From: Microbacterium marinum
Lineage (GTDB): Bacteria; Actinomycetota; Actinomycetes; Actinomycetales; Microbacteriaceae
DNA length: 64,000 nucleotides
Reading direction: 5' to 3'
NCBI RefSeq assembly: GCF_014204835.1
Contig: NZ_JACHMD010000001.1
Span: forward strand, 124,001-188,000
The translations under genes and the position numbers were made by a program. Within the stretch, counting starts at the first letter, position 1, and every line of letters begins with the position of its first letter. The notes under the pieces were generated by a model that was given only the letters and a program-made list of their open reading frames with translations, searched no databases and was not told where the DNA came from. Positions 1 through 64,000 of the stretch are shown here, in pieces.

Positions 1-1
1 C

Positions 2-880
2 GCGCTGTTCATCTACTGGGGGTGGGACACCTGCCTCGCCCTCAATGAGGAGACGAAGGACCCGAAGCGCATTCCCGGCCTCGCGGCCCTGCTGACCTGC
101 GTGCTGCTGCTGGTCACCTACGTCACCGTCACCATCGCCGCCATGATGTACGCCGGCATCGGTGAGGACGGCACGGGCCTGGGCAACGAGGCGAACGCGG
201 ACGACTTCTTCCTCGGCATCCGCGACGGACTGCTCGGCCCGTGGGGCTGGCTGCTGGTCGTGGCGGTGCTGATCTCGGCGGTCTCGTCGACTCAGACGAC
301 GATCCTCCCCACCGCCCGCGGCACGCTGGCGATGGGCGTCTACCGGGCCCTGCCCGCGAAGTTCAAGGACGTGCACCCGCGCTACAAGACGCCGTCGTTC
401 TCGACGCTCGTGATGGGGGTCGTCGCGACCGTCTACTACGTCGTGATGACGTCGCTGAGCGACGCGATCCTGCAGGACACGATCCTCTCGCTGGGCCTCG
501 CGATCGCGTTCTACTACGCCATCACCGGGTACGCGTGCGTCTGGTACTTCCGCCACGATCTGTTCCGTTCGGGCCGCGACTTCGTCTACAAGGGACTCCT
601 CCCGCTGCTCGGCGCGCTCATGCTCACCTACGCCTTCGTCCAGTCCGCGATCGACATGCTCGACCCCGATTACGGATACTCCGGCACGCTGCTCGGCGTC
701 GGTTCGACGTTCGTCGTCGGGATCGGCGCGCTCGGCATCGGCGTCGTGCTGATGGTGATTTGGTTCACCTTCCCCCGAGCGAAGCGGTTCTTCCGCGGCG
801 AGAGCCTCAACCGCGAGACCCCCGTGCTCGTGCCCGACGACTCCAGCTCCGTTCCCCGTTCCATCGACGGCGGCATCTGA
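2..880 (+). CDS. APC-family amino acid permease, C-terminal part
   Basis: This is the end of an amino acid/polyamine/organocation (APC) transporter; its N-terminus lies before the window. The frame is open from base 2 and gives 292 residues. The first residues (FIYWGWDTCLALNEET) fit the conserved mid-protein segment of APC permeases. Several hydrophobic segments follow, ending in a short hydrophilic cytoplasmic tail. It would act as a secondary transporter in the plasma membrane. The next gene starts 21 bases downstream on the same strand and encodes a saccharopine-dehydrogenase-family enzyme, so an amino acid or polyamine substrate is plausible, but substrate cannot be read from the sequence. 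Confidence 0.85.
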   Translation, partial: ALFIYWGWDTCLALNEETKDPKRIPGLAALLTCVLLLVTYVTVTIAAMMYAGIGEDGTGLGNEANADDFFLGIRDGLLGPWGWLLVVAVLISAVSSTQTTILPTARGTLAMGVYRALPAKFKDVHPRYKTPSFSTLVMGVVATVYYVVMTSLSDAILQDTILSLGLAIAFYYAITGYACVWYFRHDLFRSGRDFVYKGLLPLLGALMLTYAFVQSAIDMLDPDYGYSGTLLGVGSTFVVGIGALGIGVVLMVIWFTFPRAKRFFRGESLNRETPVLVPDDSSSVPRSIDGGI

Positions 881-901
881 CCGCCGGAAGGACCACATCC
901 C

Positions 902-2140
902 ATGCGCATCCTCATCATCGGAGCGGGCGGTGTCGGCAGCGCCGCCGCCCGCATCCTCCGCCGACGCGACTTCTTCGACGCCGTCGTCATCGCCGACTAC
1001 GACCCGGCCCGGCCGCAGGCGCTCGTGGACGAGCTGCGCGACGAGCGATTCAGCGCCGCGCAGGTCGACGCGTCCAACGCCGGGTCGGTCGCCGCCCTCA
1101 TCCGCGAGCACGGGGCGACGCACGTGCTGAACGCGGTCGATCCCCGCTTCGTCATGCCGATCTTCGACGGCGCGTTCGCCGCCGAGGCGACGTACCTCGA
1201 CATGGCGATGAGCCTGTCGCAGCGGCATCCCGATCGCCCCTATGAAGAGGTGGGTGTGAAGCTGGGCGACGAACAGTTCGCGAAAGAGGGCGAATGGAAG
1301 GATGCCGGTCGGCTGGCGCTCGTCGGCATCGGCGTCGAGCCGGGCCTGTCCGACGTCTTCGCGCGCTATGCGGAGGACGAGCTGTTCGACGAGATCGACG
1401 AGCTGGGCGTGCGCGACGGGGCGAACCTCGTCGTCGAGGGATACGACTTCGCGCCGTCGTTCTCGATCTGGACGACGATCGAGGAGTGCCTGAACCCGCC
1501 GGTCGTGTTCGAGCGCGACAAGGGCTGGTTCGTCACCGAGCCGTTCAGTGAGCCCGAGGTGTTCGACTTCCCTGAGGGGATCGGACCGGTCGAGTGCGTC
1601 AACGTCGAGCACGAGGAGGTGCTCCTCATGCCGCGCTGGACGAAGGCCAAGCGGGTCACTTTCAAGTACGGCCTCGGTGACGAGTTCATCGAGGTGCTGA
1701 AGGTCCTGAACAAGCTCGGTCTCGACAAGACCGAGCCGCTCACCGTGAAGGGGGTCGAGGTCTCACCGCGCGACGTCGTCGCCGCGGCCCTGCCCGACCC
1801 CGCCACCCTCGGCGACAAGATGACCGGCAAGACGTGCGCGGGCGTCTGGGTGACAGGCACCGGCAAGGACGGGCAGCCGCGTTCGACCTACCTGTACCAC
1901 GTGGCCGACAACGAGCAGACGATGCGCGAGGACAACTCGCAGGCTGTCGTCTGGCAGACCGCGATCAACCCGGTCATCGCGCTCGAGCTCCTCGCCCGCG
2001 GCACCTGGTCGGGCGCCGGCGTGCTCGGTCCGGAGGCGTTCGACGCGAAGCCGTTCCTCGACCTGCTCGCCGCTGCGCAGCCCGAGGGCTACGGCTCCCC
2101 GTGGGGCATGCGCGAGCAGCCGTTGCCGCAGCAGGGCTGA
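902..2140 (+). CDS. saccharopine dehydrogenase family NAD(P)-binding oxidoreductase
   Basis: This is a 412-residue protein that begins with a Rossmann fold: MRILIIGAGGVGS puts the GxGGxG dinucleotide-binding loop at residues 7-12. The length and the C-terminal catalytic-like region fit the saccharopine dehydrogenase / carboxynorspermidine dehydrogenase superfamily. The start is supported by GAAGGA about ten bases upstream. It follows the APC permease by 21 bases, so the two are probably co-transcribed. No decarboxylase or second lysine-pathway gene is adjacent, so the actual substrate (lysine, polyamine or other amino acid) is unknown. A strong palindrome follows the stop codon. Confidence 0.85.
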   Translation: MRILIIGAGGVGSAAARILRRRDFFDAVVIADYDPARPQALVDELRDERFSAAQVDASNAGSVAALIREHGATHVLNAVDPRFVMPIFDGAFAAEATYLDMAMSLSQRHPDRPYEEVGVKLGDEQFAKEGEWKDAGRLALVGIGVEPGLSDVFARYAEDELFDEIDELGVRDGANLVVEGYDFAPSFSIWTTIEECLNPPVVFERDKGWFVTEPFSEPEVFDFPEGIGPVECVNVEHEEVLLMPRWTKAKRVTFKYGLGDEFIEVLKVLNKLGLDKTEPLTVKGVEVSPRDVVAAALPDPATLGDKMTGKTCAGVWVTGTGKDGQPRSTYLYHVADNEQTMREDNSQAVVWQTAINPVIALELLARGTWSGAGVLGPEAFDAKPFLDLLAAAQPEGYGSPWGMREQPLPQQG

Positions 2141-2147
2141 TTCGCGC

Positions 2148-2205
2148 CGAAACGCAACCTGCCGGTCGAAACACGCGTGCGTGTCGACCGGCAGGTTGCG
2201 TTTCG
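2148..2205. repeat. perfect 22-bp-arm palindrome after the saccharopine dehydrogenase gene
   Basis: Two perfectly complementary 22-base arms (2148-2169 and 2184-2205) enclose a 14-base loop. The outer ends are CGAAACGCAACC and GGTTGCGTTTCG. It lies between two convergent genes, so it can act as a bidirectional transcription terminator, but there is no T-run and the arms are far longer than termination needs. Confidence 0.8.
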
Positions 2206-2280
2206 GGGGCGATCCCGGGCGGGGTGGATGCCGGGCGGGGTGGATCCCGCGCGGCATCCACCCGCGTCATCAGCGCGTGA

Positions 2281-3444
2281 TCAGCGCTTGCCGGCGATCT
2301 GGCGCGACACGATGTCGCGCATGATCTCGTTCGTGCCGCCGTAGATGCGGTGCACGCGGGCGTCGAGGAAGGCGCGCGCGATCGGGTACTCCATGATGTA
2401 GCCGTAGCCGCCGTGGAGCTGGACGCAGGTGTCGAGCACCTCGCCCTCGCGCTCGGTCGTCCAGAACTTGACCTTGGCGGCCTCCTCAGCCGACAGCTGG
2501 CCCTCGTTGTACAGCGTGATCGCGCGATCGACGTAGGCCCAGAGCACATCGACGGTCGTCACGAGATCGGCGATCGCGAAGCGGGTGTTCTGGAAGTCGA
2601 TGACGCGCTGACCGAACGCCTCGCGGTCCTTCGTGTAGGCGATCGTCCACTCGACGCCGGCCTGCGCGGCAGCAGCCGCGGCGACGCCGATCGACAGCCG
2701 CTCGAGCGGGAGGTTCATCATCAGCTGGATGAAGCCCTTGCCCTCCTCGCCGCCGATGAGATTCTCCTCGGGCACGAACACGTCGGTGAAGCTCAGTTCA
2801 GCCGTGTCGTGGCCATGGAAGCCCATCTTGTGCAGCTTCTTGCCGTGGTCGAACCCGGCCATGCCGCTTTCGAGCAGCAGCAGCGAGAACGCGTCGGGGC
2901 GGTTGCCCTCGCCCGTCTTCACGAACACGACGAAGATGTCCGCCGTCGCACCCGAGGAGATGAACGTCTTCGCGCCGTTGACGACGTAGCCGCCGTCGGC
3001 CTTCTTCGCCGTCGTCTTGATGCCACGGAGGTCCGAACCGGCCCCGGGCTCGGTCATCGCCAGCGCACCGAGGACCTCACCGGTGGCCATGCGGGGCAGC
3101 CACTTCTGCTTCTGGGCATCGGTGCCCATGTGCACGAGGTAGGGCACCGCGAGGTCGTCCTGGATGCCGAAGGCGCCGGCCAGTGACCCGGCACCCGCTC
3201 GGATGACCTCCTCGTTGACGACCGTCCGGAATCGGTAGTCCTGCAGCATGCCGGCGCCGCCGAACTCCTCGGGGACCGTCAGGCCGATGATCCCGGCTTC
3301 ACCGGCGGCGAGCATCGTGTCGCGGTCGACCTCGCCCGCGGCATCCCACTGCTCGCGCTTCTCGTTCGTGACGTAGCGCTTGAGGAATTCCTTGACCACG
3401 TCGCGGAACGCTTCGTGGTCCTCGTCGTAGATGGCGCGCTCCAT
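2281..3444 (-). CDS. acyl-CoA dehydrogenase
   Basis: This 387-residue FAD flavoprotein would introduce the alpha,beta double bond into an acyl-CoA, feeding electrons to ETF. Family motifs are visible: the flavin/substrate segment AMTEPGAGSDL in the middle domain and the C-terminal IYGGTNEIM motif. At the position of the MCAD-type catalytic glutamate (YEGT) the protein has glycine (YGGT), as in long-chain and isovaleryl-CoA dehydrogenases, where the base sits on an earlier helix; a glutamate in GVEWTIAYT is a plausible equivalent. The start at 3444 follows a purine-rich AAAGGGG. It is monocistronic here, so chain-length specificity is not predictable. Confidence 0.92.
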   Translation of the reverse strand: MERAIYDEDHEAFRDVVKEFLKRYVTNEKREQWDAAGEVDRDTMLAAGEAGIIGLTVPEEFGGAGMLQDYRFRTVVNEEVIRAGAGSLAGAFGIQDDLAVPYLVHMGTDAQKQKWLPRMATGEVLGALAMTEPGAGSDLRGIKTTAKKADGGYVVNGAKTFISSGATADIFVVFVKTGEGNRPDAFSLLLLESGMAGFDHGKKLHKMGFHGHDTAELSFTDVFVPEENLIGGEEGKGFIQLMMNLPLERLSIGVAAAAAAQAGVEWTIAYTKDREAFGQRVIDFQNTRFAIADLVTTVDVLWAYVDRAITLYNEGQLSAEEAAKVKFWTTEREGEVLDTCVQLHGGYGYIMEYPIARAFLDARVHRIYGGTNEIMRDIVSRQIAGKR

Positions 3445-3603
3445 GCGACACCCCTTTCATGTCGGCGCGACGCTGCGCTCGTGGGCTGCGTCGCCGGTTC
3501 CACTGTACGCGCGTCGTGGGATCGGATGCCAGGCCCGATGCGACTGAGTGCCGCGTTTCGGGCGGGCGGGTCGACCAGGTCGGGTCGAGGTTGCGGTCGC
3601 GGC

Positions 3604-4599
3604 TCAGCCGTAGTCGGGCGCGGCCGGCAGGCCGAAGAACTCCTCGAGCGTCGTGTACCCGCCCTCGGCGTACGCGGCAGCGAGGTCGCGGCCGACGAAT
3701 CGCAGATGCCAGGGTTCCGCCGAGTACCCGGTGGTCGCCGTGTGCCCGTCCTCGTAGCGGACGACGAACCCGTAACGCCAGGCGTTCTCGGCGATCCAGT
3801 CCGACTGCGGCGTGCCACCGAAGCCGTCGTGGTCGCCGCACCCAGCGCTGTCGCACGCGACGACGTCGACGGCGAGCCCGGTCTGGTGCTCGCTGTGCCC
3901 GGGGCGGGCGCTGCGCAGGTCGGCGGCATCCTGCCCGCGCATCGATACGTACCGCCGGTAGGTGTCGACCTTGAAGTCGTACGGGCGGAAGCCGCTGCTC
4001 ACCGCGATCGTCCCCGCACCGGCATCGGAGACCGCCGCGGAGAGTTCGTCGAGGGCGGATGCCACGGGCTCGAGGAGCCAGCCGCCCGCCACGATCCGCG
4101 TGTCCTGCGGGCGAGCCTGCGGGGTGGGCCAGTACTCGAGCGGATCGAGTGCGTTCCGCTTGTTCACGACGACCCACAGCCGGCCCGCGTCGTGCAGATC
4201 GATGCAGGGCGCGGCATCCGTCGCCACCGCGTCACGGAAGGCCTCACCGCCTCCGAAAGCGGCGATCACGTCGGCATCCGTTCCGGTCTGCAGCGCCGCC
4301 GCGACCTCGGGCCGGTCACACACGGCGGTGGGCGGCGCCGGTGACTCCGCAGGACTCGGCGCGTCGGCCGCGGGGGCCGGGGCGTCGGCCGCGATCAGCG
4401 GCGCGTCCTCCGCGACGGCGGGCGCATCCGGTGCCAGCGCACGGGGGATGACGACGGCCGCAGTGATGACCATCCCGGCCGTCAGCACGAGGATGACGAG
4501 GGCGCGACGCCGTCGTCGTGCCCGAAGGATCGCGCGCCGGCGCGCGCAACTCCGGGGCTGCGACACCCCTCCATTGTCGCCGAGGCGCGGCGACCGCAT
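3604..4599 (-). CDS. D-alanyl-D-alanine carboxypeptidase family protein (VanY/M15B type)
   Basis: A membrane-anchored zinc peptidase of the VanY (M15B) family, expected to trim D-Ala from peptidoglycan stem peptides outside the membrane. The order is: a short Arg-rich cytoplasmic segment, one transmembrane helix (about residues 33-52), an Ala/Pro/Asp-rich linker (about 55-92), then the catalytic domain. Zinc motifs are intact: SEHQTGLAVDV (SxHxxGxAxD) and EPWHLRF (ExxWH). The start is uncertain: I chose ATG 4599, but a GTG at 4566 sits directly after GGAGGG and would still keep the membrane helix. The open frame extends further up to 4815, but that part overlaps the divergent radical SAM gene antisense and is unlikely to be translated. 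Confidence 0.85.
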   Translation of the reverse strand: MRSPRLGDNGGVSQPRSCARRRAILRARRRRRALVILVLTAGMVITAAVVIPRALAPDAPAVAEDAPLIAADAPAPAADAPSPAESPAPPTAVCDRPEVAAALQTGTDADVIAAFGGGEAFRDAVATDAAPCIDLHDAGRLWVVVNKRNALDPLEYWPTPQARPQDTRIVAGGWLLEPVASALDELSAAVSDAGAGTIAVSSGFRPYDFKVDTYRRYVSMRGQDAADLRSARPGHSEHQTGLAVDVVACDSAGCGDHDGFGGTPQSDWIAENAWRYGFVVRYEDGHTATTGYSAEPWHLRFVGRDLAAAYAEGGYTTLEEFFGLPAAPDYG

Positions 4600-4634
4600 C
4601 GGGCGCGACACGTTCGATTTCGTGATTTCTATTA

Positions 4635-4669
4635 TTGACACACCTTCGATACTCTGTTCGAATTTGATT
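4635..4669 (+). promoter_or_regulatory. promoter of the radical SAM gene with an SOS-box-like motif
   Basis: TTGACA at 4635-4640 is a perfect -35 box. A 17-base spacer leads to TCGAAT at 4658-4663 as the -10. Six bases later comes GTG 4670, so transcription would begin on the start codon. The 16-mer 4646-4661 (TCGATACTCTGTTCGA) matches the actinobacterial LexA operator TCGAAC-N4-GTTCGA except at two left-arm positions, and it overlaps the -10. The region is strikingly AT-rich for this genome and also lies upstream of the divergent VanY-like gene. Confidence 0.6.
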
Positions 4670-6769
4670 GTGCGGTGTAACGGGCAGAGCATCACGACGG
4701 TCGACGATGCAGCCCTGCCCGGCCTGGAGTCGCTGGGTGGCCTCGTACGCTCCGTCACCACCCCCGAGTTCGCCGGGATGACGTTCCACGAAGTGGTCGC
4801 GAAGTCGGCGCTCAATCACGTGCCGCACACCTCGGCGATGCCGTTCTCCTGGACCGTCAACCCCTATCGCGGCTGCTCGCATGCATGCACGTATTGCCTT
4901 GATCCCGAAACGCTCGTCATGACCGAAAACGGCCGACACCGGCGACTCAAGGATGTTCGAGTCGGTGACGTGCTGGTCGGAACTCGGCAAGACGGGGAGT
5001 ACCGGCGCTACACTCCCTCTACCGTGCGCGCAGTCTGGGCGACGCGCAAACGCGCATACCGCGTGACGCTTGCAGACGGGACGGAAATCATCTCAAGCGG
5101 TGACCATAGGTTCCTCACCAACCGCGGATGGAAGTACGTCACGGGAACCGGCTCCGGCGCGGCGCAACGCCCGCATCTCACGACCGGGAACCGCCTGCAG
5201 GGCTTCGGCACGGGCGCGCCGCACGACGCGAGCGACTTCGCTACTGATCGCGATTTCGAACGCGGCTACCTGAGCGGCATGATCCGCGGCGACGGAATGC
5301 TGCTCCACAAGAGCTACACCGACGCGAAGCGCACACGAGTCGTGCACCGGTTCCGCCTCGCGCTGGCGGATCGCGAAGCGCTCGACCGGTCTCGCACGTT
5401 CCTCCAGAACGCCGGCGTCGAAACGTACGAGCGGGCATTCGCTCCGCAGACCGCCACGCGGCGAGCGATGACAGCGATCCACACCGGTCGGAAGGACCAC
5501 GTCGAACGCATCGAAGCACTCATCAGCGAGCCGAGCGACCCGACGTCCGCATGGCGCGCGGGGTTTCTGTCAGGGATCTTCGACGCTGAAGGCTCGTGCT
5601 CGCGGGGCATCCTGCGCATCGTGAACACCGATACGCGCCTCATCCGCAGCGTGCGCGAGGCACTCGACCACTTCGATGTGCAGTCCGTGACGGAGCCGCC
5701 GCGCCCGAACGGCGTCATCGCTGTTCGGGTGACCGGCGGGCTCCCGTCGCGAGATCGGTTCTTCCGACTCACCACACCTGCGATCACCCGGAAGCTCGCC
5801 ATCATCGGCTCGGCCGTCAAGACGACGTCCGATCTGCGCATCGTGTCGATCGAGGATGTCGGGGAACGGGACCTCATAGACATCTCGACCGACACCGAGG
5901 ACTTCATCGCCGCCGGCGTCATCAGCCACAACTGCTTCGCCCGCAACACGCACACGTACCTCGACCTCGACGCGGGGCGCGACTTCGATTCGCAGATCGT
6001 CGTCAAGGTGAACGTCGCCGAGGTGCTCTCGCGGGAGCTCGCCCGGCCGTCATGGGGTCGCGAGCCGGTCGCACTCGGGACGAACACCGACCCGTACCAA
6101 CGCGCCGAGGGCAGATACCGGCTCATGCCCGGCATCATCGACGCACTCGCCTCGCATGGCACCCCGTTCTCCGTGCTCACCAAAGGCACGCTGCTGCGAC
6201 GAGACCTGCCGTTGCTCACGGACGCCGCGACCTCGGTGCCCGTGCACCTGGCGTTCTCGATCGCGGTGCTCGACGAACCTCTGCGGCAGCTCCTCGAACC
6301 GGGCGCGCCGACGTTCCAGGCACGACTCGACACCGTCCGCGCAGCCACCGATGCCGGGTTCCGCGTGACCGTCTTCCTCATGCCGATCGTGCCGCACCTC
6401 ACCGACTCGCCCGAGGTGCTCGACGACGCGATCAGTCGCATCGCGGCATCCGGTGCGGTCCGCGTCGTGTTCGGCGCGCTGCACTTGCGCCCGGGCGCGA
6501 AAGAGTGGTTCTTCGCGTGGCTCAAGCGCGAGCGACCCGACCTGCTCCCTCGCTATCGCGGGCTCTACCCGGGCGTCTCCTCATACGCGCCGGCCGGCTA
6601 CCGCAAACTGCTCAGCGCGCGGGTGCGGCCGCTGCTGCGGAAGCACCGGGTCGCCGGTCGCGCCGAAGAAGAGGGTCCAGCGCGCCACTCGAGCCTCGGT
6701 CCGGTGCAGACGACCGGGGCGGTGATGAAGACGGCGACGCGCGAACAGGCCGCCGCGATGCTGTTCTGA
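4670..6769 (+). CDS. Rv2578c-family radical SAM protein interrupted by an intein
   Basis: The precursor is 699 residues; removing a 346-residue intein leaves about 353. The N-terminal extein runs to the radical SAM motif CSHACTYC, where residues 69, 73 and 76 form CX3CX2C for a 4Fe-4S cluster that cleaves S-adenosylmethionine. The third cysteine is interrupted by the intein and restored on splicing. The C-terminal extein (FARNTHTYLDL onward) matches the rest of the Rv2578c family. That family's reaction is unknown to me; some members are linked to DNA-damage responses. The GTG start is placed by the leaderless promoter immediately upstream; an open frame extends back to 3962 but only as antisense of the VanY-like gene. 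Without splicing the iron-sulfur site cannot form. Confidence 0.9.
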   Translation: MRCNGQSITTVDDAALPGLESLGGLVRSVTTPEFAGMTFHEVVAKSALNHVPHTSAMPFSWTVNPYRGCSHACTYCLDPETLVMTENGRHRRLKDVRVGDVLVGTRQDGEYRRYTPSTVRAVWATRKRAYRVTLADGTEIISSGDHRFLTNRGWKYVTGTGSGAAQRPHLTTGNRLQGFGTGAPHDASDFATDRDFERGYLSGMIRGDGMLLHKSYTDAKRTRVVHRFRLALADREALDRSRTFLQNAGVETYERAFAPQTATRRAMTAIHTGRKDHVERIEALISEPSDPTSAWRAGFLSGIFDAEGSCSRGILRIVNTDTRLIRSVREALDHFDVQSVTEPPRPNGVIAVRVTGGLPSRDRFFRLTTPAITRKLAIIGSAVKTTSDLRIVSIEDVGERDLIDISTDTEDFIAAGVISHNCFARNTHTYLDLDAGRDFDSQIVVKVNVAEVLSRELARPSWGREPVALGTNTDPYQRAEGRYRLMPGIIDALASHGTPFSVLTKGTLLRRDLPLLTDAATSVPVHLAFSIAVLDEPLRQLLEPGAPTFQARLDTVRAATDAGFRVTVFLMPIVPHLTDSPEVLDDAISRIAASGAVRVVFGALHLRPGAKEWFFAWLKRERPDLLPRYRGLYPGVSSYAPAGYRKLLSARVRPLLRKHRVAGRAEEEGPARHSSLGPVQTTGAVMKTATREQAAAMLF
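4895..5932 (+). mobile_element. intein with LAGLIDADG homing endonuclease domain
   Basis: This is a 346-residue in-frame protein intron. It begins with Cys1 in CLDPETLVM (block A), has a block-B-like SGDHRFLT with its histidine near intein residue 71, and ends DFIAAGVISHN followed by Cys+1 (blocks F and G, with the essential His-Asn). Two endonuclease motifs, LSGMIRGDG (about 126-134) and FLSGIFDAEG (about 224-233), show a two-motif LAGLIDADG enzyme that looks intact, each keeping an acidic residue. The insertion point is exactly before the third cysteine of the CX3CX2C motif, a conserved catalytic site, as is typical for inteins. Confidence 0.95.
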
Positions 6770-6853
6770 GGGTCAGGCGGTGATGCGCGAATGGCCGCGT
6801 CAACCGCCGGCGGCGCCGCGCAGCGCGGCATCCGCGCCTGACAGCGCCCCTCG

Positions 6854-6900
6854 TGCCGAAAGCGCCCCCTCCGACTCGTGCAGAGGGGGCGCTTTCGGCA
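6854..6900. terminator. hairpin between convergent radical SAM and helicase genes
   Basis: Perfect 18-base arms (6854-6871 and 6883-6900) starting TGCCGAAAGCGCC surround an 11-base loop. It sits between convergent genes ending at 6769 and 6936. There is no T-run. A bidirectional terminator is the simplest reading; a dispersed palindromic repeat is the alternative. Confidence 0.6.
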
Positions 6901-6935
6901 ACAGAGGGCGCTCTCGGCGCCGGTCACCGGTGGGG

Positions 6936-9161
6936 TCAGGCGTCGACGTTGGACGCCTGACGGCCCGCAAGCTCCTCGATGACGTCGTCGCCGATGCGCG
7001 CCTCCTCGAACGGGGCGTCGATTTCGGCGCGCTCAAGCATCTCGGTCATCTTGCGACGACGCTGACGCGTGATGAGCGTCACGACGGTGCCCGAGCGGCC
7101 CGCGCGACCGGTGCGCCCGGCGCGGTGGGTGTACGTCTTGTACTCGTCGGGAGCGTCCGCCTGCACGACCAGGTCGATGTCATCGACGTGGATGCCGCGG
7201 GCAGCGACGTCCGTCGCGACGAGGACGTTGACCTTGCCCTTCGTCAGCCGCTCGAGGTTGCGGGTGCGCTTGGCCTGGTTGAGGTCACCGTGCAGCGCGA
7301 CGGCCGCGATACCGGCATCCTCGAACTGCTCGACGAGCATCTCGGAGAACGCACGGGTGCGGGTGAAGACGAGGGTCTTGCCGTCGCGGTCGACGAGCGA
7401 GCTGAGGATCTCGGCCTTGTCGCGGTGGTCGATGACGAGCACGCGGTGGTCGATCGTCCCGGTGTCCTGGGTCTCGCCGGCCACCTCGTAGACGGCCGGG
7501 TCGACGAGGAACTCGTCGACGAGAGCAGCGACCTCGCGGTCGAGCGTCGCCGAGAACAGCAGCTTCTGGGCGCCGTCCTGCACGAGGCGGAGGATGCGCT
7601 GCATCGGCTCGAGGAAGCCGAGCTCGCTCATGTGGTCGGCCTCGTCGAGGACGACCATGCGGATCTCGGACAGGTCGAGCTTGCCCTGCGCCTGCAGGTC
7701 TTCGATGCGGCCCGGGGTGCCGATGATGATGTCGACACCCTTCTTCAGCGCGCCCACCTGCCGCGCCTGGGGCACGCCGCCGTAGATCTGCGTCGTGAAC
7801 AGGCCGACGCTGCGCGCGAGGCTCTGCACGGTGCGGTCGATCTGCAGCGCGAGCTCGCGGGTCGGCGCGAGGATCAGCGCCTTCGGCGACCGCCCGAACT
7901 CGCGGCGCTGGCCGGCCTGGCTGCGGAGGATCGACTCGACGAGCGGGGCACCGAACGCGATCGTCTTGCCGGAACCGGTGCGCCCGCGGGCGAGCACGTC
8001 GCGACCCTCGAGGATCGGGCCGATGGTGGCCGCCTGGATCGGGAACGGCGCGGCCGCACCCATGTCGGCGAGCGTCCTCACCAGGTTGTCGCCGAGGCCG
8101 AGCTCGGCGAAGGACGACTGCTCGACGCTCTCGGCGTCGACGGCCTTAGCCTGCAGACGCTCGTGCACGACGTCGGCACGCTGCGCCTGGGCGTTGGTCT
8201 CGGCGGACCCCCCACGGCCACTCCACGCGCCGCTGTCGCGTCGCGTGGAGCCTCCGGCCGCGTGGCCCCAGCTCGAACGGCTCGGGCCGTCGCCTCGGCG
8301 GGGTCGGTCGTCGCGCTGCGGCCGGTCGCCGAGGTCACGACGCGGACGGTCGTCGCGCTCGAAGCGGGGGCGCTCGGCGCGCTGCGGGCGGTCGAAGCCG
8401 GGGCGGTCGTCACGGCGCGGGCGGTCGTCGAAGCTCCGCGCGGGGCGGTCGTCACGACGCGGGCGATCGTCGAAGCTCCGCGCGGGGCGGTCGTCACGAC
8501 GCGGACGGTCGTCGCGCTCGTACCGCGGGCGGTCGGCGCGCTGCGGGCGGTCGAAGCCACCGCGGTCGTCACGTTGCGGGCGGTCGCCGAAGTCGCGGCG
8601 CGGACGGTCGTCGCGCTCGTACCGCGGACGCTCGGCGCGCTGCGGGCGGTCGAAGCCACCGCGGTCATCGCGACGCGGGCGGTCATCGAAGCTCCGCGCA
8701 GGACGGTCATCGCGCCGCGGACGCTCGTCACGGTCGAACGATCGAGCCGGCCGGTCGCCGACGTCACGACGCGGACGGCTGTCCCGGTCGCCGAGCGAGC
8801 GCTGCGGGCGGTCGTCCCGGCCGAAGCGGGGCCGGTCGCCGTCGAACGACCGACGCGGACGCTCGTCGGCATCGCGACGCGGGCGCTCGTCGCGGTCGAA
8901 GCGGCGGTCGCCACGGGCCTGCGAGCGGATGCCGCGTGCCTCGTCGCGTCCGACGCGCTCCTGTGCGCTCCAGCGGCCCTTCGCAGCGGCGCCGCCCTCT
9001 TCGGGGGCGCGGTAGCCGCGGTGGCTGGGGCTCTTGCTGCCGGCGGTTCCGGCCGAGGACTGACCGGGACGGCGCTTGGCGTCCTGGTACGAGGTCTTCT
9101 TGCCGTAGCGCGGCTCGAAGTTCTGCGCGCGGCCGCCGGCCGGCTTCTTGTTCTTGGGCAT
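6936..9161 (-). CDS. DEAD/DEAH-box RNA helicase with Arg/Asp-rich repeat N-terminus
   Basis: This is a 741-residue superfamily 2 helicase expected to remodel RNA (ribosome assembly or mRNA decay). The core starts near residue 350 and shows, in order: Q motif FPIQAATI, motif I ARGRTGSGKT (391-400), PTRELALQ, GTPGRIEDL, DEAD (506-509), SAT (537-539) and HRAGRTGRAG. Unusually, the disordered region comes first: residues about 86-295 are a repetitive DRPRRDDRPARSF-type tract. The C-terminus is short. I chose ATG 9161 because AGAAGGAA lies at the right spacing; the frame runs back to 9245 without support. A small inverted repeat lies just upstream of the ribosome-binding site. Confidence 0.93.
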   Translation of the reverse strand: MPKNKKPAGGRAQNFEPRYGKKTSYQDAKRRPGQSSAGTAGSKSPSHRGYRAPEEGGAAAKGRWSAQERVGRDEARGIRSQARGDRRFDRDERPRRDADERPRRSFDGDRPRFGRDDRPQRSLGDRDSRPRRDVGDRPARSFDRDERPRRDDRPARSFDDRPRRDDRGGFDRPQRAERPRYERDDRPRRDFGDRPQRDDRGGFDRPQRADRPRYERDDRPRRDDRPARSFDDRPRRDDRPARSFDDRPRRDDRPGFDRPQRAERPRFERDDRPRRDLGDRPQRDDRPRRGDGPSRSSWGHAAGGSTRRDSGAWSGRGGSAETNAQAQRADVVHERLQAKAVDAESVEQSSFAELGLGDNLVRTLADMGAAAPFPIQAATIGPILEGRDVLARGRTGSGKTIAFGAPLVESILRSQAGQRREFGRSPKALILAPTRELALQIDRTVQSLARSVGLFTTQIYGGVPQARQVGALKKGVDIIIGTPGRIEDLQAQGKLDLSEIRMVVLDEADHMSELGFLEPMQRILRLVQDGAQKLLFSATLDREVAALVDEFLVDPAVYEVAGETQDTGTIDHRVLVIDHRDKAEILSSLVDRDGKTLVFTRTRAFSEMLVEQFEDAGIAAVALHGDLNQAKRTRNLERLTKGKVNVLVATDVAARGIHVDDIDLVVQADAPDEYKTYTHRAGRTGRAGRSGTVVTLITRQRRRKMTEMLERAEIDAPFEEARIGDDVIEELAGRQASNVDA
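8284..8910 (-). repeat. in-gene tandem repeats encoding the helicase Arg/Asp tract
   Basis: Direct repeats inside the helicase gene: a 42-base unit repeats around 8404, 8446 and 8488 (about 14 residues of the RPARSFDDRPRRDD type), and a longer block recurs with a 99-base offset (8521 and 8620, 33 residues). Copies are nearly identical at the DNA level, so the tract probably changes length by slippage or recombination. Confidence 0.85.
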
Positions 9162-9177
9162 GGGAGATTCCTTCTGA

Positions 9178-9193
9178 GTTCTCACACGAGAAC
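9178..9193 (-). promoter_or_regulatory. inverted repeat in the helicase leader
   Basis: GTTCTC-ACAC-GAGAAC forms a 6-bp stem in the leader mRNA just before the AGAAGGAA ribosome-binding site of the helicase gene. It could be an mRNA hairpin that affects translation or stability, or an operator. Function is inferred only from position. Confidence 0.35.
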
Positions 9194-9449
9194 AGCGCTG
9201 CGCACACACGCAGACATACCCGGGCTGTCGTCGACCGGGGGCCATTCCAGTTACTGGTTCCGAAACCGCGGATCGGGTTTCGAGATCGGCCCCGAGGACT
9301 CACACAGAATGCCCGTGCACAGCACGGTGTCCTCCGCCGACTCCCCCACGATACCGGACGCTCCTGGGAGGCCGCCGGGCGCGGGCACCGCCGCACCGCC
9401 GACAGACCCGCGCACCACCCACGCCGCGCGCCGCCGATACGCTGTGCCC

Positions 9450-10355
9450 ATGAGCGCCGACCCCACCGGAACCCGATTCACGCTGCGCGCCGCCGACGTC
9501 TCCGCGGAGGTCACCGAGGTCGGCGCCGCCCTGCGCGCACTGCGGGTGGCGGGTGTCGACCTGGTCCCGGCATACCCCGACGATGCGCCGACGCCGGCGG
9601 CATCCGGGATCGTGCTCGTCCCCTGGCCCAACCGTGTCCGCGACGGGCGCTGGAACGACGACGGGGAGGAGCGTCAGCTGGCGATCACCGAGCCGAAGTT
9701 CGGCAACGCATCGCACGGTCTCCTCCGCTACACCGCCTACCGCGTCGAGTCTCAGACCGACGGCAGCCTCACGCTGCGCGCCGACGTCTACCCGCAGACC
9801 GGATATCCGTACCACCTCGCGACCCGTGTGACCTACGCACTGACCGCCGACGGCATCGAGGTCATCCACACCATCGACAACGTCGGTACGGATGCCGCGC
9901 CGGTGGCCCTCGGCACGCACCCGTACTTCCAGATCTCCGACGTCGACACCGCCGATCTGACCCTTCAGCTCGAGGCGGAGATGTGGTTCCGGCTGGACGA
10001 GCAGAACATCCCGGTCGCGGAGGAGCCGCTCGACGAGGCGCACGACCTCCGCGAGCCGCGCCGCGTCGGCGACCTCGCTCTCGACGCCGCCTTCGCCGGT
10101 CTCGCCCGCGACGCGCACGACCGTGCGAACACGGTCCTCGCTGCTCCCGACGGACGCCGCCTCGTCGTCTGGGCGGGAACCGGCTTCGACTACGTCCAGC
10201 TCTTCGTGACGGATCGGTACCCCGGCCACGACGTGGCGGTGGCGATCGAGCCGATGACGGCGCCCGCCGACGCGTTCAACTCCGGTCGGAGCCTGCGACG
10301 GCTCGCCCCGGGCGAGCGGTGGGAGCTGCACTGGGGCGTTCGTTTCGACGCGTGA
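9450..10355 (+). CDS. aldose 1-epimerase family protein
   Basis: A 301-residue protein of the galactose-mutarotase-like fold, expected to interconvert alpha and beta anomers of a sugar. Features fitting the family are the N-terminal beta-rich start (RFTLRAADVSAEVTEVGAALRAL), the substrate-site segment PWPNRVRDGRW, the segment GTHPYF carrying the catalytic-type histidine, and AIEPMTAPADAFN near the end. The ATG at 9450 is preceded by TACGCT (9438-9443) and six bases, so it appears leaderless. The same frame is open back to 6780, but there it is only antisense of the helicase. It stands alone, so the physiological sugar is not evident. Confidence 0.9.
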   Translation: MSADPTGTRFTLRAADVSAEVTEVGAALRALRVAGVDLVPAYPDDAPTPAASGIVLVPWPNRVRDGRWNDDGEERQLAITEPKFGNASHGLLRYTAYRVESQTDGSLTLRADVYPQTGYPYHLATRVTYALTADGIEVIHTIDNVGTDAAPVALGTHPYFQISDVDTADLTLQLEAEMWFRLDEQNIPVAEEPLDEAHDLREPRRVGDLALDAAFAGLARDAHDRANTVLAAPDGRRLVVWAGTGFDYVQLFVTDRYPGHDVAVAIEPMTAPADAFNSGRSLRRLAPGERWELHWGVRFDA

Positions 10356-10389
10356 TCGGATGCCGCCGGCGCGGCGCACAATGGTCTGC

Positions 10390-10968
10390 ATGGCCGATCC
10401 CATCACCGTCGCGATCGAGCGACGCATCGATCCGGTCCGCACCGCAGAGGCCACGAGCTGGATGCAGGCGGGCACCGACCTGGCGACGACCTTCCCCGGC
10501 TTCCTCGGCTCGGGGTGGGTGCGCGCGGGCGAGGAGAGCGACCTCTGGTACATGCTCTACCGCTTCCGCGACATCTCCACCCTGGAGGAGTGGGAGCAGT
10601 CGTCGGCGCGGGAATGGTGGCTGCAGTCGGGTCAGGCGTTCGCCCGTGAGGAGCGGAGCGAGCGCCGCACCGGCATCGAGGGCTGGTTCGACGCGCCGGG
10701 CGGAACGATCCTCGAGCCTCAGGTCGCCACGGGAGCGATCGCCACGACGGCCACCGCGCCGCCCCGGTGGAAGCAGGCGGTCGCGATCTGGCTCGGGTTT
10801 TTCCCCACGAACGTCGTCGGCACGTGGCTCCTGGGCCTGATCCCGGGGTTCGTCGAGCTCCACCTCGTCGCACGGGTCGGGATCAGCACGGCGCTGTTCA
10901 CCCCGCTGATGGTGTTCTTCGTGCTGCCGTGGGTGACGCGGATGCTGCGCCCCTGGCTGCACCGCTGA
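10390..10968 (+). CDS. antibiotic biosynthesis monooxygenase-fold protein with membrane anchor
   Basis: 192 residues in two parts. The first ~100 residues resemble the small ABM (antibiotic biosynthesis monooxygenase, dimeric alpha-beta barrel) domain: TVAIERRIDP, the PGFLGSGWVRAGEE segment and WYMLYRFRD. The C-terminal third has two hydrophobic stretches (around 124-150 and 160-185) that should form membrane helices. Such two-part proteins are usually annotated only as ABM domain-containing; the reaction is unknown. A CACAAT box seven bases before ATG 10390 suggests a leaderless start. It converges with the RND transporter gene, two bases apart. Confidence 0.8.
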   Translation: MADPITVAIERRIDPVRTAEATSWMQAGTDLATTFPGFLGSGWVRAGEESDLWYMLYRFRDISTLEEWEQSSAREWWLQSGQAFAREERSERRTGIEGWFDAPGGTILEPQVATGAIATTATAPPRWKQAVAIWLGFFPTNVVGTWLLGLIPGFVELHLVARVGISTALFTPLMVFFVLPWVTRMLRPWLHR

Positions 10969-10970
10969 GG

Positions 10971-13900
10971 TCAGCGCTCCTCGGGGGCGCCGTCCGTGTC
11001 GGTCGGCTCCGTCGTGTCCGTCTCGGCCGGCTCCGGGGTGTCGTCCCCGTCTGAGGTCGGGATCTCCACGTCGGGCGATTCGGTCTGCACGGCGGCGAGC
11101 TCGTCGGCGGGCGCGTCGACCGGCTCCTCGGCGGGCTCGACCGGCTCGTCAGCCGACTCGACCGGCTCCTCGACCGACTCGACCGGCTCCTCGGCCGCCT
11201 CGACGGGCTCGTCGGCCGCCTCCACGGGCTCGTCCGTTGCCGCGCTGCCCTCTGCGTCCACGACAGCGTCGTCGACGACGGGAGCCGCGATCTCGATGTC
11301 CGGCGCCTCTTCGATGATCGGGTCGATCACGACCGCCGCGGCACCCGTGACGGTGGCCGCCTCGGCCAGCGCGCGCCGCTCACGGCGGGACTGGGGCGCG
11401 GCGGCGGCGGCATCCTTCGCCTGCGGCAGGGGCTCGCCACGCTTCGCGGCGCGACGCTCCTTGGCTCCCTCGACGAGGTTGTAGAGGGCGGGCAGCACGA
11501 GCAGGGTCAGGACGGTCGACGAGATCAGACCGCCGATCACCACGATGGCCAGCGGCTGGGAGATGAACCCGCCGTGCCCCGTGATCCCGAGCGCCATCGG
11601 CGTGAGGGCGAAGATCGTCGCCAGCGCGGTCATCAGGATCGGCCGCAGTCGGCGAGCACCACCGGCGATCACCGCATCCGGGGTCGTCAGCCCCTTCTCG
11701 CGGTACTGGTTCACGAGGTCTACGAGGACGATCGCGTTCGTGACGACGATGCCGACGAGCATGAGCACGCCGATGAGCGACGCGACGCCGAGCGGCACGC
11801 CCGACACGATCTGGAGCAGGATCGCCCCGGTCGCGGCGAACGGCACCGAGATGAGCAGGAGGATCGGCTGTCGCAGCGACTTGAAGGTCGCGACCATGAC
11901 GATGTAGACGATCAGGATCGCCGCGAGGATCGCCAACCCGAGCTGGGTGAAGGCGTCCTGCTGCTGGGTCACGACGCCGCCGACGGCGGCGTTCGCCCCG
12001 TCGGGAAGGTCGAGCGCGTCGAGCGCCTGGCTCACGGTCGCCGAGGCGGCGGTGAGGTCGTCCGACGACGGAGTGATGGTCACCGAGGCGGTGCGCTGGC
12101 CGCGCTCGGTGGTGATCGACGAGGGGCCCTCCGACTCTTCGACGGTGGCCACCTCGTCGAGGCGGACGAGTCCGGCGGCCCCCGCGATCTCGAGCCCGCG
12201 GAGTCCCTCGATGGTGTCGGGGATCTCGTCGGCCTGCAGGTACACCGTCAGCGAGGTGTCGTCGATCTCGACGGTGCCGACCTGGCGGGGCTGCATCGTG
12301 TTCGAGACGAGCGCGCCGACCGAGACTTCGGACAGACCGAGGGATGCCGCCTCGTCGCGGTCGACGGTCACGGCGACGAACGGGAGGGATGCCGACAGGT
12401 TCGACTCCACCTGCTCGATGCCGTCCTCGCCCTCGACGGCCGCGATGACCTCGTCGGTGGCATCGCGGAGGACGCCGGCATCGGGGGCCGTGACGTCGAC
12501 TTCGATGTCGTTCGACCCGAACCCGCCCTGCGCCGCGGCGATCGAGATCTCGCCCGCGTCGTCGATTCCGGCGAGCGCGTCCTGCACGTCGGCGCGGACG
12601 GTCTCCTGATCGGCATCCGGATCCGTCGTGATGGAGTACGTGATTCCCGACCCGCCGCCGGTGAACGCGTCGCGCAGCTCCGACCCGCTCGAGCCGATCG
12701 AGGTCTGCACGGTGTCGATGCCGTCGATGCCCAGCAGGGCGTCTTCGACGACGGCCGCGGCCTCGTCCTGGGTGGTGAGGCTCGCCGTGTCGCCCACGTT
12801 CTGCGTGACGGTGAGGGTGTTCTGACCCGAGTCGCCGAGGAAGTTCGTCTTCATCAGCGGCACCGCGGCGATCGTGCCGCCGAGCACGATGAGCGCCAGC
12901 ACGAGGGTGGTCGCCGAGTGACGGAGCGTCCACCGCAGCACCGGGATGTACGCCTTCTGCATGCGGGAGGGCGGGGCCGCCGGGTCCTCCGGGTCGATCG
13001 CGCGGCCGTTCTCGTCGAGCACCGGCTTGCCGGGCCGCAGGAACCAGTAGGCCAGCACGGGCACGATCGTCAGTGCGACGAACAGCGACGCGAGCATCGC
13101 GATCGTGACGGTGAGGGCGAACGGGCGGAACAGTTCGCCGGTGAGATCGCCGACGAAGGCGATCGGCAGGAAGACCGCGACAGTCGTGAGGGTCGACGCG
13201 GTGATGGCGGCCGCCACTTCGCGCACGGCGAGCAGGATCGACGCCCGCTTGTCCGCGGTGCCCACGAAGTGACGCTTGATGTTCTCGATGACGACGATGG
13301 AGTCATCGACCACGCGACCGATCGCGATCGTGAGGGCGCCGAGGGTGAGGATGTTGAGCGAGTACCCGAACGCCTGGATGCCGACGAAGGTGATGAGCAC
13401 GCTCGTGGGGATCGAAATCGCGGTCACGAGAGTCGCGCGGACCGACAGCAGGAACACCAGGATGACGATCACTGCGAAGGCGAGACCGAGCAGGCCCTCC
13501 TGCGCCAGCGCCTCGATCGACTGCTCGATGTAGGGGGCCTGGTCGAACACGATGGTGAACTCGGCGCCGCCGCCGATGGCGTCCTGCAGGGCGGGCAGCG
13601 CATCGATCACGGCGTGCGACACCTCGACCGTGTTGGCGGCGGGGAGCTTCGTGATGGAGACCGTGAGCGCGGGCTCGCCGTCGACCCGTGAAATGGACTC
13701 GACCGGGTCCTCGTCGAGCGTCACCTCGGCGACGTCGCCGACGGTCGTGGCGCCGGCGGCGATCTGCTCCGCCGAGGACGGCACCAGGGGAAGGTCCGTG
13801 ATCTCGTCCACCGAGGAGAGCTTCGTTCCGGTCTGGACGGTGAGCGTCTGGTCGCCCTCGTCGACGGTGCCGCCGGGGAAGAGCACACCGTTCTGATCGA

Positions 13901-14549
13901 GCGCGTCGGTGATGGCCGTCTGCGTGTACCCGGCCTCGGCCAGCGCGGCCTGGTCGGGGACGATGGTGACGCGGGCGGTCTGACCGCCGATGATCTGCGC
14001 CGCGGCGACTCCCTCGAGGTCCTCGATGTCGGGTACGACGCTGTTCTCGAGTCGCGCCTGCACGTCGGCGGCGTCGTCGTAGCCGGTGAGGGCGAGGGAG
14101 ATGACCGGGAGGTCGTCGGTCGAGAACGCGAGGACGCTCGTGTCGATGCCGTCGGGCAGCGAGTCGTCGATCCGGCCGATCGCCTGGAGGATCTTCTGCT
14201 CGGCCGTGGCGAGGTTGGTGCCGTAGGCGAAGGACGCTTGGATGATCGAGGCGTTCGTGGTGCTCGTCGCGCTCGTCGATTCCAGGTCGGGGACGGCCTG
14301 GATCGCCTGTTCGATCGGCGTTGACACGTCGTTGCTCACCACATCGGGCGAGGCTCCCGGATAGGTCGTGAGGATCGACAGCTGCGGCAGCTCGATCGGC
14401 GGGATCAGCTCCTGCTTCAGGTTCGTCAGCGCGAGGCCGCCGAAGATCGCCGCGACGATCGTGATGAGGGCGATGAGCGCGCGGTTCTTGAGGCTCAGGA
14501 CGGCGAGGTTCGACACGACGGGCCTTGTCTTCGAGGTGGAGATGTCCAC
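10971..14549 (-). CDS. efflux RND transporter permease subunit (AcrB/HAE1-like)
   Basis: About 1,192 residues with RND architecture: a first helix after a short N-terminus (SLKNRALIALITIVAAIFGG), a large extracytoplasmic loop, helices, a second large loop and a second helix set. SNLAVLSLKNRA and LTTYPGASPDVV are typical of AcrB-type N-termini. It would be a proton-driven exporter in the plasma membrane; no periplasmic adaptor or outer-membrane partner is adjacent, as expected in an actinobacterium. The last ~120 residues form an acidic tail of repeated EEPVES/DEPVEA units, odd for the family. I chose GTG 14549; a GTG at 14603 in the same frame is possible. Confidence 0.9.
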   Translation of the reverse strand: MDISTSKTRPVVSNLAVLSLKNRALIALITIVAAIFGGLALTNLKQELIPPIELPQLSILTTYPGASPDVVSNDVSTPIEQAIQAVPDLESTSATSTTNASIIQASFAYGTNLATAEQKILQAIGRIDDSLPDGIDTSVLAFSTDDLPVISLALTGYDDAADVQARLENSVVPDIEDLEGVAAAQIIGGQTARVTIVPDQAALAEAGYTQTAITDALDQNGVLFPGGTVDEGDQTLTVQTGTKLSSVDEITDLPLVPSSAEQIAAGATTVGDVAEVTLDEDPVESISRVDGEPALTVSITKLPAANTVEVSHAVIDALPALQDAIGGGAEFTIVFDQAPYIEQSIEALAQEGLLGLAFAVIVILVFLLSVRATLVTAISIPTSVLITFVGIQAFGYSLNILTLGALTIAIGRVVDDSIVVIENIKRHFVGTADKRASILLAVREVAAAITASTLTTVAVFLPIAFVGDLTGELFRPFALTVTIAMLASLFVALTIVPVLAYWFLRPGKPVLDENGRAIDPEDPAAPPSRMQKAYIPVLRWTLRHSATTLVLALIVLGGTIAAVPLMKTNFLGDSGQNTLTVTQNVGDTASLTTQDEAAAVVEDALLGIDGIDTVQTSIGSSGSELRDAFTGGGSGITYSITTDPDADQETVRADVQDALAGIDDAGEISIAAAQGGFGSNDIEVDVTAPDAGVLRDATDEVIAAVEGEDGIEQVESNLSASLPFVAVTVDRDEAASLGLSEVSVGALVSNTMQPRQVGTVEIDDTSLTVYLQADEIPDTIEGLRGLEIAGAAGLVRLDEVATVEESEGPSSITTERGQRTASVTITPSSDDLTAASATVSQALDALDLPDGANAAVGGVVTQQQDAFTQLGLAILAAILIVYIVMVATFKSLRQPILLLISVPFAATGAILLQIVSGVPLGVASLIGVLMLVGIVVTNAIVLVDLVNQYREKGLTTPDAVIAGGARRLRPILMTALATIFALTPMALGITGHGGFISQPLAIVVIGGLISSTVLTLLVLPALYNLVEGAKERRAAKRGEPLPQAKDAAAAAPQSRRERRALAEAATVTGAAAVVIDPIIEEAPDIEIAAPVVDDAVVDAEGSAATDEPVEAADEPVEAAEEPVESVEEPVESADEPVEPAEEPVDAPADELAAVQTESPDVEIPTSDGDDTPEPAETDTTEPTDTDGAPEER
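10975..11290 (-). repeat. acidic PVE repeat tail coding region of the RND pump
   Basis: Short degenerate repeats, about 18-24 bases each, encode the cytoplasmic C-terminal tail with recurring EEPVES, DEPVEA and EEPVDA. The tail is strongly negative and likely disordered. It is not needed for transport in ordinary RND proteins. Confidence 0.7.
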
Positions 14550-14642
14550 GGTGCGCGTGGGATCACCCCCAGTTTCCCATGGGAGCGCGCCCTCCCGCCC
14601 CACGCCTGGGGCGATGTCACTCCGCGGGATGCCGCGCCCGGT

Positions 14643-15023
14643 TCACCGGACGAAGAAGCCGCCCAGCATGAGACCGACGCCCGCGGCCACGACGCAGGCG
14701 CCGAAGGTGCCCAGCAGGTTGGTCCACGCGAGGTCGCGTCGCCCGGCGCGCGCGAAGCGGGCGCTGTCGACGGAGACGGTGCTGAAGGTCGTGAAGCCGC
14801 CGAGCAGGCCGACACCGACGATCGCCACCCAGGGGTCGGCAACGAGGTCTCCGAGACCTGCGATGACGCCGAGGGCGAACGATCCGATGACGTTGACGAT
14901 GAGGATGCCGAGCGGGAACCGCCGGCTGCCCCGGCGGGCCGTGATCGCCCGGTCCACGAGATAGCGGAGCCCCGCACCGAGGCCACCGGCGACGACGAGG
15001 ATCACCAGCTCACCGCCGGTCAT
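14643..15023 (-). CDS. crcB: fluoride efflux channel CrcB/Fluc, second of pair
   Basis: This is a 126-residue, four-helix membrane protein of the CrcB/Fluc family, which exports fluoride. Conserved signatures are visible: GGLGAGLRYL near the start, NVIGSFALG (the central Asn and Gly-rich helix) and GLLGGFTTFSTVS. Its ATG overlaps the stop of the upstream crcB by four bases (ATGA), so the two are co-translated. Paired actinobacterial CrcB proteins are generally thought to form heterodimeric channels. Confidence 0.92.
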   Translation of the reverse strand: MTGGELVILVVAGGLGAGLRYLVDRAITARRGSRRFPLGILIVNVIGSFALGVIAGLGDLVADPWVAIVGVGLLGGFTTFSTVSVDSARFARAGRRDLAWTNLLGTFGACVVAAGVGLMLGGFFVR

Positions 15024-15424
15024 GCGGCATCCGCTCTGCGACCGCTGCCGACGACGAGCCCCACCCCAGCGGCGATGACCCCGCCGAAAAGGGAGACGGC
15101 GATGAGCACCAGGCCGACGACGGGGGCATCGGTGAAGACCTGGAGGGAGTGGACGGCGAAGGCGCTGTAGGTGGTGAAGCCACCGAGAAAGCCGGTCCCG
15201 ACCAGCAGGCGAAGGCCCGGGCGACGGTCGCCGAGCACGCCCAGAAGCAGGCCCAGCAGGAGCGAGCCGACGATGTTCACGCCCATCGTGACGGCGGGCA
15301 CGACCAGCGGGTGGGCGTCGGCGGGGAACGGCAGCACAGCCGCCGCACGCGCCGCGACGCCGGCGGCCCCGCCGATCACGACGATCAGCAGCGCCACCCA
15401 CCACACCGGACGATCGGATGCCAC
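15020..15424 (-). CDS. crcB: fluoride efflux channel CrcB/Fluc, first of pair
   Basis: The partner subunit is about 134 residues with four hydrophobic helices and the same landmarks: GGAAGVAARAAAV, NIVGSLLLG and GFLGGFTTYSAF. I chose the GTG at 15424 because a TAGCGT -10 box (complement of 15431-15436) lies exactly six bases before it; the GTG at 15430 would touch the -10 box. It overlaps its downstream partner by four bases. I found no fluoride-riboswitch-like structure in the short upstream gap. Confidence 0.9.
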   Translation of the reverse strand: MASDRPVWWVALLIVVIGGAAGVAARAAAVLPFPADAHPLVVPAVTMGVNIVGSLLLGLLLGVLGDRRPGLRLLVGTGFLGGFTTYSAFAVHSLQVFTDAPVVGLVLIAVSLFGGVIAAGVGLVVGSGRRADAA

Positions 15425-15507
15425 GGCCACACGCTATTGCCCGGAGCGGGAGCATCCCGTGGAGGGCACGCCGGAAAGCGCCCGTGAGCGCGGTGGTGTG
15501 TGGGGCG

Positions 15508-16470
15508 TCAGTTCAGGATCAGCTGGCGGATCGCCGATTCGGGCGACAGCGACGTGTCGAGCAGGATGCCGCGGCGGTAACGCTCGAACACGCGCGGATC
15601 GATGTAGGACGTTCGCGCCACCGAGGGCGTGTTCCCGAGGGCCTCCGAGGTCGCCTTGACCGCGAGGACCTCGGCACGCTTGAGCTCGGTCTTGGTGTCG
15701 ACCGGCCCGATCCGGGCGAGTGCGTCGGCCGCGAGGATCGTTCCGCGGAGAGTCCGGAAGTCCTTCGCCGTGAAGGCGCCGCCGGTCATCGATCGGACGT
15801 ACACGTTCACATCTCGCCCTGAGAGCGCGACGCGTCGCCGGCCACGCCGGTAGGCGAGGAGGGGCGAACTGGGGCGCCCGGCGACGAGCAGCTGCACCGC
15901 GGTGGCGAGGTCGATGTCGTCGATCTCCATCTCCTGGCGCTGCCCGCTCTTGCCGGGAAACCGGAGCGCGACCGTGCTGCCGTCGACGAGCGCGTCGCGC
16001 CGCAGGAGCGTGGTGAGCCCGCGGCTGCCATGCTTGACGAGGTAGCGCTCGGCTCCCACGCGCGGCGCCGCCTGGTCGAGCAAGCGGAAGGCGGCAGCCA
16101 GCACCCGCTCCTGATCGATGTCGTCGCGCCGAAGCGATGTCGTGACCCGACCCCGCGCGCGCGGAAGCGCCTCGGCGAGCGCCAGAGCCCGGGCGTACTT
16201 GCCGCGATCTCGACCGGCCGTCCACTGCGGGTGGTACATGTACTGCACGCGACCGGCGTCATCGACTCCGGTCGCCTGGATGTGCCCGTAGGGGTCGGAG
16301 CAGATCCAGACGTCCTGCCAGGCGGGTGGGATCACGAGGGCTCGCACCCTATCGGCCTCACGCCGGGGCAGGGGATTCCCATCCGCGTCGACGTACCGGA
16401 AGCCGGTACCCGCGCCCAGCCGCCGGTAGCCGATGTCGGTGCCCGGCTTGACGCGCTTCAGCCTCGGCAC
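15508..16470 (-). CDS. DNA topoisomerase IB
   Basis: A 320-residue poxvirus-type topoisomerase IB, which relaxes supercoils by nicking one strand through a 3'-phosphotyrosine. Seen in order: the N-terminal segment GTGFRYVDADG with ALVIPPAW, the LVKHGSRG region, the basic catalytic residues in GGAFTAKDFRTLRGTIL, and the active-site tyrosine in TSYIDPRVF. Length is typical of bacterial forms. It starts at a GTG two bases after the stop of the Rho-N protein gene (TGACGTG), so translation is likely coupled. Confidence 0.93.
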   Translation of the reverse strand: MPRLKRVKPGTDIGYRRLGAGTGFRYVDADGNPLPRREADRVRALVIPPAWQDVWICSDPYGHIQATGVDDAGRVQYMYHPQWTAGRDRGKYARALALAEALPRARGRVTTSLRRDDIDQERVLAAAFRLLDQAAPRVGAERYLVKHGSRGLTTLLRRDALVDGSTVALRFPGKSGQRQEMEIDDIDLATAVQLLVAGRPSSPLLAYRRGRRRVALSGRDVNVYVRSMTGGAFTAKDFRTLRGTILAADALARIGPVDTKTELKRAEVLAVKATSEALGNTPSVARTSYIDPRVFERYRRGILLDTSLSPESAIRQLILN

Positions 16471-16471
16471 G

Positions 16472-16741
16472 TCAGTGCGAACGGAGCATGTCGATGAGCT
16501 CCGCCTTCCGCTTGCCGGAGTACCCGGTCATTCCGAGCTCCTTGGCCCGGCCGCGGAGATCGGCGACGGTCCAGTCCTCGTAGTCGCCCGATTTCCCGCC
16601 GCGCGTGCCGACGGCCGAGCGACCGTCCCTCGCCGCGGCGTTGGAGATCCGTGCCGCCTTCTCCTTCGAGGCGCCGTCCCCCCGGAGCTCTTCGTAGAGC
16701 TCCGGGTCCTTCAGGCTGTTCGAGCCTCTTCCTGCCGGCAT
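16472..16741 (-). CDS. small Rho-N/SAP-like domain protein
   Basis: 89 residues. The C-terminal half (WTVADLRGRAKELGMTGYSG then RKAELIDMLR) is a clear Rho N-terminal / SAP-like helical module that binds nucleic acid. The N-terminal half (SNSLKDPELYEELR, SKEKAARISNAAA) resembles a DUF7218-like small basic protein. A strong GGAGGCGGAG ribosome-binding site precedes ATG 16741. It is the first gene of a two-gene operon with topoisomerase IB, which suggests a DNA-associated role; that is inference. Confidence 0.85.
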   Translation of the reverse strand: MPAGRGSNSLKDPELYEELRGDGASKEKAARISNAAARDGRSAVGTRGGKSGDYEDWTVADLRGRAKELGMTGYSGKRKAELIDMLRSH

Positions 16742-16923
16742 GTCACTCCGCCTCCCGCTTCGACGGGCAGAGGGCGCCCGCGTCGGGTAACGCTATGTCA
16801 CGGTCACCGACCGCTGTCAAGACCCTCGTGATGCCTGAAAGAACGCTGGTAACAATGACTCGGCACACACCCGTGCCACCCCGCCGCCGCAAGGCGGAAG
16901 CGGAGACGACAAGGAGCCTCCAA

Positions 16924-17082
16924 ATGAATCTCGCACTCATCATCATCATCGTGATCGCCATTGTTCTCGCGATCGTCAGCGGCCTCGGATCGGGCCTCGA
17001 GTTCCTGCTCTGGGTCGCGATCATCGTCGGTGTCATCGCCCTGATCGCCTTCTTGCTGCGAGTACTGCGTAAGAACTCCTGA
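16924..17082 (+). CDS. small two-helix membrane protein
   Basis: 52 residues, almost entirely hydrophobic: two helices (about 3-20 and 25-45) joined by a Gly/Ser turn, ending in the basic LLRVLRKNS. A clear AAGGAG lies nine bases before ATG 16924. No enzyme motif. Proteins of this kind are common in Microbacteriaceae and have no known function. The frame extends upstream to 16651, but that part overlaps the Rho-N gene antisense. A strong terminator follows. Confidence 0.75.
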   Translation: MNLALIIIIVIAIVLAIVSGLGSGLEFLLWVAIIVGVIALIAFLLRVLRKNS

Positions 17083-17140
17083 GTCGGCACCACGTCCGAC
17101 GCGTCCCCCAGCGTCGTCGGCAGCGCTCCCCCAGCGCGAA

Positions 17141-17176
17141 GAAGCCCCCTCCCGGTCATCCGGTCGAGGGGGCTTC
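17141..17176 (+). terminator. rho-independent-type terminator
   Basis: GAAGCCCCCTC and GAGGGGGCTTC pair perfectly (11 bp) around a 14-base loop, followed by TCCTTTG. It lies 58 bases after the small membrane protein gene and before the DUF4097-PadR promoter, insulating the two. Confidence 0.85.
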
Positions 17177-17232
17177 TCCTTTGCCGATCGACCTTCGCGC
17201 GGCGACCACCAGCGCCCGACTCTTCCCACTCG

Positions 17233-17272
17233 CGATATATCGTGTTATTCTCGGCCAACGCGATATATCTCG
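17233..17272 (+). promoter_or_regulatory. promoter with paired PadR-type operators
   Basis: CGATATATCG (17233-17242, a perfect 10-bp palindrome) and GCGATATATC (17260-17269) lie 28 bases apart centre to centre, flanking a TATTCT -10 box at 17246-17251. The AT-rich palindromes stand out sharply in this genome. The operon they precede encodes a PadR regulator, so autoregulation is the natural inference. Confidence 0.75.
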
Positions 17273-17298
17273 AATCGCCCCATCCTCCAGGAGAAGAC

Positions 17299-18153
17299 AT
17301 GACTCTCGAGAAGTGGCTCGTCCAGCCCGGTGAGACCCGGGTCATCGACCTCGACGGCATCCGCCGTCTCAAGATCGGCCTCGTCGGCGGACAGGTCGAC
17401 GTCGTCGCCCACGACGAACCCGGCGTGCGGATCGAAGTGCACTCGGTCTCGACGAAGGAGCTGCGCATCGAAGCGACCGACGGATCGGTCGAGATCGATC
17501 ACGCGCAGCTGCGGTGGGACAACTTCCTCGAAGTGTTCCGCAATTTCGGCTCGGGTGGACCGCAGGCCGAGATCAGCGTCGCCGTTCCCCGTGCGATCGC
17601 CCTGACCCTCGGCGTCGTGAGCGCGAGCGCGCTGGTCGCCGGCATCGAATCCGACGCCAAGCTCAACACCGTCTCGGGCGACATCATCGTCGACGGCCTC
17701 ACGGGCGACGTCACCGTCAACACCGTGTCGGGCGACGTGCAGGTGCGCTCACTCACCGGCACCCTCGGCGCCAACTCGGTCTCGGGTGAGATCACGGCGA
17801 CCGGAACGATCCGCACCGCGTCGGTCGACACCGTCAGCGGAGCGGCCCTCATCGACTCCACCGGCCCCGCTCAGAGCATCGGGTTCAACACCGTCGGCGG
17901 CAACGTGACGATCCGTCTCGACCAGGACGTCGCCACCAAGTACGCCCTCCGCAGCGTCAGCGGCAAGCTCCGCGTCGACGGCGTCGAGCGCTCCGAGAGC
18001 GGCATCGGAACGAGCTACTCCGGCACCGTGGGCGAGCTCAGCGGCTCCTTCGCCGACGTCCGCGCCAACACGGTCTCGGGCGATGTGACGGTGCTGCGAC
18101 GCACCCCCGTCGCCGCTGAACCCGGCGACGCCCCGACCCCCGAGGAGTGGTGA
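17299..18153 (+). CDS. DUF4097 beta-repeat protein
   Basis: A 284-residue protein made of repeated short beta strands. The phrase NTVSGDV/ANSVSGEI recurs every ~20 residues (NTVSGDI, NTVSGDV, NSVSGEI, DTVSGAA, NTVGGNV, RSVSGKL, NTVSGDV), the hallmark of DUF4097 right-handed beta-helix 'adhesin-like' proteins. No signal peptide is seen, so it is probably cytoplasmic or membrane-peripheral. AGGAGA precedes ATG 17299. It is one base from a PadR gene (TGACATG), a pairing common in actinobacteria, but its function is unknown. Confidence 0.85.
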   Translation: MTLEKWLVQPGETRVIDLDGIRRLKIGLVGGQVDVVAHDEPGVRIEVHSVSTKELRIEATDGSVEIDHAQLRWDNFLEVFRNFGSGGPQAEISVAVPRAIALTLGVVSASALVAGIESDAKLNTVSGDIIVDGLTGDVTVNTVSGDVQVRSLTGTLGANSVSGEITATGTIRTASVDTVSGAALIDSTGPAQSIGFNTVGGNVTIRLDQDVATKYALRSVSGKLRVDGVERSESGIGTSYSGTVGELSGSFADVRANTVSGDVTVLRRTPVAAEPGDAPTPEEW

Positions 18154-18154
18154 C

Positions 18155-18766
18155 ATGCCCCCCGTCTTCTCCCACGGCGACCTCCGCCTCTACCTCCTGA
18201 ACCTCCTCGACGAGGGCCCCCGGCACGGATACGACCTGATGCAGGCGCTCTCCGACCGCACCGGCGGCACCTACACCCCGAGCGCGGGCACCATCTACCC
18301 GCGCCTGGCGAAGCTCGAAGAAGAAGGGCTCGTCACCAAGTCGGTCGACGGCCGCAAGACGATCTACGAGATCACGGATGCCGGCCGAGCCGAAGTCGCG
18401 GCACGGGCGGGCGATCTCGAGGGCATCGAGGCGGGACTCGCCGACAGCGTCCGACTCATCGCCGACGGTGTCCGCGCGGGCGTCCGCGAGGCGATGAAGA
18501 GCCTGCGGGCCGACCTCGCCGCGGCATCCACCGCACCCGTGAGCCCGCCGGAAGAGGCGCCGCGTGCCGACGGCGACGGTCGCAGCGACGCGCGGGAGCA
18601 GGTGCGCCGCGCTGAAGCGCTGATCGCCGAGTTCCGCGGCGATGTGCGCACCGACCTCCGGACGCACGTGGCGAAGGGCGGTGAGCTGGCGGCATCCGTC
18701 ATCGACGATCTCGCCGCCGCGCTCGACGACGCGGCGAGGGCCGTCCGCCGAGCCACGAAGGGCTGA
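18155..18766 (+). CDS. PadR family transcriptional regulator
   Basis: 203 residues. The N-terminal winged helix is diagnostic: LRLYLLNLLDEGPRHGYDLM, then TPSAGTIYPRLAKLEEEGLV and the wing KTIYEITDAGRAEV. The C-terminal ~110 residues are helical and acidic, longer than minimal PadR proteins, and probably form the dimerisation or ligand-sensing part. It follows the DUF4097 gene with one base between. The two CGATATATCG-like sites upstream of the operon are its likely targets. Confidence 0.92.
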   Translation: MPPVFSHGDLRLYLLNLLDEGPRHGYDLMQALSDRTGGTYTPSAGTIYPRLAKLEEEGLVTKSVDGRKTIYEITDAGRAEVAARAGDLEGIEAGLADSVRLIADGVRAGVREAMKSLRADLAAASTAPVSPPEEAPRADGDGRSDAREQVRRAEALIAEFRGDVRTDLRTHVAKGGELAASVIDDLAAALDDAARAVRRATKG

Positions 18767-18771
18767 GCGGC

Positions 18772-19299
18772 TCAGGCCTCGGGCCACAGATCCTCGTCGT
18801 CACGCGCAGGTTCACCCAGCGGGACGACGAGGATCGGGCGCGGTTGCCGATGGGCCAGCCGCGCCGCGACCGATCCGGTGAAGAACTCGCGGATGGATTC
18901 GCCGATGCCGCGCTTGCGGGTGCCGACGACGATCAGACGCGCGTCAGTCTTCTCCGCCAGATCCTTCAGTGCGATGGCGGGATCACCCACCACCTGCTCG
19001 AGACTCCACGAGACCTCCACTCCCGACAGCGCGCGCTCCACCTCGTCTCGCAGCTGCGCGGTGAGCGCCTCGCTGGGCACGACGTCGAGATTGATCGGCG
19101 CGGTGTGGACGTAACCGTCCGGATCCTCGTACGAGACGAAGCGCGTGACATCCACATGCGTCACCAGTAGGGCCGCGCCGTGGAGGCGGGCGTATCCGGC
19201 GGCCTCACGGACCACACGCGGATGCTGACCCGGGATCACTCCCACGATCACGGGACGGTGCGGGCGTCGACCGGTCGGGGGCGGGGCGGCGTCGGTCAT
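18772..19299 (-). CDS. universal stress protein family protein
   Basis: 175 residues with one UspA domain. The ATP-binding signature near the end is present as VVGTRKRGIGESIREFFTGS followed by VAARLAHRQPRPILVVP (G-2x-G-9x-G-S/T pattern). Usp proteins are cytoplasmic and help survival under stress or dormancy. ATG 19299 has AAAGGCAG upstream; the frame runs to 19347 without support. It converges with the PadR gene. Confidence 0.9.
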   Translation of the reverse strand: MTDAAPPPTGRRPHRPVIVGVIPGQHPRVVREAAGYARLHGAALLVTHVDVTRFVSYEDPDGYVHTAPINLDVVPSEALTAQLRDEVERALSGVEVSWSLEQVVGDPAIALKDLAEKTDARLIVVGTRKRGIGESIREFFTGSVAARLAHRQPRPILVVPLGEPARDDEDLWPEA

Positions 19300-19453
19300 C
19301 GTCGGGCTGCCTTTCGTCGGTTCGGCCCGGCCGCGTCGGGGCGGCACGAGGGCTCCGTGATATCCTGGATGCTACTCTTCCCGGCTTCATCCGGACTATT
19401 CCTGCAGCGGGCACTCGGACCAGCTCGCGACTCGTGAAATGAGGGGGTTACGC

Positions 19454-19672
19454 ATGGGGCGTGGCCGTCAAAAGGCGAAGAACACGAAAATCGCCCGTGA
19501 GCTGAAGTACGACACCTACAGCTTGAACATCAACGCGCTCGAGCGCGAGCTGGGTGCGCCTCACGAGGACCAGTACGAGGACAAGTGGGCTGACCAGTAC
19601 GAGGACGACGAGGACGAAGACGAAGACGACGATTCATCGGAGTCGACCTCTCCCTCGTTCGAGAAGGCCTGA
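19454..19672 (+). CDS. DUF3073 family protein
   Basis: 72 residues: a basic N-terminus (MGRGRQKAKNTKIARELKY) followed by a very acidic tail with runs of E and D. This is the typical DUF3073 layout, a small protein conserved in actinobacteria with no known function. GAGGGGG precedes ATG 19454. TATCCT at 19361-19366 is a possible -10 box, leaving an untranslated leader of about 85 bases. Confidence 0.88.
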   Translation: MGRGRQKAKNTKIARELKYDTYSLNINALERELGAPHEDQYEDKWADQYEDDEDEDEDDDSSESTSPSFEKA

Positions 19673-19712
19673 CCGCCCGCACTCGACCTGACTCGTCACC
19701 GGGACGCGACCG

Positions 19713-20942
19713 TCACCATCGACCGTGGCGCGCCTCCCACTCCTGCTCGACGGCCCGTCGCCGCGCGATGACGAGACCCGCCGGCAGTGCGAGGAGCGCG
19801 ACCGCGCCCAGGATCACGAGGGCGCCCGTCCATGAGTCGGTCGCATCGTGGAGAAGGCCGATGCCGAACGGCATGAGCATCGTCGCGCCGTAGCCGAGAC
19901 TCTGAACGAACGAGCTCAGCGCGACGGTCGCATCGTGGCGGCGCGTGCGCAGACCCACCAGGGTGAGCACGATGGGGAACAGCAGCGGCGCGGTGCCGAG
20001 GAGCGCCACCCACAGCCACGTGACCGTCGACGGGATGAGGAGGAGCCCGGCAACGCCGATCACGCCGGCCCCCGAGGCGATCGCGAAGAGGGGCATGACC
20101 ACCCCGCGCCGCGCCACCAGCGACGGGACGACGAGCGAGGCCGGCAGGCCGATGAGCGCGAACAGCGACAGCAGGACCCCGGCCGCCTGGGGGCTCACCC
20201 CCGCCGTGTCGACCAGGATCGTCGGCAGCCACGCGAAGCACGTGTACGCGATCGTGCTCGACACGAAGAAGGTCACCGCGAGCGCCCACGGCGTGGGCAG
20301 ACGCCACATCCGCCCGAAGACGCGCGTGTCGACGGCCTCGATGTCGACGTCGGCCGCTGCCGCACGGCTTCGGATCGACAGCAGCAACCAGGGCACCATC
20401 CCGGCCAGGGCGAACACGGCCCACAGGCCGAGCGAGGTGCGCCACCCCGCGGCATCCGCGACGGGAACCGCGATGAGCGGAGGAGTGAACGTCGACACGG
20501 CCATCATCGTCGAGTAGACGGTCGTCATCAGCCCGATGCGATCGGGGAAGTGCTTCTTCACGAGCGCGGGCAGGAGGACGTTGCCAACCCCGACGCCCGC
20601 GAACACGAGTGCGGAGCCGAGCAGCAGTCCCACCGCATCGGCCGCAAGTGCCCGGGCGACGAGGCCCGCCGTCGCGAGCAGGAGCGCTGCGATCGTCGTG
20701 CGTTCCAGTCCGAAGCGCCGTTCGAGTCCGGATGCCAGGAGTCCGAAGACCGCGAAGCACAGTGGCGGGACGGTGCCGATGAGCCCGGCGACGGCCGCGG
20801 GCACAGCGAAGTCCTCGGCGATGTGGTCGTAGAGCGGGGACAGCGAAGCGACCGCGGAGCGGAGCGAGAACGCCATCAGGACGATGCCGACGACCGCCAG
20901 CACCCGCCCCGTCCAGAGGGGCCGTGGGGCATCGGATGTCAC
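19713..20942 (-). CDS. MFS transporter, CynX/NimT type
   Basis: 409 residues with twelve hydrophobic segments and the family's N-terminal pattern (LMAFSLRSAVASLSPLYDHI). It belongs to the major facilitator branch that includes cyanate/nitroimidazole-type transporters; the substrate is not predictable. A GTG start at 20942 is supported by TAGGCT (complement of 20950-20955) seven bases upstream; the frame continues to 21005 without support. A palindromic repeat lies between its promoter and purF. Confidence 0.88.
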   Translation of the reverse strand: MTSDAPRPLWTGRVLAVVGIVLMAFSLRSAVASLSPLYDHIAEDFAVPAAVAGLIGTVPPLCFAVFGLLASGLERRFGLERTTIAALLLATAGLVARALAADAVGLLLGSALVFAGVGVGNVLLPALVKKHFPDRIGLMTTVYSTMMAVSTFTPPLIAVPVADAAGWRTSLGLWAVFALAGMVPWLLLSIRSRAAAADVDIEAVDTRVFGRMWRLPTPWALAVTFFVSSTIAYTCFAWLPTILVDTAGVSPQAAGVLLSLFALIGLPASLVVPSLVARRGVVMPLFAIASGAGVIGVAGLLLIPSTVTWLWVALLGTAPLLFPIVLTLVGLRTRRHDATVALSSFVQSLGYGATMLMPFGIGLLHDATDSWTGALVILGAVALLALPAGLVIARRRAVEQEWEARHGRW

Positions 20943-21013
20943 CCGATTCAGCCTAGACCGGCGTCGCGCGTGGCCGACGCGCGCGGGCGGCCGGCTCCGC
21001 GGCATCCGCCCCG

Positions 21014-21074
21014 TTCAGGTCGCACCTCTCGTCGCCTCAACCCCGGCGTAGCGGCGTGTCCTGCCACCTGAAGC
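21014..21074. repeat. dispersed palindromic repeat, copy 1 (beside purF)
   Basis: About 61 bases with complementary ends (TTCAGGTCGCACC and CTGCCACCTGAA, one mismatch) and a conserved interior. It closely matches a second copy at 23779-23840. It lies just downstream of purF; the second lies just upstream of purM. Confidence 0.75.
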
Positions 21075-21093
21075 AACACGCCCCGCCGGCGGG

Positions 21094-22557
21094 TCAGGAC
21101 TCCTGAGTGCCCTCCACCCACGCCAGGTACTCGTCCGAGACGGTGCCGGTGACGTAGCGACCGTCGAAGCAGCTCATGTCGAGGTCCTCGACGTCAGGCG
21201 CGCCCTCGAGGATCGCCGCCTTGAGGTCGTCGATCTCCTGGTAGACGAGGTAGTCGCAGCCGAGCTCCTGGGCGATCTCGGGGATCGTCCGGTTGTAGGC
21301 GACGAGCTCGTGACGCGAGGGCATGTTGATGCCGTACACGTGCGGGAACCGGATGGGAGGCGCCGCCGAGGCGAACGTGACCGACTTCGCGCCGGCATCC
21401 CGCGCCATCTGGATGATCTCCTTCGACGTGGTTCCTCGCACGATCGAATCGTCGATGAGAAGCACGTTCTTGCCCTTGAACTCCGTCGACATCGCGTTGA
21501 GCTTCTGGCGCACGCTCTTCTTGCGGACCGCCTGCCCGGGCATGATGAACGTCCGCCCGATGTAGCGGTTCTTGTAGAAGCCCTCGCGGTACTCGATGCC
21601 GAGCTTTCGGGCGACCTGCATCGCCGCGGGGCGCGACGAGTCGGGGATCGGCATGACGACGTCGATCGAGCCCTGCGGGGTGTACTTCGCGATGGTGTCC
21701 GCGAGGCGCTCGCCCATGCGCAACCGCGCCTCGTATACCGAGATGCCGTTCATGACGGAGTCGGGACGGGCGAGGTAGACGTACTCGAACGAGCACGGCG
21801 CGAGCTGCACCGCCGGCGCGCACTGCTTCGTGTACAGGTTGCCGTCGAGGTCGATGAAGATGGCCTCGCCCGGCTCGATGTCGCGGACGACGTCGAAGCC
21901 GCCGTTCTCGAGGACGAGCGACTCGGATGCCACGGTCCACTCGTAGCGTCCGTTCTCGGCGCGACGCGTGCCGAGGATGAGGGGACGGATGCCGAAGGGA
22001 TCACGGAACGCGAGGAGCCCATACCCGGCGAGCAGCGCGATCGTCGCGTAGGAGCCTTCGACGCGGTCGTGCACCCGGGAGACCGCCTCGAAGATCTGCT
22101 CGTGGTCGAGTTCGAGACCGGAGATGACCGCCTGCAGCTCGTTCGCGAGGACGTTCACGAGCAGCTCGGTGTCGGACGACGTGTTGAGGTGACGACGGTC
22201 GGTGCGGAACAGCTCCTCCGTCAGTTCACGCGTGTTCGTCAGGTTGCCGTTGTGGACGAGGACGATCCCGTAGGGCGCGTTGACGTAGAAGGGCTGCGCC
22301 TCTTCTTCGTTCGAGGCCGTTCCCTTCGTGGCATACCGCACGTGGCCGAGTCCGATGGTGCCGAGCAGCGAGCGCATGTCGCGGGTGCGGAACGCCTCAC
22401 GGACCATCCCGCTCTTCTTCGCGATGTGGAAGGTTCCCCCGGGCTCCGCTGTCGCGATGCCGGTGGAGTCCTGTCCGCGGTGCTGCAGCAGCAGCAGCGC
22501 GTCGTAGACATCCTGGTTGGCTTGTCCCTGGCCGACGACGCCGACGATTCCGCACAT
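21094..22557 (-). CDS. purF: amidophosphoribosyltransferase
   Basis: First enzyme of de novo purine synthesis: glutamine plus PRPP gives phosphoribosylamine. 487 residues. Cys2 (MCGIVGVVG) is the glutaminase nucleophile after removal of Met1; the Ntn-hydrolase half contains LLQHRGQDSTGI and GLGHVRYAT. The C-terminal phosphoribosyltransferase half has the PRPP loop NVLLIDDSIVRGTTSKEI. It lies 48 bases downstream of purM on the same strand, a common purM-purF pairing. Feedback inhibition by AMP/GMP is known for the family, not shown here. Confidence 0.97.
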   Translation of the reverse strand: MCGIVGVVGQGQANQDVYDALLLLQHRGQDSTGIATAEPGGTFHIAKKSGMVREAFRTRDMRSLLGTIGLGHVRYATKGTASNEEEAQPFYVNAPYGIVLVHNGNLTNTRELTEELFRTDRRHLNTSSDTELLVNVLANELQAVISGLELDHEQIFEAVSRVHDRVEGSYATIALLAGYGLLAFRDPFGIRPLILGTRRAENGRYEWTVASESLVLENGGFDVVRDIEPGEAIFIDLDGNLYTKQCAPAVQLAPCSFEYVYLARPDSVMNGISVYEARLRMGERLADTIAKYTPQGSIDVVMPIPDSSRPAAMQVARKLGIEYREGFYKNRYIGRTFIMPGQAVRKKSVRQKLNAMSTEFKGKNVLLIDDSIVRGTTSKEIIQMARDAGAKSVTFASAAPPIRFPHVYGINMPSRHELVAYNRTIPEIAQELGCDYLVYQEIDDLKAAILEGAPDVEDLDMSCFDGRYVTGTVSDEYLAWVEGTQES

Positions 22558-22605
22558 TCCGTTAGTTCGCCATTCCCGTGTTGCGCTGGTGGTTCGAATC
22601 CGAGA

Positions 22606-23712
22606 TCAGGACGCGTACGAGCCGACGAGGCGGACTGCCCCGCCGTCGACTCCCTTCGCGCCCTGCTCGTAGTGTCCGTCGGGGAGCGCGGCATCCGACA
22701 CCACGCCGACCTGCCACGTGTCGATCCCCTCGGAGGTGAGGACGGATGCCACGGCGTCTGCCTGATCGGCCGCGACGACGGCCAGGAACCCGATGCCGAG
22801 GTTCCAGGTGCCCTCGGTCTGTTCGAGCGAAAGCCCGCCGAGGTCGGCGAGCACGCGGAACACCGAGGACGGCGACCACGAGGCGCGGTCGACATCGACC
22901 CAGGTTCCCCGGGGGAGCACCCGCGCGAGGTTGGCCGCGATGCCGCCGCCGGTGACGTGGCTCAGGGAGTGGACGGCACCGGGCTGCGCGTCGATCGCGC
23001 GCAGCAGCGGCGAGGTGTACAGGCGGGTCGGCTCGAGGAGCTGCTCGCCCCAGGTGCGGCCGAAGTCGGCGGCGTGGTCGCCGTAGCCGATCCCGGCACC
23101 GGCGATGATGTGCCGGATCAGCGAGTAGCCGTTGGAGTGCGGGCCGCTGGATGCCAGGGCGAGCACCGTGTCGCCGGGCTGCACCCGGTCGGCGCCCAGG
23201 ACGGCACCGGCCTCGACCACACCGGTGGCCGCGCCCGCGACGTCGTAGTCGTTGATGCCGAGGAGACCGGGGTGCTCGGCGGTCTCGCCCCCGACCAGGG
23301 CGGTGCCGGTCGCGGAGCAGCCGTCGGCGATGCCCCGGACGATGTCGGCGATCCGCTCGGGGAACACCTTGCCGGTCGCGATGTAGTCCGTCATGAAGAG
23401 CGGCTTCGCACCGACCACGACGATGTCGTCGACGACCATGCCGACGAGGTCCTGCCCGATCGTGTCGTGCTTGTCGATCGCCTGCGCGATGGCGACCTTC
23501 GTGCCGACGCCGTCGGTGGAGGTCGCCAGCAGCGGCTTCTCGTACCCGAGCAGGGCCGATGCGTCGAAGAGGCCGGCGAAGCCGCCGACGCCGCCGAGGA
23601 CCTCGGGGCCCTGGGTACGGCGGACGGCCGACTTCATCAACTCGACGGCGAGATCGCCCGCCGCGGTGTCGACGCCGGCAGCGGAATAGGGATCGGTGGG
23701 AGTCGCGGCCAC
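22606..23712 (-). CDS. purM: phosphoribosylformylglycinamidine cyclo-ligase
   Basis: AIR synthetase, fifth step of purine synthesis: FGAM plus ATP gives aminoimidazole ribotide. 368 residues, normal length. Conserved stretches: DPYSAAGVDTAAGDLAVELM, LLATSTDGVGTKV, VGMVVDDIVVVGAKPLFMTDY and HVTGGGIAANLARVLP. A GTG start at 23712 is set by TAGGCT (complement of 23719-23724) exactly six bases upstream. It precedes purF and the two are probably co-transcribed. A dispersed palindrome sits just beyond its promoter. Confidence 0.97.
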   Translation of the reverse strand: MAATPTDPYSAAGVDTAAGDLAVELMKSAVRRTQGPEVLGGVGGFAGLFDASALLGYEKPLLATSTDGVGTKVAIAQAIDKHDTIGQDLVGMVVDDIVVVGAKPLFMTDYIATGKVFPERIADIVRGIADGCSATGTALVGGETAEHPGLLGINDYDVAGAATGVVEAGAVLGADRVQPGDTVLALASSGPHSNGYSLIRHIIAGAGIGYGDHAADFGRTWGEQLLEPTRLYTSPLLRAIDAQPGAVHSLSHVTGGGIAANLARVLPRGTWVDVDRASWSPSSVFRVLADLGGLSLEQTEGTWNLGIGFLAVVAADQADAVASVLTSEGIDTWQVGVVSDAALPDGHYEQGAKGVDGGAVRLVGSYAS

Positions 23713-23778
23713 GGGGTCAGCCTACCGGCCGCCGGGCGCGTCCCGTTCGTCGGGCAGCGCGGCATCCGCTCGTCATGC

Positions 23779-23840
23779 GCTTCAGGTGGCACCTCGCGTC
23801 GCTTCACGGCGCGCGAAGCGGCAAGACCTGCCACTCGAAC
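23779..23840. repeat. dispersed palindromic repeat, copy 2 (beside purM)
   Basis: Same family as 21014-21074. It shares TTCAGGTxGCACCTCxCGTCGC on one side and CCTGCCAC on the other with similar spacing. Together the two copies bracket the purM-purF pair. Confidence 0.75.
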
Positions 23841-23877
23841 CCGGGACGCTCGGCATCGACGCCTCTAGGATGGCGCC

Positions 23878-24489
23878 ATGAGCGGGGCTGAACGGCCCGA
23901 ATGGGTCGTGCGTGAGGATGCCGGGGCGTCGGTGCTGGTCGCGCTGTACCTGCGCCAGGTGCTCGGCATCCGCGCTCCCGAGGAGCTGCCCCATCTGCGC
24001 GGCGCTCCGGCGGCGGACGCGTACGACGACAGCGACGAGCATCGGCTGCGGGAGCGGCAGTGGCTCGCGTACTGGGCGATGACGGTCGAACCGCAGGCCC
24101 ACCCCTCGCCGGTGCCGCTCGAACTCGTGGACGGGTTCGAGACGTATGCCGTCCTGCCGGTCGAGGGATTCGACGAGCTGCGCACCGCGATGGAACCCCA
24201 CGCGGCGGACGCGGTCGCGTATGCGACGGCCGCGAACGAGCGCTATGCGCTGCAGACGCGCAGCGGGTCGGCCAGCAGCTACCGTGCCTACGCCAGCGCG
24301 ATCGCCGAACACGAACGGAGAGTGGGTCGGCGCGCCCACTCCTTCGAGCTCAACGTGCACGTCCTCCCCCTGACACAGCGCGGCGTCTGGTGGATCGGAT
24401 CACTGACCGTCGCCGTCACCGACGGCCTGCGCGGCGACGTCGCCGCCTTCGATCCGGCGATCCAGCCGATCATCGCCGAGATCGCCTGA
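23878..24489 (+). CDS. conserved hypothetical protein
   Basis: 203 residues that I do not recognise. It is soluble in appearance, with no signal peptide or membrane helix. Notable segments are DEHRLRERQWLAYWAMTVEP, a central helical part with RYALQTRSGSASSYRAYASA, and a C-terminal beta-like FELNVHVLPLTQRGVWWIGS. The start is well defined: TAGGAT at 23866-23871, six bases, then ATG 23878. It lies alone between purM and a small membrane protein gene on the other strand. Confidence 0.8.
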   Translation: MSGAERPEWVVREDAGASVLVALYLRQVLGIRAPEELPHLRGAPAADAYDDSDEHRLRERQWLAYWAMTVEPQAHPSPVPLELVDGFETYAVLPVEGFDELRTAMEPHAADAVAYATAANERYALQTRSGSASSYRAYASAIAEHERRVGRRAHSFELNVHVLPLTQRGVWWIGSLTVAVTDGLRGDVAAFDPAIQPIIAEIA

Positions 24490-24584
24490 TTTCCAGACTG
24501 CGGGCGATGGAACGCGTCGCGGCATCCGGACCCGTTACTTTCATCGTCCCCCGTCGAGGACAGCGCTGACCCGCGTGAGGGGGA

Positions 24585-24899
24585 TCAGTCCTCGTCCTGC
24601 ACCGTCTCGTGCTCGATGCGCACCGTGCGCACCCGACGGCGAGACGCACGATCGAACAGCAGCGCGATCACGGCTCCGACGGCCAGCCCGACCGGCACGC
24701 ACACGAGCAGCAGGAAGCCGAACACCTGTGTGGTCGAGTAGGTGACGCCGGTGCCGGCGCTCTCCTGGGTGTCGAACGCAAAGGTCAGGATCACCGCGAG
24801 CAGCACGCCCAGCGCGGCACCGAGCGCGAAGAAGACGCCGAAGCGGGGGCTGCGGCGCAGTTCCGCGTTCTCGACGTGCGATTCGGTGTGCTCGGCCAT
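24585..24899 (-). CDS. small two-helix membrane protein
   Basis: 104 residues: a hydrophilic N-terminus, two hydrophobic helices (about 20-42 and 58-80) and a basic then acidic C-terminus (DRASRRRVRTVRIEHETVQD). No catalytic motif. I chose ATG 24899 because GACAAT (complement of 24906-24911) lies six bases before it; the frame runs to 24914. Function unknown. Confidence 0.75.
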   Translation of the reverse strand: MAEHTESHVENAELRRSPRFGVFFALGAALGVLLAVILTFAFDTQESAGTGVTYSTTQVFGFLLLVCVPVGLAVGAVIALLFDRASRRRVRTVRIEHETVQDED

Positions 24900-24933
24900 A
24901 CCTCCATTGTCCACCCGCGGGCGGCTCGCGCGG

Positions 24934-25713
24934 TCAGCGGCCGGAGCGCCCTTCCCCCGGAAGACCCTCCGGTTCGGGCGCGGTGTGGGCGTCGACGGAT
25001 GCCGCGTCGCGCCGCCGCCGCGCGATCGAGCCGGCGGTGAGCAGGACGACGACGATCAGCGCCGCCGCGCCCACCCCGAGGCCGATCCAGATACCCGACC
25101 CGTCGCCGCCGTCGTCGCCGGCGGCGTCCGGTGCACCGGAGGGCGTCACCGTGGACTCGACGGGCGGGCACTCCGCCGTGATCGTGTAGTCGAGCTCTCC
25201 CGGGTCCGCCGACCAGAAGGCGACGGCGTCAGTGGCGCGCTCGGTCGTGGCATCCACGGCGGTGGCGGTGATGGCCTCGCCGTCCTCCGAGATCGCACCC
25301 GCGCGAAGGTCGACCGACGCGAGAGGCGCCTGCGCGACGAGCGCGGTGCCCTCGGGTTCGAGATCCGCCAGCAGCTGACCCGACTCCTCCGCGAGGACGA
25401 GGGTCGGGTTGGTGAGCACGGTGGCGACGCCCGCATCGCTGATGAATTCGACGGTCGCCTCGAACGCGATGCTCCCGACCGGCCCGACCGGGTCGATCAC
25501 CCCTGCGCCGCCGGTGAGGCGGAGGACGGTGCCCTCCTGCGTGGCGCCACCGGACGCCGAGAATTCCGACGTGCCGAGGTCCCAGGCCAGCTCGGCCTCG
25601 GTCGCGGTGCATGCGGCGGTGTCGGTGGCCGACGCGGCGACGGGCGCCTGGGCGGCCGAGGCGACGGCGAGGAGCACCACCAGGGTGGAGCGCAGCAGCG
25701 CAGTGCGGGTCAT
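24934..25713 (-). CDS. secreted HtaA-like domain protein with C-terminal membrane anchor
   Basis: 259 residues. Signal peptide (LLRSTLVVLLAVASAAQA), then one domain resembling HtaA haem-binding modules: ELAWDLG near the start, SASGGA, and TVEFISDAGVATVLTNPTLVL. It ends with a glycine-rich linker, a transmembrane helix (GIWIGLGVGAAALIVVVLL) and a basic tail. There is no LPXTG motif, so it is membrane- not wall-anchored. HtaA proteins in corynebacteria bind haem for uptake, but no HmuTUV-type transporter is nearby, so haem binding is only an inference. AGAGGAG precedes ATG 25713. Confidence 0.75.
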   Translation of the reverse strand: MTRTALLRSTLVVLLAVASAAQAPVAASATDTAACTATEAELAWDLGTSEFSASGGATQEGTVLRLTGGAGVIDPVGPVGSIAFEATVEFISDAGVATVLTNPTLVLAEESGQLLADLEPEGTALVAQAPLASVDLRAGAISEDGEAITATAVDATTERATDAVAFWSADPGELDYTITAECPPVESTVTPSGAPDAAGDDGGDGSGIWIGLGVGAAALIVVVLLTAGSIARRRRDAASVDAHTAPEPEGLPGEGRSGR

Positions 25714-25804
25714 CGGGCTCCTCTCCCCCGAGCGATGGTACCGGCGCGGCGGCGGCGTCCCGGCGTCGAGCGCCGCGCGGCCGGAGCGTCCGCGCGGTCG
25801 GACG

Positions 25805-26158
25805 TCAGGGGCGCAGCGGCAGCAGTCCGATGAGATCGGCCCGCGTTCCCGACGCCTGCACCTTCCCCGCGTCGACCGCCTCCGCCCACGAGGCCTCTCC
25901 CGTGGCGAGGGCGATCCAGGTCGCGGCATCCGTCTCGATGACGTTCGGGGGAGTGCCGCGAGTGTGACGGGGCCCCTCGACGACCTGCACGGCGCCGTAC
26001 GGAGGCACACGCACCTCGACCGAGTTCCCGGGAGCCTTCTCGGCGAGCAGCTGCAGCAGATATCGCACCGCCGTCCCGAGATCGGCCCGCGCGGTGCTGC
26101 CGCCGCGGACCGCATCCAGAGCGGCCCGGCCATCGCCCATCAGGATCTTCCGCACCAT
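25805..26158 (-). CDS. sterol carrier family protein
   Basis: 117 residues resembling the actinobacterial sterol-carrier-like family: a helical start (MVRKILMGDGRAALDAV), then VEVRVPPYGAVQVVEGPRHT and the C-terminal TWIALATGEASWAEAVDAG, which parallels the SCP2/maleylpyruvate-isomerase N-terminal fold. Probably a cytoplasmic lipid- or small-molecule-binding protein. ATG 26158 has TAGCGT (complement of 26166-26171) seven bases upstream. It is divergent from purD and shares the 57-base promoter gap with it. Confidence 0.8.
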   Translation of the reverse strand: MVRKILMGDGRAALDAVRGGSTARADLGTAVRYLLQLLAEKAPGNSVEVRVPPYGAVQVVEGPRHTRGTPPNVIETDAATWIALATGEASWAEAVDAGKVQASGTRADLIGLLPLRP

Positions 26159-26215
26159 GACGACCACGCTAGCCCCGGTCGAAGGGGCGCGAAGGGCCGC
26201 CGGTAGGCTGGCCGC

Positions 26216-27484
26216 GTGAAGATCCTCGTCCTCGGTTCGGGTGCCCGCGAGCACGCCATCATCCTCGCCCTCCTCGCCGAGGACGCCGGGCACGAGGTGC
26301 TCGCCGCACCCGGCAACGCCGGCATCGCCGCCGACGCCACCCTCCTCCCCCTCGACGCCGAGGATCCGTCCGCGGTCACCGGCTACGCCTTCGAGAACGA
26401 CGTCGACCTCGTCATCATCGGCCCCGAAGCCCCCCTGGTCGCCGGCGTCGCCGATGCGCTCCGCGAGCGCGGCATCCCCGTGTTCGGGCCGGGCAAGGCG
26501 GCGGCACAGCTCGAGGGATCGAAGGCGTTCGCGAAGAGGATCATGGATGCCGCGGGCGTCCCCACCGGCAAGGCCGCGCGCGCCCGCACCCTCGACGAGG
26601 TCGCCGCGGCGATCGACGAGTTCGGTGCGCCGTACGTGGTGAAGGCCGACGGGCTCGCCGCCGGCAAGGGCGTGATCGTCACGGATGACCGCGACGCGGC
26701 GCTCGCCCACGCGGAGACGTACCTGCCGAAGGGCGGCGTGCTCGTGGAGGAGTTCCTCTCCGGCCCCGAGGTGTCGCTGTTCTTCGTGTCGGACGGCGAC
26801 ACCGTCCGCGCGCTGAGCCCCGCGCAGGACTTCAAGCGCGCCTTCGACGGCGACGCCGGGCCGAACACCGGCGGCATGGGCGCCTACTCGCCGCTGCCCT
26901 GGCTCAGCGAGCGGTTCGGCAGTGAAGCCGCCTTCGTCGCGGAGGTCACGCGCGACGTCGCCGAGCCGGTCATCCGCCGTCTCGACGCCGAGGGCACCCC
27001 GTTCATCGGTCTGCTCTACGCCGGTCTGATCCTCACCGACGACGGCGTGAAGGTCATCGAGTTCAACGCCCGCTTCGGCGACCCCGAGACCCAGGTGGTG
27101 CTCGCGCGACTGCGCAGCCCGCTCTCCCGACTGCTGCTCTCCGCCGCCTCGGGGACGCTCGAGTCGGAGCCCGAGCCCGAGTTCGCGGCGGACGCCGCGG
27201 TGACCGTGGTGCTCGCGAGCGAGGGGTACCCTGAGGCACCGGTGACGGGGCGCGTGATCACGGGCACCGACCGCGCGGCATCCGTCGACGGGGTGCACCT
27301 GGCGCACGCCGCGACGACCGCGTCCGGGGCGGACCTGCTCGCCACGGGCGGGCGCGTCCTGAACGTCGTGGCCGTCGGCGACGACTTCACGCAGGCCCGC
27401 GAACGCGCCTACGCCGCGCTGGGCGAGATCTCCCTCGACGGTTCCCACTTCCGCACCGACATCGCCGCCCGCGTCGCCGACTGA
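26216..27484 (+). CDS. purD: phosphoribosylamine-glycine ligase
   Basis: GAR synthetase, second step of purine synthesis: ATP-dependent joining of phosphoribosylamine and glycine. 422 residues. ATP-grasp landmarks are visible: MKILVLGSGAREHAI at the start, PYVVKADGLAAGKGVIV, GPNTGGMGAYSP and VIEFNARFGDPE. The GTG at 26216 follows TAGGCT (26204-26209) by six bases, so the mRNA is probably leaderless. It is followed by a 73-bp palindromic repeat and then purC. Confidence 0.97.
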   Translation: MKILVLGSGAREHAIILALLAEDAGHEVLAAPGNAGIAADATLLPLDAEDPSAVTGYAFENDVDLVIIGPEAPLVAGVADALRERGIPVFGPGKAAAQLEGSKAFAKRIMDAAGVPTGKAARARTLDEVAAAIDEFGAPYVVKADGLAAGKGVIVTDDRDAALAHAETYLPKGGVLVEEFLSGPEVSLFFVSDGDTVRALSPAQDFKRAFDGDAGPNTGGMGAYSPLPWLSERFGSEAAFVAEVTRDVAEPVIRRLDAEGTPFIGLLYAGLILTDDGVKVIEFNARFGDPETQVVLARLRSPLSRLLLSAASGTLESEPEPEFAADAAVTVVLASEGYPEAPVTGRVITGTDRAASVDGVHLAHAATTASGADLLATGGRVLNVVAVGDDFTQARERAYAALGEISLDGSHFRTDIAARVAD

Positions 27485-27519
27485 CCGCGCCACCGCGGCC
27501 GCGCGGCATCCTCCCCTGA

Positions 27520-27592
27520 CCGCGAGACAGCAGGGGGAGCCCGAGACATGCGCAGGATGTCAACGTCTCGGGCCGTGACTGCTGTCTCGCGG
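27520..27592. repeat. 73-bp bipartite palindrome, copy 1 (purD-purC gap)
   Basis: Outer arms CCGCGAGACAGCAG (27520-27533) and its complement (27579-27592) plus inner arms CCCGAGAC (27540-27547) and GTCTCGGG (27565-27572). An element of identical length and near-identical sequence lies at 59110-59182. It is between two co-oriented purine genes, so it may end purD transcripts. Confidence 0.85.
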
Positions 27593-27628
27593 ACTCGCGC
27601 ACCGAAGACCACCCGGGATAATGGGCGG

Positions 27629-28513
27629 GTGACGGATGCCGCGACTCCCCTGGCCGGATGGACCCACACCTACTCGGGCAAGGTCCGCGACCTGTACCGC
27701 CCCGAGGACGGCGCCGATCGCATGCTCGTCGTCGCGAGTGACCGCGTCAGCGCCTTCGACCATGTTCTGGAGCCGGCGATCCCCGGCAAGGGCGCGCTCC
27801 TGACCGCGCTCAGCCTGTGGTGGTTTGCGCAGCTCTCCGGCGCCGACGGCGGGCGCGCCATCCCCAACCACCTCATCGACGGCGCGGTTCCGCCCGCCGA
27901 GGCCGAGGGTCGCGGCATGGTCGTTCAGTCCCTCGACATGCTGCCCGTCGAATGCGTCGTGCGCGGCTACCTCACCGGGTCGGGGTGGGCCGAGTACCAG
28001 CAGGACGGCACGGTGTGCGGCATCCCACTGCCCGAAGGACTCGGCAACGGCGACCGCCTGCCGGAGCCCATCTTCACCCCGGCCTACAAAGCGCCGCTCG
28101 GTGAGCACGACGAGAACATCTCGTTCGAGCGCACCGTCGAGCTCGTCGGTGCCGAGCGCGCCGCCGAGCTGCGCGACACCTCGCTCGAGATCTACCGCCG
28201 CGCCGCCGCCATCGCGGAGGCGAAGGGGCTGATCCTCGCCGACACCAAGTTCGAGTTCGGCCTGGACGCCGACGGCGTGCTCACCCTGGCCGACGAGGTG
28301 CTCACGAGTGATTCGTCGCGGTATTGGGATGCCACCGCGTGGCGCTCCGGCACGACACCCGCCGAGCGGATGGCGAGCTTCGACAAGCAGATCGTCCGCG
28401 ACTGGCTCGCCGCCTCGTGGGACAAGACCGGGTCGCCGCCCGAGCTCCCCTCGGACATCGTGGAGCGGACCGCCGCGAAGTACCGCGAGTTGCTCACACT
28501 CCTCACCGCGTAA
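27629..28513 (+). CDS. purC: phosphoribosylaminoimidazole-succinocarboxamide synthase
   Basis: SAICAR synthetase, which joins aspartate to CAIR using ATP. 294 residues, the size of the monofunctional actinobacterial/fungal-type enzyme. Motifs: YSGKVRDLY near the start, VASDRVSAFD, VVRGYLTGSGW and LILADTKFEFG. GTG 27629 is set by a GATAAT -10 box at 27617-27622 with six bases between, so it has its own leaderless promoter in spite of being just downstream of purD. The frame opens further back to 27548, inside the palindrome. Confidence 0.97.
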   Translation: MTDAATPLAGWTHTYSGKVRDLYRPEDGADRMLVVASDRVSAFDHVLEPAIPGKGALLTALSLWWFAQLSGADGGRAIPNHLIDGAVPPAEAEGRGMVVQSLDMLPVECVVRGYLTGSGWAEYQQDGTVCGIPLPEGLGNGDRLPEPIFTPAYKAPLGEHDENISFERTVELVGAERAAELRDTSLEIYRRAAAIAEAKGLILADTKFEFGLDADGVLTLADEVLTSDSSRYWDATAWRSGTTPAERMASFDKQIVRDWLAASWDKTGSPPELPSDIVERTAAKYRELLTLLTA

Positions 28514-28593
28514 CGGTCGGCGTCGCTGCGCGGCTCCCAGCCGGCTCCCAGGTAGCCTGACCGCAGGCACCCCCGAACCTGAGGAGCACACGC

Positions 28594-29946
28594 ATGCCCA
28601 TCTGGACCCTCCACGGCGATGGCCGTCGCATCGCACCCGGCGCCGTCGTCAAGCCCGAGGAACGCCTCAACTGGGGCAGCACGCTCGCCATCGGCAGCCA
28701 GCACGTCGTGGCGATGTTCGGCGCGACGTTCCTCGTGCCAATCCTCACCGGGTTCCCCGTGACGACGACGCTCCTCTTCTCAGGTCTCGGCACGCTGCTG
28801 TTCCTCCTGCTCACCCGCAATCGCCTCCCCAGCTACCTGGGGTCGTCGTTCGCGTTCATCGCGCCGATCACGGCGTTCAACGGTGGCAAGGCACTCGAGA
28901 CGCCCGAGCAGATCGGTCAGGCGCTGGTCGGCGTGCTCATCGCGGGGCTCCTCCTCGCCGGGGTCGGCGCGCTGGTGCAGGTCACCGGTACGCGGTGGAT
29001 CGAGCGGCTCATGCCGCCGGTCGTCTCGGGCGCGATCGTCGCGCTCATCGGCCTGAACCTCGCTCCCGTCGCGTGGCAGAACTTCCGGACCGACGGGCTC
29101 CTCGCCTCGGTCACCCTCATCGCCTGCATCCTCTTCTCGGTGCTGTTCCGCGGGTTCCTCGGGCGTATCTCGATCTTCCTCGGCGTCGTGGTGGGTTACA
29201 TCGTCGCGGTGATCCTGGGCCGCGTCGACTTCAGCGGGGTCGCGGACCTCATCGAGGCGCGCCAGTGGGTGGGCCTGCCGACCTTCCACCTCCCCTCGTT
29301 CGGCGACCCGGTCGCCTGGGGTCTGCTTCCGATGTTCCTGCCGGTGGTGCTGGTGCTCATCGCCGAGAACGTCGGCCACGTGCGAGGCGTCGCCACGATG
29401 ACCGGTGACCCCACCGTCAACACGCGCACCGGCCGCGCGCTTCTCGCTGATGGCGCCGCGACAGCCCTCGCCGGGCTGTTCGGCGGTTCGGGCACCACGA
29501 CCTACGGCGAGAACATCGGCGTCATGGCTGCCACCCGCATCTACTCCACCGCGGCGTACTGGGTGGCCGGCATCATCGCCGTGCTGCTGTCGTTCTCGCC
29601 GGTGGTCGGCGCGATCCTCTTCACGATCCCGAGCGGCGTCATCGGCGGTGTGACGACGGCCCTCTACGGCCTCATCGGCGTCATCGGCATCAAGATCTGG
29701 GTCGACAACCAGGTCGATTTCTCACGTCCGGTGAACCAGTACACGGTCGCTGTCGCCTTCGTCATCGCCATCGCGGGCTTCACGATGAACCTCGGCCAGC
29801 TGCAGTTCGGCGGCATCGTTCTCGGCACTCTCGCCGCCCTCGCGATCTACCACGGCGGCAACGCGATCGCCCGAGCGCGCAAGACCGGTGCGGACGATGG
29901 CGGCCCCATCGTCCCGATCGGACAGCTCGGCGGCGACCCGCGCTGA
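28594..29946 (+). CDS. uracil/xanthine permease family protein (NCS2)
   Basis: 450 residues with about 12-14 hydrophobic segments, belonging to the nucleobase-cation symporter 2 family (UraA/xanthine permeases). Recognisable parts are the N-terminal LAIGSQHVVAMFGATFLVP, the signature ENVGHVRGVATMTGD and the GGSGTTTYGENIGVMAATRI segment that lines the binding site. It imports a nucleobase with protons. Specificity between uracil and purines cannot be settled here; its place after purC suits nucleotide salvage. GAGGAG precedes ATG 28594, and TAGCCT at 28553-28558 is a likely -10. Confidence 0.93.
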   Translation: MPIWTLHGDGRRIAPGAVVKPEERLNWGSTLAIGSQHVVAMFGATFLVPILTGFPVTTTLLFSGLGTLLFLLLTRNRLPSYLGSSFAFIAPITAFNGGKALETPEQIGQALVGVLIAGLLLAGVGALVQVTGTRWIERLMPPVVSGAIVALIGLNLAPVAWQNFRTDGLLASVTLIACILFSVLFRGFLGRISIFLGVVVGYIVAVILGRVDFSGVADLIEARQWVGLPTFHLPSFGDPVAWGLLPMFLPVVLVLIAENVGHVRGVATMTGDPTVNTRTGRALLADGAATALAGLFGGSGTTTYGENIGVMAATRIYSTAAYWVAGIIAVLLSFSPVVGAILFTIPSGVIGGVTTALYGLIGVIGIKIWVDNQVDFSRPVNQYTVAVAFVIAIAGFTMNLGQLQFGGIVLGTLAALAIYHGGNAIARARKTGADDGGPIVPIGQLGGDPR

Positions 29947-29970
29947 GACCCCCGCGCGCGAGCGCGGGTC
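29947..29970. terminator. hairpin between convergent permease and cebR genes
   Basis: GACCC-CC-GCGC and GCGCGGGTC pair with a two-base bulge around a GCGA loop, directly after the permease stop codon and before the end of the convergent LacI-type gene. No T-run. Confidence 0.5.
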
Positions 29971-29980
29971 GGTCTCGACG

Positions 29981-30991
29981 TCAGACCGACTCGCGCTCGA
30001 CGAGCGTGGTCTCGAGCAGCGTCACCCGCGGCGGGGTGCCGCCGGCGAGCAGCTGCAGCAGGATGTCGGCCATCTGCTCACCCTGCTGCAGCGACGGCTG
30101 ACGCACCGTCGTGAGCGCCGGCACGACCGAGGTCGCCACCGGAGAGTCGTCGTATCCGACGATGGAGACGTCCTCGGGAACACGGATGCCGGCGCGCGCG
30201 AGCGCCACGAGTGCACCCCGCGCCATCAGGTCGCTCGCGATGAAGAGTCCGTCGAACGGCGTGCCCGACTCGAGCAGCCGCATCGTGGCGGCGACCGCGC
30301 CGTCGGAGGTGAAGTCGCCGTCCTCCACGCCGGCCGGTTCCAGGCCCGCGGCATCCAGCGCCGCCCGGAAGCCCTCGAGACGGTCGATGCCGCCGGGCAT
30401 GGTCAGGGGGCCGGCGATCGTGGCGATCTTTCGACGGCCCCGCGCCAGCAGGTGCTCGGTCGCCAGGCGCGACCCGGCACGGTTGTCGACGTCCACGTAG
30501 TAGTCGCGCTCGCGCTCGCGGACGGGGCGTCCGCCGTAGACGACGGGCATGGCCGCCGCGATGCGGTCGATGAAGGAGTCGCTGGTGTGGTGCGACACGA
30601 TGATCGCGCCGTCGACGGCGCCGCTGCGCAGGTATGCGGTGGCTTTGTCGTGCGGGTCGTCGCTGGCGATGATCAGGTTGAGCACGTAATCCGACCTGCT
30701 GACTCGTGCATGGATGCCGCTGACGATCGCCGCGAAGAAGGGGTCACCGAAGAACCGGGTCGTGTCCTCGGGCACGACAAGCGCGATCGCCATCGTGGCT
30801 CGGCTGGCGAGCGAGCGCGCAGCACGGTTGGGGACGTAATTGAGCTCATCGATGGCGCGTCGCACCGACTCGAGTGCGGTGGGACTCACGGCCGTGGAGC
30901 CGTTCACAACCCGCGACACCGTGGAGCGCGAGACCCCGGCCACCGCCGCGACTTCTTCGATGGTCACCGGAGTGCGGATGGTGTCGGTCAC
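29981..30991 (-). CDS. cebR: LacI-family regulator, CebR-like
   Basis: 336 residues: LacI-type helix-turn-helix at the start (VTIEEVAAVAGVSRSTVSRV with hinge helix NRAARSLAS), then a periplasmic-binding-protein-like effector domain. It is the last gene of the cellobiose-type operon, eight bases after bglC. The three palindromes upstream of cebE match the known CebR operator of Streptomyces (TGGGAGCGCTCCCA), and this is the only regulator in the unit, so autorepression released by cello-oligosaccharides is likely. GTG 30991 has GAGGTAG upstream. Confidence 0.88.
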   Translation of the reverse strand: MTDTIRTPVTIEEVAAVAGVSRSTVSRVVNGSTAVSPTALESVRRAIDELNYVPNRAARSLASRATMAIALVVPEDTTRFFGDPFFAAIVSGIHARVSRSDYVLNLIIASDDPHDKATAYLRSGAVDGAIIVSHHTSDSFIDRIAAAMPVVYGGRPVRERERDYYVDVDNRAGSRLATEHLLARGRRKIATIAGPLTMPGGIDRLEGFRAALDAAGLEPAGVEDGDFTSDGAVAATMRLLESGTPFDGLFIASDLMARGALVALARAGIRVPEDVSIVGYDDSPVATSVVPALTTVRQPSLQQGEQMADILLQLLAGGTPPRVTLLETTLVERESV

Positions 30992-30998
30992 GGCTGGG

Positions 30999-32486
30999 CT
31001 ACCTCGGGAAGGGTGCGACGTCGATCGCACGGGCGGCGATGACCCGACGATACTCCAGTGCGCTGTCCTTCAATGCCCGCTCCTGGGTGTCGTAGTCCAC
31101 CCGCACGATGCCGAAGCGCTTGTCGTAGCCCCACGCCCATTCGAAGTTGTCGAGCAGCGACCAGTAGAAGTAGCCGCGCACGTCGACGCCCGCGTCCGCG
31201 GCATCCACGATCGCGCCGAGGTGACCGCGCAGGAACGCGACCCGGTCGTCATCGTGCACCCGGGTGACGCCGTCCTCGATGACGGGTCGGTCGTCGTACG
31301 CGGCGCCGTTCTCGGTCACGTACAGCGGCGTGCCCGCCGCCTCCGCATACTCCCGCCACACCCGCTCGAGCAGGGTCGTGAGCGCCTCCGGCTGCACTTC
31401 CCAGTGCATGGACGTGCGCGGCAGGCCGCGCTCGTACCAGTGGATGTCCTTGCCCGCGGGCCACGGCGACCCGACCGGGCGATCGGTGGGCGCGTCTCCC
31501 GGTAGCGGCGGCTGCGCAGGCGCTGTGCCGCCGACGAACTCGCCGTGGTAGTAGTTCACGCCGAGGGCATCGAGCGGCTGCGCGATCGCCTCGAGGTCGC
31601 CGGGCCTGACCGCCTCCTCGAAGGCGGCGACCGCCGCGGCATCCACTGCCCGCACGTCCGCCACGATGTCCTGCGGATATCCCCGGCCGAACACCGGGTC
31701 GAGGAACCAGCGGTTGAACTGGCCGTCGATGCGACGAGCGGCGTCGACGTCGTCGTGCCGGGTGGGGTCGGCGGGTTCGGCGACCGTGAGGTTCAGTGTG
31801 ATGCCGAGGTTCAGCGTCGCGTCGCGCTCACGCAGGGCCGACACGACGCGACCGTGGCCGAGGAGCAGGTGGTGCGACGCCGTCAGCCCGTCGGCGATGC
31901 TGGTCCGTCCCGGGGCATGGATGCCGCCGGTGTAGCTGAGGAACGAGGAGCACCACGGCTCGTTCAGCGTCGTCCAGATGCCCACCCGGTCACCGAGCGC
32001 ATCGTGCACGGACAGCGCGTAGTCCACGAACCGGTCGCTCGTCTCGCGGGCCGTCCAGCCGCCGCGCTCCTCGAGCGCCTGCGGCAGGTCCCAGTGGTAC
32101 AGCGTGAGCCAGGGGATGATGTCGGCGTCGCGGAGCTCATCGACGAGCCGCTTGTAGAAGTCGATCCCGCGCTGGTTGACGGGCCCGCCGTCGGGACGCA
32201 CCCGCGACCAGGACGTCGAGAACCGGTAGGTGTCGAGCCCCAGCTCCCGCATCAGCGCGACGTCGTCCCGGTACCGGTGGTAGTGGTCGCACGCGACGTC
32301 GCCGTTGTCGCCGTGGATGACGGCGCCGGGCACCCGGCTGAAGGTGTCCCAGATCGAGGCGGTGCGGCCGTCCTCGAACGCGGCCCCCTCGATCTGGTAG
32401 GCCGCCGTGGCCGCGCCGAACAGGAAGCCGGTCGGGAAGGGACGGGAGGCGGTCAGGGCAGAGCCCTCCCGGGCGACGATCGTCAT
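30999..32486 (-). CDS. bglC: GH1 family beta-glucosidase
   Basis: 495 residues, a (beta/alpha)8 retaining glycosidase. Acid/base glutamate E176 in TLNEPW and nucleophile E392 in YVTENGAAYDD are both present, as is the N-terminal FLFGAATAAYQIEGA signature. No signal peptide, so it acts inside the cell on imported cellobiose or cellotriose, releasing glucose. It follows the ABC permease gene by 12 bases. Same order as Streptomyces cebEFG-bglC. Confidence 0.94.
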   Translation of the reverse strand: MTIVAREGSALTASRPFPTGFLFGAATAAYQIEGAAFEDGRTASIWDTFSRVPGAVIHGDNGDVACDHYHRYRDDVALMRELGLDTYRFSTSWSRVRPDGGPVNQRGIDFYKRLVDELRDADIIPWLTLYHWDLPQALEERGGWTARETSDRFVDYALSVHDALGDRVGIWTTLNEPWCSSFLSYTGGIHAPGRTSIADGLTASHHLLLGHGRVVSALRERDATLNLGITLNLTVAEPADPTRHDDVDAARRIDGQFNRWFLDPVFGRGYPQDIVADVRAVDAAAVAAFEEAVRPGDLEAIAQPLDALGVNYYHGEFVGGTAPAQPPLPGDAPTDRPVGSPWPAGKDIHWYERGLPRTSMHWEVQPEALTTLLERVWREYAEAAGTPLYVTENGAAYDDRPVIEDGVTRVHDDDRVAFLRGHLGAIVDAADAGVDVRGYFYWSLLDNFEWAWGYDKRFGIVRVDYDTQERALKDSALEYRRVIAARAIDVAPFPR

Positions 32487-32498
32487 GTCGTGATCCTG

Positions 32499-33425
32499 TC
32501 AGCCCTTGACCGCGCCGGCCATGATGCCGCTGATGAGCTGCTTACCCGCCACGACGAAGAGCACCAGAAGCGGCAACGTTGCCAGGATCGCACCCGTGAG
32601 GACGATCGAGTAGTCGACGTAGTAACCCGACTGCAGCTGGCTGAGCGCCGTCTGGAGCGTCGGGCTCTGCGGCTTGAGTACCAGCAGCGGCCACAGGAAG
32701 TCGGTCCACGCCGTCATGAATGTGAACAGACCGAGGATCGCCATGGCCGGTCGCGCCGCCGGCACACCCACCGTCAGGAAGGTGCGGAACTGGCCCGCGC
32801 CGTCGACGCGGGCGGCCTCGATGAGTTCGTCGGGGATCACGTCCACGAGGTATTGCCGCATGAAGAAGACACCGAACGCCGTGACAAGGGTCGGGATGAT
32901 GACGGCCCCGATGCTGCCGGTCCAGCCCAGCTCGCGCATCAGCATGAACAGCGGGATGATGCCGAGCTGGGTGGGGATCGCCATCGTCGCGACGACGAAG
33001 ACCATGAGGCCGTCGCGGCCCTTGAACCGCAGCTTCGCGAACGCATAGCCCGCGAGTGTGGAGAACGACACAACCGAGACCGTGATGATCGACGAGATGA
33101 GGACCGAATTGCCCAGGGCGACCCAGAACGGGATGGCGTCGAGGACCTTCATGGCGTTCGCCAGGAAGTTGCCGCCCGGGATGAGCGGAAGAGTCTCGGC
33201 CCGCGTGGCGTTCGTGCCGCTGCCCACGACGAACGACCACCACATCGGGTACACGCTGCCGATGACGAACGCGGTCAGAAGGCCGTAGGTCAGGAAGCCG
33301 GGGCGGCTGCCGATGCCGGCCGGCCCGCTCTCCCGAGGACGGCGGCGGCCGCCGCGGCGCTGACGCTCGGGCTCGACGACGTCGACCTGTTGGACGGGCA
33401 GCGGTCCCGGGATCGCGGTGGTCAT
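32499..33425 (-). CDS. cebG: sugar ABC transporter permease (CebG/MalG type)
   Basis: 308 residues with six membrane helices and the EAA loop ELIEAARVDGAGQFRTFLTVG that docks on the ATPase. A hydrophilic N-terminus of about 40 residues (Arg-rich) precedes helix 1. ATGA overlap with the upstream permease gene shows translational coupling. No ATPase gene is in the operon; in Streptomyces the shared MsiK ATPase energises such systems, and the same is likely here. Confidence 0.92.
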   Translation of the reverse strand: MTTAIPGPLPVQQVDVVEPERQRRGGRRRPRESGPAGIGSRPGFLTYGLLTAFVIGSVYPMWWSFVVGSGTNATRAETLPLIPGGNFLANAMKVLDAIPFWVALGNSVLISSIITVSVVSFSTLAGYAFAKLRFKGRDGLMVFVVATMAIPTQLGIIPLFMLMRELGWTGSIGAVIIPTLVTAFGVFFMRQYLVDVIPDELIEAARVDGAGQFRTFLTVGVPAARPAMAILGLFTFMTAWTDFLWPLLVLKPQSPTLQTALSQLQSGYYVDYSIVLTGAILATLPLLVLFVVAGKQLISGIMAGAVKG

Positions 33426-34468
33426 CGGGTGCCTTTCGTGGAGTCGGAACGACGCGCGCGGCGCGCCTTGCGGTCGGCACGCTCGGCGCCGCCGGCGATG
33501 CCGCGCGAGACGAGGAAGTTGATGAGGCCGATCCCGACGATGAGGACGAACAGGAGGATGGCGACGGCCGAGCCTTCGCCGAGGTCGCGGCGGAAGAACG
33601 CCAGCTCCCAGAGGTAGAGGACGGTCGTCTGGAACTGCCGGTCGCTGCCGCCGGTGCCGCCGGCGGTCGACACGTCGAACAGCCGGGGCTCCGCGAAGAT
33701 CTGCAGACCGCCGATCGTCGCGGTGATGATGACGAAGATGAGCGTCGGCCGGATCGAGGGGATGGTGATCGAGAAGAACCGGCGCGCGGGCCCGGCACCG
33801 TCGATGGCCGCCGACTCGTAGAGGTCGCGCGGCACGGCCTGCATGGCCGCGAGGAGGATGAGCGCGTTGTACCCGGTCCACCGGAAGTTCACCATCGTCG
33901 CAATCGCGATGTGGCTGAGGAACGTGTCGTGCTTCCACTCCTGGTCGGGGATGCCGACGAGGTTCAGCACGTTGTTGACGAGGCCGTCCGCCTCGTTGAA
34001 AGCACTGGAGAAGATCAGCGCGGTGGCGACAGGGGTGACCACGAAGGGGATGAGGACGCTCATGCGCCAGAAGGTCGGTGCACGCAGGCCGCGATCGAGG
34101 AGGTAGGCCACCAGGAGCGCGACGGAGAGCTGCGGGATGGCCGAGAGCAGGAAGATGCTCAGGGTGTTGCCGATGGACTTCCAGAACGAGTCGTCCTGGA
34201 GGACGCTCACGAAGTTGCCCGCACCGACGAACTCGTCCTGACCACTCAGCAGATCCCAGTCGAACAACGAGACGTTGACCGTGTACAGCAGTGGGAAGAG
34301 ACCGACGAGCCCGAAGAGCAGGAAGAACGGGGCGATGTAGGCGTAGGGCGAACCGCGGTACGCGAATCGCGACAGGCGCTGGCGTGCGGTGAGGCGCGGC
34401 GGTCGAGCCGCGACATCAGCATGCGCCTCCGGGCGCACGCGAGGCGGCGGCGAAGCGGTGGTGGTCAT
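33422..34468 (-). CDS. cebF: sugar ABC transporter permease (CebF/MalF type)
   Basis: 348 residues, six main membrane helices, with the EAA motif DLYESAAIDGAGPARRFFSI. It pairs with the downstream CebG-like subunit to form the channel. ATG 34468 is preceded by GAGAGGACACC; the frame runs to 34507 but that part falls in the hairpin between this gene and cebE. The permease region is well conserved in layout and shows no defect. Confidence 0.92.
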   Translation of the reverse strand: MTTTASPPPRVRPEAHADVAARPPRLTARQRLSRFAYRGSPYAYIAPFFLLFGLVGLFPLLYTVNVSLFDWDLLSGQDEFVGAGNFVSVLQDDSFWKSIGNTLSIFLLSAIPQLSVALLVAYLLDRGLRAPTFWRMSVLIPFVVTPVATALIFSSAFNEADGLVNNVLNLVGIPDQEWKHDTFLSHIAIATMVNFRWTGYNALILLAAMQAVPRDLYESAAIDGAGPARRFFSITIPSIRPTLIFVIITATIGGLQIFAEPRLFDVSTAGGTGGSDRQFQTTVLYLWELAFFRRDLGEGSAVAILLFVLIVGIGLINFLVSRGIAGGAERADRKARRARRSDSTKGTR

Positions 34469-34495
34469 GGTGTCCTCTCGTGTGCGCCGGGATGG

Positions 34496-34530
34496 TGCAC
34501 GGGTCACCGGCGATGCCGGTGACCCGTGCA
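34496..34530 (-). terminator. intercistronic hairpin between cebE and cebF
   Basis: Perfect 16-bp stem with a three-base loop: TGCACGGGTCACCGGC and its complement at 34515-34530. It lies seven bases after the cebE stop. No T-run follows. It is likely to attenuate read-through or protect the cebE mRNA 3' end, giving more binding protein than permease. Confidence 0.75.
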
Positions 34531-34537
34531 GAAGGTC

Positions 34538-35860
34538 CTAGTCGGACTCGACCTGCTTGGCCAGCTCCGCGAGCGCCTTGTCCCACGCGCCGGCGGTGTC
34601 GACCTCGCCCCGGTCCAGTGCGCTCAGCGCAGGCCCGAAGACGTTCTCCTGGATGACCGAGTCGTCCGGTCCCTTGTACTGGGCGACGACACCCTTGGCA
34701 CGCTCAGCGAGGATCGCGCCGGTCGGGGCGTCGTTGAAGAACTCGTTGGGCGTCGCGTCGCTCGCGAGCTTCTCCTGCGCCTCGATGGTCGACGGGAAGT
34801 TGCCCGCGGCCGCCGACTGCTTGACCTGCTGCTCGGGCTGCGTCAGCCAGTCAGCGAGCTCCGCCGCGGCTTCTTTGTGCTCCGAGGACTCGGAGACCGA
34901 AAGCCACGCGCCGCCCCAGTTGGCTGCGCCGCCGGGGAAGACGTCGGCGAAGTCCCATCCGGTGGAGGCGTCCCCGCCGGCGCTCTCGACGCGCTCCTTG
35001 ACGATGCCCAGCATCCAGCCCGGGCAGACGAAGGTCGCGAACGTGCCGTCGACGAACGACTTGTTGCCGTTCCAGTCCCACGCCGCCTGCGCGGCGGACT
35101 GGCCGCCCTCCGTGGCGGCGCCGAGGAGCTCGAAGCGCTCCTTCAGCTCGGCGTTGCCGTCGACGTTCAGCGTCCCGTCGGAGGTGTAGTAGCCCTCGTC
35201 GAGCTGATTCACCATGGCGTTCCACACGAAGCCGGAGTGGTCATACCACCCCTTGCCGGTGTCGTCGGTGTACTTCTGGCCGATCTCGAAGTAGTTCTCC
35301 CAGTCGCCGTCGAGCAGCTCGGCGACGCTCTCGCGGTCGGTCGGGAGGCCGGCCGCCTCGAACGCCGGGGCGTTGTAGCAGATGCCGCTCGGGCCGATGT
35401 CGGTGCCGTAGCCGATGACACGGCCGTCGGGTGCCGTGGCGGTCTCGTACTTCCAATCGACCCAGTCGGCCTTGCGGTCCTCGATGCCGTAATCGCGCAG
35501 GTCGGCGAAGTTCTCGACGACGCCCTCCTCCATGATCGCGCCGAGCCAGCCCTCTTCGATTGCGACGATGTCGGAGAGTCCTCCGGCGCCGATCTTGGTG
35601 AACAGGTCGGTGCGGGCGTTGCCGCCGGTGTCGATGTTCGTGGCCTCGATGGTGACGTTGTCGTGGAGACTCTCGTACTCCTCGTACAGCTCCTCGTAGC
35701 CGAAGGTGCCGAATGTGGTGATGGTGAGGGTGACGGGTTCGTCGCCCGAACCCTCCTCGCCATTCGTGTCGCCGCCGCCGGCGCAGCCGGCGAGGACGAG
35801 AGCGGACGTCGAGGCGACGGCGGCGAGGACGCCGACGCGGCGCAGGGCGCGTGAGTTCAC
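34538..35860 (-). CDS. cebE: sugar ABC transporter substrate-binding lipoprotein (CebE type)
   Basis: 440 residues. Lipoprotein signal peptide ending LVLAGC with the lipidated Cys26, then an extracellular-binding-protein fold (family 1) starting LTITTFGTFGYEELYEEYE. It would capture cellobiose/cellotriose outside the membrane. GTG 35860 has AAAGGAG at good spacing; the frame runs to 35965 across the operators, which argues against the longer form. First gene of the operon, downstream of three CebR-like operators. Confidence 0.92.
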   Translation of the reverse strand: MNSRALRRVGVLAAVASTSALVLAGCAGGGDTNGEEGSGDEPVTLTITTFGTFGYEELYEEYESLHDNVTIEATNIDTGGNARTDLFTKIGAGGLSDIVAIEEGWLGAIMEEGVVENFADLRDYGIEDRKADWVDWKYETATAPDGRVIGYGTDIGPSGICYNAPAFEAAGLPTDRESVAELLDGDWENYFEIGQKYTDDTGKGWYDHSGFVWNAMVNQLDEGYYTSDGTLNVDGNAELKERFELLGAATEGGQSAAQAAWDWNGNKSFVDGTFATFVCPGWMLGIVKERVESAGGDASTGWDFADVFPGGAANWGGAWLSVSESSEHKEAAAELADWLTQPEQQVKQSAAAGNFPSTIEAQEKLASDATPNEFFNDAPTGAILAERAKGVVAQYKGPDDSVIQENVFGPALSALDRGEVDTAGAWDKALAELAKQVESD

Positions 35861-35910
35861 AGGACACTCCTTTGTGATGTGGAGAGAGACGGGTGCGGTG
35901 CTCCCTCCCA

Positions 35911-35978
35911 TGGGAGCGCTCTCAACTGAGATCAGACGGTACGGGAGCGCTCCCATGGCTGTCAAGGGAGCGCTCCCA
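35911..35978 (-). promoter_or_regulatory. three CebR-type operators upstream of cebE
   Basis: Three 14-bp near-perfect copies of TGGGAGCGCTCCCA: 35911-35924 (TGGGAGCGCTCTCA), 35942-35955 (CGGGAGCGCTCCCA) and 35965-35978 (AGGGAGCGCTCCCA), each with one mismatch, spaced 31 and 23 bases apart. This is the CebR operator sequence known from Streptomyces. They lie 51-118 bases before the cebE start. Confidence 0.9.
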
Positions 35979-36119
35979 TACGATCGGTCACGGTTCGGTC
36001 ACGGCCGTTCGGAGACCGTGCTCATCCCCGCGTTCGGACGCTGCCGCCCTGTCCTCGGCGCGCGACCGCCTGGCCGTAGACTGGTCCCACCCCTGCCCGC
36101 GACATCCCGGAGCTTTCGA

Positions 36120-36365
36120 ATGCCCACCATCGTCGTCGACGTCATGCCCAAGGCCGAGCTGCTGGACCCGCAGGGGAAGGCCGTCGCCGGCGCACTCTCC
36201 CGCCTCGGCCACGAAGGATTCTCCGGCGTCCGGATCGGCAAGCGCTTCGAGCTGACTGTCGACACCGCCGACGAGCAGACGCTCGCGACGGTCAAGACCA
36301 TCGCCGAAGAGATCCTCTCGAACGCGGTGATCGAGGACGTCGTGGGCATCGAGGTCGTCGAATGA
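36120..36365 (+). CDS. purS: phosphoribosylformylglycinamidine synthase subunit PurS
   Basis: 81 residues. Small subunit of the three-part FGAM synthase, which bridges PurQ and PurL and helps ammonia transfer. The fold signature is visible: [32 protein letters not shown] and [20 protein letters not shown] precedes ATG 36120 and TAGACT at 36077-36082 is a likely -10. It overlaps purQ by four bases. Confidence 0.95.
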
Positions 36366-37069
36366 CGGTCCGCGTCGGCGTCATCACCTTCCCGGGATCG
36401 CTCGACGACGGCGACGCGCAGCGCGCCGTCCGCCTGGCGGGAGCCGAGCCGGTCGCCCTCTGGCACGGTTCGCACGACCTCGACGGCGTGGACGCACTCG
36501 TCCTGCCGGGTGGCTTCAGCTACGGCGACTACCTCCGCGCCGGCGCGATCGCCGCTCTCGCGCCGATCATGTCCGAGGTGAAGGATGCCGCCGCGAAGGG
36601 GATGCCGATCCTCGGCATCTGCAACGGCTTTCAGATGCTCGTCGAGGCGCACCTGCTGCCCGGGGGCCTGATCCGCAACGCCCACCAGCAGTTCATCCGT
36701 CGCGACCAGCGCCTCGTCGTCGAGAACGCCGACACGGCGTGGACGCACGAGTTCACGAACGGCGAGGAGATCGTCATCCCGTTGAAGAACGCGGACGGCG
36801 GCTACATCGCATCCGACGAGACGCTCGCCCGCATCCGGGGCGAAGGCCTCGTCGCGTTCCGTTACGCGGGCGTCAACCCGAACGGATCGGTCGATGACAT
36901 CGCCGGGCTCACCAACGAGCGCGGCAACGTCGTCGGCCTCATGCCGCACCCCGAGCACGCGATCGAACCCGGGTTCGGGCCCGACACCGCGGCCGCCATG
37001 CGGTCGGGAGTCGACGGGCTGAAGTTCTTCACCGCGGCGGTCAGCGCCGTGGTGGGATCCGCCGCCTGA
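36362..37069 (+). CDS. purQ: phosphoribosylformylglycinamidine synthase subunit PurQ
   Basis: 235 residues, class I glutamine amidotransferase that supplies ammonia to PurL. Catalytic Cys87 in GICNGFQ and the His/Glu pair in MPHPEHA are present. The start overlaps the purS stop (ATGA), so both are made together. The large subunit gene purL is not next to it but 19.5 kb downstream at 56597. Confidence 0.96.
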
Positions 37070-37202
37070 GGCGCCCTCGCGCCATCCGCGAGAAACAACG
37101 TTCAGCGAGAGACATCGCGGCACCGGTTGCTCCTCACGCCGGACCGACGGCGGTGAATACGGTCCTCACGGCCGCCGTGTCGCGATGTGCCTGCAGGTAG
37201 TA

Positions 37203-37218
37203 CGCGCGAAATCGCGCG
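37203..37218. promoter_or_regulatory. palindrome upstream of an ABC transporter operon
   Basis: CGCGCGA-AA-TCGCGCG is a 16-bp inverted repeat followed by a further GCGCGCG run, about 65 bases before the translation start of the substrate-binding protein. It may be an operator. The leader from 37070 shows no TPP-type or other riboswitch consensus I recognise. Confidence 0.4.
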
Positions 37219-37284
37219 GAAATACGCGCGCGTTAGCGTCGGGCCCGCACCGCCATGTCCCGAAACATGACCCGAGGAGTCCCC

Positions 37285-38379
37285 TTGCGCCTTCTGTCCC
37301 GCACGCGCGTCATCGGTATCGCCGCCGCTGCCGCCTCCGCCCTCCTGCTCGCCGGCTGCGCCGGCGGCGAAACCCCCGCAGGTTCCGAGGGCGAAGCCGT
37401 CGACCACGGCGAGATCAGCGTCCAGTACTCCTGGATCAAGAACGAGGAGTTCGCGGGAGAGTTCTACGCCTACGAGAACGGCTACTACGACGAGGCCGGC
37501 TTCTCGGACGTCATCGGCATTTCGGGCCCCGACACGGGTGTCGCCAAGCTGCTGTCGAACACGGTGCAGGTCGCGCTGAGCGACGCGGCATCCGTCGGTG
37601 CGGCCATCGCCGAAGAAGAAGCACCGCTGAAGATCATCGGCGCGACCTTCCAGAAGAACCCGTTCACGATCCTGTCGCTCGCCGACGGCGCGAACATCCA
37701 GACCCCGCAGGACCTCGTCGGCAAGAAGATCGGTGTGCAGGACTCCAACGCGTCGGTGTTCGCCGCGCTCCTGAACGCCAACGACATCGACCCCGCGGAC
37801 GTCGAGGTCGTGCCCGTCGACTTCAACCCGACCCCGGTCATGAACGGCGAGGTCGACGGCTTCATGGCATATCTCACGAACGAGGCGCTGACCGTCGAGC
37901 TGGCCGGGTACGAGACCACGAACCTCGCCTACGCCGAGAACGGCGTGCCGTACGTCGCCGAGACCTTCACGGTCACCGACCAGTATCTGGCCGAGAACGC
38001 CGACCTGCTGAAGGCGTTCCTCATCGCCGAGATCAAGGGCTGGACGCATGTCTTCCAGGAGCCGGTCGACGACACCGTCTCGCTCGTCGAGACGTACTAC
38101 AACCAGGCCGCCGAGGCGTCCGAGGAGGGCCTCGAGGCCGTGTTCGGCGCACTCGACCCCGCGAAGACCGCCGCCGGCATCGAGGCGCAGAACCTGCTCA
38201 TCTCGACCGACGAGACCGAAGCGAACGGGCTCTTCACCATCTCGGACGAGCTCAAGGAGCAGACCGTCGCATCGCTGGCCGGCGCCGGCTGGGAGGTCTC
38301 CGTCGACGACCTGTTCGACACGACGATCATCGACGAGATCTACGCGGAGAACCCCGACCTGATGGAATACCTGCCCTGA
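37285..38379 (+). CDS. ABC transporter substrate-binding lipoprotein (NitT/TauT/ThiY-like)
   Basis: 364 residues from the chosen start. Lipobox LLLAGC with Cys25, then a binding-protein domain of the nitrate/sulfonate/pyrimidine-precursor family (NMT1/THI5-like): [58 protein letters not shown] chose TTG 37285 because GAGGAG lies five bases upstream; ATG 37255 and ATG 37267 are in frame but have no ribosome-binding site. It heads a four-gene transporter operon. The ligand is not evident; a pyrimidine, vitamin precursor or organosulfur compound are all possible. Confidence 0.85.
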
Positions 38380-38380
38380 C

Positions 38381-39204
<824 letters not shown>

Positions 39205-39205
<1 letters not shown>

Positions 39206-40008
39206 TGCGCGCCCTGCCCCGCTGGGCTGCCGGCGTCATCGGCCTGGCCGCGCTCATCGGCGCATGGTGGCTGTTCTCGGCGACGATCTTCATCCCCGCC
39301 GAGGGGACGACCTTCACCCCGGTCCCCTCGCCGTGGACCGTGTTCGCGACGATCTTCTCCGACGGAATCGCGGCCTACTGGCCGGTATTCCAGGTGACGA
39401 TCGGCGAAGCGCTGGTCGGGTTCGCCTGGGGAAACGCGATCGCCCTCCTGCTGGCATCCGTCGTCCTCCTGCTTCCGAAGGCCGAGACGGTCATCACGCA
39501 GATCGCCGTCGTCAGCTACTGCCTGCCCGTCGTCGCCGTCGGCGGCATCGCGATCGTTGTGCTCGGCGGCGCGAAGCGCGTGGGCGACCTCAGCGCGACC
39601 GCGGTGTTCCTCGCGGCCCTCGCGGTGTTCTTCACGACCGTCGTCGGCGCGCTGCTCGGCTTCAAGGCCGCCGACCGGGCGACGCTCGACGTCGTCCGTG
39701 TCTACGGCGGCACGCGGTTCACGCAGCTGCGCAAGGTGCGGCTCATCGCCGCGGCACCCGCGATCCTCACCGCACTGCAGATCGCGGTGCCGAGCGCATT
39801 CCTCGGCGCCATCCTCGGCGAGTACATGGGCGCGATCGACCGTGGCGTCGGCATCACCCTCATCAAGCTGCAGGGCGACCTCGACTCTCCCCGCGTGTGG
39901 GCGGTGTTCCTGCTGACCGCAGCGGTCGCGTTGCTCGGGTACGGGCTCGTCGGGCTCGTCGCCCGGTTGGTGACGCCCTGGGTGTCGGGACGGACGGTGG
40001 CCGCATGA
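39205..40008 (+). CDS. ABC transporter permease (NitT/TauT type), first
   Basis: 267 residues, about six membrane helices. The C-terminal coupling loop is seen in DVVRVYGGTRFTQLRKVRL. The start shares one base with the ATPase stop (TGATG). Together with the next gene it makes a permease heterodimer, which is unusual since many NitT/TauT systems use one permease gene as a homodimer. Confidence 0.92.
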
Positions 40009-40805
40009 AGGCGATCTGGCGCCCGCTCGGCCGCTCGGCCGCGAACGCCCTCCTCACCGTCGCCATCGTCCTCGCCGCATGGTGGGCGGTCGTGTCGTTC
40101 ACCGGCATCTCGCCGTACGTCGCGAAGGGCCCGGCCGACGTGTGGGAGTTCCTGTTCGTCGATACGGATGCCGCGGCGAACCGCGCTGGGCTGTGGCCGC
40201 TCCTCGGGCAGACACTGCAGGACTCGCTGCTCGGTTTCGTCACCGGCATGGTGGCCGCCCTCGTGCTCGCCGTGGCGTTCTCGCTCTCGCGCGCGATCGA
40301 GGCCGGCGTCATGCCACTTGCGCTGCTCCTGCGCAGCATTCCGCTCGTGGCCATCGCGCCGGTCATCATCCTCATCACGGGGCGCGGCACCGCGGCATCC
40401 GTCGCCGTGATCGGTTCGATCGTGGTGCTGTTCCCGGCACTCGCGTCGATCCTGTTCGGGCTCTCGCGCGCGTCGGCGCAGAGCCTCGACCTCGTGCGCG
40501 TTTACGGCGGCGGCAGGTTCGCACAGCTGCGGAAGGTGAACATCCCGGGCGCGCTGCCGTCGCTGTTTGCGGCGGCGCGCGTGTCGGTTCCCGGCGCCGT
40601 GACGGGGGCGTTGCTCGCGGAATGGCTGTCGACCGGTACCGGCATCGGCGGCATGATCCAGAAGTTCACCGCGCAGGCACGCTTCGACGACCTGTGGGCA
40701 TCGGTCGCGATCATTACGCTCGTGACCCTCGTGCTCTACAACGTCGTGCAGATCATCGAGAACGTCGTCCTCGCCCGGATGGGCATGGTGACGACCGTCG
40801 AGTGA
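40005..40805 (+). CDS. ABC transporter permease (NitT/TauT type), second
   Basis: 266 residues, paralogous to its neighbour: the same loop appears as DLVRVYGGGRFAQLRKVNI, and the ends align. Six membrane helices. ATGA overlap with the first permease. The close match of the two coupling loops indicates an old tandem duplication. Confidence 0.92.
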   Translation: MKAIWRPLGRSAANALLTVAIVLAAWWAVVSFTGISPYVAKGPADVWEFLFVDTDAAANRAGLWPLLGQTLQDSLLGFVTGMVAALVLAVAFSLSRAIEAGVMPLALLLRSIPLVAIAPVIILITGRGTAASVAVIGSIVVLFPALASILFGLSRASAQSLDLVRVYGGGRFAQLRKVNIPGALPSLFAAARVSVPGAVTGALLAEWLSTGTGIGGMIQKFTAQARFDDLWASVAIITLVTLVLYNVVQIIENVVLARMGMVTTVE

Positions 40806-40825
40806 GCCGCCGGTAGCCTCGGAGC

Positions 40826-41740
40826 ATGGCATCCATCACCGTCAGCGTCCCGTCCGAGCGCCTCGCCGAGAAGCTGGCTGACACCGGCGCGGAGGTGCTG
40901 GTGTGGAAGATGGACGGTCCCGCGCCGCGCGAGACGATCGATCTGGTCGTGCCGCCGTACATGGCGGGCAATGCGGGGCTGCCGCTGCTCGAGGGCGTGC
41001 GGACGCAGCTCGTCCAGGGGCAGTCGATCGGGTACGAGGGCGTCGAGCAGAAGCTGCCGGCGGGCGTCGTGTTCGCGAACGCCGCGACAGTGCACGAGAC
41101 CTCGACCGCCGAGCTCGCCCTCGCGCTGGCCCTCGCCGCGCAGCGCGAGTTCGTCCGGTTCATGCAGGCGCAGGCGACGGGGACATGGTCACCGGTCGTC
41201 GCGTCGAGCCTCGCCGACCGCCGGGTGCTCGTCCTCGGCTACGGCGGCGTCGGCAAGGCGGTCGCCGCGCGCCTCGCACCGTTCGAGGTCGAGGTGATCC
41301 CGGTCGCCACCCGCGCTCGCGACGAAGACGGCGTGCACGTCCACGGCGTCGATGAGCTGCCCGACCTGCTCCCCGCCGCCGAGATCGTCATCGCGACCCT
41401 CCCCGGTGGCGACGCGACGCGACACATCGTCGACGACGAGTTCCTCGCCGCGCTGCCCGACGGTGCGCTGATCGTGAACGTCGGCCGCGGCTCGCTCATC
41501 GACACCGACGCGCTCGTCGACCACGTCTCGCGCGGCCGCATCCGCGCGGCGCTCGATGTGACCGAGCCGGAGCCCCTCCCGGCAGATCACCCGCTGTGGA
41601 CGCTCGACGGCGTCCTCATCGCGCCGCATGTCGGCGGTGCGACGAACGCGATGGCGCCGCGCAGTGAGGCGCTGATCCGACGACAGATCGGGCACCTGCA
41701 GCGCGGTGAGACCCCCGAGAACATCGTCCTGCGCACCTGA
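40826..41740 (+). CDS. D-isomer 2-hydroxyacid dehydrogenase family protein
   Basis: 304 residues. NAD-binding motif VLGYGGVGKAVAARL and the downstream NVGRGSLIDTDALVDHV region mark the D-2-hydroxyacid dehydrogenase family; a glutamate and a histidine in TEPEPLPADHPLW and IAPHVGGAT stand at the catalytic positions. Substrate unknown (phosphoglycerate dehydrogenase-like, but short). TAGCCT at 40814-40819 is six bases before ATG 40826, so it has its own leaderless promoter although it lies 20 bases after the ABC operon. Confidence 0.9.
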   Translation: MASITVSVPSERLAEKLADTGAEVLVWKMDGPAPRETIDLVVPPYMAGNAGLPLLEGVRTQLVQGQSIGYEGVEQKLPAGVVFANAATVHETSTAELALALALAAQREFVRFMQAQATGTWSPVVASSLADRRVLVLGYGGVGKAVAARLAPFEVEVIPVATRARDEDGVHVHGVDELPDLLPAAEIVIATLPGGDATRHIVDDEFLAALPDGALIVNVGRGSLIDTDALVDHVSRGRIRAALDVTEPEPLPADHPLWTLDGVLIAPHVGGATNAMAPRSEALIRRQIGHLQRGETPENIVLRT

Positions 41741-41789
41741 GGCCGGTGGTCGAACGGACCCGCGGGTCAGGTGGCGCGGCGCGCGTCGT

Positions 41790-42308
41790 TCACACGGTGA
41801 AGACGCTGTGCACGGGCCCGCAGACCCGCTGGCCCCCGAGCGCCGCGAGCTCCATGAGGACGGCCGTCCCGGTGATCTCGTAGCCGAGCTGCTCGAGCAG
41901 CTGCTGGCCCGCGCGAAGGGTCCCGCCGGTGGCGAGCACGTCGTCGACCAGCAGCACGCGCGTACCGGCGGGCAGGTCATCCGACATCTCGATCGTCGCG
42001 CTGCCGTACTCGAGGTCGTAGCTGACCGAACCCGCCGGCCGGGGCAGCTTCCCCGCCTTGCGGATGGGCGCGAGGCCGGCACCGGATGCCACGGCGAGGG
42101 CGCCCGCGAGCAGGAACCCGCGTGCCTCGACGCCCGCGACCACGTCGAACCGGCCGACGAACGGCTCGGCCATCGCCATCGCGATGGTGCGCAGGCCGGC
42201 GGCATCCGCCAGCAACGGCGAGATATCACGGAAGAGGATGCCGGGCTCGGGGAAGTCGGGAATGGTCGCGATGAGCGCTTCGGCTCGGGCGAGTGCGTCG
42301 GGATTCAC
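41790..42308 (-). CDS. apt: adenine phosphoribosyltransferase
   Basis: 172 residues. Purine salvage: adenine plus PRPP gives AMP. Motifs: the N-terminal IPDFPEPGILFRDISPLL, GVEARGFLLAGALA, and the PRPP loop RVLLVDDVLATGGTLRAG. GTG 42308 has TACCCT (complement of 42316-42321) seven bases upstream. The frame runs on to 42353 without support. It converges with the dehydrogenase gene and diverges from the alpha-glucosidase gene. Confidence 0.95.
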   Translation of the reverse strand: MNPDALARAEALIATIPDFPEPGILFRDISPLLADAAGLRTIAMAMAEPFVGRFDVVAGVEARGFLLAGALAVASGAGLAPIRKAGKLPRPAGSVSYDLEYGSATIEMSDDLPAGTRVLLVDDVLATGGTLRAGQQLLEQLGYEITGTAVLMELAALGGQRVCGPVHSVFTV

Positions 42309-42360
42309 TGGGTCGAGGGTAGCCGACCCGCCTGATCGCGCCCGGGGTTGCACGGCGGCA

Positions 42361-42447
42361 CTGCACTAACTCCCCAAGATCGACCGCGGCCCGATCCGGG
42401 GCAGCTCCGGCGGGCCGCCGAGCCGCACATCTGAGGAGTTGCTGCAG
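42361..42447. repeat. nested palindrome in the apt/alpha-glucosidase divergent gap
   Basis: Outer imperfect arms (42361-42380 CTGCACTAACTCCCCAAGAT and 42429-42447) and inner perfect arms GCGGCCCG / CGGGCCGC near 42386 and 42411. It lies between divergent promoters, so it is not placed as a terminator. It may be a repeat element or a shared regulatory site. Confidence 0.6.
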
Positions 42448-42489
42448 ACGAGGCCGCCGGACGTCTCCGGCACGTGAGGACTCCCGTAT

Positions 42490-42505
42490 GCGCAAGCGCT
42501 TGCGC
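42490..42505 (+). promoter_or_regulatory. LacI-type operator of the alpha-glucosidase gene
   Basis: GCGCAAGCGCTTGCGC is a perfect 16-bp palindrome with the CG centre and half-site style of LacI-family operators. It directly abuts the TAGGCT -10 box (42506-42511), ideal for repression. The regulator is probably the LacI-family product of the downstream gene. Confidence 0.8.
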
Positions 42506-42518
42506 TAGGCTGGCGCGC

Positions 42519-44198
42519 ATGACTTCGACCTCCCTCCCGACGCAGACCTCGCCGTCTACGCTGGCCGCGATCGGCGAGAGCCGACCCGGCGCCGAATGGT
42601 GGCGCACCGCCGTCATCTACCAGATCTACCCCCGCTCCTTCGCCGACGCCTCGGGCGACGGCATCGGCGACCTCCCCGGCATCACGTCGCGCCTCGACGA
42701 CCTCGCCTCTCTCGGCATCGACGCCGTCTGGCTCAGTCCCTTCTTCACCTCCCCGCAGAAGGACGCCGGCTACGATGTCGCCGACTACCGCGACGTCGAC
42801 CCGCTCTTCGGCACCCTCGGCGACTTCGACGACATGCTCGAGGCGGCGCACGCGCGCGGCATCCGCGTCATCATCGACCTCGTCCCGAACCACTCCTCCG
42901 ACAAGCACGTCTGGTTCCAGCAGGCGCTCGCCGCCGCACCCGGGAGCCCCGAGCGTGCGCGCTACATGTTCCGCGACGGACAGGGCGAGAACGGCGAACT
43001 CCCGCCGAACAACTGGGAGTCGGTCTTCGGCGGTCCGGCGTGGACGCGCGTCGAAGACGGCCAGTGGTACCTCCACCTGTTCGACACCTCACAGCCCGAC
43101 TTCGACTGGACCAACGAAGAGGTGCGCGAGGAGTTCCGTGGAACGCTGCGCTTCTGGCTCGACCGGGGCGTCGACGGCTTCCGCGTCGACGTCGCCCACG
43201 GCCTCGTCAAGGCCGACGGACTGCCCGACTACACGCCGCCGGAGGACGCCGACTCGATGGGCGGCGAGGAGCCGGTGCCGTACTGGGGCCAGGAAGGCGT
43301 GCACGACGTGTGGCGCGACTGGCACCGCGTCCTCGCGGAGTACGAGGGCGACCGCGCCCTCTGCGCGGAGGCCTGGCTGCCGACGGTCGACGAGACGGCC
43401 AAATGGGTGCGTCCCGACGAGATGCACCAGGCGTTCAACTTCCCGTATGCGATGAGCGAGTGGGATGCCGAGCAGCTCCGCGAGATCATCAGCGAGTCGC
43501 TGCGCGCCTTCCCCGCCGTGGGCGCCCCGGCCACCTGGGTGCTCTCCAACCACGACGTGATCCGTCACGCGACCCGCCTGGCGATGCCGGGCCACCCGCA
43601 GGGACACGGCGTCGGCCCCGCCACGGAGGGCAAGCCCGACCCGGCCGCAGGCCTCCGCCGCGCCCGCGCCGCGACGGCGCTCATGCTGGCCCTCCCCGGT
43701 TCGGCCTACGTCTACCAGGGCGAGGAGCTCGGCCTTCCCGAGGCGATGGAACTCCCCGACGACGTGCGCGAGGACCCGACCTGGTTCCGCACGAACGGCG
43801 AGCGCTACGGCCGTGACGGATGCCGCGTCCCGCTCCCCTGGTCGGCCGCCGACCCGGCGTTCGGCTTCAGCCCGACGGGTGAGAGCTGGCTCCCCCAGCC
43901 CGCCGACTGGTCGGCGCTGGCCCGCGACGTCGAGGAGCAGGACCCCGAGTCGACGCTCTGGCTGTACCGCACCCTGCTCGCCACCCGTCGCGCGCACGAC
44001 CTGGGCGCCGCGCAGCTGGAGTGGCTCGACGGCTACGGCGACGACGTCATCGCCGTCCGCACCGGTGACGTGACCGTGATCGCCAACGTCGGCACCGAGC
44101 CCGTCGCCCTGCCCGCGGGAACCCTCCTGGTGGCCAGCGACACGTTCGAGGGCGGCGAGCTGCCCGCCGATACGACCGTCTGGATCGCCGCGGACTGA
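42519..44198 (+). CDS. glycoside hydrolase family 13 alpha-glucosidase
   Basis: 559 residues. The (beta/alpha)8 catalytic triad is present: nucleophile D224 in GFRVDVAHG, acid/base E284 in CAEAWLP and D346 in LSNHDVIRH. The N-terminal VIYQIYPRSFADASGDGIGD is the oligo-1,6-glucosidase/alpha-glucosidase type. No signal peptide, so it hydrolyses imported maltose-, isomaltose- or sucrose-like sugars inside the cell. ATG 42519 follows TAGGCT by seven bases and a LacI operator. The regulator gene follows two bases after the stop. Confidence 0.93.
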   Translation: MTSTSLPTQTSPSTLAAIGESRPGAEWWRTAVIYQIYPRSFADASGDGIGDLPGITSRLDDLASLGIDAVWLSPFFTSPQKDAGYDVADYRDVDPLFGTLGDFDDMLEAAHARGIRVIIDLVPNHSSDKHVWFQQALAAAPGSPERARYMFRDGQGENGELPPNNWESVFGGPAWTRVEDGQWYLHLFDTSQPDFDWTNEEVREEFRGTLRFWLDRGVDGFRVDVAHGLVKADGLPDYTPPEDADSMGGEEPVPYWGQEGVHDVWRDWHRVLAEYEGDRALCAEAWLPTVDETAKWVRPDEMHQAFNFPYAMSEWDAEQLREIISESLRAFPAVGAPATWVLSNHDVIRHATRLAMPGHPQGHGVGPATEGKPDPAAGLRRARAATALMLALPGSAYVYQGEELGLPEAMELPDDVREDPTWFRTNGERYGRDGCRVPLPWSAADPAFGFSPTGESWLPQPADWSALARDVEEQDPESTLWLYRTLLATRRAHDLGAAQLEWLDGYGDDVIAVRTGDVTVIANVGTEPVALPAGTLLVASDTFEGGELPADTTVWIAAD

Positions 44199-44200
44199 CC

Positions 44201-45196
44201 GTGACCGGCATCGACGACGTCGCCCGCGCCGCCGGCGTCTCGGCGGCGACGGTCTCGCGCGCGCTCAGCGGGCGCGGGCGCATCTCCGATGCGACCCGCG
44301 TCCGCGTGCGCGCTGCGGCCGCCGAGCTCGGGTACGTCGTGTCGTCCGCGGCATCCTCGCTCGCGACGGGGCGGACGGCGAACATCGGTGTCGTGGTCCC
44401 GCTGCTCGACCGGTGGTTCTTCGCGAACGTCCTCGACGGCATCGCGAGCCGGCTCGCCCCGCGCGGGTACGACATCACGCTGTACAGCATGAGCGACGAC
44501 CCCGACCAGCGCGCGGGCGTGCTCGACGTCTCCCTGCGGCGCGGACGCGTTGACGGACTCATCGTGCTGTCGCTCGCCCTGTCGGAGAACGAGGTCGACC
44601 GGCTGCTGTCGCTGGGCCTCCCGATCGTCGGGCTCGGCGCCACGAGCGGCCGGCTGCCGGTGCTGCGGGTCGACGACAGCGCGCTCGCGCGTCTCGCGAC
44701 CGAGCACCTCCTGGGCCTCGGTCACCGGCGCATCGCGCACATCGGTTTCAGCCTCGACGGTGACCCGGGTTTCGACATCCCGTCGCTGCGCCGCCACGGT
44801 TTCGATGCGGCCATGACGGATGCCGGTGTCGCGACGCCGCTGTTCGCCCCCGCCGACTTCACGATCGACGACGGGCACCGCGCCGCCGGCGCGCTGCTCG
44901 ATGCCGCCGACCCGCCCACGGCGATCTTCGCGGCATCCGACGAGATGGCCTTCGGTGCGCTCTTCGCCGCACGCGAACGCGGACTCGACGTGCCGCGCGA
45001 CCTGTCGGTCATCGGCGTCGACGGTCACGAGATGAGCGGCTTCTTCGGGCTGACGACGATCGCGCAGTTCCCCCACGCGCAGGGTGAGCGCGCCGGCGAG
45101 GCGGTGCTGCGCGCGATCGAGGAGGGGACGGATGCCGCCGATCAGACGCTCCCCTTCGAACTCGTGCGACGGTCCTCCACGGCGCCTCCCGGCTGA
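44201..45196 (+). CDS. LacI-family transcriptional regulator
   Basis: 331 residues. HTH IDDVARAAGVSAATVSRAL and hinge helix SSAASSLATG, then a sugar-binding effector domain. GTG 44201 is two bases after the alpha-glucosidase stop, so it is co-expressed. It most likely represses the operon through the palindrome at 42490-42505 and responds to an alpha-glucoside, an inference from position. Confidence 0.92.
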   Translation: MTGIDDVARAAGVSAATVSRALSGRGRISDATRVRVRAAAAELGYVVSSAASSLATGRTANIGVVVPLLDRWFFANVLDGIASRLAPRGYDITLYSMSDDPDQRAGVLDVSLRRGRVDGLIVLSLALSENEVDRLLSLGLPIVGLGATSGRLPVLRVDDSALARLATEHLLGLGHRRIAHIGFSLDGDPGFDIPSLRRHGFDAAMTDAGVATPLFAPADFTIDDGHRAAGALLDAADPPTAIFAASDEMAFGALFAARERGLDVPRDLSVIGVDGHEMSGFFGLTTIAQFPHAQGERAGEAVLRAIEEGTDAADQTLPFELVRRSSTAPPG

Positions 45197-45215
45197 TCCC
45201 CGTAGGCTCGATGGC

Positions 45216-46430
45216 ATGACCATCGACCTCGACGCGCTCTACATCGACCTGCACCGCCACCCCGAGCTCTCCTTCCAGGAGACCCGGACGGCAGGGGTCA
45301 TCACGCGCGAACTCGACGCCCTGGGACTCGAGTTCGAGGAGGGCGTCGGCCGCACCGGCGTCGTCACGGTGATCCGCAACGGGTCGGGACCCGTGGTGTG
45401 GCTGCGCGCCGACACCGACGGACTGCCCGTCGAGGAGCAGACCGGGCTCGCCTACGCGAGCACGGCGCGCGGCGTCGACCCCGCCGGGACCGACGTCCCG
45501 GTCATGCACGCCTGCGGGCACGACATGCACGTGACCGCCCTGCTCGGCGCGCTCGAGAAACTGCAGGCCACCCGCGAGGAGTGGTCGGGCACGGTCGTGG
45601 CCGTCTTCCAACCCGCCGAGGAGTACGGCGCCGGCGCCCAGGCGATGATCGCCGACGGCGTGCTCGACCGCTACCCGCGCCCCGACATCGTGCTCGGCCA
45701 GCACCTGACGCCGCTGCCCGCGGGCACGATCGGTGTGCGCCCCGGCACCCAGATGGCCGCCTCCGACGGCCTGACCGTGCGCCTCCTCGGACGCGGCGGG
45801 CACGGTTCGCGGCCGCACTCCACGATCGACCCGGTCGTCATGGCGGCCGCCACCGTCATGCGCCTGCAGACCGTCGTCTCCCGCGAGATCGATCCGCGCG
45901 AGATGGCGGTCGTCACCGTCGGGTCCATCCACGCCGGCCTGAAGAACAACATCATCCCCGCCGAGGCGAAGCTCGAACTCAGCCTGCGCTACCCCGACGA
46001 TGATGCGCGCGCCGACGTGCTCGCCCGCGTCGAACGGATCGTGCGCGCCGAGGCCGCGGCATCCGGTGCCGAGGAGGAGCCGGTCATCACGACCGACCAC
46101 ACCCTCCCGCCCACCATCAACGACCCCGCGGCGACGGCGAAGCTGACCGCCGCCTTCGATCGTGCATTCGGCGACGGCACCGTCGTCGACCCCGGCATGT
46201 TCACCGGCAGCGAGGACGTCTCGTGGTTCGCCCGCGAAGCCGGCGTGCCGCTCGTCTACTGGTTCTGGGGCGGTGTCGACCCCCAGCAGTACGCCGATGC
46301 GGTCGCCGCCGGCACCGTCGCGCGGGACATCCCGACGAACCACTCGCCCTTCTTCGCGCCGATCCTGCACCCGACCATCGAGCGCGGCGTCGACGCGCTC
46401 ACCGTCGCCGCCCGGGAGTTCCTGGCATGA
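45216..46430 (+). CDS. M20-family metal-dependent amidohydrolase
   Basis: 404 residues. Di-metal-site motifs are visible: HRHPELSFQE, the HACGHDMH box and FQPAEEYGAGA with its catalytic Glu. The insert dimerisation domain begins near GQHLTPLPAG. Members cleave N-acyl amino acids or hippurate-like amides; specificity is open. ATG 45216 follows TAGGCT (45203-45208) by seven bases. Its stop overlaps the next gene's start. Confidence 0.92.
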   Translation: MTIDLDALYIDLHRHPELSFQETRTAGVITRELDALGLEFEEGVGRTGVVTVIRNGSGPVVWLRADTDGLPVEEQTGLAYASTARGVDPAGTDVPVMHACGHDMHVTALLGALEKLQATREEWSGTVVAVFQPAEEYGAGAQAMIADGVLDRYPRPDIVLGQHLTPLPAGTIGVRPGTQMAASDGLTVRLLGRGGHGSRPHSTIDPVVMAAATVMRLQTVVSREIDPREMAVVTVGSIHAGLKNNIIPAEAKLELSLRYPDDDARADVLARVERIVRAEAAASGAEEEPVITTDHTLPPTINDPAATAKLTAAFDRAFGDGTVVDPGMFTGSEDVSWFAREAGVPLVYWFWGGVDPQQYADAVAAGTVARDIPTNHSPFFAPILHPTIERGVDALTVAAREFLA

Positions 46431-47194
46431 CCAAGCCCCTCGACATCGTCGACGAGCCGGACGAGCGTCGCGACAATCGCACGCCGATCGTGCTGGGGCT
46501 CGTCGCCGGCCTGCTGCTGGTCGGGGTGATCATCGCCTTCGTCCTGCTCTTCACGCGCCAGACCGGCGACCCCGAGCCCGCCCCCGATGAGGCCCCCGGC
46601 CAGTCGGCCCCGCAGGAACCGACGACCGAGGAGCAGCCGGCACCCGAAGAGACGGAGGCGGCACCGGATGCCGAGGTCGCCGTGAACGGCGTCGGCTTCA
46701 CGATCACGCAGGCAGACGGCACCGAGTTCTCCCACCGGTGGGCAGACCCCGCCGCACCCGCGATCGAGGCGCTCAGCGAACTTTTCGGCTCGGCGCCGAC
46801 CGAGGACTTCCAGAACGGCGACGCCGAGAACTGGGCCTACGACATCTACGTCTGGGAGGGATTCCGTCTGTACGACGTGTTCCTCGGCGACGGCGGCCGC
46901 TCGCGCGACGAGGTTCCCGCCCCCACCTACGTCGCCGTCACCGGCTCGCCCGCCGAGGTCGGCATCGTCGACGAGTTCGGCGTGGCGGTCGGCGACAGCA
47001 TCGACGCGGTCCGCGACCTCGGCCCCATCGACGAGGTGGGACTCTCCGGGGGCGGCGTCCGTCTCGTGCTCGGAAACAACCGCGGCACCTTCTACAACGA
47101 CGGCAAGAGGGCCTTCAACGCATTCGTCGAATCGGATGCCGCAGGGCAGACTGTGGCATCCATCACCTACACGTTCCGCGCCCGCGGACAGTAG
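46427..47194 (+). CDS. membrane-anchored protein with acidic linker and novel-looking extracellular domain
   Basis: 255 residues: N-terminal cytoplasmic stub, one transmembrane helix (20-42), a Pro/Glu/Ala-rich linker (about 45-85) and an extracellular domain (about 86-255). The domain contains FSHRW, YDIYVWEGFRLYDVFLGD and VGDSIDAVRDLGPIDEVGLS. It is a clear paralogue of the protein at 50329, 3 kb away. I do not recognise a known domain. ATG overlaps the M20 gene stop (ATGA). Confidence 0.75.
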   Translation: MTKPLDIVDEPDERRDNRTPIVLGLVAGLLLVGVIIAFVLLFTRQTGDPEPAPDEAPGQSAPQEPTTEEQPAPEETEAAPDAEVAVNGVGFTITQADGTEFSHRWADPAAPAIEALSELFGSAPTEDFQNGDAENWAYDIYVWEGFRLYDVFLGDGGRSRDEVPAPTYVAVTGSPAEVGIVDEFGVAVGDSIDAVRDLGPIDEVGLSGGGVRLVLGNNRGTFYNDGKRAFNAFVESDAAGQTVASITYTFRARGQ

Positions 47195-47245
47195 CGATCG
47201 CGGCGGCGTTGCGCGGGAGTCGCGGCAGGCGTAATGTCGCCCGCC

Positions 47246-49282
47246 GTGGCTCCTGACAGTCGCGACCCGAACCCGGCCGCCTCCCCCATCGTCAAACGCA
47301 TCCTGATCGGCGATCCGCTGACATCGGAGAAGCTCGACGAGCAGCTCCTGCCGAAGAAGCGGGCCCTCCCCATCTTCGCCTCGGACGCCCTCTCGTCGGT
47401 CGCCTACGCGCCGCAGGAGCTGGTGATGATCCTGCTCGTCGGCGGCACGGCGTTCCTCGCCTTCACGCCCGCCGTCGCGCTGGCCGTCGTGGTGCTCCTG
47501 ATCGTGGTGGTGCTGAGCTACCGACAGCTGATCAAGGCGTACCCCTCCGGCGGCGGCGACTACGAGGTCGCCCGCACGAACCTCGGCGAGAAGGCGGGGG
47601 TCGTCGTCGGATCGGCGCTGCTCGTCGACTACGTGCTGACGGTCGCCGTGTCGGTGTCGTCGGGCGTCGACAACATCATCTCGGCGCTGCCTGCACTCGA
47701 CCCGTGGCGTGTCGAGCTGGCCGTCGGATTCGTGATCCTGCTCGTCATCGTGAACCTGCGCGGGGTGCGCGAAGCCTCGCACGCCTTTGCCATCCCGACC
47801 TACGTCTTCATCGGCTCGGTCGCCCTGATGATCGGGACCGGGCTGTTCCGGTGGGCGATCGGCGACGTGCCCGTCGCCTCCAGCGCCACCTACGCCGTCG
47901 ACGCCGAGAACCTGTCGCAGGTCGCCGTCATCCTCCTGCTGCTGCGGGCGTTCTCGAGCGGCTGCTCCGCCCTCACCGGCGTCGAGGCGGTGAGCAACGG
48001 CGTCCCCGCCTTCCGCGCCCCGAAGATCCGCAACGCGCAGACCACGCTCGTCCTCATGGGGACGATCGCAATCATGCTGTTCGCCGGCCTCACGGCGCTC
48101 GCCCTCGTCGCGGGTGTCCACTACGCCGAGGATCCGTGCGACCTCATCGGGTTCGACTGCGCCGCGGGTCCGCAGCCGAGCCTCATGGCCCAGGTGGCGG
48201 CGGCGACGTTCGGCGCGGCATCCCCCCTCTTCTTCCTCGTGCAGGCCGCCACCGCGTGCGTGCTGCTGCTGGCGGCGAACACCGCCTTCAACGGCTTCCC
48301 GCTGCTCGGGTCGGTGCTCGCCCGCGACGGATACGCGCCGAAGGCCCTGAACTCTCGCGGCGACCGGCTCGTGTTCTCGAACGGGATGCTCATCCTCGGA
48401 GCGGCCGCGATCGCCGTCCTGGTCATCTACCAGGCGAACCTCACGACCCTCATCCAGCTGTACATCATCGGCGTCTTCGTGTCGTTCTCGCTCGGGCAGC
48501 TGGGGATGGTGCGGCACTGGCGGCGCGAACTCCGGTTCTGCCGCACGGATGCCGCCGGGCGGCGCGCCGCGATGGCCGGGCTCCTCATCAACAGCGTGGG
48601 CGCCGCGTTCACGATCACGGTGCTCCTGATCGTGACGGTGACGAAGTTCACCCACGGGGCGTGGCTGGTGTTCCTCGCCATCCCGGTGCTCTCGTTCCTG
48701 ATGATCGGCGTGAACCGGTACTACCGCGACGTGGAGCACGAGATCGCGATGGACGACACCGTGAAGTACGGGTCGACGGGCGACCTCGCGATCATCCTCG
48801 TCGGCACGCTCCAGAAGCCGGTCGCGAAGGCCATCGACTACGCCCTGGCCGCGAAGCACGAGAAGACGCTCGCCGTGCACATCGCCGTCACCTCCGACGA
48901 CATCGCGGAGCTGCAGGCCGATTGGGAGGTGCACGAGATGCCCGTGCCCCTGGTCGTCGTCGACAGCCCGTACCGCCACTACGCCGCGCCGCTGATCGCC
49001 TTCATCGAGCAGTACCGCGAGAAGCACGGGCCGTCCGTGGTGACCGTCTACCTGCCGCAGTACATCGTCGGGCACTGGTGGGAGGCGCCGCTGCACAACC
49101 GTCGTGCGCGGCGCATCGCGCACCAGCTCATGCTGCTGCACGGGGTGACGGTGACGCTCGTGCCGTGGCTGCTCGACTCGTCGGAGATCATCTACGGCCG
49201 GCGGTCACGCCCGCTGCCGGGCGACGATCGCGGCGGCCGGGCGCAGCCGCACTTCGGTCTGGTCGAGCACTCCGAGAACTGA
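47246..49282 (+). CDS. APC-family permease with long C-terminal cytosolic domain
   Basis: 678 residues. The N-terminal two thirds have the APC transporter helices beginning ALPIFASDALSSVAYAPQEL, a signature of the larger APC permeases. After the last helix a ~180-residue soluble domain follows (EKTLAVHIAVTSDDIAEL, HAVTVTLVPWLL-like end). The substrate is unknown. Start is uncertain: GTG 47246 is chosen because TAATGT precedes it in promoter-like position; ATG 47234 is in frame. It sits between the two paralogous anchored-protein genes. Confidence 0.9.
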   Translation: MAPDSRDPNPAASPIVKRILIGDPLTSEKLDEQLLPKKRALPIFASDALSSVAYAPQELVMILLVGGTAFLAFTPAVALAVVVLLIVVVLSYRQLIKAYPSGGGDYEVARTNLGEKAGVVVGSALLVDYVLTVAVSVSSGVDNIISALPALDPWRVELAVGFVILLVIVNLRGVREASHAFAIPTYVFIGSVALMIGTGLFRWAIGDVPVASSATYAVDAENLSQVAVILLLLRAFSSGCSALTGVEAVSNGVPAFRAPKIRNAQTTLVLMGTIAIMLFAGLTALALVAGVHYAEDPCDLIGFDCAAGPQPSLMAQVAAATFGAASPLFFLVQAATACVLLLAANTAFNGFPLLGSVLARDGYAPKALNSRGDRLVFSNGMLILGAAAIAVLVIYQANLTTLIQLYIIGVFVSFSLGQLGMVRHWRRELRFCRTDAAGRRAAMAGLLINSVGAAFTITVLLIVTVTKFTHGAWLVFLAIPVLSFLMIGVNRYYRDVEHEIAMDDTVKYGSTGDLAIILVGTLQKPVAKAIDYALAAKHEKTLAVHIAVTSDDIAELQADWEVHEMPVPLVVVDSPYRHYAAPLIAFIEQYREKHGPSVVTVYLPQYIVGHWWEAPLHNRRARRIAHQLMLLHGVTVTLVPWLLDSSEIIYGRRSRPLPGDDRGGRAQPHFGLVEHSEN

Positions 49283-49283
49283 C

Positions 49284-50237
49284 TCAGTCGGCGAGGAGCA
49301 GTGCTTCGCGCCGTTCGATGAGCCAGCCGCGGCGCTCGGCGACTCCATCGAGCCGGCCTGCGAGGTCCACCTCCAGCGCGGCGAGACGGCGACCCAGCTG
49401 GTCGGCCTGCTGTGCGGCTTCCGCGATGCGCTCGCGGACGACCCAGTCCGACAGGATGTTGTCGAAGAGGACGTCGAACACGGCGAGCGAGTCCGAGATC
49501 TGAACGGCTTCGACCGGACCCGCCCCGAGGTCGGCGAGTTCCGCCGCGAGATGTTCGAGCGCGCGGTTCACCGCCGCGAACGCGCGCGCCGACTGCGAGA
49601 TGCGATCGTGCTTCATGAGGTCGGCGATCATGCCGCCGCCGAAGAACGTGTCATACGTCGACCAGCCGCCGGCCGAGTCGAGCGCGCGCTGCGCCTCGGC
49701 GAGCGCGCGCTGCGCGAGGGCGAGCGCACGCTGGGCCTCGCTGATCTCGATGCCCTCGGCGGCGAGCGCGCCGAACTGCGTGTCGATCGCGACGAGTTCG
49801 TCGGATGCCGCCGAACCCTCCGCCCGCAGGACGGCGGCACGGGCAGCGAGCGCGGCTGCGAACGCGGCATCCACGTCACCGAGCTCGGAGATCGCGGCGG
49901 CGAGCCGGTCGGCTTCTGTGCGTGCGGACCGGAGGCGCTCGGTCGCGCCGTCGACCGCTTGGGCGGCGATCTGACGCTCGGCGCGTTCTCGCGCGAGTCG
50001 GTCGTCGAGCTCACCCCGAAGCGATGCCCACAGACGGGCCGGCGACAGCTTTTCGAGACCTTCGACGTCGGCGGTCTCCGCACTCAGGCGCTCCTGGAGC
50101 TCCGCCGTTTCGCGCCCCCGTGTTGCGACGAGATCGGCGGCCGCCGCGGCCTGCACGCGAAGCTGGTCGCGGCGAGTGCGGGCGGCGGCGGCATCCCGCA
50201 GGACATCGGACGGTGTCGAGGCGCTCATGGGGTCCAT
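49284..50237 (-). CDS. coiled-coil protein of unknown function
   Basis: About 317 residues, highly charged and Ala/Arg/Glu-rich, predicted to be long alpha helices or coiled coil through most of its length (RDQLRVQAAAAADLVATRG, ALALAQRALAEAQRALDSAG). A glycine-rich break, STYDTFFGGGMIADLMKHDR, divides it in two. No signal peptide or membrane helix. ATG 50237 or ATG 50228 are both possible. It ends two bases from the convergent APC gene. Function unknown. Confidence 0.75.
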   Translation of the reverse strand: MDPMSASTPSDVLRDAAAARTRRDQLRVQAAAAADLVATRGRETAELQERLSAETADVEGLEKLSPARLWASLRGELDDRLARERAERQIAAQAVDGATERLRSARTEADRLAAAISELGDVDAAFAAALAARAAVLRAEGSAASDELVAIDTQFGALAAEGIEISEAQRALALAQRALAEAQRALDSAGGWSTYDTFFGGGMIADLMKHDRISQSARAFAAVNRALEHLAAELADLGAGPVEAVQISDSLAVFDVLFDNILSDWVVRERIAEAAQQADQLGRRLAALEVDLAGRLDGVAERRGWLIERREALLLAD

Positions 50238-50328
50238 CGTGGCAGGGTCTGCCGCGCGATGGCATGGGCTGAACCGGGCATCCGAATCCGATACGCGCCC
50301 GTCATGCGAGTGTGCGAGACTCCCCGAC

Positions 50329-51084
50329 ATGGGGGAACGACCGAAGGCACTGCTGCCCGTCTTGACTGTTGCCGGGGTGCTCGCGATCGCCGCGGTGATC
50401 GCGATGGTGATGCTGCTCTCGCGGCCGCAGGCGCCGACCGCAGGGGCGACCACGACGCCGCCTGCGGCGGTGCCGAGCGCGACTCCGACGACCAGCGCAA
50501 CATCCACGGCCGACCCGTCCCCGTCCCCAGGTCCAACAGAAGCGACGGCAGCGGAGATCGAAGTGGGCGCGACGGGCATCACCGTCGTCGGCGATGACGG
50601 GTCGGACCTGTTCACCTACCGGTGGAACGGTGACGCAGCGCTCGCCGTCGCCGCGCTGACCGACGTCTTCGGCACCGCGCCGGATGAATCGATCACCGAG
50701 GGTGACGGGACTCACTTCCCGGACTACACGTCTTACCGGTGGGGTGGGTTCTCGCTCTTCGACATGATCGAAACCGATGGCGGCAAGCCTCGCACCGAGT
50801 ACTGGCAACCTTCATACGCGGAATTCACCGTGGGCGCGGAAAGCGGCGTCGCGCTGACCGCGGAATCCGGGCTCACCGTCGGGACGAGCATCGACGATGT
50901 ACGCGCGCTCGGTCCCGACGAGGAGGTCGAGCTCAGCGACGGCAGAGTCCGCATCTTCTTCGGGACGGAACGCGACGGCTTCGACACGGCCGAGGGCGGC
51001 GAAGGCGAGTACGCACTCATCATCGGTGCCGTCGAGGAGGGCGCCGTCGACGAGATCATCTATCGCCCGTTCTCCCGGCTCTGA
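50329..51084 (+). CDS. membrane-anchored protein, paralogue of the 46427 protein
   Basis: 251 residues with the same layout as the protein at 46427: transmembrane helix (8-30), a Thr/Pro/Ser/Ala linker, and an extracellular domain with FTYRW, YTSYRWGGFSLFDMIETD and VGTSIDDVRALGPDEEVELS in the same order. The two clearly share an ancestor. It ends in SRL. The linker composition differs (Thr/Pro here, Glu/Pro there). Function unknown. It is close to sufS but on its own. Confidence 0.75.
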   Translation: MGERPKALLPVLTVAGVLAIAAVIAMVMLLSRPQAPTAGATTTPPAAVPSATPTTSATSTADPSPSPGPTEATAAEIEVGATGITVVGDDGSDLFTYRWNGDAALAVAALTDVFGTAPDESITEGDGTHFPDYTSYRWGGFSLFDMIETDGGKPRTEYWQPSYAEFTVGAESGVALTAESGLTVGTSIDDVRALGPDEEVELSDGRVRIFFGTERDGFDTAEGGEGEYALIIGAVEEGAVDEIIYRPFSRL

Positions 51085-51132
51085 CGCTGACGCAACCGAC
51101 CCGGGCGCCCGGCACCGGCGTAGCCTAGAAGG

Positions 51133-52428
51133 GTGATCCCTTCCGCCCTGCCCGACGCCGCGACGTTCGACGCCGCCGCGCTCCGCGCGGACTTCCCGAT
51201 CCTGCAGCAGCAGGTGAACGGGCATCCTCTCGTCTACCTCGATTCCGGTGCGACGAGCCAGAAGCCGCGCCAGGTGCTCCAGGCGGAATACGACTTCCTC
51301 ACGCGCAGCAACGCGGCCGTGCACCGCGGCGCGCACACCCTCGCCGCCGAGGCGACCGACCTCTTCGAAGACGCCCGCACGGCCGTCGCGCGCTTCGTCG
51401 GAGCCCTGCCGGAGCAGCTCGTGTGGACGGCGGGCGCGACGCTCGGCCTCAACCTCGTCGCCTACGCGATCGGCAACGCGACCGTCGGGCGCGGAGCCCC
51501 GGCATCCGCTCGATTCGCCCTCACGGCGGGCGATGAGATCGTCACGACCGAGATCGAGCACCACGCGAACCTCATCCCCTGGCAGGAGCTCGCCGCTCGC
51601 ACCGGTGCCACGCTGCGCCACATCCCGGTGCACGACGACGGGACCCTCGACCTGGATGCCGCTGCCGGGATCATCGGCGAGCGCACCCGGATCGTCGCGT
51701 TCACCCACGTGTCGAACGTGCTCGGCATCGTCAACCCGGTCGCCGAGATCGTGTCGCTCGCGCAGGCCGTCGGAGCCCTCACCGTGCTCGACGCCTGCCA
51801 GTCGGCGCCGCACCTCCCGCTCGACCTCCCCGCGCTCGGCGTCGACCTCGCCGTCTTCAGCGGGCACAAGATGCTCGGCCCCTACGGCGTCGGCGGCCTC
51901 TACGGGCGTAGTGAGATCCTCGAAGCCCTGCCGCCCTTCCTCACAGGCGGATCGATGATCACCACGGTCACCCTCGACGAGGCCGGATACCTTCCGCCGC
52001 CGCAGCGCTTCGAAGCGGGAACGCAGCCCATCGGGCCCGCGATCGGCCTGGCCGCCGCTGTGTCGTATCTGCAGGATGCCGGGCTCGAGTCCGTCCACGC
52101 GCACGAGGTGCGCCTCGCTGAGCGCATGCGCGCCGGTCTCGTCGAGATCCCCGGCATCCGCCTGCTCGGCGACGCCGAGGGCGTAGAGCGTGTGGGCCTG
52201 TGGGCGTTCGACGTCGAAGGCGTGCACGCGCACGACGCCGGCCAGTTCCTCGATGCCCAGGGCATCGCCGTGCGGGTGGGGCACCACTGCGCCGCGCCGC
52301 TCCACCGCCGCTTCGGCATGACCGCGTCGGTTCGCGCTTCGCTCGCGCTCTACAACACCGAGTCCGACGTCGACGCCTTCCTCGATGCCGTCAGCGGCAT
52401 CCGCACCTATTTCGGAGTGAACGCATGA
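51133..52428 (+). CDS. sufS: SufS-type cysteine desulfurase
   Basis: 431 residues. PLP enzyme that takes sulfur from cysteine for Fe-S cluster assembly. The PLP lysine is K246 in FSGHKMLGP, and the persulfide cysteine is C386 in VGHHCAAPLHRRFG. The N-terminal PLVYLDSGATSQKP is the SufS class signature. GTG 51133 follows TAGCCT (51121-51126) by six bases, so leaderless. It overlaps sufU by four bases. The rest of the suf system is not in the window. Confidence 0.95.
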   Translation: MIPSALPDAATFDAAALRADFPILQQQVNGHPLVYLDSGATSQKPRQVLQAEYDFLTRSNAAVHRGAHTLAAEATDLFEDARTAVARFVGALPEQLVWTAGATLGLNLVAYAIGNATVGRGAPASARFALTAGDEIVTTEIEHHANLIPWQELAARTGATLRHIPVHDDGTLDLDAAAGIIGERTRIVAFTHVSNVLGIVNPVAEIVSLAQAVGALTVLDACQSAPHLPLDLPALGVDLAVFSGHKMLGPYGVGGLYGRSEILEALPPFLTGGSMITTVTLDEAGYLPPPQRFEAGTQPIGPAIGLAAAVSYLQDAGLESVHAHEVRLAERMRAGLVEIPGIRLLGDAEGVERVGLWAFDVEGVHAHDAGQFLDAQGIAVRVGHHCAAPLHRRFGMTASVRASLALYNTESDVDAFLDAVSGIRTYFGVNA

Positions 52429-52886
52429 ACGGACTCGACTCGCTCTATCAGGAGCTGATCCTCGACCACTCGAAGCACCCGCACGGACAGGGCCTCGCGC
52501 CCGAAGAGGGGCGCACGGCCAGCTCGCACCAGCACAACCCGATGTGCGGCGACGACATCACCCTCCGCGTGCGTGTGGACGACGCCGGCCAGCGGCTCGT
52601 CGACCTGTCGTGGGAGGGGTCGGGCTGCTCCATCTCGCAGGCGTCGGCGTCGATGTTGGCGGCGCTCGTCGAGGAGGACGGCGGCGAGGAAGGCCTTCCG
52701 CGTGAGGACGCCACCCGCCTGATCGAGGGCTTCCGCGAGGCGCTCCGCTCGCGGGGGACGATCCCGCTCGACGAGGAGACGTACGCGGATGCGGCCGCCC
52801 TCTCCGGCGTCTCGAAGTTCTCCGCCCGCGTGAAGTGTGCGATGCTCGCCTGGGTCGCCCTCGAGGACGCGCTCGCCCGCGCCTGA
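52425..52886 (+). CDS. sufU: SufU-type Fe-S assembly sulfurtransferase/scaffold
   Basis: 153 residues. Zinc-dependent partner of SufS: Cys41 and Asp43 in NPMCGDDI, Cys68 in EGSGCSIS, and Cys138 in ARVKCAM provide the conserved metal/sulfur-transfer site. The region between the second and third cysteine has the SufU-specific insert. ATGA overlap with sufS. It accepts the persulfide sulfur from SufS. Confidence 0.95.
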   Translation: MNGLDSLYQELILDHSKHPHGQGLAPEEGRTASSHQHNPMCGDDITLRVRVDDAGQRLVDLSWEGSGCSISQASASMLAALVEEDGGEEGLPREDATRLIEGFREALRSRGTIPLDEETYADAAALSGVSKFSARVKCAMLAWVALEDALARA

Positions 52887-52897
52887 CTCCCGGTGGC

Positions 52898-52933
52898 GGC
52901 CGCCTGCCGCTTGCGCGCCGCCGACAGGCGGCC
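52898..52933. terminator. hairpin between convergent sufU and SRPBCC genes
   Basis: GGCCGCCTG and CAGGCGGCC form a 9-bp stem around an 18-base loop just after the sufU stop and before the convergent gene's end. No T-run; bidirectional terminator by position. Confidence 0.55.
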
Positions 52934-52935
52934 GG

Positions 52936-53916
52936 TCAGGCGGCCTGCAGCACCTCGGACTCGAGCCGGGCGTACGAGGTCTCCATGCCGTCGGACATGC
53001 CGGTGGCGAGGATCATGTCGCGGGTCTCCTTGTCGGGGTACTCGATGAGGAGGGTGAGGAGGGTCGCGCCGTCCTCCTCGTAGAGCTGCAGGTCGTTGAG
53101 GGTCGACGGCCCCTCCATCCCCGACATCTTCTCGGTCGTCACCGCGCGACGCGGCGCGTCGACCAGGACGGCTTCGCCCTCGAAACCGAACGCGGTCTCG
53201 GGCTGGCCCTCCTGCTCCCAGGCGTACCGGTACTGCGCGCCCACCTCGTTCGCGGGCTCCGCGACGGTCATCACCCATCCGTCGGGACCGAGCAGCCACT
53301 TCCGCAGCAGCTCCGACTCGTGATGCGCGCGCCAGACGAGCTCGCGCGAGCCCTCCACGAGTCGGGTGATGCGGACGTGGGTGTCGTCGAGCAGCTCGAC
53401 GACGGTCCCCTTGCCCTTCGAGTACTCGCGGAGGTCGTGGAGCACCGCGTCGAGCTGCGACATCGCGAGGCGCGAACCCTCGACGGCGCCCATGGCAACG
53501 ACCTGCTCCAGCGCTTCGGCCGAGGTGAAGTGGGTCACGTTCGACAGGCGGGAGCCTCCCGGAGTCTCGTCGAACGAGAACACCATGCGCATCGAGGGGA
53601 AGTCCGCGAGCGGCTGCCCGTCGGCGTCGGCGAACGCGTCGATGACCTCGAAGCTGCGGCCGTCGTCGATGGCGAGGAACTCCCATGTGCCGCGGGAGGT
53701 CTCACCGTGCGGGCTCGTCATGGCGTAGTGCGCATGCCCGCCGACGGTGAAGTCGAAGGCGGTGAAGGTGGCCGGCCATCCCGGGGGACCCCAGAAGCGC
53801 TCGAGCTGACGCGGCTGGGTGAAGGCGCGCCAGAGCCGGTCGACGGGGGCGTCGAGATCGGCCGTGAGGGTCATGGTGAGAGCCTCGGGATCGGTGGTGA
53901 TGTCGGTGACGGGCAT
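52936..53916 (-). CDS. tandem SRPBCC (AHSA1-like) domain protein
   Basis: 326 residues made of two SRPBCC/START-like domains. The first begins DAPVDRLWRAFTQPRQLERFWGP; the second begins EGSRELVWRAHHESELLRKW, the same signature repeated after ~170 residues. Such proteins bind hydrophobic ligands in a helix-grip pocket. It lies 50 bases after an ArsR-family regulator gene on the same strand, a very common pairing. Ligand unknown. Confidence 0.9.
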   Translation of the reverse strand: MPVTDITTDPEALTMTLTADLDAPVDRLWRAFTQPRQLERFWGPPGWPATFTAFDFTVGGHAHYAMTSPHGETSRGTWEFLAIDDGRSFEVIDAFADADGQPLADFPSMRMVFSFDETPGGSRLSNVTHFTSAEALEQVVAMGAVEGSRLAMSQLDAVLHDLREYSKGKGTVVELLDDTHVRITRLVEGSRELVWRAHHESELLRKWLLGPDGWVMTVAEPANEVGAQYRYAWEQEGQPETAFGFEGEAVLVDAPRRAVTTEKMSGMEGPSTLNDLQLYEEDGATLLTLLIEYPDKETRDMILATGMSDGMETSYARLESEVLQAA

Positions 53917-53966
53917 GTCCTTCTCCTTCGTCGGATGGATGCTGCGTGGTCTGCGGTCGGATGTGT

Positions 53967-54329
53967 TCAGGTGTGGTCGTCGGGCTCGGCGAGCAGCGCG
54001 TCGAGGCGGTCGATGCGCGTCCGCCAGAGGTCTTCGTAGCGGCTGAGGAGCGCGCGGGCGCGGGCGATCATGGCCGGATCCGCCCGCACGAGTCGCTCCC
54101 GGCCGTCGGCGCGCTTGACGATGAGTTCGGCCGCCTCGAGGACGGCGACGTGCTTCTGCACCGCCGCGAACGACATGTCGTACTCGGCCGCGAGGGTCGA
54201 GACGGACTGCTCGCGCTCGATCGTGCGGCGCAGGATGTCGCGCCGCGTGGCGGTCGCGAGGGCGTGGAACACCCGGTCGATCTGCTCATCGGTCAGCTCG
54301 CTTCGTGCGGAGGTCTTATGTGTAACCAT
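53967..54329 (-). CDS. ArsR-family transcriptional regulator
   Basis: 120 residues, winged helix: RVFHALATATRRDILRR and VSTLAAEYDMSFAAVQKHVAVLEAAELI, with a C-terminal dimerisation helix. No metal-binding cysteine pair is seen, so this is probably the SdpR-type ArsR group that works with SRPBCC proteins. Its own start codon is covered by a palindrome, implying autoregulation. Confidence 0.9.
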   Translation of the reverse strand: MVTHKTSARSELTDEQIDRVFHALATATRRDILRRTIEREQSVSTLAAEYDMSFAAVQKHVAVLEAAELIVKRADGRERLVRADPAMIARARALLSRYEDLWRTRIDRLDALLAEPDDHT

Positions 54330-54338
54330 TTGGTTGTA
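54321..54338 (-). promoter_or_regulatory. palindromic operator over the arsR start
   Basis: AACCA-TT-TGGTT (54324-54335) in a wider TGTAACC...GGTTGTA symmetry includes the ATG at 54329. TAACGT lies 8 bases before the start. This looks like a self-binding site of the ArsR-type regulator. Confidence 0.6.
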
Positions 54339-54538
54339 CGTTAGGCCCGGCCGCGGCGCGCGTCAAGACCTCTCTTCCCGTCGCGAGCCGACGCAAAATG
54401 CTCCGTTCGGGGCAAAGCCACGACGATTCGCGTCGGGTCGGCGATTGCTGAGCGGATGCCGCTGGCGCTGCAGGCGCCGCCGTGATCGCTGATCGATTGC
54501 CGACCCTGCCTTGCTCGCGCCGAGCGGATGCCGCGGGC

Positions 54539-54886
54539 TCAGAGGAGCGATGCGCAGGCGACGCACCGCGTGGCCTGCGGACGCGCCTCGAGACGGGCGA
54601 CCGGGATCGGCTCGCCGCAGCGCTCACACACGCCGTAGGTGCCCGCCGCGACGAGCGCGAGCGCAGCGCGCACGTCGTCGAGTTCCCGCTGCGTCGCCGA
54701 ACGGACCGCCGCGACGCGCTGCCACTCACCCGACAGCGTGGACCCTTCCGGGTCGTGCTCGTCGTCGGCCGTGGCATCCGCTCGATCGGCGCGGAGCGAC
54801 GCGTCGTCCGCGTCCAGCCGAGCCAGGAGCGCGGTCAGCTCGCGCTCGCGTTCTGCGAGCCGGGCGGCGGGGTCGTCGGCGGGCAT
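54539..54886 (-). CDS. DksA/TraR-type C4 zinc-finger protein
   Basis: 115 residues: N-terminal helical hairpin (ERERELTALLARLDADDASLR and QRELDDVRAALALV), then a zinc finger CERCGEPIPVARLEARP ending CVAC (C4). This is the DksA/TraR layout; such proteins bind RNA polymerase's secondary channel. In actinobacteria their role is little known. ATG 54886 follows TACGCT (complement of 54893-54898) by six bases. Divergent from the amidohydrolase gene. Confidence 0.85.
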   Translation of the reverse strand: MPADDPAARLAERERELTALLARLDADDASLRADRADATADDEHDPEGSTLSGEWQRVAAVRSATQRELDDVRAALALVAAGTYGVCERCGEPIPVARLEARPQATRCVACASLL

Positions 54887-54955
54887 ACGCCCAGCGTAAG
54901 CGCGGCCGCCGACACCGCGGCATCCACCCGGAAGGGAGTGCATAGGCTGGAACGC

Positions 54956-56194
54956 ATGGCTGACATCCTGGCGATCACCGGTGGTCACGTCGTCCCCGTC
55001 GTGGGCGACTCGATCGATGGCGGGACGGTGATCGCCGTCGACGGCGTCATCACCGATGTCGGCGCGGACATCGCGATCCCCGACGGCGCGCGCATCGTCG
55101 ACGCGACCGGAAGCTGGGTGCTCCCTGGGCTCGTCGAGGCGCACGGGCACCTGGGCGTCCACGAGGACGGCGAGGGATGGTCGGGCAACGACACCAATGA
55201 GATGACCGATCCGAACGGCGCGCGCTTCCGCGCCCTCGACGGCATCGACATCGAAGAGGTCGGCTTCCGCGACGCGCTGCGCGGCGGTGTGACCACCGCC
55301 GTCATCAAGCCCGGTTCCGGGAACCCCATCGGTGGACGCACGGTCGCGATCAAGACCTGGGGCGGGCGCACCGTCGACGAGCAGGTGCTGCGGGCCGACG
55401 TGTCCGTCAAGTCAGCGCTGGGCGAGAACCCCAAGCGCGTCTACGGCGAGAAGAAGCAGACACCATCGACGCGTCTCGGTGTGGCCGCGGTCCTCCGCGA
55501 GGCATTCGTCGGTGCGCGCACCTACGCCGAGAAGCGTGCAGCGGCAGCCTCGAAGGGCGAGCCGTTCGACCGCGACCTCACCCACGAGACCCTCGCCGCG
55601 GTCCTCGACGGCGACCTGGCCTGGGATCAGCACTGCCACCGCCACGACGACATCGCCACCGCCATCCGTCTCTCCGAGGAATTCGGCTATCGGCTCGTCG
55701 TCAACCACGGCACCGAGGGCCACAAGATCGCCGACGTCCTCGCCGAGAAGGGGATCCCCGTCATCTTCGGACCGATGCTCACCTCGCGCTCGAAGGTGGA
55801 GCTGCGCGACCGCGGCATCGGGAACCTGGCGCTCATCGCCGAGGCCGGCGTGACCGTGGCGATCACGACCGACCACCCCGTCGTGCCGATCGACCAGCTC
55901 CGCCTGCAGGCGATCCTCGCCGTGAGCGAGGGCCTGGATCCGAAGATCGCGCCGGAGGCGCTGACCGTCAACCCGGCCGCCATCCTCCGGCTCGACGACC
56001 GCGTCGGAGCGCTCGAGGCCGGCCGCGATGCGGACATCGTGGTGTGGTCGGGCGATCCGCTCGCGATCGACTCCCGCGTGGAGCGCGTGTTCATCGGTGG
56101 CCGTGACGTCGTCGAGCCCACCGGGGCCGACGACGCCACCCCGCGGGTGGTGGAGCGCTGGGAGCGGTTCGGCCGCACCTCCTGGCGCGGCTGA
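54956..56194 (+). CDS. amidohydrolase (M38-like, metal dependent)
   Basis: 412 residues, TIM-barrel amidohydrolase. Seen: GSWVLPGLVEAHGHLGVHED with the HxH metal ligands, the central histidine segment DQHCHRHDDIATAI, RLVVNHGTEGHK and the late Asp in TTDHPVVP. The C-terminal GALEAGRDADIVVWSGDPL is typical of imidazolonepropionase/dihydroorotase-like enzymes. Substrate not predictable. ATG 54956 follows TAGGCT (54943-54948) by seven bases. Confidence 0.9.
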   Translation: MADILAITGGHVVPVVGDSIDGGTVIAVDGVITDVGADIAIPDGARIVDATGSWVLPGLVEAHGHLGVHEDGEGWSGNDTNEMTDPNGARFRALDGIDIEEVGFRDALRGGVTTAVIKPGSGNPIGGRTVAIKTWGGRTVDEQVLRADVSVKSALGENPKRVYGEKKQTPSTRLGVAAVLREAFVGARTYAEKRAAAASKGEPFDRDLTHETLAAVLDGDLAWDQHCHRHDDIATAIRLSEEFGYRLVVNHGTEGHKIADVLAEKGIPVIFGPMLTSRSKVELRDRGIGNLALIAEAGVTVAITTDHPVVPIDQLRLQAILAVSEGLDPKIAPEALTVNPAAILRLDDRVGALEAGRDADIVVWSGDPLAIDSRVERVFIGGRDVVEPTGADDATPRVVERWERFGRTSWRG

Positions 56195-56276
56195 GAGCGC
56201 TCGGCACGCGAGACCAATGGATGCCACCCCGTCAACCCCATCGCCATGGCACGCTGCCGAGGCGCAGGGTGGTGGC

Positions 56277-56537
56277 ATGAGCGACAGCACCCCCGACAAC
56301 GCACCCCAGGCTGACGACCGCGAGCCCGACACCGAAGAACTCGAGGAGCCGAGCACGGCGAAGGACCCCGGCGAAGAACCGAAGGCGTCCGACGGCGGCG
56401 AGGACCCCTCCGACGACGGCAAGTCGCACCACGCGGTCGGCATCGGCATCGTGGAGTCCGGGACGCCTGACGCGGAAGCCGCACCGGAGACCGCCGACCC
56501 CGGCGAGGACCCCGACGAGGACCCGTACGAGCGGTAG
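56277..56537 (+). CDS. small acidic disordered protein
   Basis: 86 residues, rich in Asp, Glu, Pro, Ser, with repeats of GEDPDEDP type; only a short central part (SHHAVGIGIVESGTPD) is less charged. No motif. A GGTGG precedes ATG 56277. Coding status rests on frame openness and the G/C third-position pattern; function unknown. Confidence 0.55.
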   Translation: MSDSTPDNAPQADDREPDTEELEEPSTAKDPGEEPKASDGGEDPSDDGKSHHAVGIGIVESGTPDAEAAPETADPGEDPDEDPYER

Positions 56538-56596
56538 TCGCCACGAACTAGACTGGCGCCGTACCCCCGGCATCCCGAATCTTGGAGCCCAGCCGC

Positions 56597-58930
56597 GTGA
56601 GCACCCCAGTCACCCCCTCCGTCGCAGACACCGTCGAAAACGCCATCGCCACGCCGGAGAGGGAGCAGCCGTACGGCGCGCTCGGGCTGAAGCCCGACGA
56701 GTACGACCGCATCCGCGAGATCCTCGGCCGCCGCCCCACTTCGGGCGAGCTGGCGATGTACTCCGTGATGTGGAGCGAGCACTGCTCGTACAAGTCGTCG
56801 AAGATCTACCTGCGCCGCTTCGGCGACAAGGTCTCGGACGAGATGAAAGAGCGCCTCATGGTGGGCATGGGGCAGAACGCCGGCGTCGTCGACGTCGGTG
56901 AGGGCTGGGCCGTCACCTTCAAGGTCGAGTCGCACAACCACCCCAGCTACATCGAGCCGTTCCAGGGCGCCGCGACCGGCGTCGGCGGCATCGTCCGCGA
57001 CATCATCTCGATGGGCGCCCGCCCCGTCGCTGTCATGGACCAGCTGCGCTTCGGCGCCATCGACGACCCCGACACGGCGCGCGTCGTCCACGGCGTCGTC
57101 AGCGGCATCAGCTTCTACGGCAACTGCCTGGGCCTGCCGAACATCGGCGGCGAGACGGTCTTCGACTCCGTCTACCAGGGCAACCCGCTCGTCAATGCGC
57201 TCGCGGTCGGCGTCCTCCGCCACGAGGACATCAAGCTCGCCAACGCGACCGGCGCCGGCAACAAGGTCGTGCTGTTCGGCGCCCGCACCGGCGGCGACGG
57301 CATCGGCGGCGCGTCGATCCTGGCATCCGACACCTTCGCCGACGGCGGACCCACCAAGCGTCCCGCCGTCCAGGTCGGCGACCCGTTCGCCGAGAAGGTG
57401 CTCATCGAGTGCTGCCTCGAGCTCTACAAGGGCGAGCTGGTCGAGGCCATCCAGGACCTCGGCGCCGCCGGCATCTCCTGTGCGACGAGCGAGCTCGCCG
57501 CCAACGGCGGTTCGGGCATGAAGGTCGACCTCGAGAAGGTGCTGCTGCGCGACCCGTCGCTCACGCCGGAGGAGATCCTCATGAGCGAGAGCCAGGAGCG
57601 CATGATGGCGATCGTCGCTCCCGAGAAGCTGGACGCCTTCCTCGCCGTCGTCGAGAAGTGGGACGTCGAGACGAGCGTGCTCGGCGAGGTCACCGGCGAC
57701 GGCCGGCTGCAGATCTTCTGGCACGGCGAGCAGATCGTCGACGTCGACCCCTCGACGGTCGCGGTCGACGGACCGGTCTACGAGCGCCCCGTCGCCTACC
57801 CCACGTGGATCGACGCGCTCCAGGGCGACTCGGCGTCGGCGCTCGAGCGGAGCGACGACCCCGACACCCTGCGCACCCAGTTCCTGCAGCTGCTCGGCAG
57901 CCCGAACCTGGCCGACACCTCCTGGATCACCAACCAGTACGACTACTACGTGATGGGCAACACCGCCCTCAGCTTCCCCGACGACGCCGGCATGATCCGC
58001 GTCGACGAGGAGTCGGGCCTCGGGTTCGCGATCGCGACCGACTGCAACGGCCGCTACTGCCAGCTCGACCCGTACGCGGGTGCGCAGCTCGCCCTCGCCG
58101 AGGCGTACCGCAATGTCGCCGTCACCGGCGCCGTGCCCACCGCGGTCACCGACTGCCTCAACTTCGGCAGCCCCGAGAACCCCGAGGTGATGTGGCAGTT
58201 CGGGCAGGCCGTCGACGGTCTCGCCGACGCGTGCTTCGAGCTCGGGGTGCCGGTCACCGGCGGCAACGTGTCGTTCTACAACCAGACCGGCGACCAGCCG
58301 ATCTTCCCGACCCCGGTCGTGGGCGTCCTCGGCATCATCGACGACGTCGCCCGTCGGATCCCCAGCGGCTGGCAGGATGCCGGTGAGAACATCTACCTGC
58401 TCGGCACGACGTCCACCGAGCTCGACGGCTCGGCCTGGGCCGGAACCGTCCACGGTCACCTGGGCGGTCGCCCGCCGAAGGTCGACCTCGCCGGCGAGAA
58501 GACCCTCGCGGGCCTGCTGCAGGCCGCTCGAGACGAGATGCTCGTCTCGAGCGCGCACGACCTCTCCGCCGGCGGCCTCGGCCAGGCGCTGGCCGAGGCG
58601 GTCTCCCGCTTCGGCGTCGGCGCCCGCGTCTGGCTGCGCGAGATCATGGAGCGCGACGGCGTGGACGCCGCGACGGCGCTGTTCAGCGAGTCGACCGGCC
58701 GCGTGATCGTCTCGGTGCCTCGCGAGGAGGACGTGAAGTTCCGCGGCCTCTGCGAGGGGCGCGGCTACCCGGTGCTGCGCATCGGCGTGACCGACCCCGC
58801 CGGGGACGGCGACGAGCCGGCCCTCGAGGTGCAGGGACTGTTCACGATTCCGGCGTCGCAGCTGCGCGCGGTGTCGAAGGCGACCCTCCCGGCCGCCTTC
58901 GGCGAGATCGTCGACGAGGTCCCCGCGTGA
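56597..58930 (+). CDS. purL: phosphoribosylformylglycinamidine synthase subunit PurL
   Basis: 777 residues, the large ATP-dependent subunit of FGAM synthase (short PurL type that needs PurS and PurQ). Motifs: [55 protein letters not shown] and the second-half [19 protein letters not shown] 56597 has GGAG nine bases upstream; a TAGACT at 56549-56554 is a likely -10. Its partners purS-purQ lie 19.5 kb upstream. Its stop overlaps a tiny membrane protein gene. Confidence 0.97.
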
Positions 58931-59061
58931 GCGACGACCCCGAGTACGCCGACTTCGACGTCCGCCGCCGCGCGCGGACCCGGGCGGTCGCCTGGGTGGT
59001 CATCATCGCGATGGTGCTCGTCGGCGGCGGCGCCACGGTGCTGAGCCTGCTGTTCGGCTGA
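58927..59061 (+). CDS. tiny single-helix membrane protein coupled to purL
   Basis: 44 residues: an acidic/arginine-rich N-terminus ([19 protein letters not shown]) and one hydrophobic helix ([20 protein letters not shown]) to the end. The GTG start overlaps the purL stop (GTGA), a classic coupling. Coding is supported by the overlap and the clear topology only. Function unknown. Confidence 0.6.
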
Positions 59062-59109
59062 GCGCCGCGGCATCCCCCGCACGCCCGCCCGGCCCGGCCC
59101 GGGCCCGGG

Positions 59110-59182
59110 CCGCGAAACAGCAGTCACAGCCCGAGACGGTGGTTGTCGACCGACGTCTCGGGCCGACACTGCTGTCTCGCGG
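59110..59182. repeat. 73-bp bipartite palindrome, copy 2 (after purL)
   Basis: Same length and arm layout as 27520-27592: outer arms CCGCGAAACAGCAG / CTGCTGTCTCGCGG with one mismatch, inner CCCGAGAC / GTCTCGGG. The centre between inner arms differs. It lies in the gap after purL. Confidence 0.85.
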
Positions 59183-59293
59183 TCAGAGCGACGGCGGATG
59201 CCGCGTGGTGATCCGGGCTGCGGGCGCGCGGCCGGACCGGGTGTCGCAGCTGTCACGTGGATGCCGCGTGCCGAGGCCGGTTAGCATGGCGGG

Positions 59294-60319
59294 GTGGAGC
59301 CCTGGGTCGTCGCCTTCGGGGCCGCGCTGGTCGAGTTCTGGTGGGTCGCCCCGGCGGCGGCCGGTGCCGGCGCGGCCGGTGTGATCGGCGTGCGGCGGAG
59401 TCGCTCCACGAAGGCGCGGCGGCTGGGAGTCACCGCCGCGAAGCTCGAACTCCAGCAGGCGCGCAACGAGGCCGCCGGAGCCCGCGCGAGCGCACGCGTG
59501 GCGCAGGCCGAGGTCGCCCGGATCGAGGCCGAACGCGGTGCCGGGCGCGCGACCGGCGCCGACGTCCACGCCGCCCGGCGCGCGTTCGAGGCCGCCCAGC
59601 GCGCGAGAACTGCCGCGGTGGCGCACATCCGCGTGGCCCGTGCCCGCATCGGCGTCGAGCGTTCCGCCGTCCCCGCCCGCGGAACCGATCCGGTGCACCT
59701 TCCCGTCTCCCGCACGATGGCCGCACACGACGCGATCGCAGCGAGGTGGATCCAATACGAGACGGATGCCGCCAGGCGCATCGCCTTCCCCGCGATGAGC
59801 GACGCCCGGGTGCCGACGACGGGCGAGTTCCTGCGCCTCGACGCCGAAGCCCGGCGCCTCCGGCCTGCGTCGCCGCGGGCGCGGATCACCGCCGAGCAGT
59901 ACGCCGCGTATCGTCGCTCCGTCGATCACCTGCAGCGCGCGTTCGACGTCGCCGAGCAGGAGGCGTGGCGGCTCGCGGGACAGCGTCCCGCCGATGCCCC
60001 ACCGCCGCCGCCCTCACTCGCGCAGCGGTGGAGCGTGGTCGCGACGGAGGCGATCAGTCGCTCGGCCGAGGGGCTGGCGCGAGCCGCTGAGTCCGCGGCA
60101 TCCGCTCTGGATGCCCATCGCGGGCGAGCGGAGCCCTCAGAGCGCGACGCCTCCGACCGTGTTCGGCGCCCGGTGTGGCCCGTTCCCGGGCGCACCGACC
60201 GCAGCGACCGCACCGACGACACTCGCCGCACCGACGACACCCGGCGCAGCAACGACACCGGCGGCACCGATCGGCCCGGGCGCACCGACAGGCCAGACCG
60301 CGACGCCCGCCCGCAATAG
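59294..60319 (+). CDS. membrane-anchored coiled-coil protein, first of tandem pair
   Basis: 341 residues: N-terminal helix (about 5-31), Ala/Arg/Glu-rich coiled coil (about 35-130), a region ARWIQYETDAARRIAFPAMS shared with the next gene, then a helical part and a C-terminal tail of TDDTRRTDDTRRSND-type repeats. GTG 59294 follows TAGCAT (59282-59287) by six bases. Not a recognised domain. The tail is coded by short repeats near 60195-60310. Confidence 0.75.
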   Translation: MEPWVVAFGAALVEFWWVAPAAAGAGAAGVIGVRRSRSTKARRLGVTAAKLELQQARNEAAGARASARVAQAEVARIEAERGAGRATGADVHAARRAFEAAQRARTAAVAHIRVARARIGVERSAVPARGTDPVHLPVSRTMAAHDAIAARWIQYETDAARRIAFPAMSDARVPTTGEFLRLDAEARRLRPASPRARITAEQYAAYRRSVDHLQRAFDVAEQEAWRLAGQRPADAPPPPPSLAQRWSVVATEAISRSAEGLARAAESAASALDAHRGRAEPSERDASDRVRRPVWPVPGRTDRSDRTDDTRRTDDTRRSNDTGGTDRPGRTDRPDRDARPQ

Positions 60320-60328
60320 GCTGACACC

Positions 60329-61054
60329 GTGGAAGCATTCTGGACGTTCGCGGGCAGCTACTGGTGGTTGGTGTTTCCGCTGTTCGGGCTCGCTTCCGCT
60401 GCGGGGAACACCTGGACGAAGAACGCCAAGCGCCGCCACCAGCAGCGCCTCGAGGTCATCCGCGCGAAGGCCGAGCTGACGGCCGCCAAGCGCGGCATCG
60501 GGATCGCCGCGGCGACGGAGGCGGCCGCGCCGGCGGACACCCTCCCCCAACAGGTCGACGACCTGCGCGCCGTGCACGACGAGGTGACCCGCCGCTGGCT
60601 CGACTACGAGCTCGACGTCGCCAAGCTGATCGCCTTCCCGTCGATGAGCGACGGTCGCGAAGCGCTGACGGCGGCGTTCCTGCGCGCGAAGAAGGTCGCC
60701 GACCGCGCCCGCCCAGCCGAGGGTGCGAAGCCGTCGGCGGAGGACGTCGCGGCCTACCGCGCCGCCGTCACCGAGTTCGAGGTCGCCTTCGACCTGGCCG
60801 AGCGCGAAGCGCGGCGGGTGCGCGACACCGGCTTCAGCGAGCCCGAGCGCAAGCGGCTCGCGACGGCATCCCGCCTGCTCGCGGTGGCGACCGACGAGGC
60901 CGCCACGCCCGCCGAGCGTCACGTCGCCTACCAGCGCGTGCGGGAGGAGATCGACGGTCTGATCGCACTTTCCGACGAGGCTGTCGAGGTGCTCGAGAAG
61001 AAGGTCGCTCGCGAGCTGACCGAGCGACCCTCGACCGAGCCGCCGGCGGCGTGA
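60329..61054 (+). CDS. membrane-anchored coiled-coil protein, second of tandem pair
   Basis: 241 residues: N-terminal hydrophobic helix (FAGSYWWLVFPLFGLASAAG), a Lys/Arg-rich coiled coil, then RRWLDYELDVAKLIAFPSMS and AAYRAAVTEFEVAFDLAERE, which line up with RWIQYETDAARRIAFPAMS and AAYRRSVDHLQRAFDVAEQE in the gene before. Tandem duplication is evident. It lacks the repeat tail. GTG 60329 follows TAGGCT (60317-60322) by six bases, so it has its own leaderless promoter inside the pair. Confidence 0.75.
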   Translation: MEAFWTFAGSYWWLVFPLFGLASAAGNTWTKNAKRRHQQRLEVIRAKAELTAAKRGIGIAAATEAAAPADTLPQQVDDLRAVHDEVTRRWLDYELDVAKLIAFPSMSDGREALTAAFLRAKKVADRARPAEGAKPSAEDVAAYRAAVTEFEVAFDLAEREARRVRDTGFSEPERKRLATASRLLAVATDEAATPAERHVAYQRVREEIDGLIALSDEAVEVLEKKVARELTERPSTEPPAA

Positions 61055-61061
61055 ACGACGA

Positions 61062-61089
61062 AGGGGACCCGGCCGCAGCCGGATCCCCT
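61062..61089. terminator. bidirectional terminator between convergent genes
   Basis: AGGGGACCCGGC and GCCGGATCCCCT pair with one mismatch around a CGCA loop. It follows the coiled-coil gene by 7 bases and precedes the convergent ABC gene end. Confidence 0.7.
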
Positions 61090-61105
61090 CCATGTCACGG
61101 TGTGA

Positions 61106-62020
61106 TCACTCCGCGACGAGCGTGTCGAACGCGTCGGGGTTGGCCTCGAGCCACGCGTCGACCGCGTCGGCTTCCTTGCCCTCGCCGTACTCGTTGACGA
61201 CCATGTCCTCGAGAGTCGCGTACTGCTCGTCGTCGAGCTTGATGCCCGCGATGAACTCGGCCGCCTCAGGGAACTCCTCCGCGAAGCCGGCGGTGCCCAG
61301 GAAGTGGAGGGCCTCGGCGTCGCCCATGGCGCCGCGCGGGTCCTCGAGGTCCTTCAGGCCGTACATCTCGTTGGCCCAGAACGGACGCCACGACGTCACG
61401 ACGATGTCCTTCTCGGCGGCGGTCGCACTGTCGAGCTCGGTCAGCATGGCCGCCGTCGACGACGTCACCAGCTCGAAGTCGCCCTCGAGGCCGTACTCGG
61501 GGAGCATCGACTCCTGGGTCTGCTTAGTGAGGCCCGCGCCGGGCTCGATGCCGTAGATGGTGCCGTTGAAGCGGTCCGCGTTGTCGGCGAGGTCTTCGAT
61601 CGAGTCGATGTCGACGTACTCCGGCACCGCGATGGTGAGCTTCGCGTTCTCGTAGTAGGCGCCGAGGTCCTCGATCTTGTCGCCGTACTCGTCCATGTAC
61701 GACTTGTGGGTCAGCTCGGGCCATGCCGACGGGTAGATGTCGACGTCGCCCTGCGCGAGCCCGGTGTACAGCGGACCGGCCTCCGTGAGCTCCTCGAGCT
61801 CGACGGTGTAGCCGATCTTCTCGAGCTGGTCTTCGAGCAGATATGCGGTGCTGAGGCCGTCGGTCCACGAGGGCAGGTAGCCGAGCGTGATGGTTCCGAG
61901 GCTGCCATCGCCGCCTTCGTTCGACCCGCCTTGGGCCTGGTTGCCGCTGGCGCAGCCGGCGAGGGTGAGGGATGCCGCGGCGCCGAGCGCCACGAGACCG
62001 GTGAGGTGTCGCTTGTTCAT
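61106..62020 (-). CDS. proX: glycine betaine/choline-type ABC substrate-binding lipoprotein
   Basis: 304 residues. Lipobox LTLAGC with Cys23, then an OpuAC/ProX-type domain: ITLGYLPSWTDGLSTAYLLE, DVDIYPSAWPELTH and VVTSWRPFWANEMYGLKDLE, with the aromatic residues that form a box around quaternary amines. It would bind glycine betaine, proline betaine or choline for osmoprotection. GGAAGG precedes ATG 62020. Last gene of the operon. Confidence 0.9.
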   Translation of the reverse strand: MNKRHLTGLVALGAAASLTLAGCASGNQAQGGSNEGGDGSLGTITLGYLPSWTDGLSTAYLLEDQLEKIGYTVELEELTEAGPLYTGLAQGDVDIYPSAWPELTHKSYMDEYGDKIEDLGAYYENAKLTIAVPEYVDIDSIEDLADNADRFNGTIYGIEPGAGLTKQTQESMLPEYGLEGDFELVTSSTAAMLTELDSATAAEKDIVVTSWRPFWANEMYGLKDLEDPRGAMGDAEALHFLGTAGFAEEFPEAAEFIAGIKLDDEQYATLEDMVVNEYGEGKEADAVDAWLEANPDAFDTLVAE

Positions 62021-62117
62021 CGTGTGCCTTCCGTATGTGATTGCATGCGTTTCGTATCGTGCTGTGGTCCGGATGTCGCCGGACCGTACGCCCGCTGGTG
62101 CGGTCGTACGTCTGGGG

Positions 62118-63098
62118 TCACGCGCCGCCGGCGGCGACGGGCGCGCGCCGCGGCGAGGCCTTCTCGATCTCGGCCTGGTCACGCGCGTCGGCGTCGGGGG
62201 TGAGTGCCGACGGCGGTCCGCTCTGCGGCGCGCGGCGGCGTGCGATGATGCCGAGCAGCGACCAGCGCTGACGACGCAGGTCGCCCAGGGCCGCCGTGAG
62301 CCGGTCGAGGTAGACGGCGAGGATGACGACGCTGAGGCCGGCTTCGACGCCCTTGGCGATGTTGACGGTCGACATCGCCTGGACGATCTCCTTGCCGAGT
62401 CCGTCTGCGCCGGCGATGCCGGCGATGACGGCCATCGAGAGCGCCAGCATGATGAGCTGGTTGACGCCCGTCATGATGCTCGGCATCGCGAGCGGGAGCT
62501 GCACGCCCCGCAGGATCTGACCGGGGGTCGCGCCGAAGGCGTGACCTGCTTCGACGGTCTCGGAGTCGACGCCGCGGATGCCGAGCTCGGTGAGCCGGAC
62601 CCCGGGCGGGAGGGCGAAGATCACGGTCGCCACGACGCCCGGCACGACGCCGATGCTGAAGAAGACGATCGCGGGGATGAGGTAGACGAATCCGGGCATG
62701 CTCTGCATGAGGTCGAGCACGGGACGGATGCCGGCGCTGAGCCGGTCGCTGCGTGCGGCGGCGATGCCGAGCGGCACCGCGATGATCACGGCGATGACCG
62801 CTGCGACGAGCACCAGCGCGAGGGTCTGCATGGAGTTGACCCACTGCCCCATCGCGAGAATGAGCACGAAGGTGATGACCGTGCCGACGGCGAACTGCCA
62901 CGAGCGCAGCAGCAGTGCCAGGGCGGCGAGCACGACGATCACGGCGACGATCGGGGCGTTGAGCAGCAGATCGGCGAGGGAGTCGACGAGCCAGCCGACC
63001 GCGGTCGCGATGGCGGTCAGCAGCCAATCGAGGTTGTCGCGGATCCAGTCCACGGCGCTGCGGGCCCAGTCGCCGACGGGAATGCGGAACCCATCCAT
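62118..63098 (-). CDS. proW: glycine betaine-type ABC transporter permease
   Basis: 326 residues, OpuAB/ProW type, with a hydrophilic start, about seven helices and the coupling loop VEAGHAFGATPGQILRGVQLP. PGFVYLIPAIVFFSIGVVPG is a strong family landmark. The start shares one base with the ATPase stop (TGATG). The C-terminal ~40 residues are a Pro/Ala-rich tail. Confidence 0.93.
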   Translation of the reverse strand: MDGFRIPVGDWARSAVDWIRDNLDWLLTAIATAVGWLVDSLADLLLNAPIVAVIVVLAALALLLRSWQFAVGTVITFVLILAMGQWVNSMQTLALVLVAAVIAVIIAVPLGIAAARSDRLSAGIRPVLDLMQSMPGFVYLIPAIVFFSIGVVPGVVATVIFALPPGVRLTELGIRGVDSETVEAGHAFGATPGQILRGVQLPLAMPSIMTGVNQLIMLALSMAVIAGIAGADGLGKEIVQAMSTVNIAKGVEAGLSVVILAVYLDRLTAALGDLRRQRWSLLGIIARRRAPQSGPPSALTPDADARDQAEIEKASPRRAPVAAGGA

Positions 63099-64000
63099 CA
63101 GCGCACCTCCTCGGAGTCGGTGGCCGAGGGGTCGACGGCAGCGAGTGCCTCGTCGATCTCGACACGGGAGACGGGGTCGAGGATCACGGGGATCTCGGTC
63201 GTCTCGGTGGTCTGCGGGCCGAGGGCGGTCAGCAGCGTGATGCGGGGGATGACGCCGACCAGGCGACCTTCCGCATCCGTCACAGCCAGAGGCAGGGGGG
63301 ACTCGGCCGCGGGCACGAACAGATCCATGAGCACGTCGTCGCGACCGACGGCCTGCGGCACCGGGCGGAGCACCGTCGAGAGGGCGGTCTGTCCGCGGCG
63401 GACGAGCTTCAGCGCGTCACGGTCGGTGACCATGCCCAGGAGCTTGCGGCTGCGATCGGTGACGTAGACGGCGGCCATGCGGTTGTCCCGCATGGTGCGC
63501 AACGCGATGCGGGGCCCGGCGTTGTCGGTGACGGCGACCGAGCTCGGCCGTTCCATGACGTTGGCGGCGGTGAGCACACGGGCGCGGTCGACGTCCTGGA
63601 CGAACTGCTCGACGTAGTCGTTGGCGGGGTCGGTGAGGATGTCTTCGGGCGTGCCGATCTGCACGATGCGGCCGTCGCGCATGACGGCGATCCGATCGCC
63701 GAGGAACATCGCCTCGTTGAGGTCATGGGTGATGAAGACGATCGTCTTCTGCAGCTTCTGCTGCAGCTCGAGCAGCTGCTCCTGCATCTCGCGGCGGATG
63801 AGCGGGTCGAGGGCGCTGAAGGCCTCGTCCATCAGGAGGATGTCGGTGTCAGCGGCGAGCGCGCGGGCGATGCCGACGCGCTGCTGCATGCCTCCCGACA
63901 GCGCCGAGGGGAGCTTGTCGCCCCAGCCGCCGAGGCCCACGAGCTCGAGGATCTCCTCGGCCTTGGCCAGGCGCTCGGCCTTGGGGGTGCCGCGCAATTC
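63098..64000 (-). CDS. proV: glycine betaine-type ABC ATP-binding protein, N-terminus cut by window end
   Basis: About 300 residues are visible to the window end; the Walker A part lies beyond. Signature LSGGMQQRVGIARAL, Walker B ILLMDEAFSALD, switch His in FITHDLNEA are present. After residue ~150 (visible part) two CBS domains follow (ALRTMRDNRMAAVYVTDRS and LPLAVTDAEGRLVGVI), which sense ionic strength in OpuA/ProV. First gene of the operon proV-proW-proX. Confidence 0.93.
   Translation of the reverse strand, partial: ELRGTPKAERLAKAEEILELVGLGGWGDKLPSALSGGMQQRVGIARALAADTDILLMDEAFSALDPLIRREMQEQLLELQQKLQKTIVFITHDLNEAMFLGDRIAVMRDGRIVQIGTPEDILTDPANDYVEQFVQDVDRARVLTAANVMERPSSVAVTDNAGPRIALRTMRDNRMAAVYVTDRSRKLLGMVTDRDALKLVRRGQTALSTVLRPVPQAVGRDDVLMDLFVPAAESPLPLAVTDAEGRLVGVIPRITLLTALGPQTTETTEIPVILDPVSRVEIDEALAAVDPSATDSEEVR

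Follow-up and report, generated by a model that had tools for sequence, protein, structure and literature searches.

The window, a 64,000-nucleotide stretch of the Microbacterium marinum genome, carries a radical SAM gene of the Rv2578c family with an intein. The gene occupies 4670..6769 (+) and encodes 699 amino acids, from a GTG start codon inferred from the family profile to a stop codon at 6767-6769. An N-extein of 75 residues (4670..4894, +; 70-protein alignment A1, frame checked) is followed by the 346-residue intein (4895..5932, +) and a C-extein of 278 residues (5933..6766, +), whose first residue, Cys+1, would become the third cluster ligand once the protein is spliced. On the opposite strand lie a divergent gene for a VanY-type D-alanyl-D-alanine carboxypeptidase (3607-4572, -), with a LexA-like box between it and the radical SAM gene, and a convergent gene for a DEAD-box helicase with long N-terminal Arg/Asp/Pro-rich repeats (6936-9245, -).

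The Rv2578c-family assignment made in the first-pass annotation holds: the window protein passes the curated cut-offs of both NCBIfam models, NF038136 for the intein-containing family (752.8 bits, cut-off 700; residues 1-660) and NF038135 (487.5 bits, cut-off 430). The 3.12-Mb genome has a single gene of this radical SAM kind. As a member of NF038136, the protein agrees with that family in both extein and intein, and the window intein alone is of a known kind because NCBIfam already names the family. The element is real and belongs to a named family; the NF038136 model is limited to one extein family and is silent on other hosts.

Splicing and endonuclease motifs of the intein

Class 1 inteins excise themselves by an established chemistry carried out by Cys1, the terminal Asn and Cys+1. 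In the window the Cys1 codon is 4895-4897, the terminal Asn codon ends at 5932 and the Cys+1 codon is 5933-5935, giving the junctions GCSHACTY/CLDPETL and AAGVISHN/CFARNTH (the slash marks the splice point). The placement at the third radical SAM cysteine proposed earlier was exact in both coordinates and junctions. Splicing block B, SGDH (5096..5107, +), has Ser at the usual Thr place, and its His71 is invariant in a 24-intein alignment (A2), as are the penultimate His345 and terminal Asn346 (5927..5932, +). All 113 parsed loci, a set in which some genomes occur twice, have Cys1; L116, which the parsing pattern missed, carries Ser1. The C-terminal junction reads HN/C in the window and in all 113 parsed loci. 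The element thus has the class 1 set of position-1 nucleophile, block B His, His-Asn and +1 nucleophile, and the catalytic splicing residues are intact. The intein alone scored 30.6 bits against the intein N-terminus model TIGR01445 (cut-off 24.5), of which it is the sole match in the genome, and fell slightly short of the Pfam Intein_splicing cut-off (34.5 against 35.8 bits).

Both LAGLIDADG-type motifs, described beforehand as looking intact, keep their acidic residues (RGDG and FDAEG). Every one of the 100 full-length inteins parsed has the acidic residue of motif 1, GYLSGMIRGDG (5264..5296, +); motif 2, GFLSGIFDAEG (5561..5593, +), follows FD[AST][ED]G in 99 of 100, with L060 deviating. 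The intein passes the Pfam LAGLIDADG_3 cut-off and gave a profile match to I-DmoI (PDB). The reading frame, in which a frameshift had been named as one of the observations that would overturn the proposal, is open across the gene. Compared with the L071 intein, pN/pS was 0.24 in the splicing parts and 0.37 in the endonuclease part. These features suggest that the window element is probably a functional class 1 LAGLIDADG intein. One homologue (L062, genome G019) has a TAG inside the intein on a 3.8-kb contig, reflecting decay or an assembly error.

The LexA-like box and the cysteines of the motif

The LexA-like (SOS) box, TCGATACTCTGTTCGA, lies at 4646..4661 (+), differs from TCGAAC-N4-GTTCGA at 2 of 12 positions and ends 8 bases ahead of the start codon. 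The best match mostly lies likewise in aligned relatives, and when the sequence upstream in the window was Markov-shuffled 50 times, one shuffle gave an equally good match (0.02). The SOS-like element of the first-pass annotation is therefore real and conserved in position among relatives, and a conserved LexA-like box at the predicted promoter would be consistent with membership in a LexA regulon. A simple promoter scan of 4560-4760 found no promoter.

The same annotation had raised a tie between the box and splicing, and this link was not supported. With at most two mismatches allowed, and with some loci representing the same genome twice, the box was found at 62 of the 112 loci that have the intein and 12 of the 18 that lack it, compared with 3 of 112 and 0 of 18 in equal stretches of coding DNA. 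Within Microbacterium it occurred at 23 of 50 loci with the intein and 25 of 58 without, and a tree-aware test with only seven usable pairs gave no association between box and intein. Since intein-less relatives have the box about equally often, it belongs to the gene and not to the intein; as a part of the intein system it was rejected on the similar frequency and the null pair test.

The lexA gene of M. marinum has only a three-mismatch site, which means that the consensus does not fit the species perfectly. About 200 bases ahead of recA there is a one-mismatch site, and the genome holds 31 sites with at most one mismatch against 10 for a reversed control pattern. The only perfect TCGAAC-N4-GTTCGA in the genome is at G000:C1:1202237-1202252 (L142, L158), with no adjoining SOS gene clearly recognised. 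For Streptomyces venezuelae, one study gives the LexA consensus tCGAAC-N4-GNNCGa (PMC9380542) and lists a 'Radical SAM protein', vnz_31145, with a LexA site and 19.97-fold induction by mitomycin C (Table 1 of the same paper); the likeness of vnz_31145 to the window gene is one of product name.

Read in the unspliced chain, CX3CX2C spans 4874..4897 (+) and is formed by Cys69, Cys73 and the intein Cys1 (residue 76), all invariant in alignment A1. The unspliced chain still shows the motif because Cys1 fills the place of the third ligand. The proposal that the precursor cannot hold a 4Fe-4S cluster is therefore only a structural guess. At the N-terminal junction (ACTY/C) Cys-3 and Cys1 are both present, as in a MoaA-type redox trap. 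Cys-3 doubles as the second iron-sulfur ligand. The enzyme's own motif fixes it, and that it is conserved therefore does not speak for a switch. An internal cysteine pattern was rejected as a switch: the sole other Cys of the window intein, residue 235, is variable among relatives, and no Cys besides Cys1 is constant among them.

The L116 intein, from Cryobacterium algoritolerans, reads HACSY/SLSPETL at its N-terminal junction and retains Cys+1. With no third Cys in its precursor, it offers a natural control for judging a redox trap. Ser1 was also seen in the intein of a QueE-like host (L294).

Distribution in Microbacterium and across host families

The gene was matched in 188 of 198 Microbacterium genomes and carried the intein in at least 52 of the 188: 42 matches span the whole intein and 10 are shortened to 154-283 residues, the match beginning inside the intein with the splice ends intact. 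Shortened inteins of 150-283 residues occupy the same site in L032-L041, L140 and L141. The predicted endonuclease part is reduced or lost repeatedly in these loci while the splice ends are kept. Comparison with intein-less homologues, which had been suggested as a check, showed CX3CX2C unbroken at the site, with Cys directly after CX3CX2, in 58 of 58 Microbacterium loci (18 + 40, selected because they match without an intein).

A quick tree built from 114 extein rows calls for at least 27 changes in the presence of the intein, and well-supported branches force 7 of these; for the shortened form it calls for 8 changes, 5 forced. The nearest host relative of the window (L031, 92.6% extein identity) has no intein, and comparison with it revealed no co-conversion tract of recent homing. 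The nearest intein among named genomes is that of M. oleivorans CD11_3 (75%). Synonymous differences between the window and the nearest intein were about 1.05 for the inteins and 0.58 for the exteins; the greater divergence of the inteins does not indicate recent transfer between the two. Intein and extein identity were correlated over 99 full inteins (Spearman 0.59), as partly vertical descent would give.

A scan of genome contigs with the window intein yielded 71 loci in Microbacteriaceae, other Actinobacteria and MAGs labelled Beta-/Gammaproteobacteria and Omnitrophota. All 63 loci that parsed automatically have the intein at the third Cys; the other eight, read by eye, comprise seven with Cys1 and L116 with Ser1. 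Ten loci in a set of 141 were missed by the pattern (by eye, nine with the motif and L116 with Ser1), as were two of a 120-protein set (P0021 and P0119, CX3CX2/C by eye). A search that included extein residues placed the site in 35 of 41 long proteins; it is biased and was not counted as evidence. Two records bear doubtful labels. L132, from a MAG labelled Bordetella parapertussis, is a PA0069-like radical SAM gene with an intein of the lineage, and the label is probably wrong. The host gene of L079 (Stenotrophomonas maltophilia P13 contig 27) groups within Microbacterium, which probably reflects contamination of the contig.

Viral contigs were scanned with intein residues only (endonuclease-motif patterns), giving 30 loci. 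The best eight by E-value were all CX3CX2/C in different host proteins, which resemble spore-photoproduct-lyase/PA0069-like proteins, a DUF1848 protein and several SPASM-type maturases, one of which passes TIGR04115 (408 bits, cut-off 350). None of the remaining 20 readable viral loci showed CX3CX2/C. When proteins were searched with a single viral intein as the query, 66 matched at an E-value of 1e-5 or lower, and 59 of these (58 of 65 without the query) have the intein at CX3CX2/C: 50 of 57 new proteins and all 9 of those found before. Among the 50 new proteins, at least 18 are hosts without the NPYRGC-type signature of Rv2578c/PA0069. The hosts include radical SAM families between whose extein parts BLAST detects no similarity. 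The other seven were P0276 (PF07505, CX6CX2/C), P0283 (QueC, CX2/C), two POR_N proteins, a terminase, one protein without an assigned family and one cut off before the site. P0283 is QueC-like (PF06508, 174.6 bits) with its intein at LQCGT/C; insertion is thus not confined to the metal sites of radical SAM proteins.

When 296 genomes of the phylum to which the window belongs were scanned with a profile built from the eight viral inteins, 24 matches were near-full and a steep drop followed. Twenty-two, the window included, are CX3CX2/C, all in Rv2578c/PA0069-type hosts; one is CX6CX2/C and one, in a host that we take to be QueE, is CX3CX2/S. As a baseline, Cys-3 occurred in 2 of 70 actinobacterial TIGR01445 inteins, both at the radical SAM Cys3 site; these were the 30 best-scoring and 40 hand-picked among the matches listed (L338 was not readable in frame), and 2/70 may be low because the picks were non-random and TIGR01445 scores the lineage weakly. 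Another intein-containing family, radical SAM by the name of its model, is the tetraether lipid synthase Tes (NF045703), whose profile gave a weak match to L240 (28.6 bits, cut-off 1700).

The residue ahead of the third Cys in radical SAM enzymes is usually aromatic. All 113 parsed Rv2578c-type loci have Y or F as the -1 residue, and 48 of the 50 new proteins found with the viral query have Y, F or W there; in neighbouring viral inteins outside radical SAM genes it was Y or F in 16 of 20. Cys+1 was present in 49 of 49 Cys3 inteins extracted, and the neighbours have Cys, Ser or Thr at this position.

Origin and meaning of a proposed intein lineage

Forty-eight Cys3 inteins from distinct proteins were compared in pairs. 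All 1128 of 1128 pairs were similar in the intein at E<1e-5 and 225 in the extein, and in 859 the inteins matched at E<1e-10 with exteins at E>1e-3; this intein similarity is partly built in because the rows were chosen by it, and the informative part is the shared site in unlike hosts. Median end branches in the Rv2578c family were 0.22 for the intein and 0.053 for the extein (the row sets differ). With the intein evolving faster, co-descent would leave inteins more divergent than exteins, whereas between families it is the inteins that are more alike. A 25-row clade (SH-aLRT 98) of a 77-intein tree unites inteins of Rv2578c, PA0069, SPL-like and mob-pair-A-like hosts, all at Cys3. A wider group also takes in 15 viral inteins of other genes, QueC and POR_N; the tree gave composition warnings and its deepest split, or root, is weak (67). 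P0148 and P0155, the latter with a short intein, were left out of both tree and pairwise comparison, and L206, a near copy, out of the tree only. The putative lineage is impure: QueC (CX2/C), POR_N, a terminase, one unnamed-family protein and the 15-row viral clade lie within or beside it.

These results suggest that the inteins belong to a mobile lineage whose adaptation is to insertion at CX3CX(aromatic)/C. Our main reading, to which we give a probability of about three in four, is that the window element is a probably functional class 1 LAGLIDADG intein whose lineage is adapted to the radical SAM motif and has reached unrelated families by endonuclease activity and horizontal transfer, with LexA-like control being independent. 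The gene would be translated as one chain, intein included, and the intein would excise itself through Cys1, Asn346 and Cys+1, after which Cys+1 would serve the Rv2578c-type enzyme as the third ligand of its 4Fe-4S cluster. Splicing depends on a nucleophile that follows the intein and on a preceding residue that is compatible, and in very many radical SAM enzymes CX3CX(aromatic)C supplies an aromatic -1 residue and Cys+1. Since the enzyme fixes both, a lineage suited to them could lodge in unrelated families. Carriage between families by the putative endonuclease and horizontal transfer is inferred from sequences, and the LexA-like box would control the gene irrespective of the intein.

The first-pass annotation had raised a stress-dependent switch. 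In such a switch oxidation would pair Cys1 with Cys-3, or iron or another metal would hold Cys1, so that splicing halts and the enzyme is released only once conditions are reducing, with SOS induction supplying the precursor during DNA damage. The MoaA intein of Pyrococcus abyssi also has a radical SAM host. Its native Cys-3/Cys1 disulfide is reported in reviews to block splicing (PMC10663303, PMC3922620), and the window shares the spacing of this pair at the N-terminal junction; the enzyme is a different one and the host archaeal. From the spacing, we infer that the MoaA intein may likewise be inserted at Cys3 of the motif. In DnaB intein 1 of Mycobacterium smegmatis, an oxidative stress sensor and likewise an actinobacterial intein under cysteine-based control, a cysteine pair is reported to mediate inhibition by H2O2 (PMC6195587). 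That intein is of class 3, sits in a P-loop and has its disulfide partner inside the intein, whereas the window intein has no such conserved Cys. The LexA-like box at the gene fits a switch as well, but it is about as common where the intein is absent, Cys-3 is set by the enzyme motif, no additional intein Cys is constant, and L116 and L294 have Ser1. Redox or stress control of splicing is possible and unsupported by these data, and we consider the switch unlikely. A dead intein, unable to splice, in a gene on its way to loss is highly improbable: nothing in the window points to it, and one relative (G019) has a stop in the intein, whereas the window has an open frame, intact splicing residues and the pN/pS values given above.

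Two histories compete with transfer between families. If an ancestor of the radical SAM genes had acquired the intein, which then diverged along with the families, the identical insertion position in distant families would follow, as would the correlation of intein and extein identities within the Rv2578c family. Such old vertical descent is very doubtful given the patchy presence and an intein that evolves faster than its extein within Rv2578c yet remains alignable between families whose exteins are not. P-loops are a classic hot spot for intein insertion. The radical SAM motif could be one more, its conserved active-site codons drawing many unrelated inteins, and inteins are reported to cluster in active sites and other conserved motifs (PMC5050341). 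This convergence is improbable to us, as searches with the intein alone find the Cys3 site mainly in one similarity group and inteins of four host types fall in the well-supported 25-row clade. We therefore favour a mobile lineage suited to the radical SAM motif.

No description of a radical SAM Cys3 intein hot spot was found in the literature searched, which was covered in part and with subscription journals mostly outside it. The concentration across families at one iron-sulfur cysteine may, tentatively, be the new part, and it is the part that deserves attention. Such a lineage might also act as a checkpoint, in which Cys-7, Cys-3 and Cys1 mimic a 4Fe-4S site and a metal, a cluster or a Cys-3/Cys1 disulfide pauses splicing until iron-sulfur and redox conditions suit. 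We regard this as quite unlikely; if true, radical SAM enzymes ranging from DNA-repair-like to peptide-modifying would be gated by iron-sulfur and redox conditions. Full-length, shortened and Ser1 inteins, spread over many hosts, provide a natural construct set for iron-sulfur or redox gating of splicing. An intein is usually regarded as an allele at a single gene site. If a lineage tracks a short metal-binding motif through unlike families, this would mean that splice-junction chemistry, not host ancestry, can set the range of an intein.
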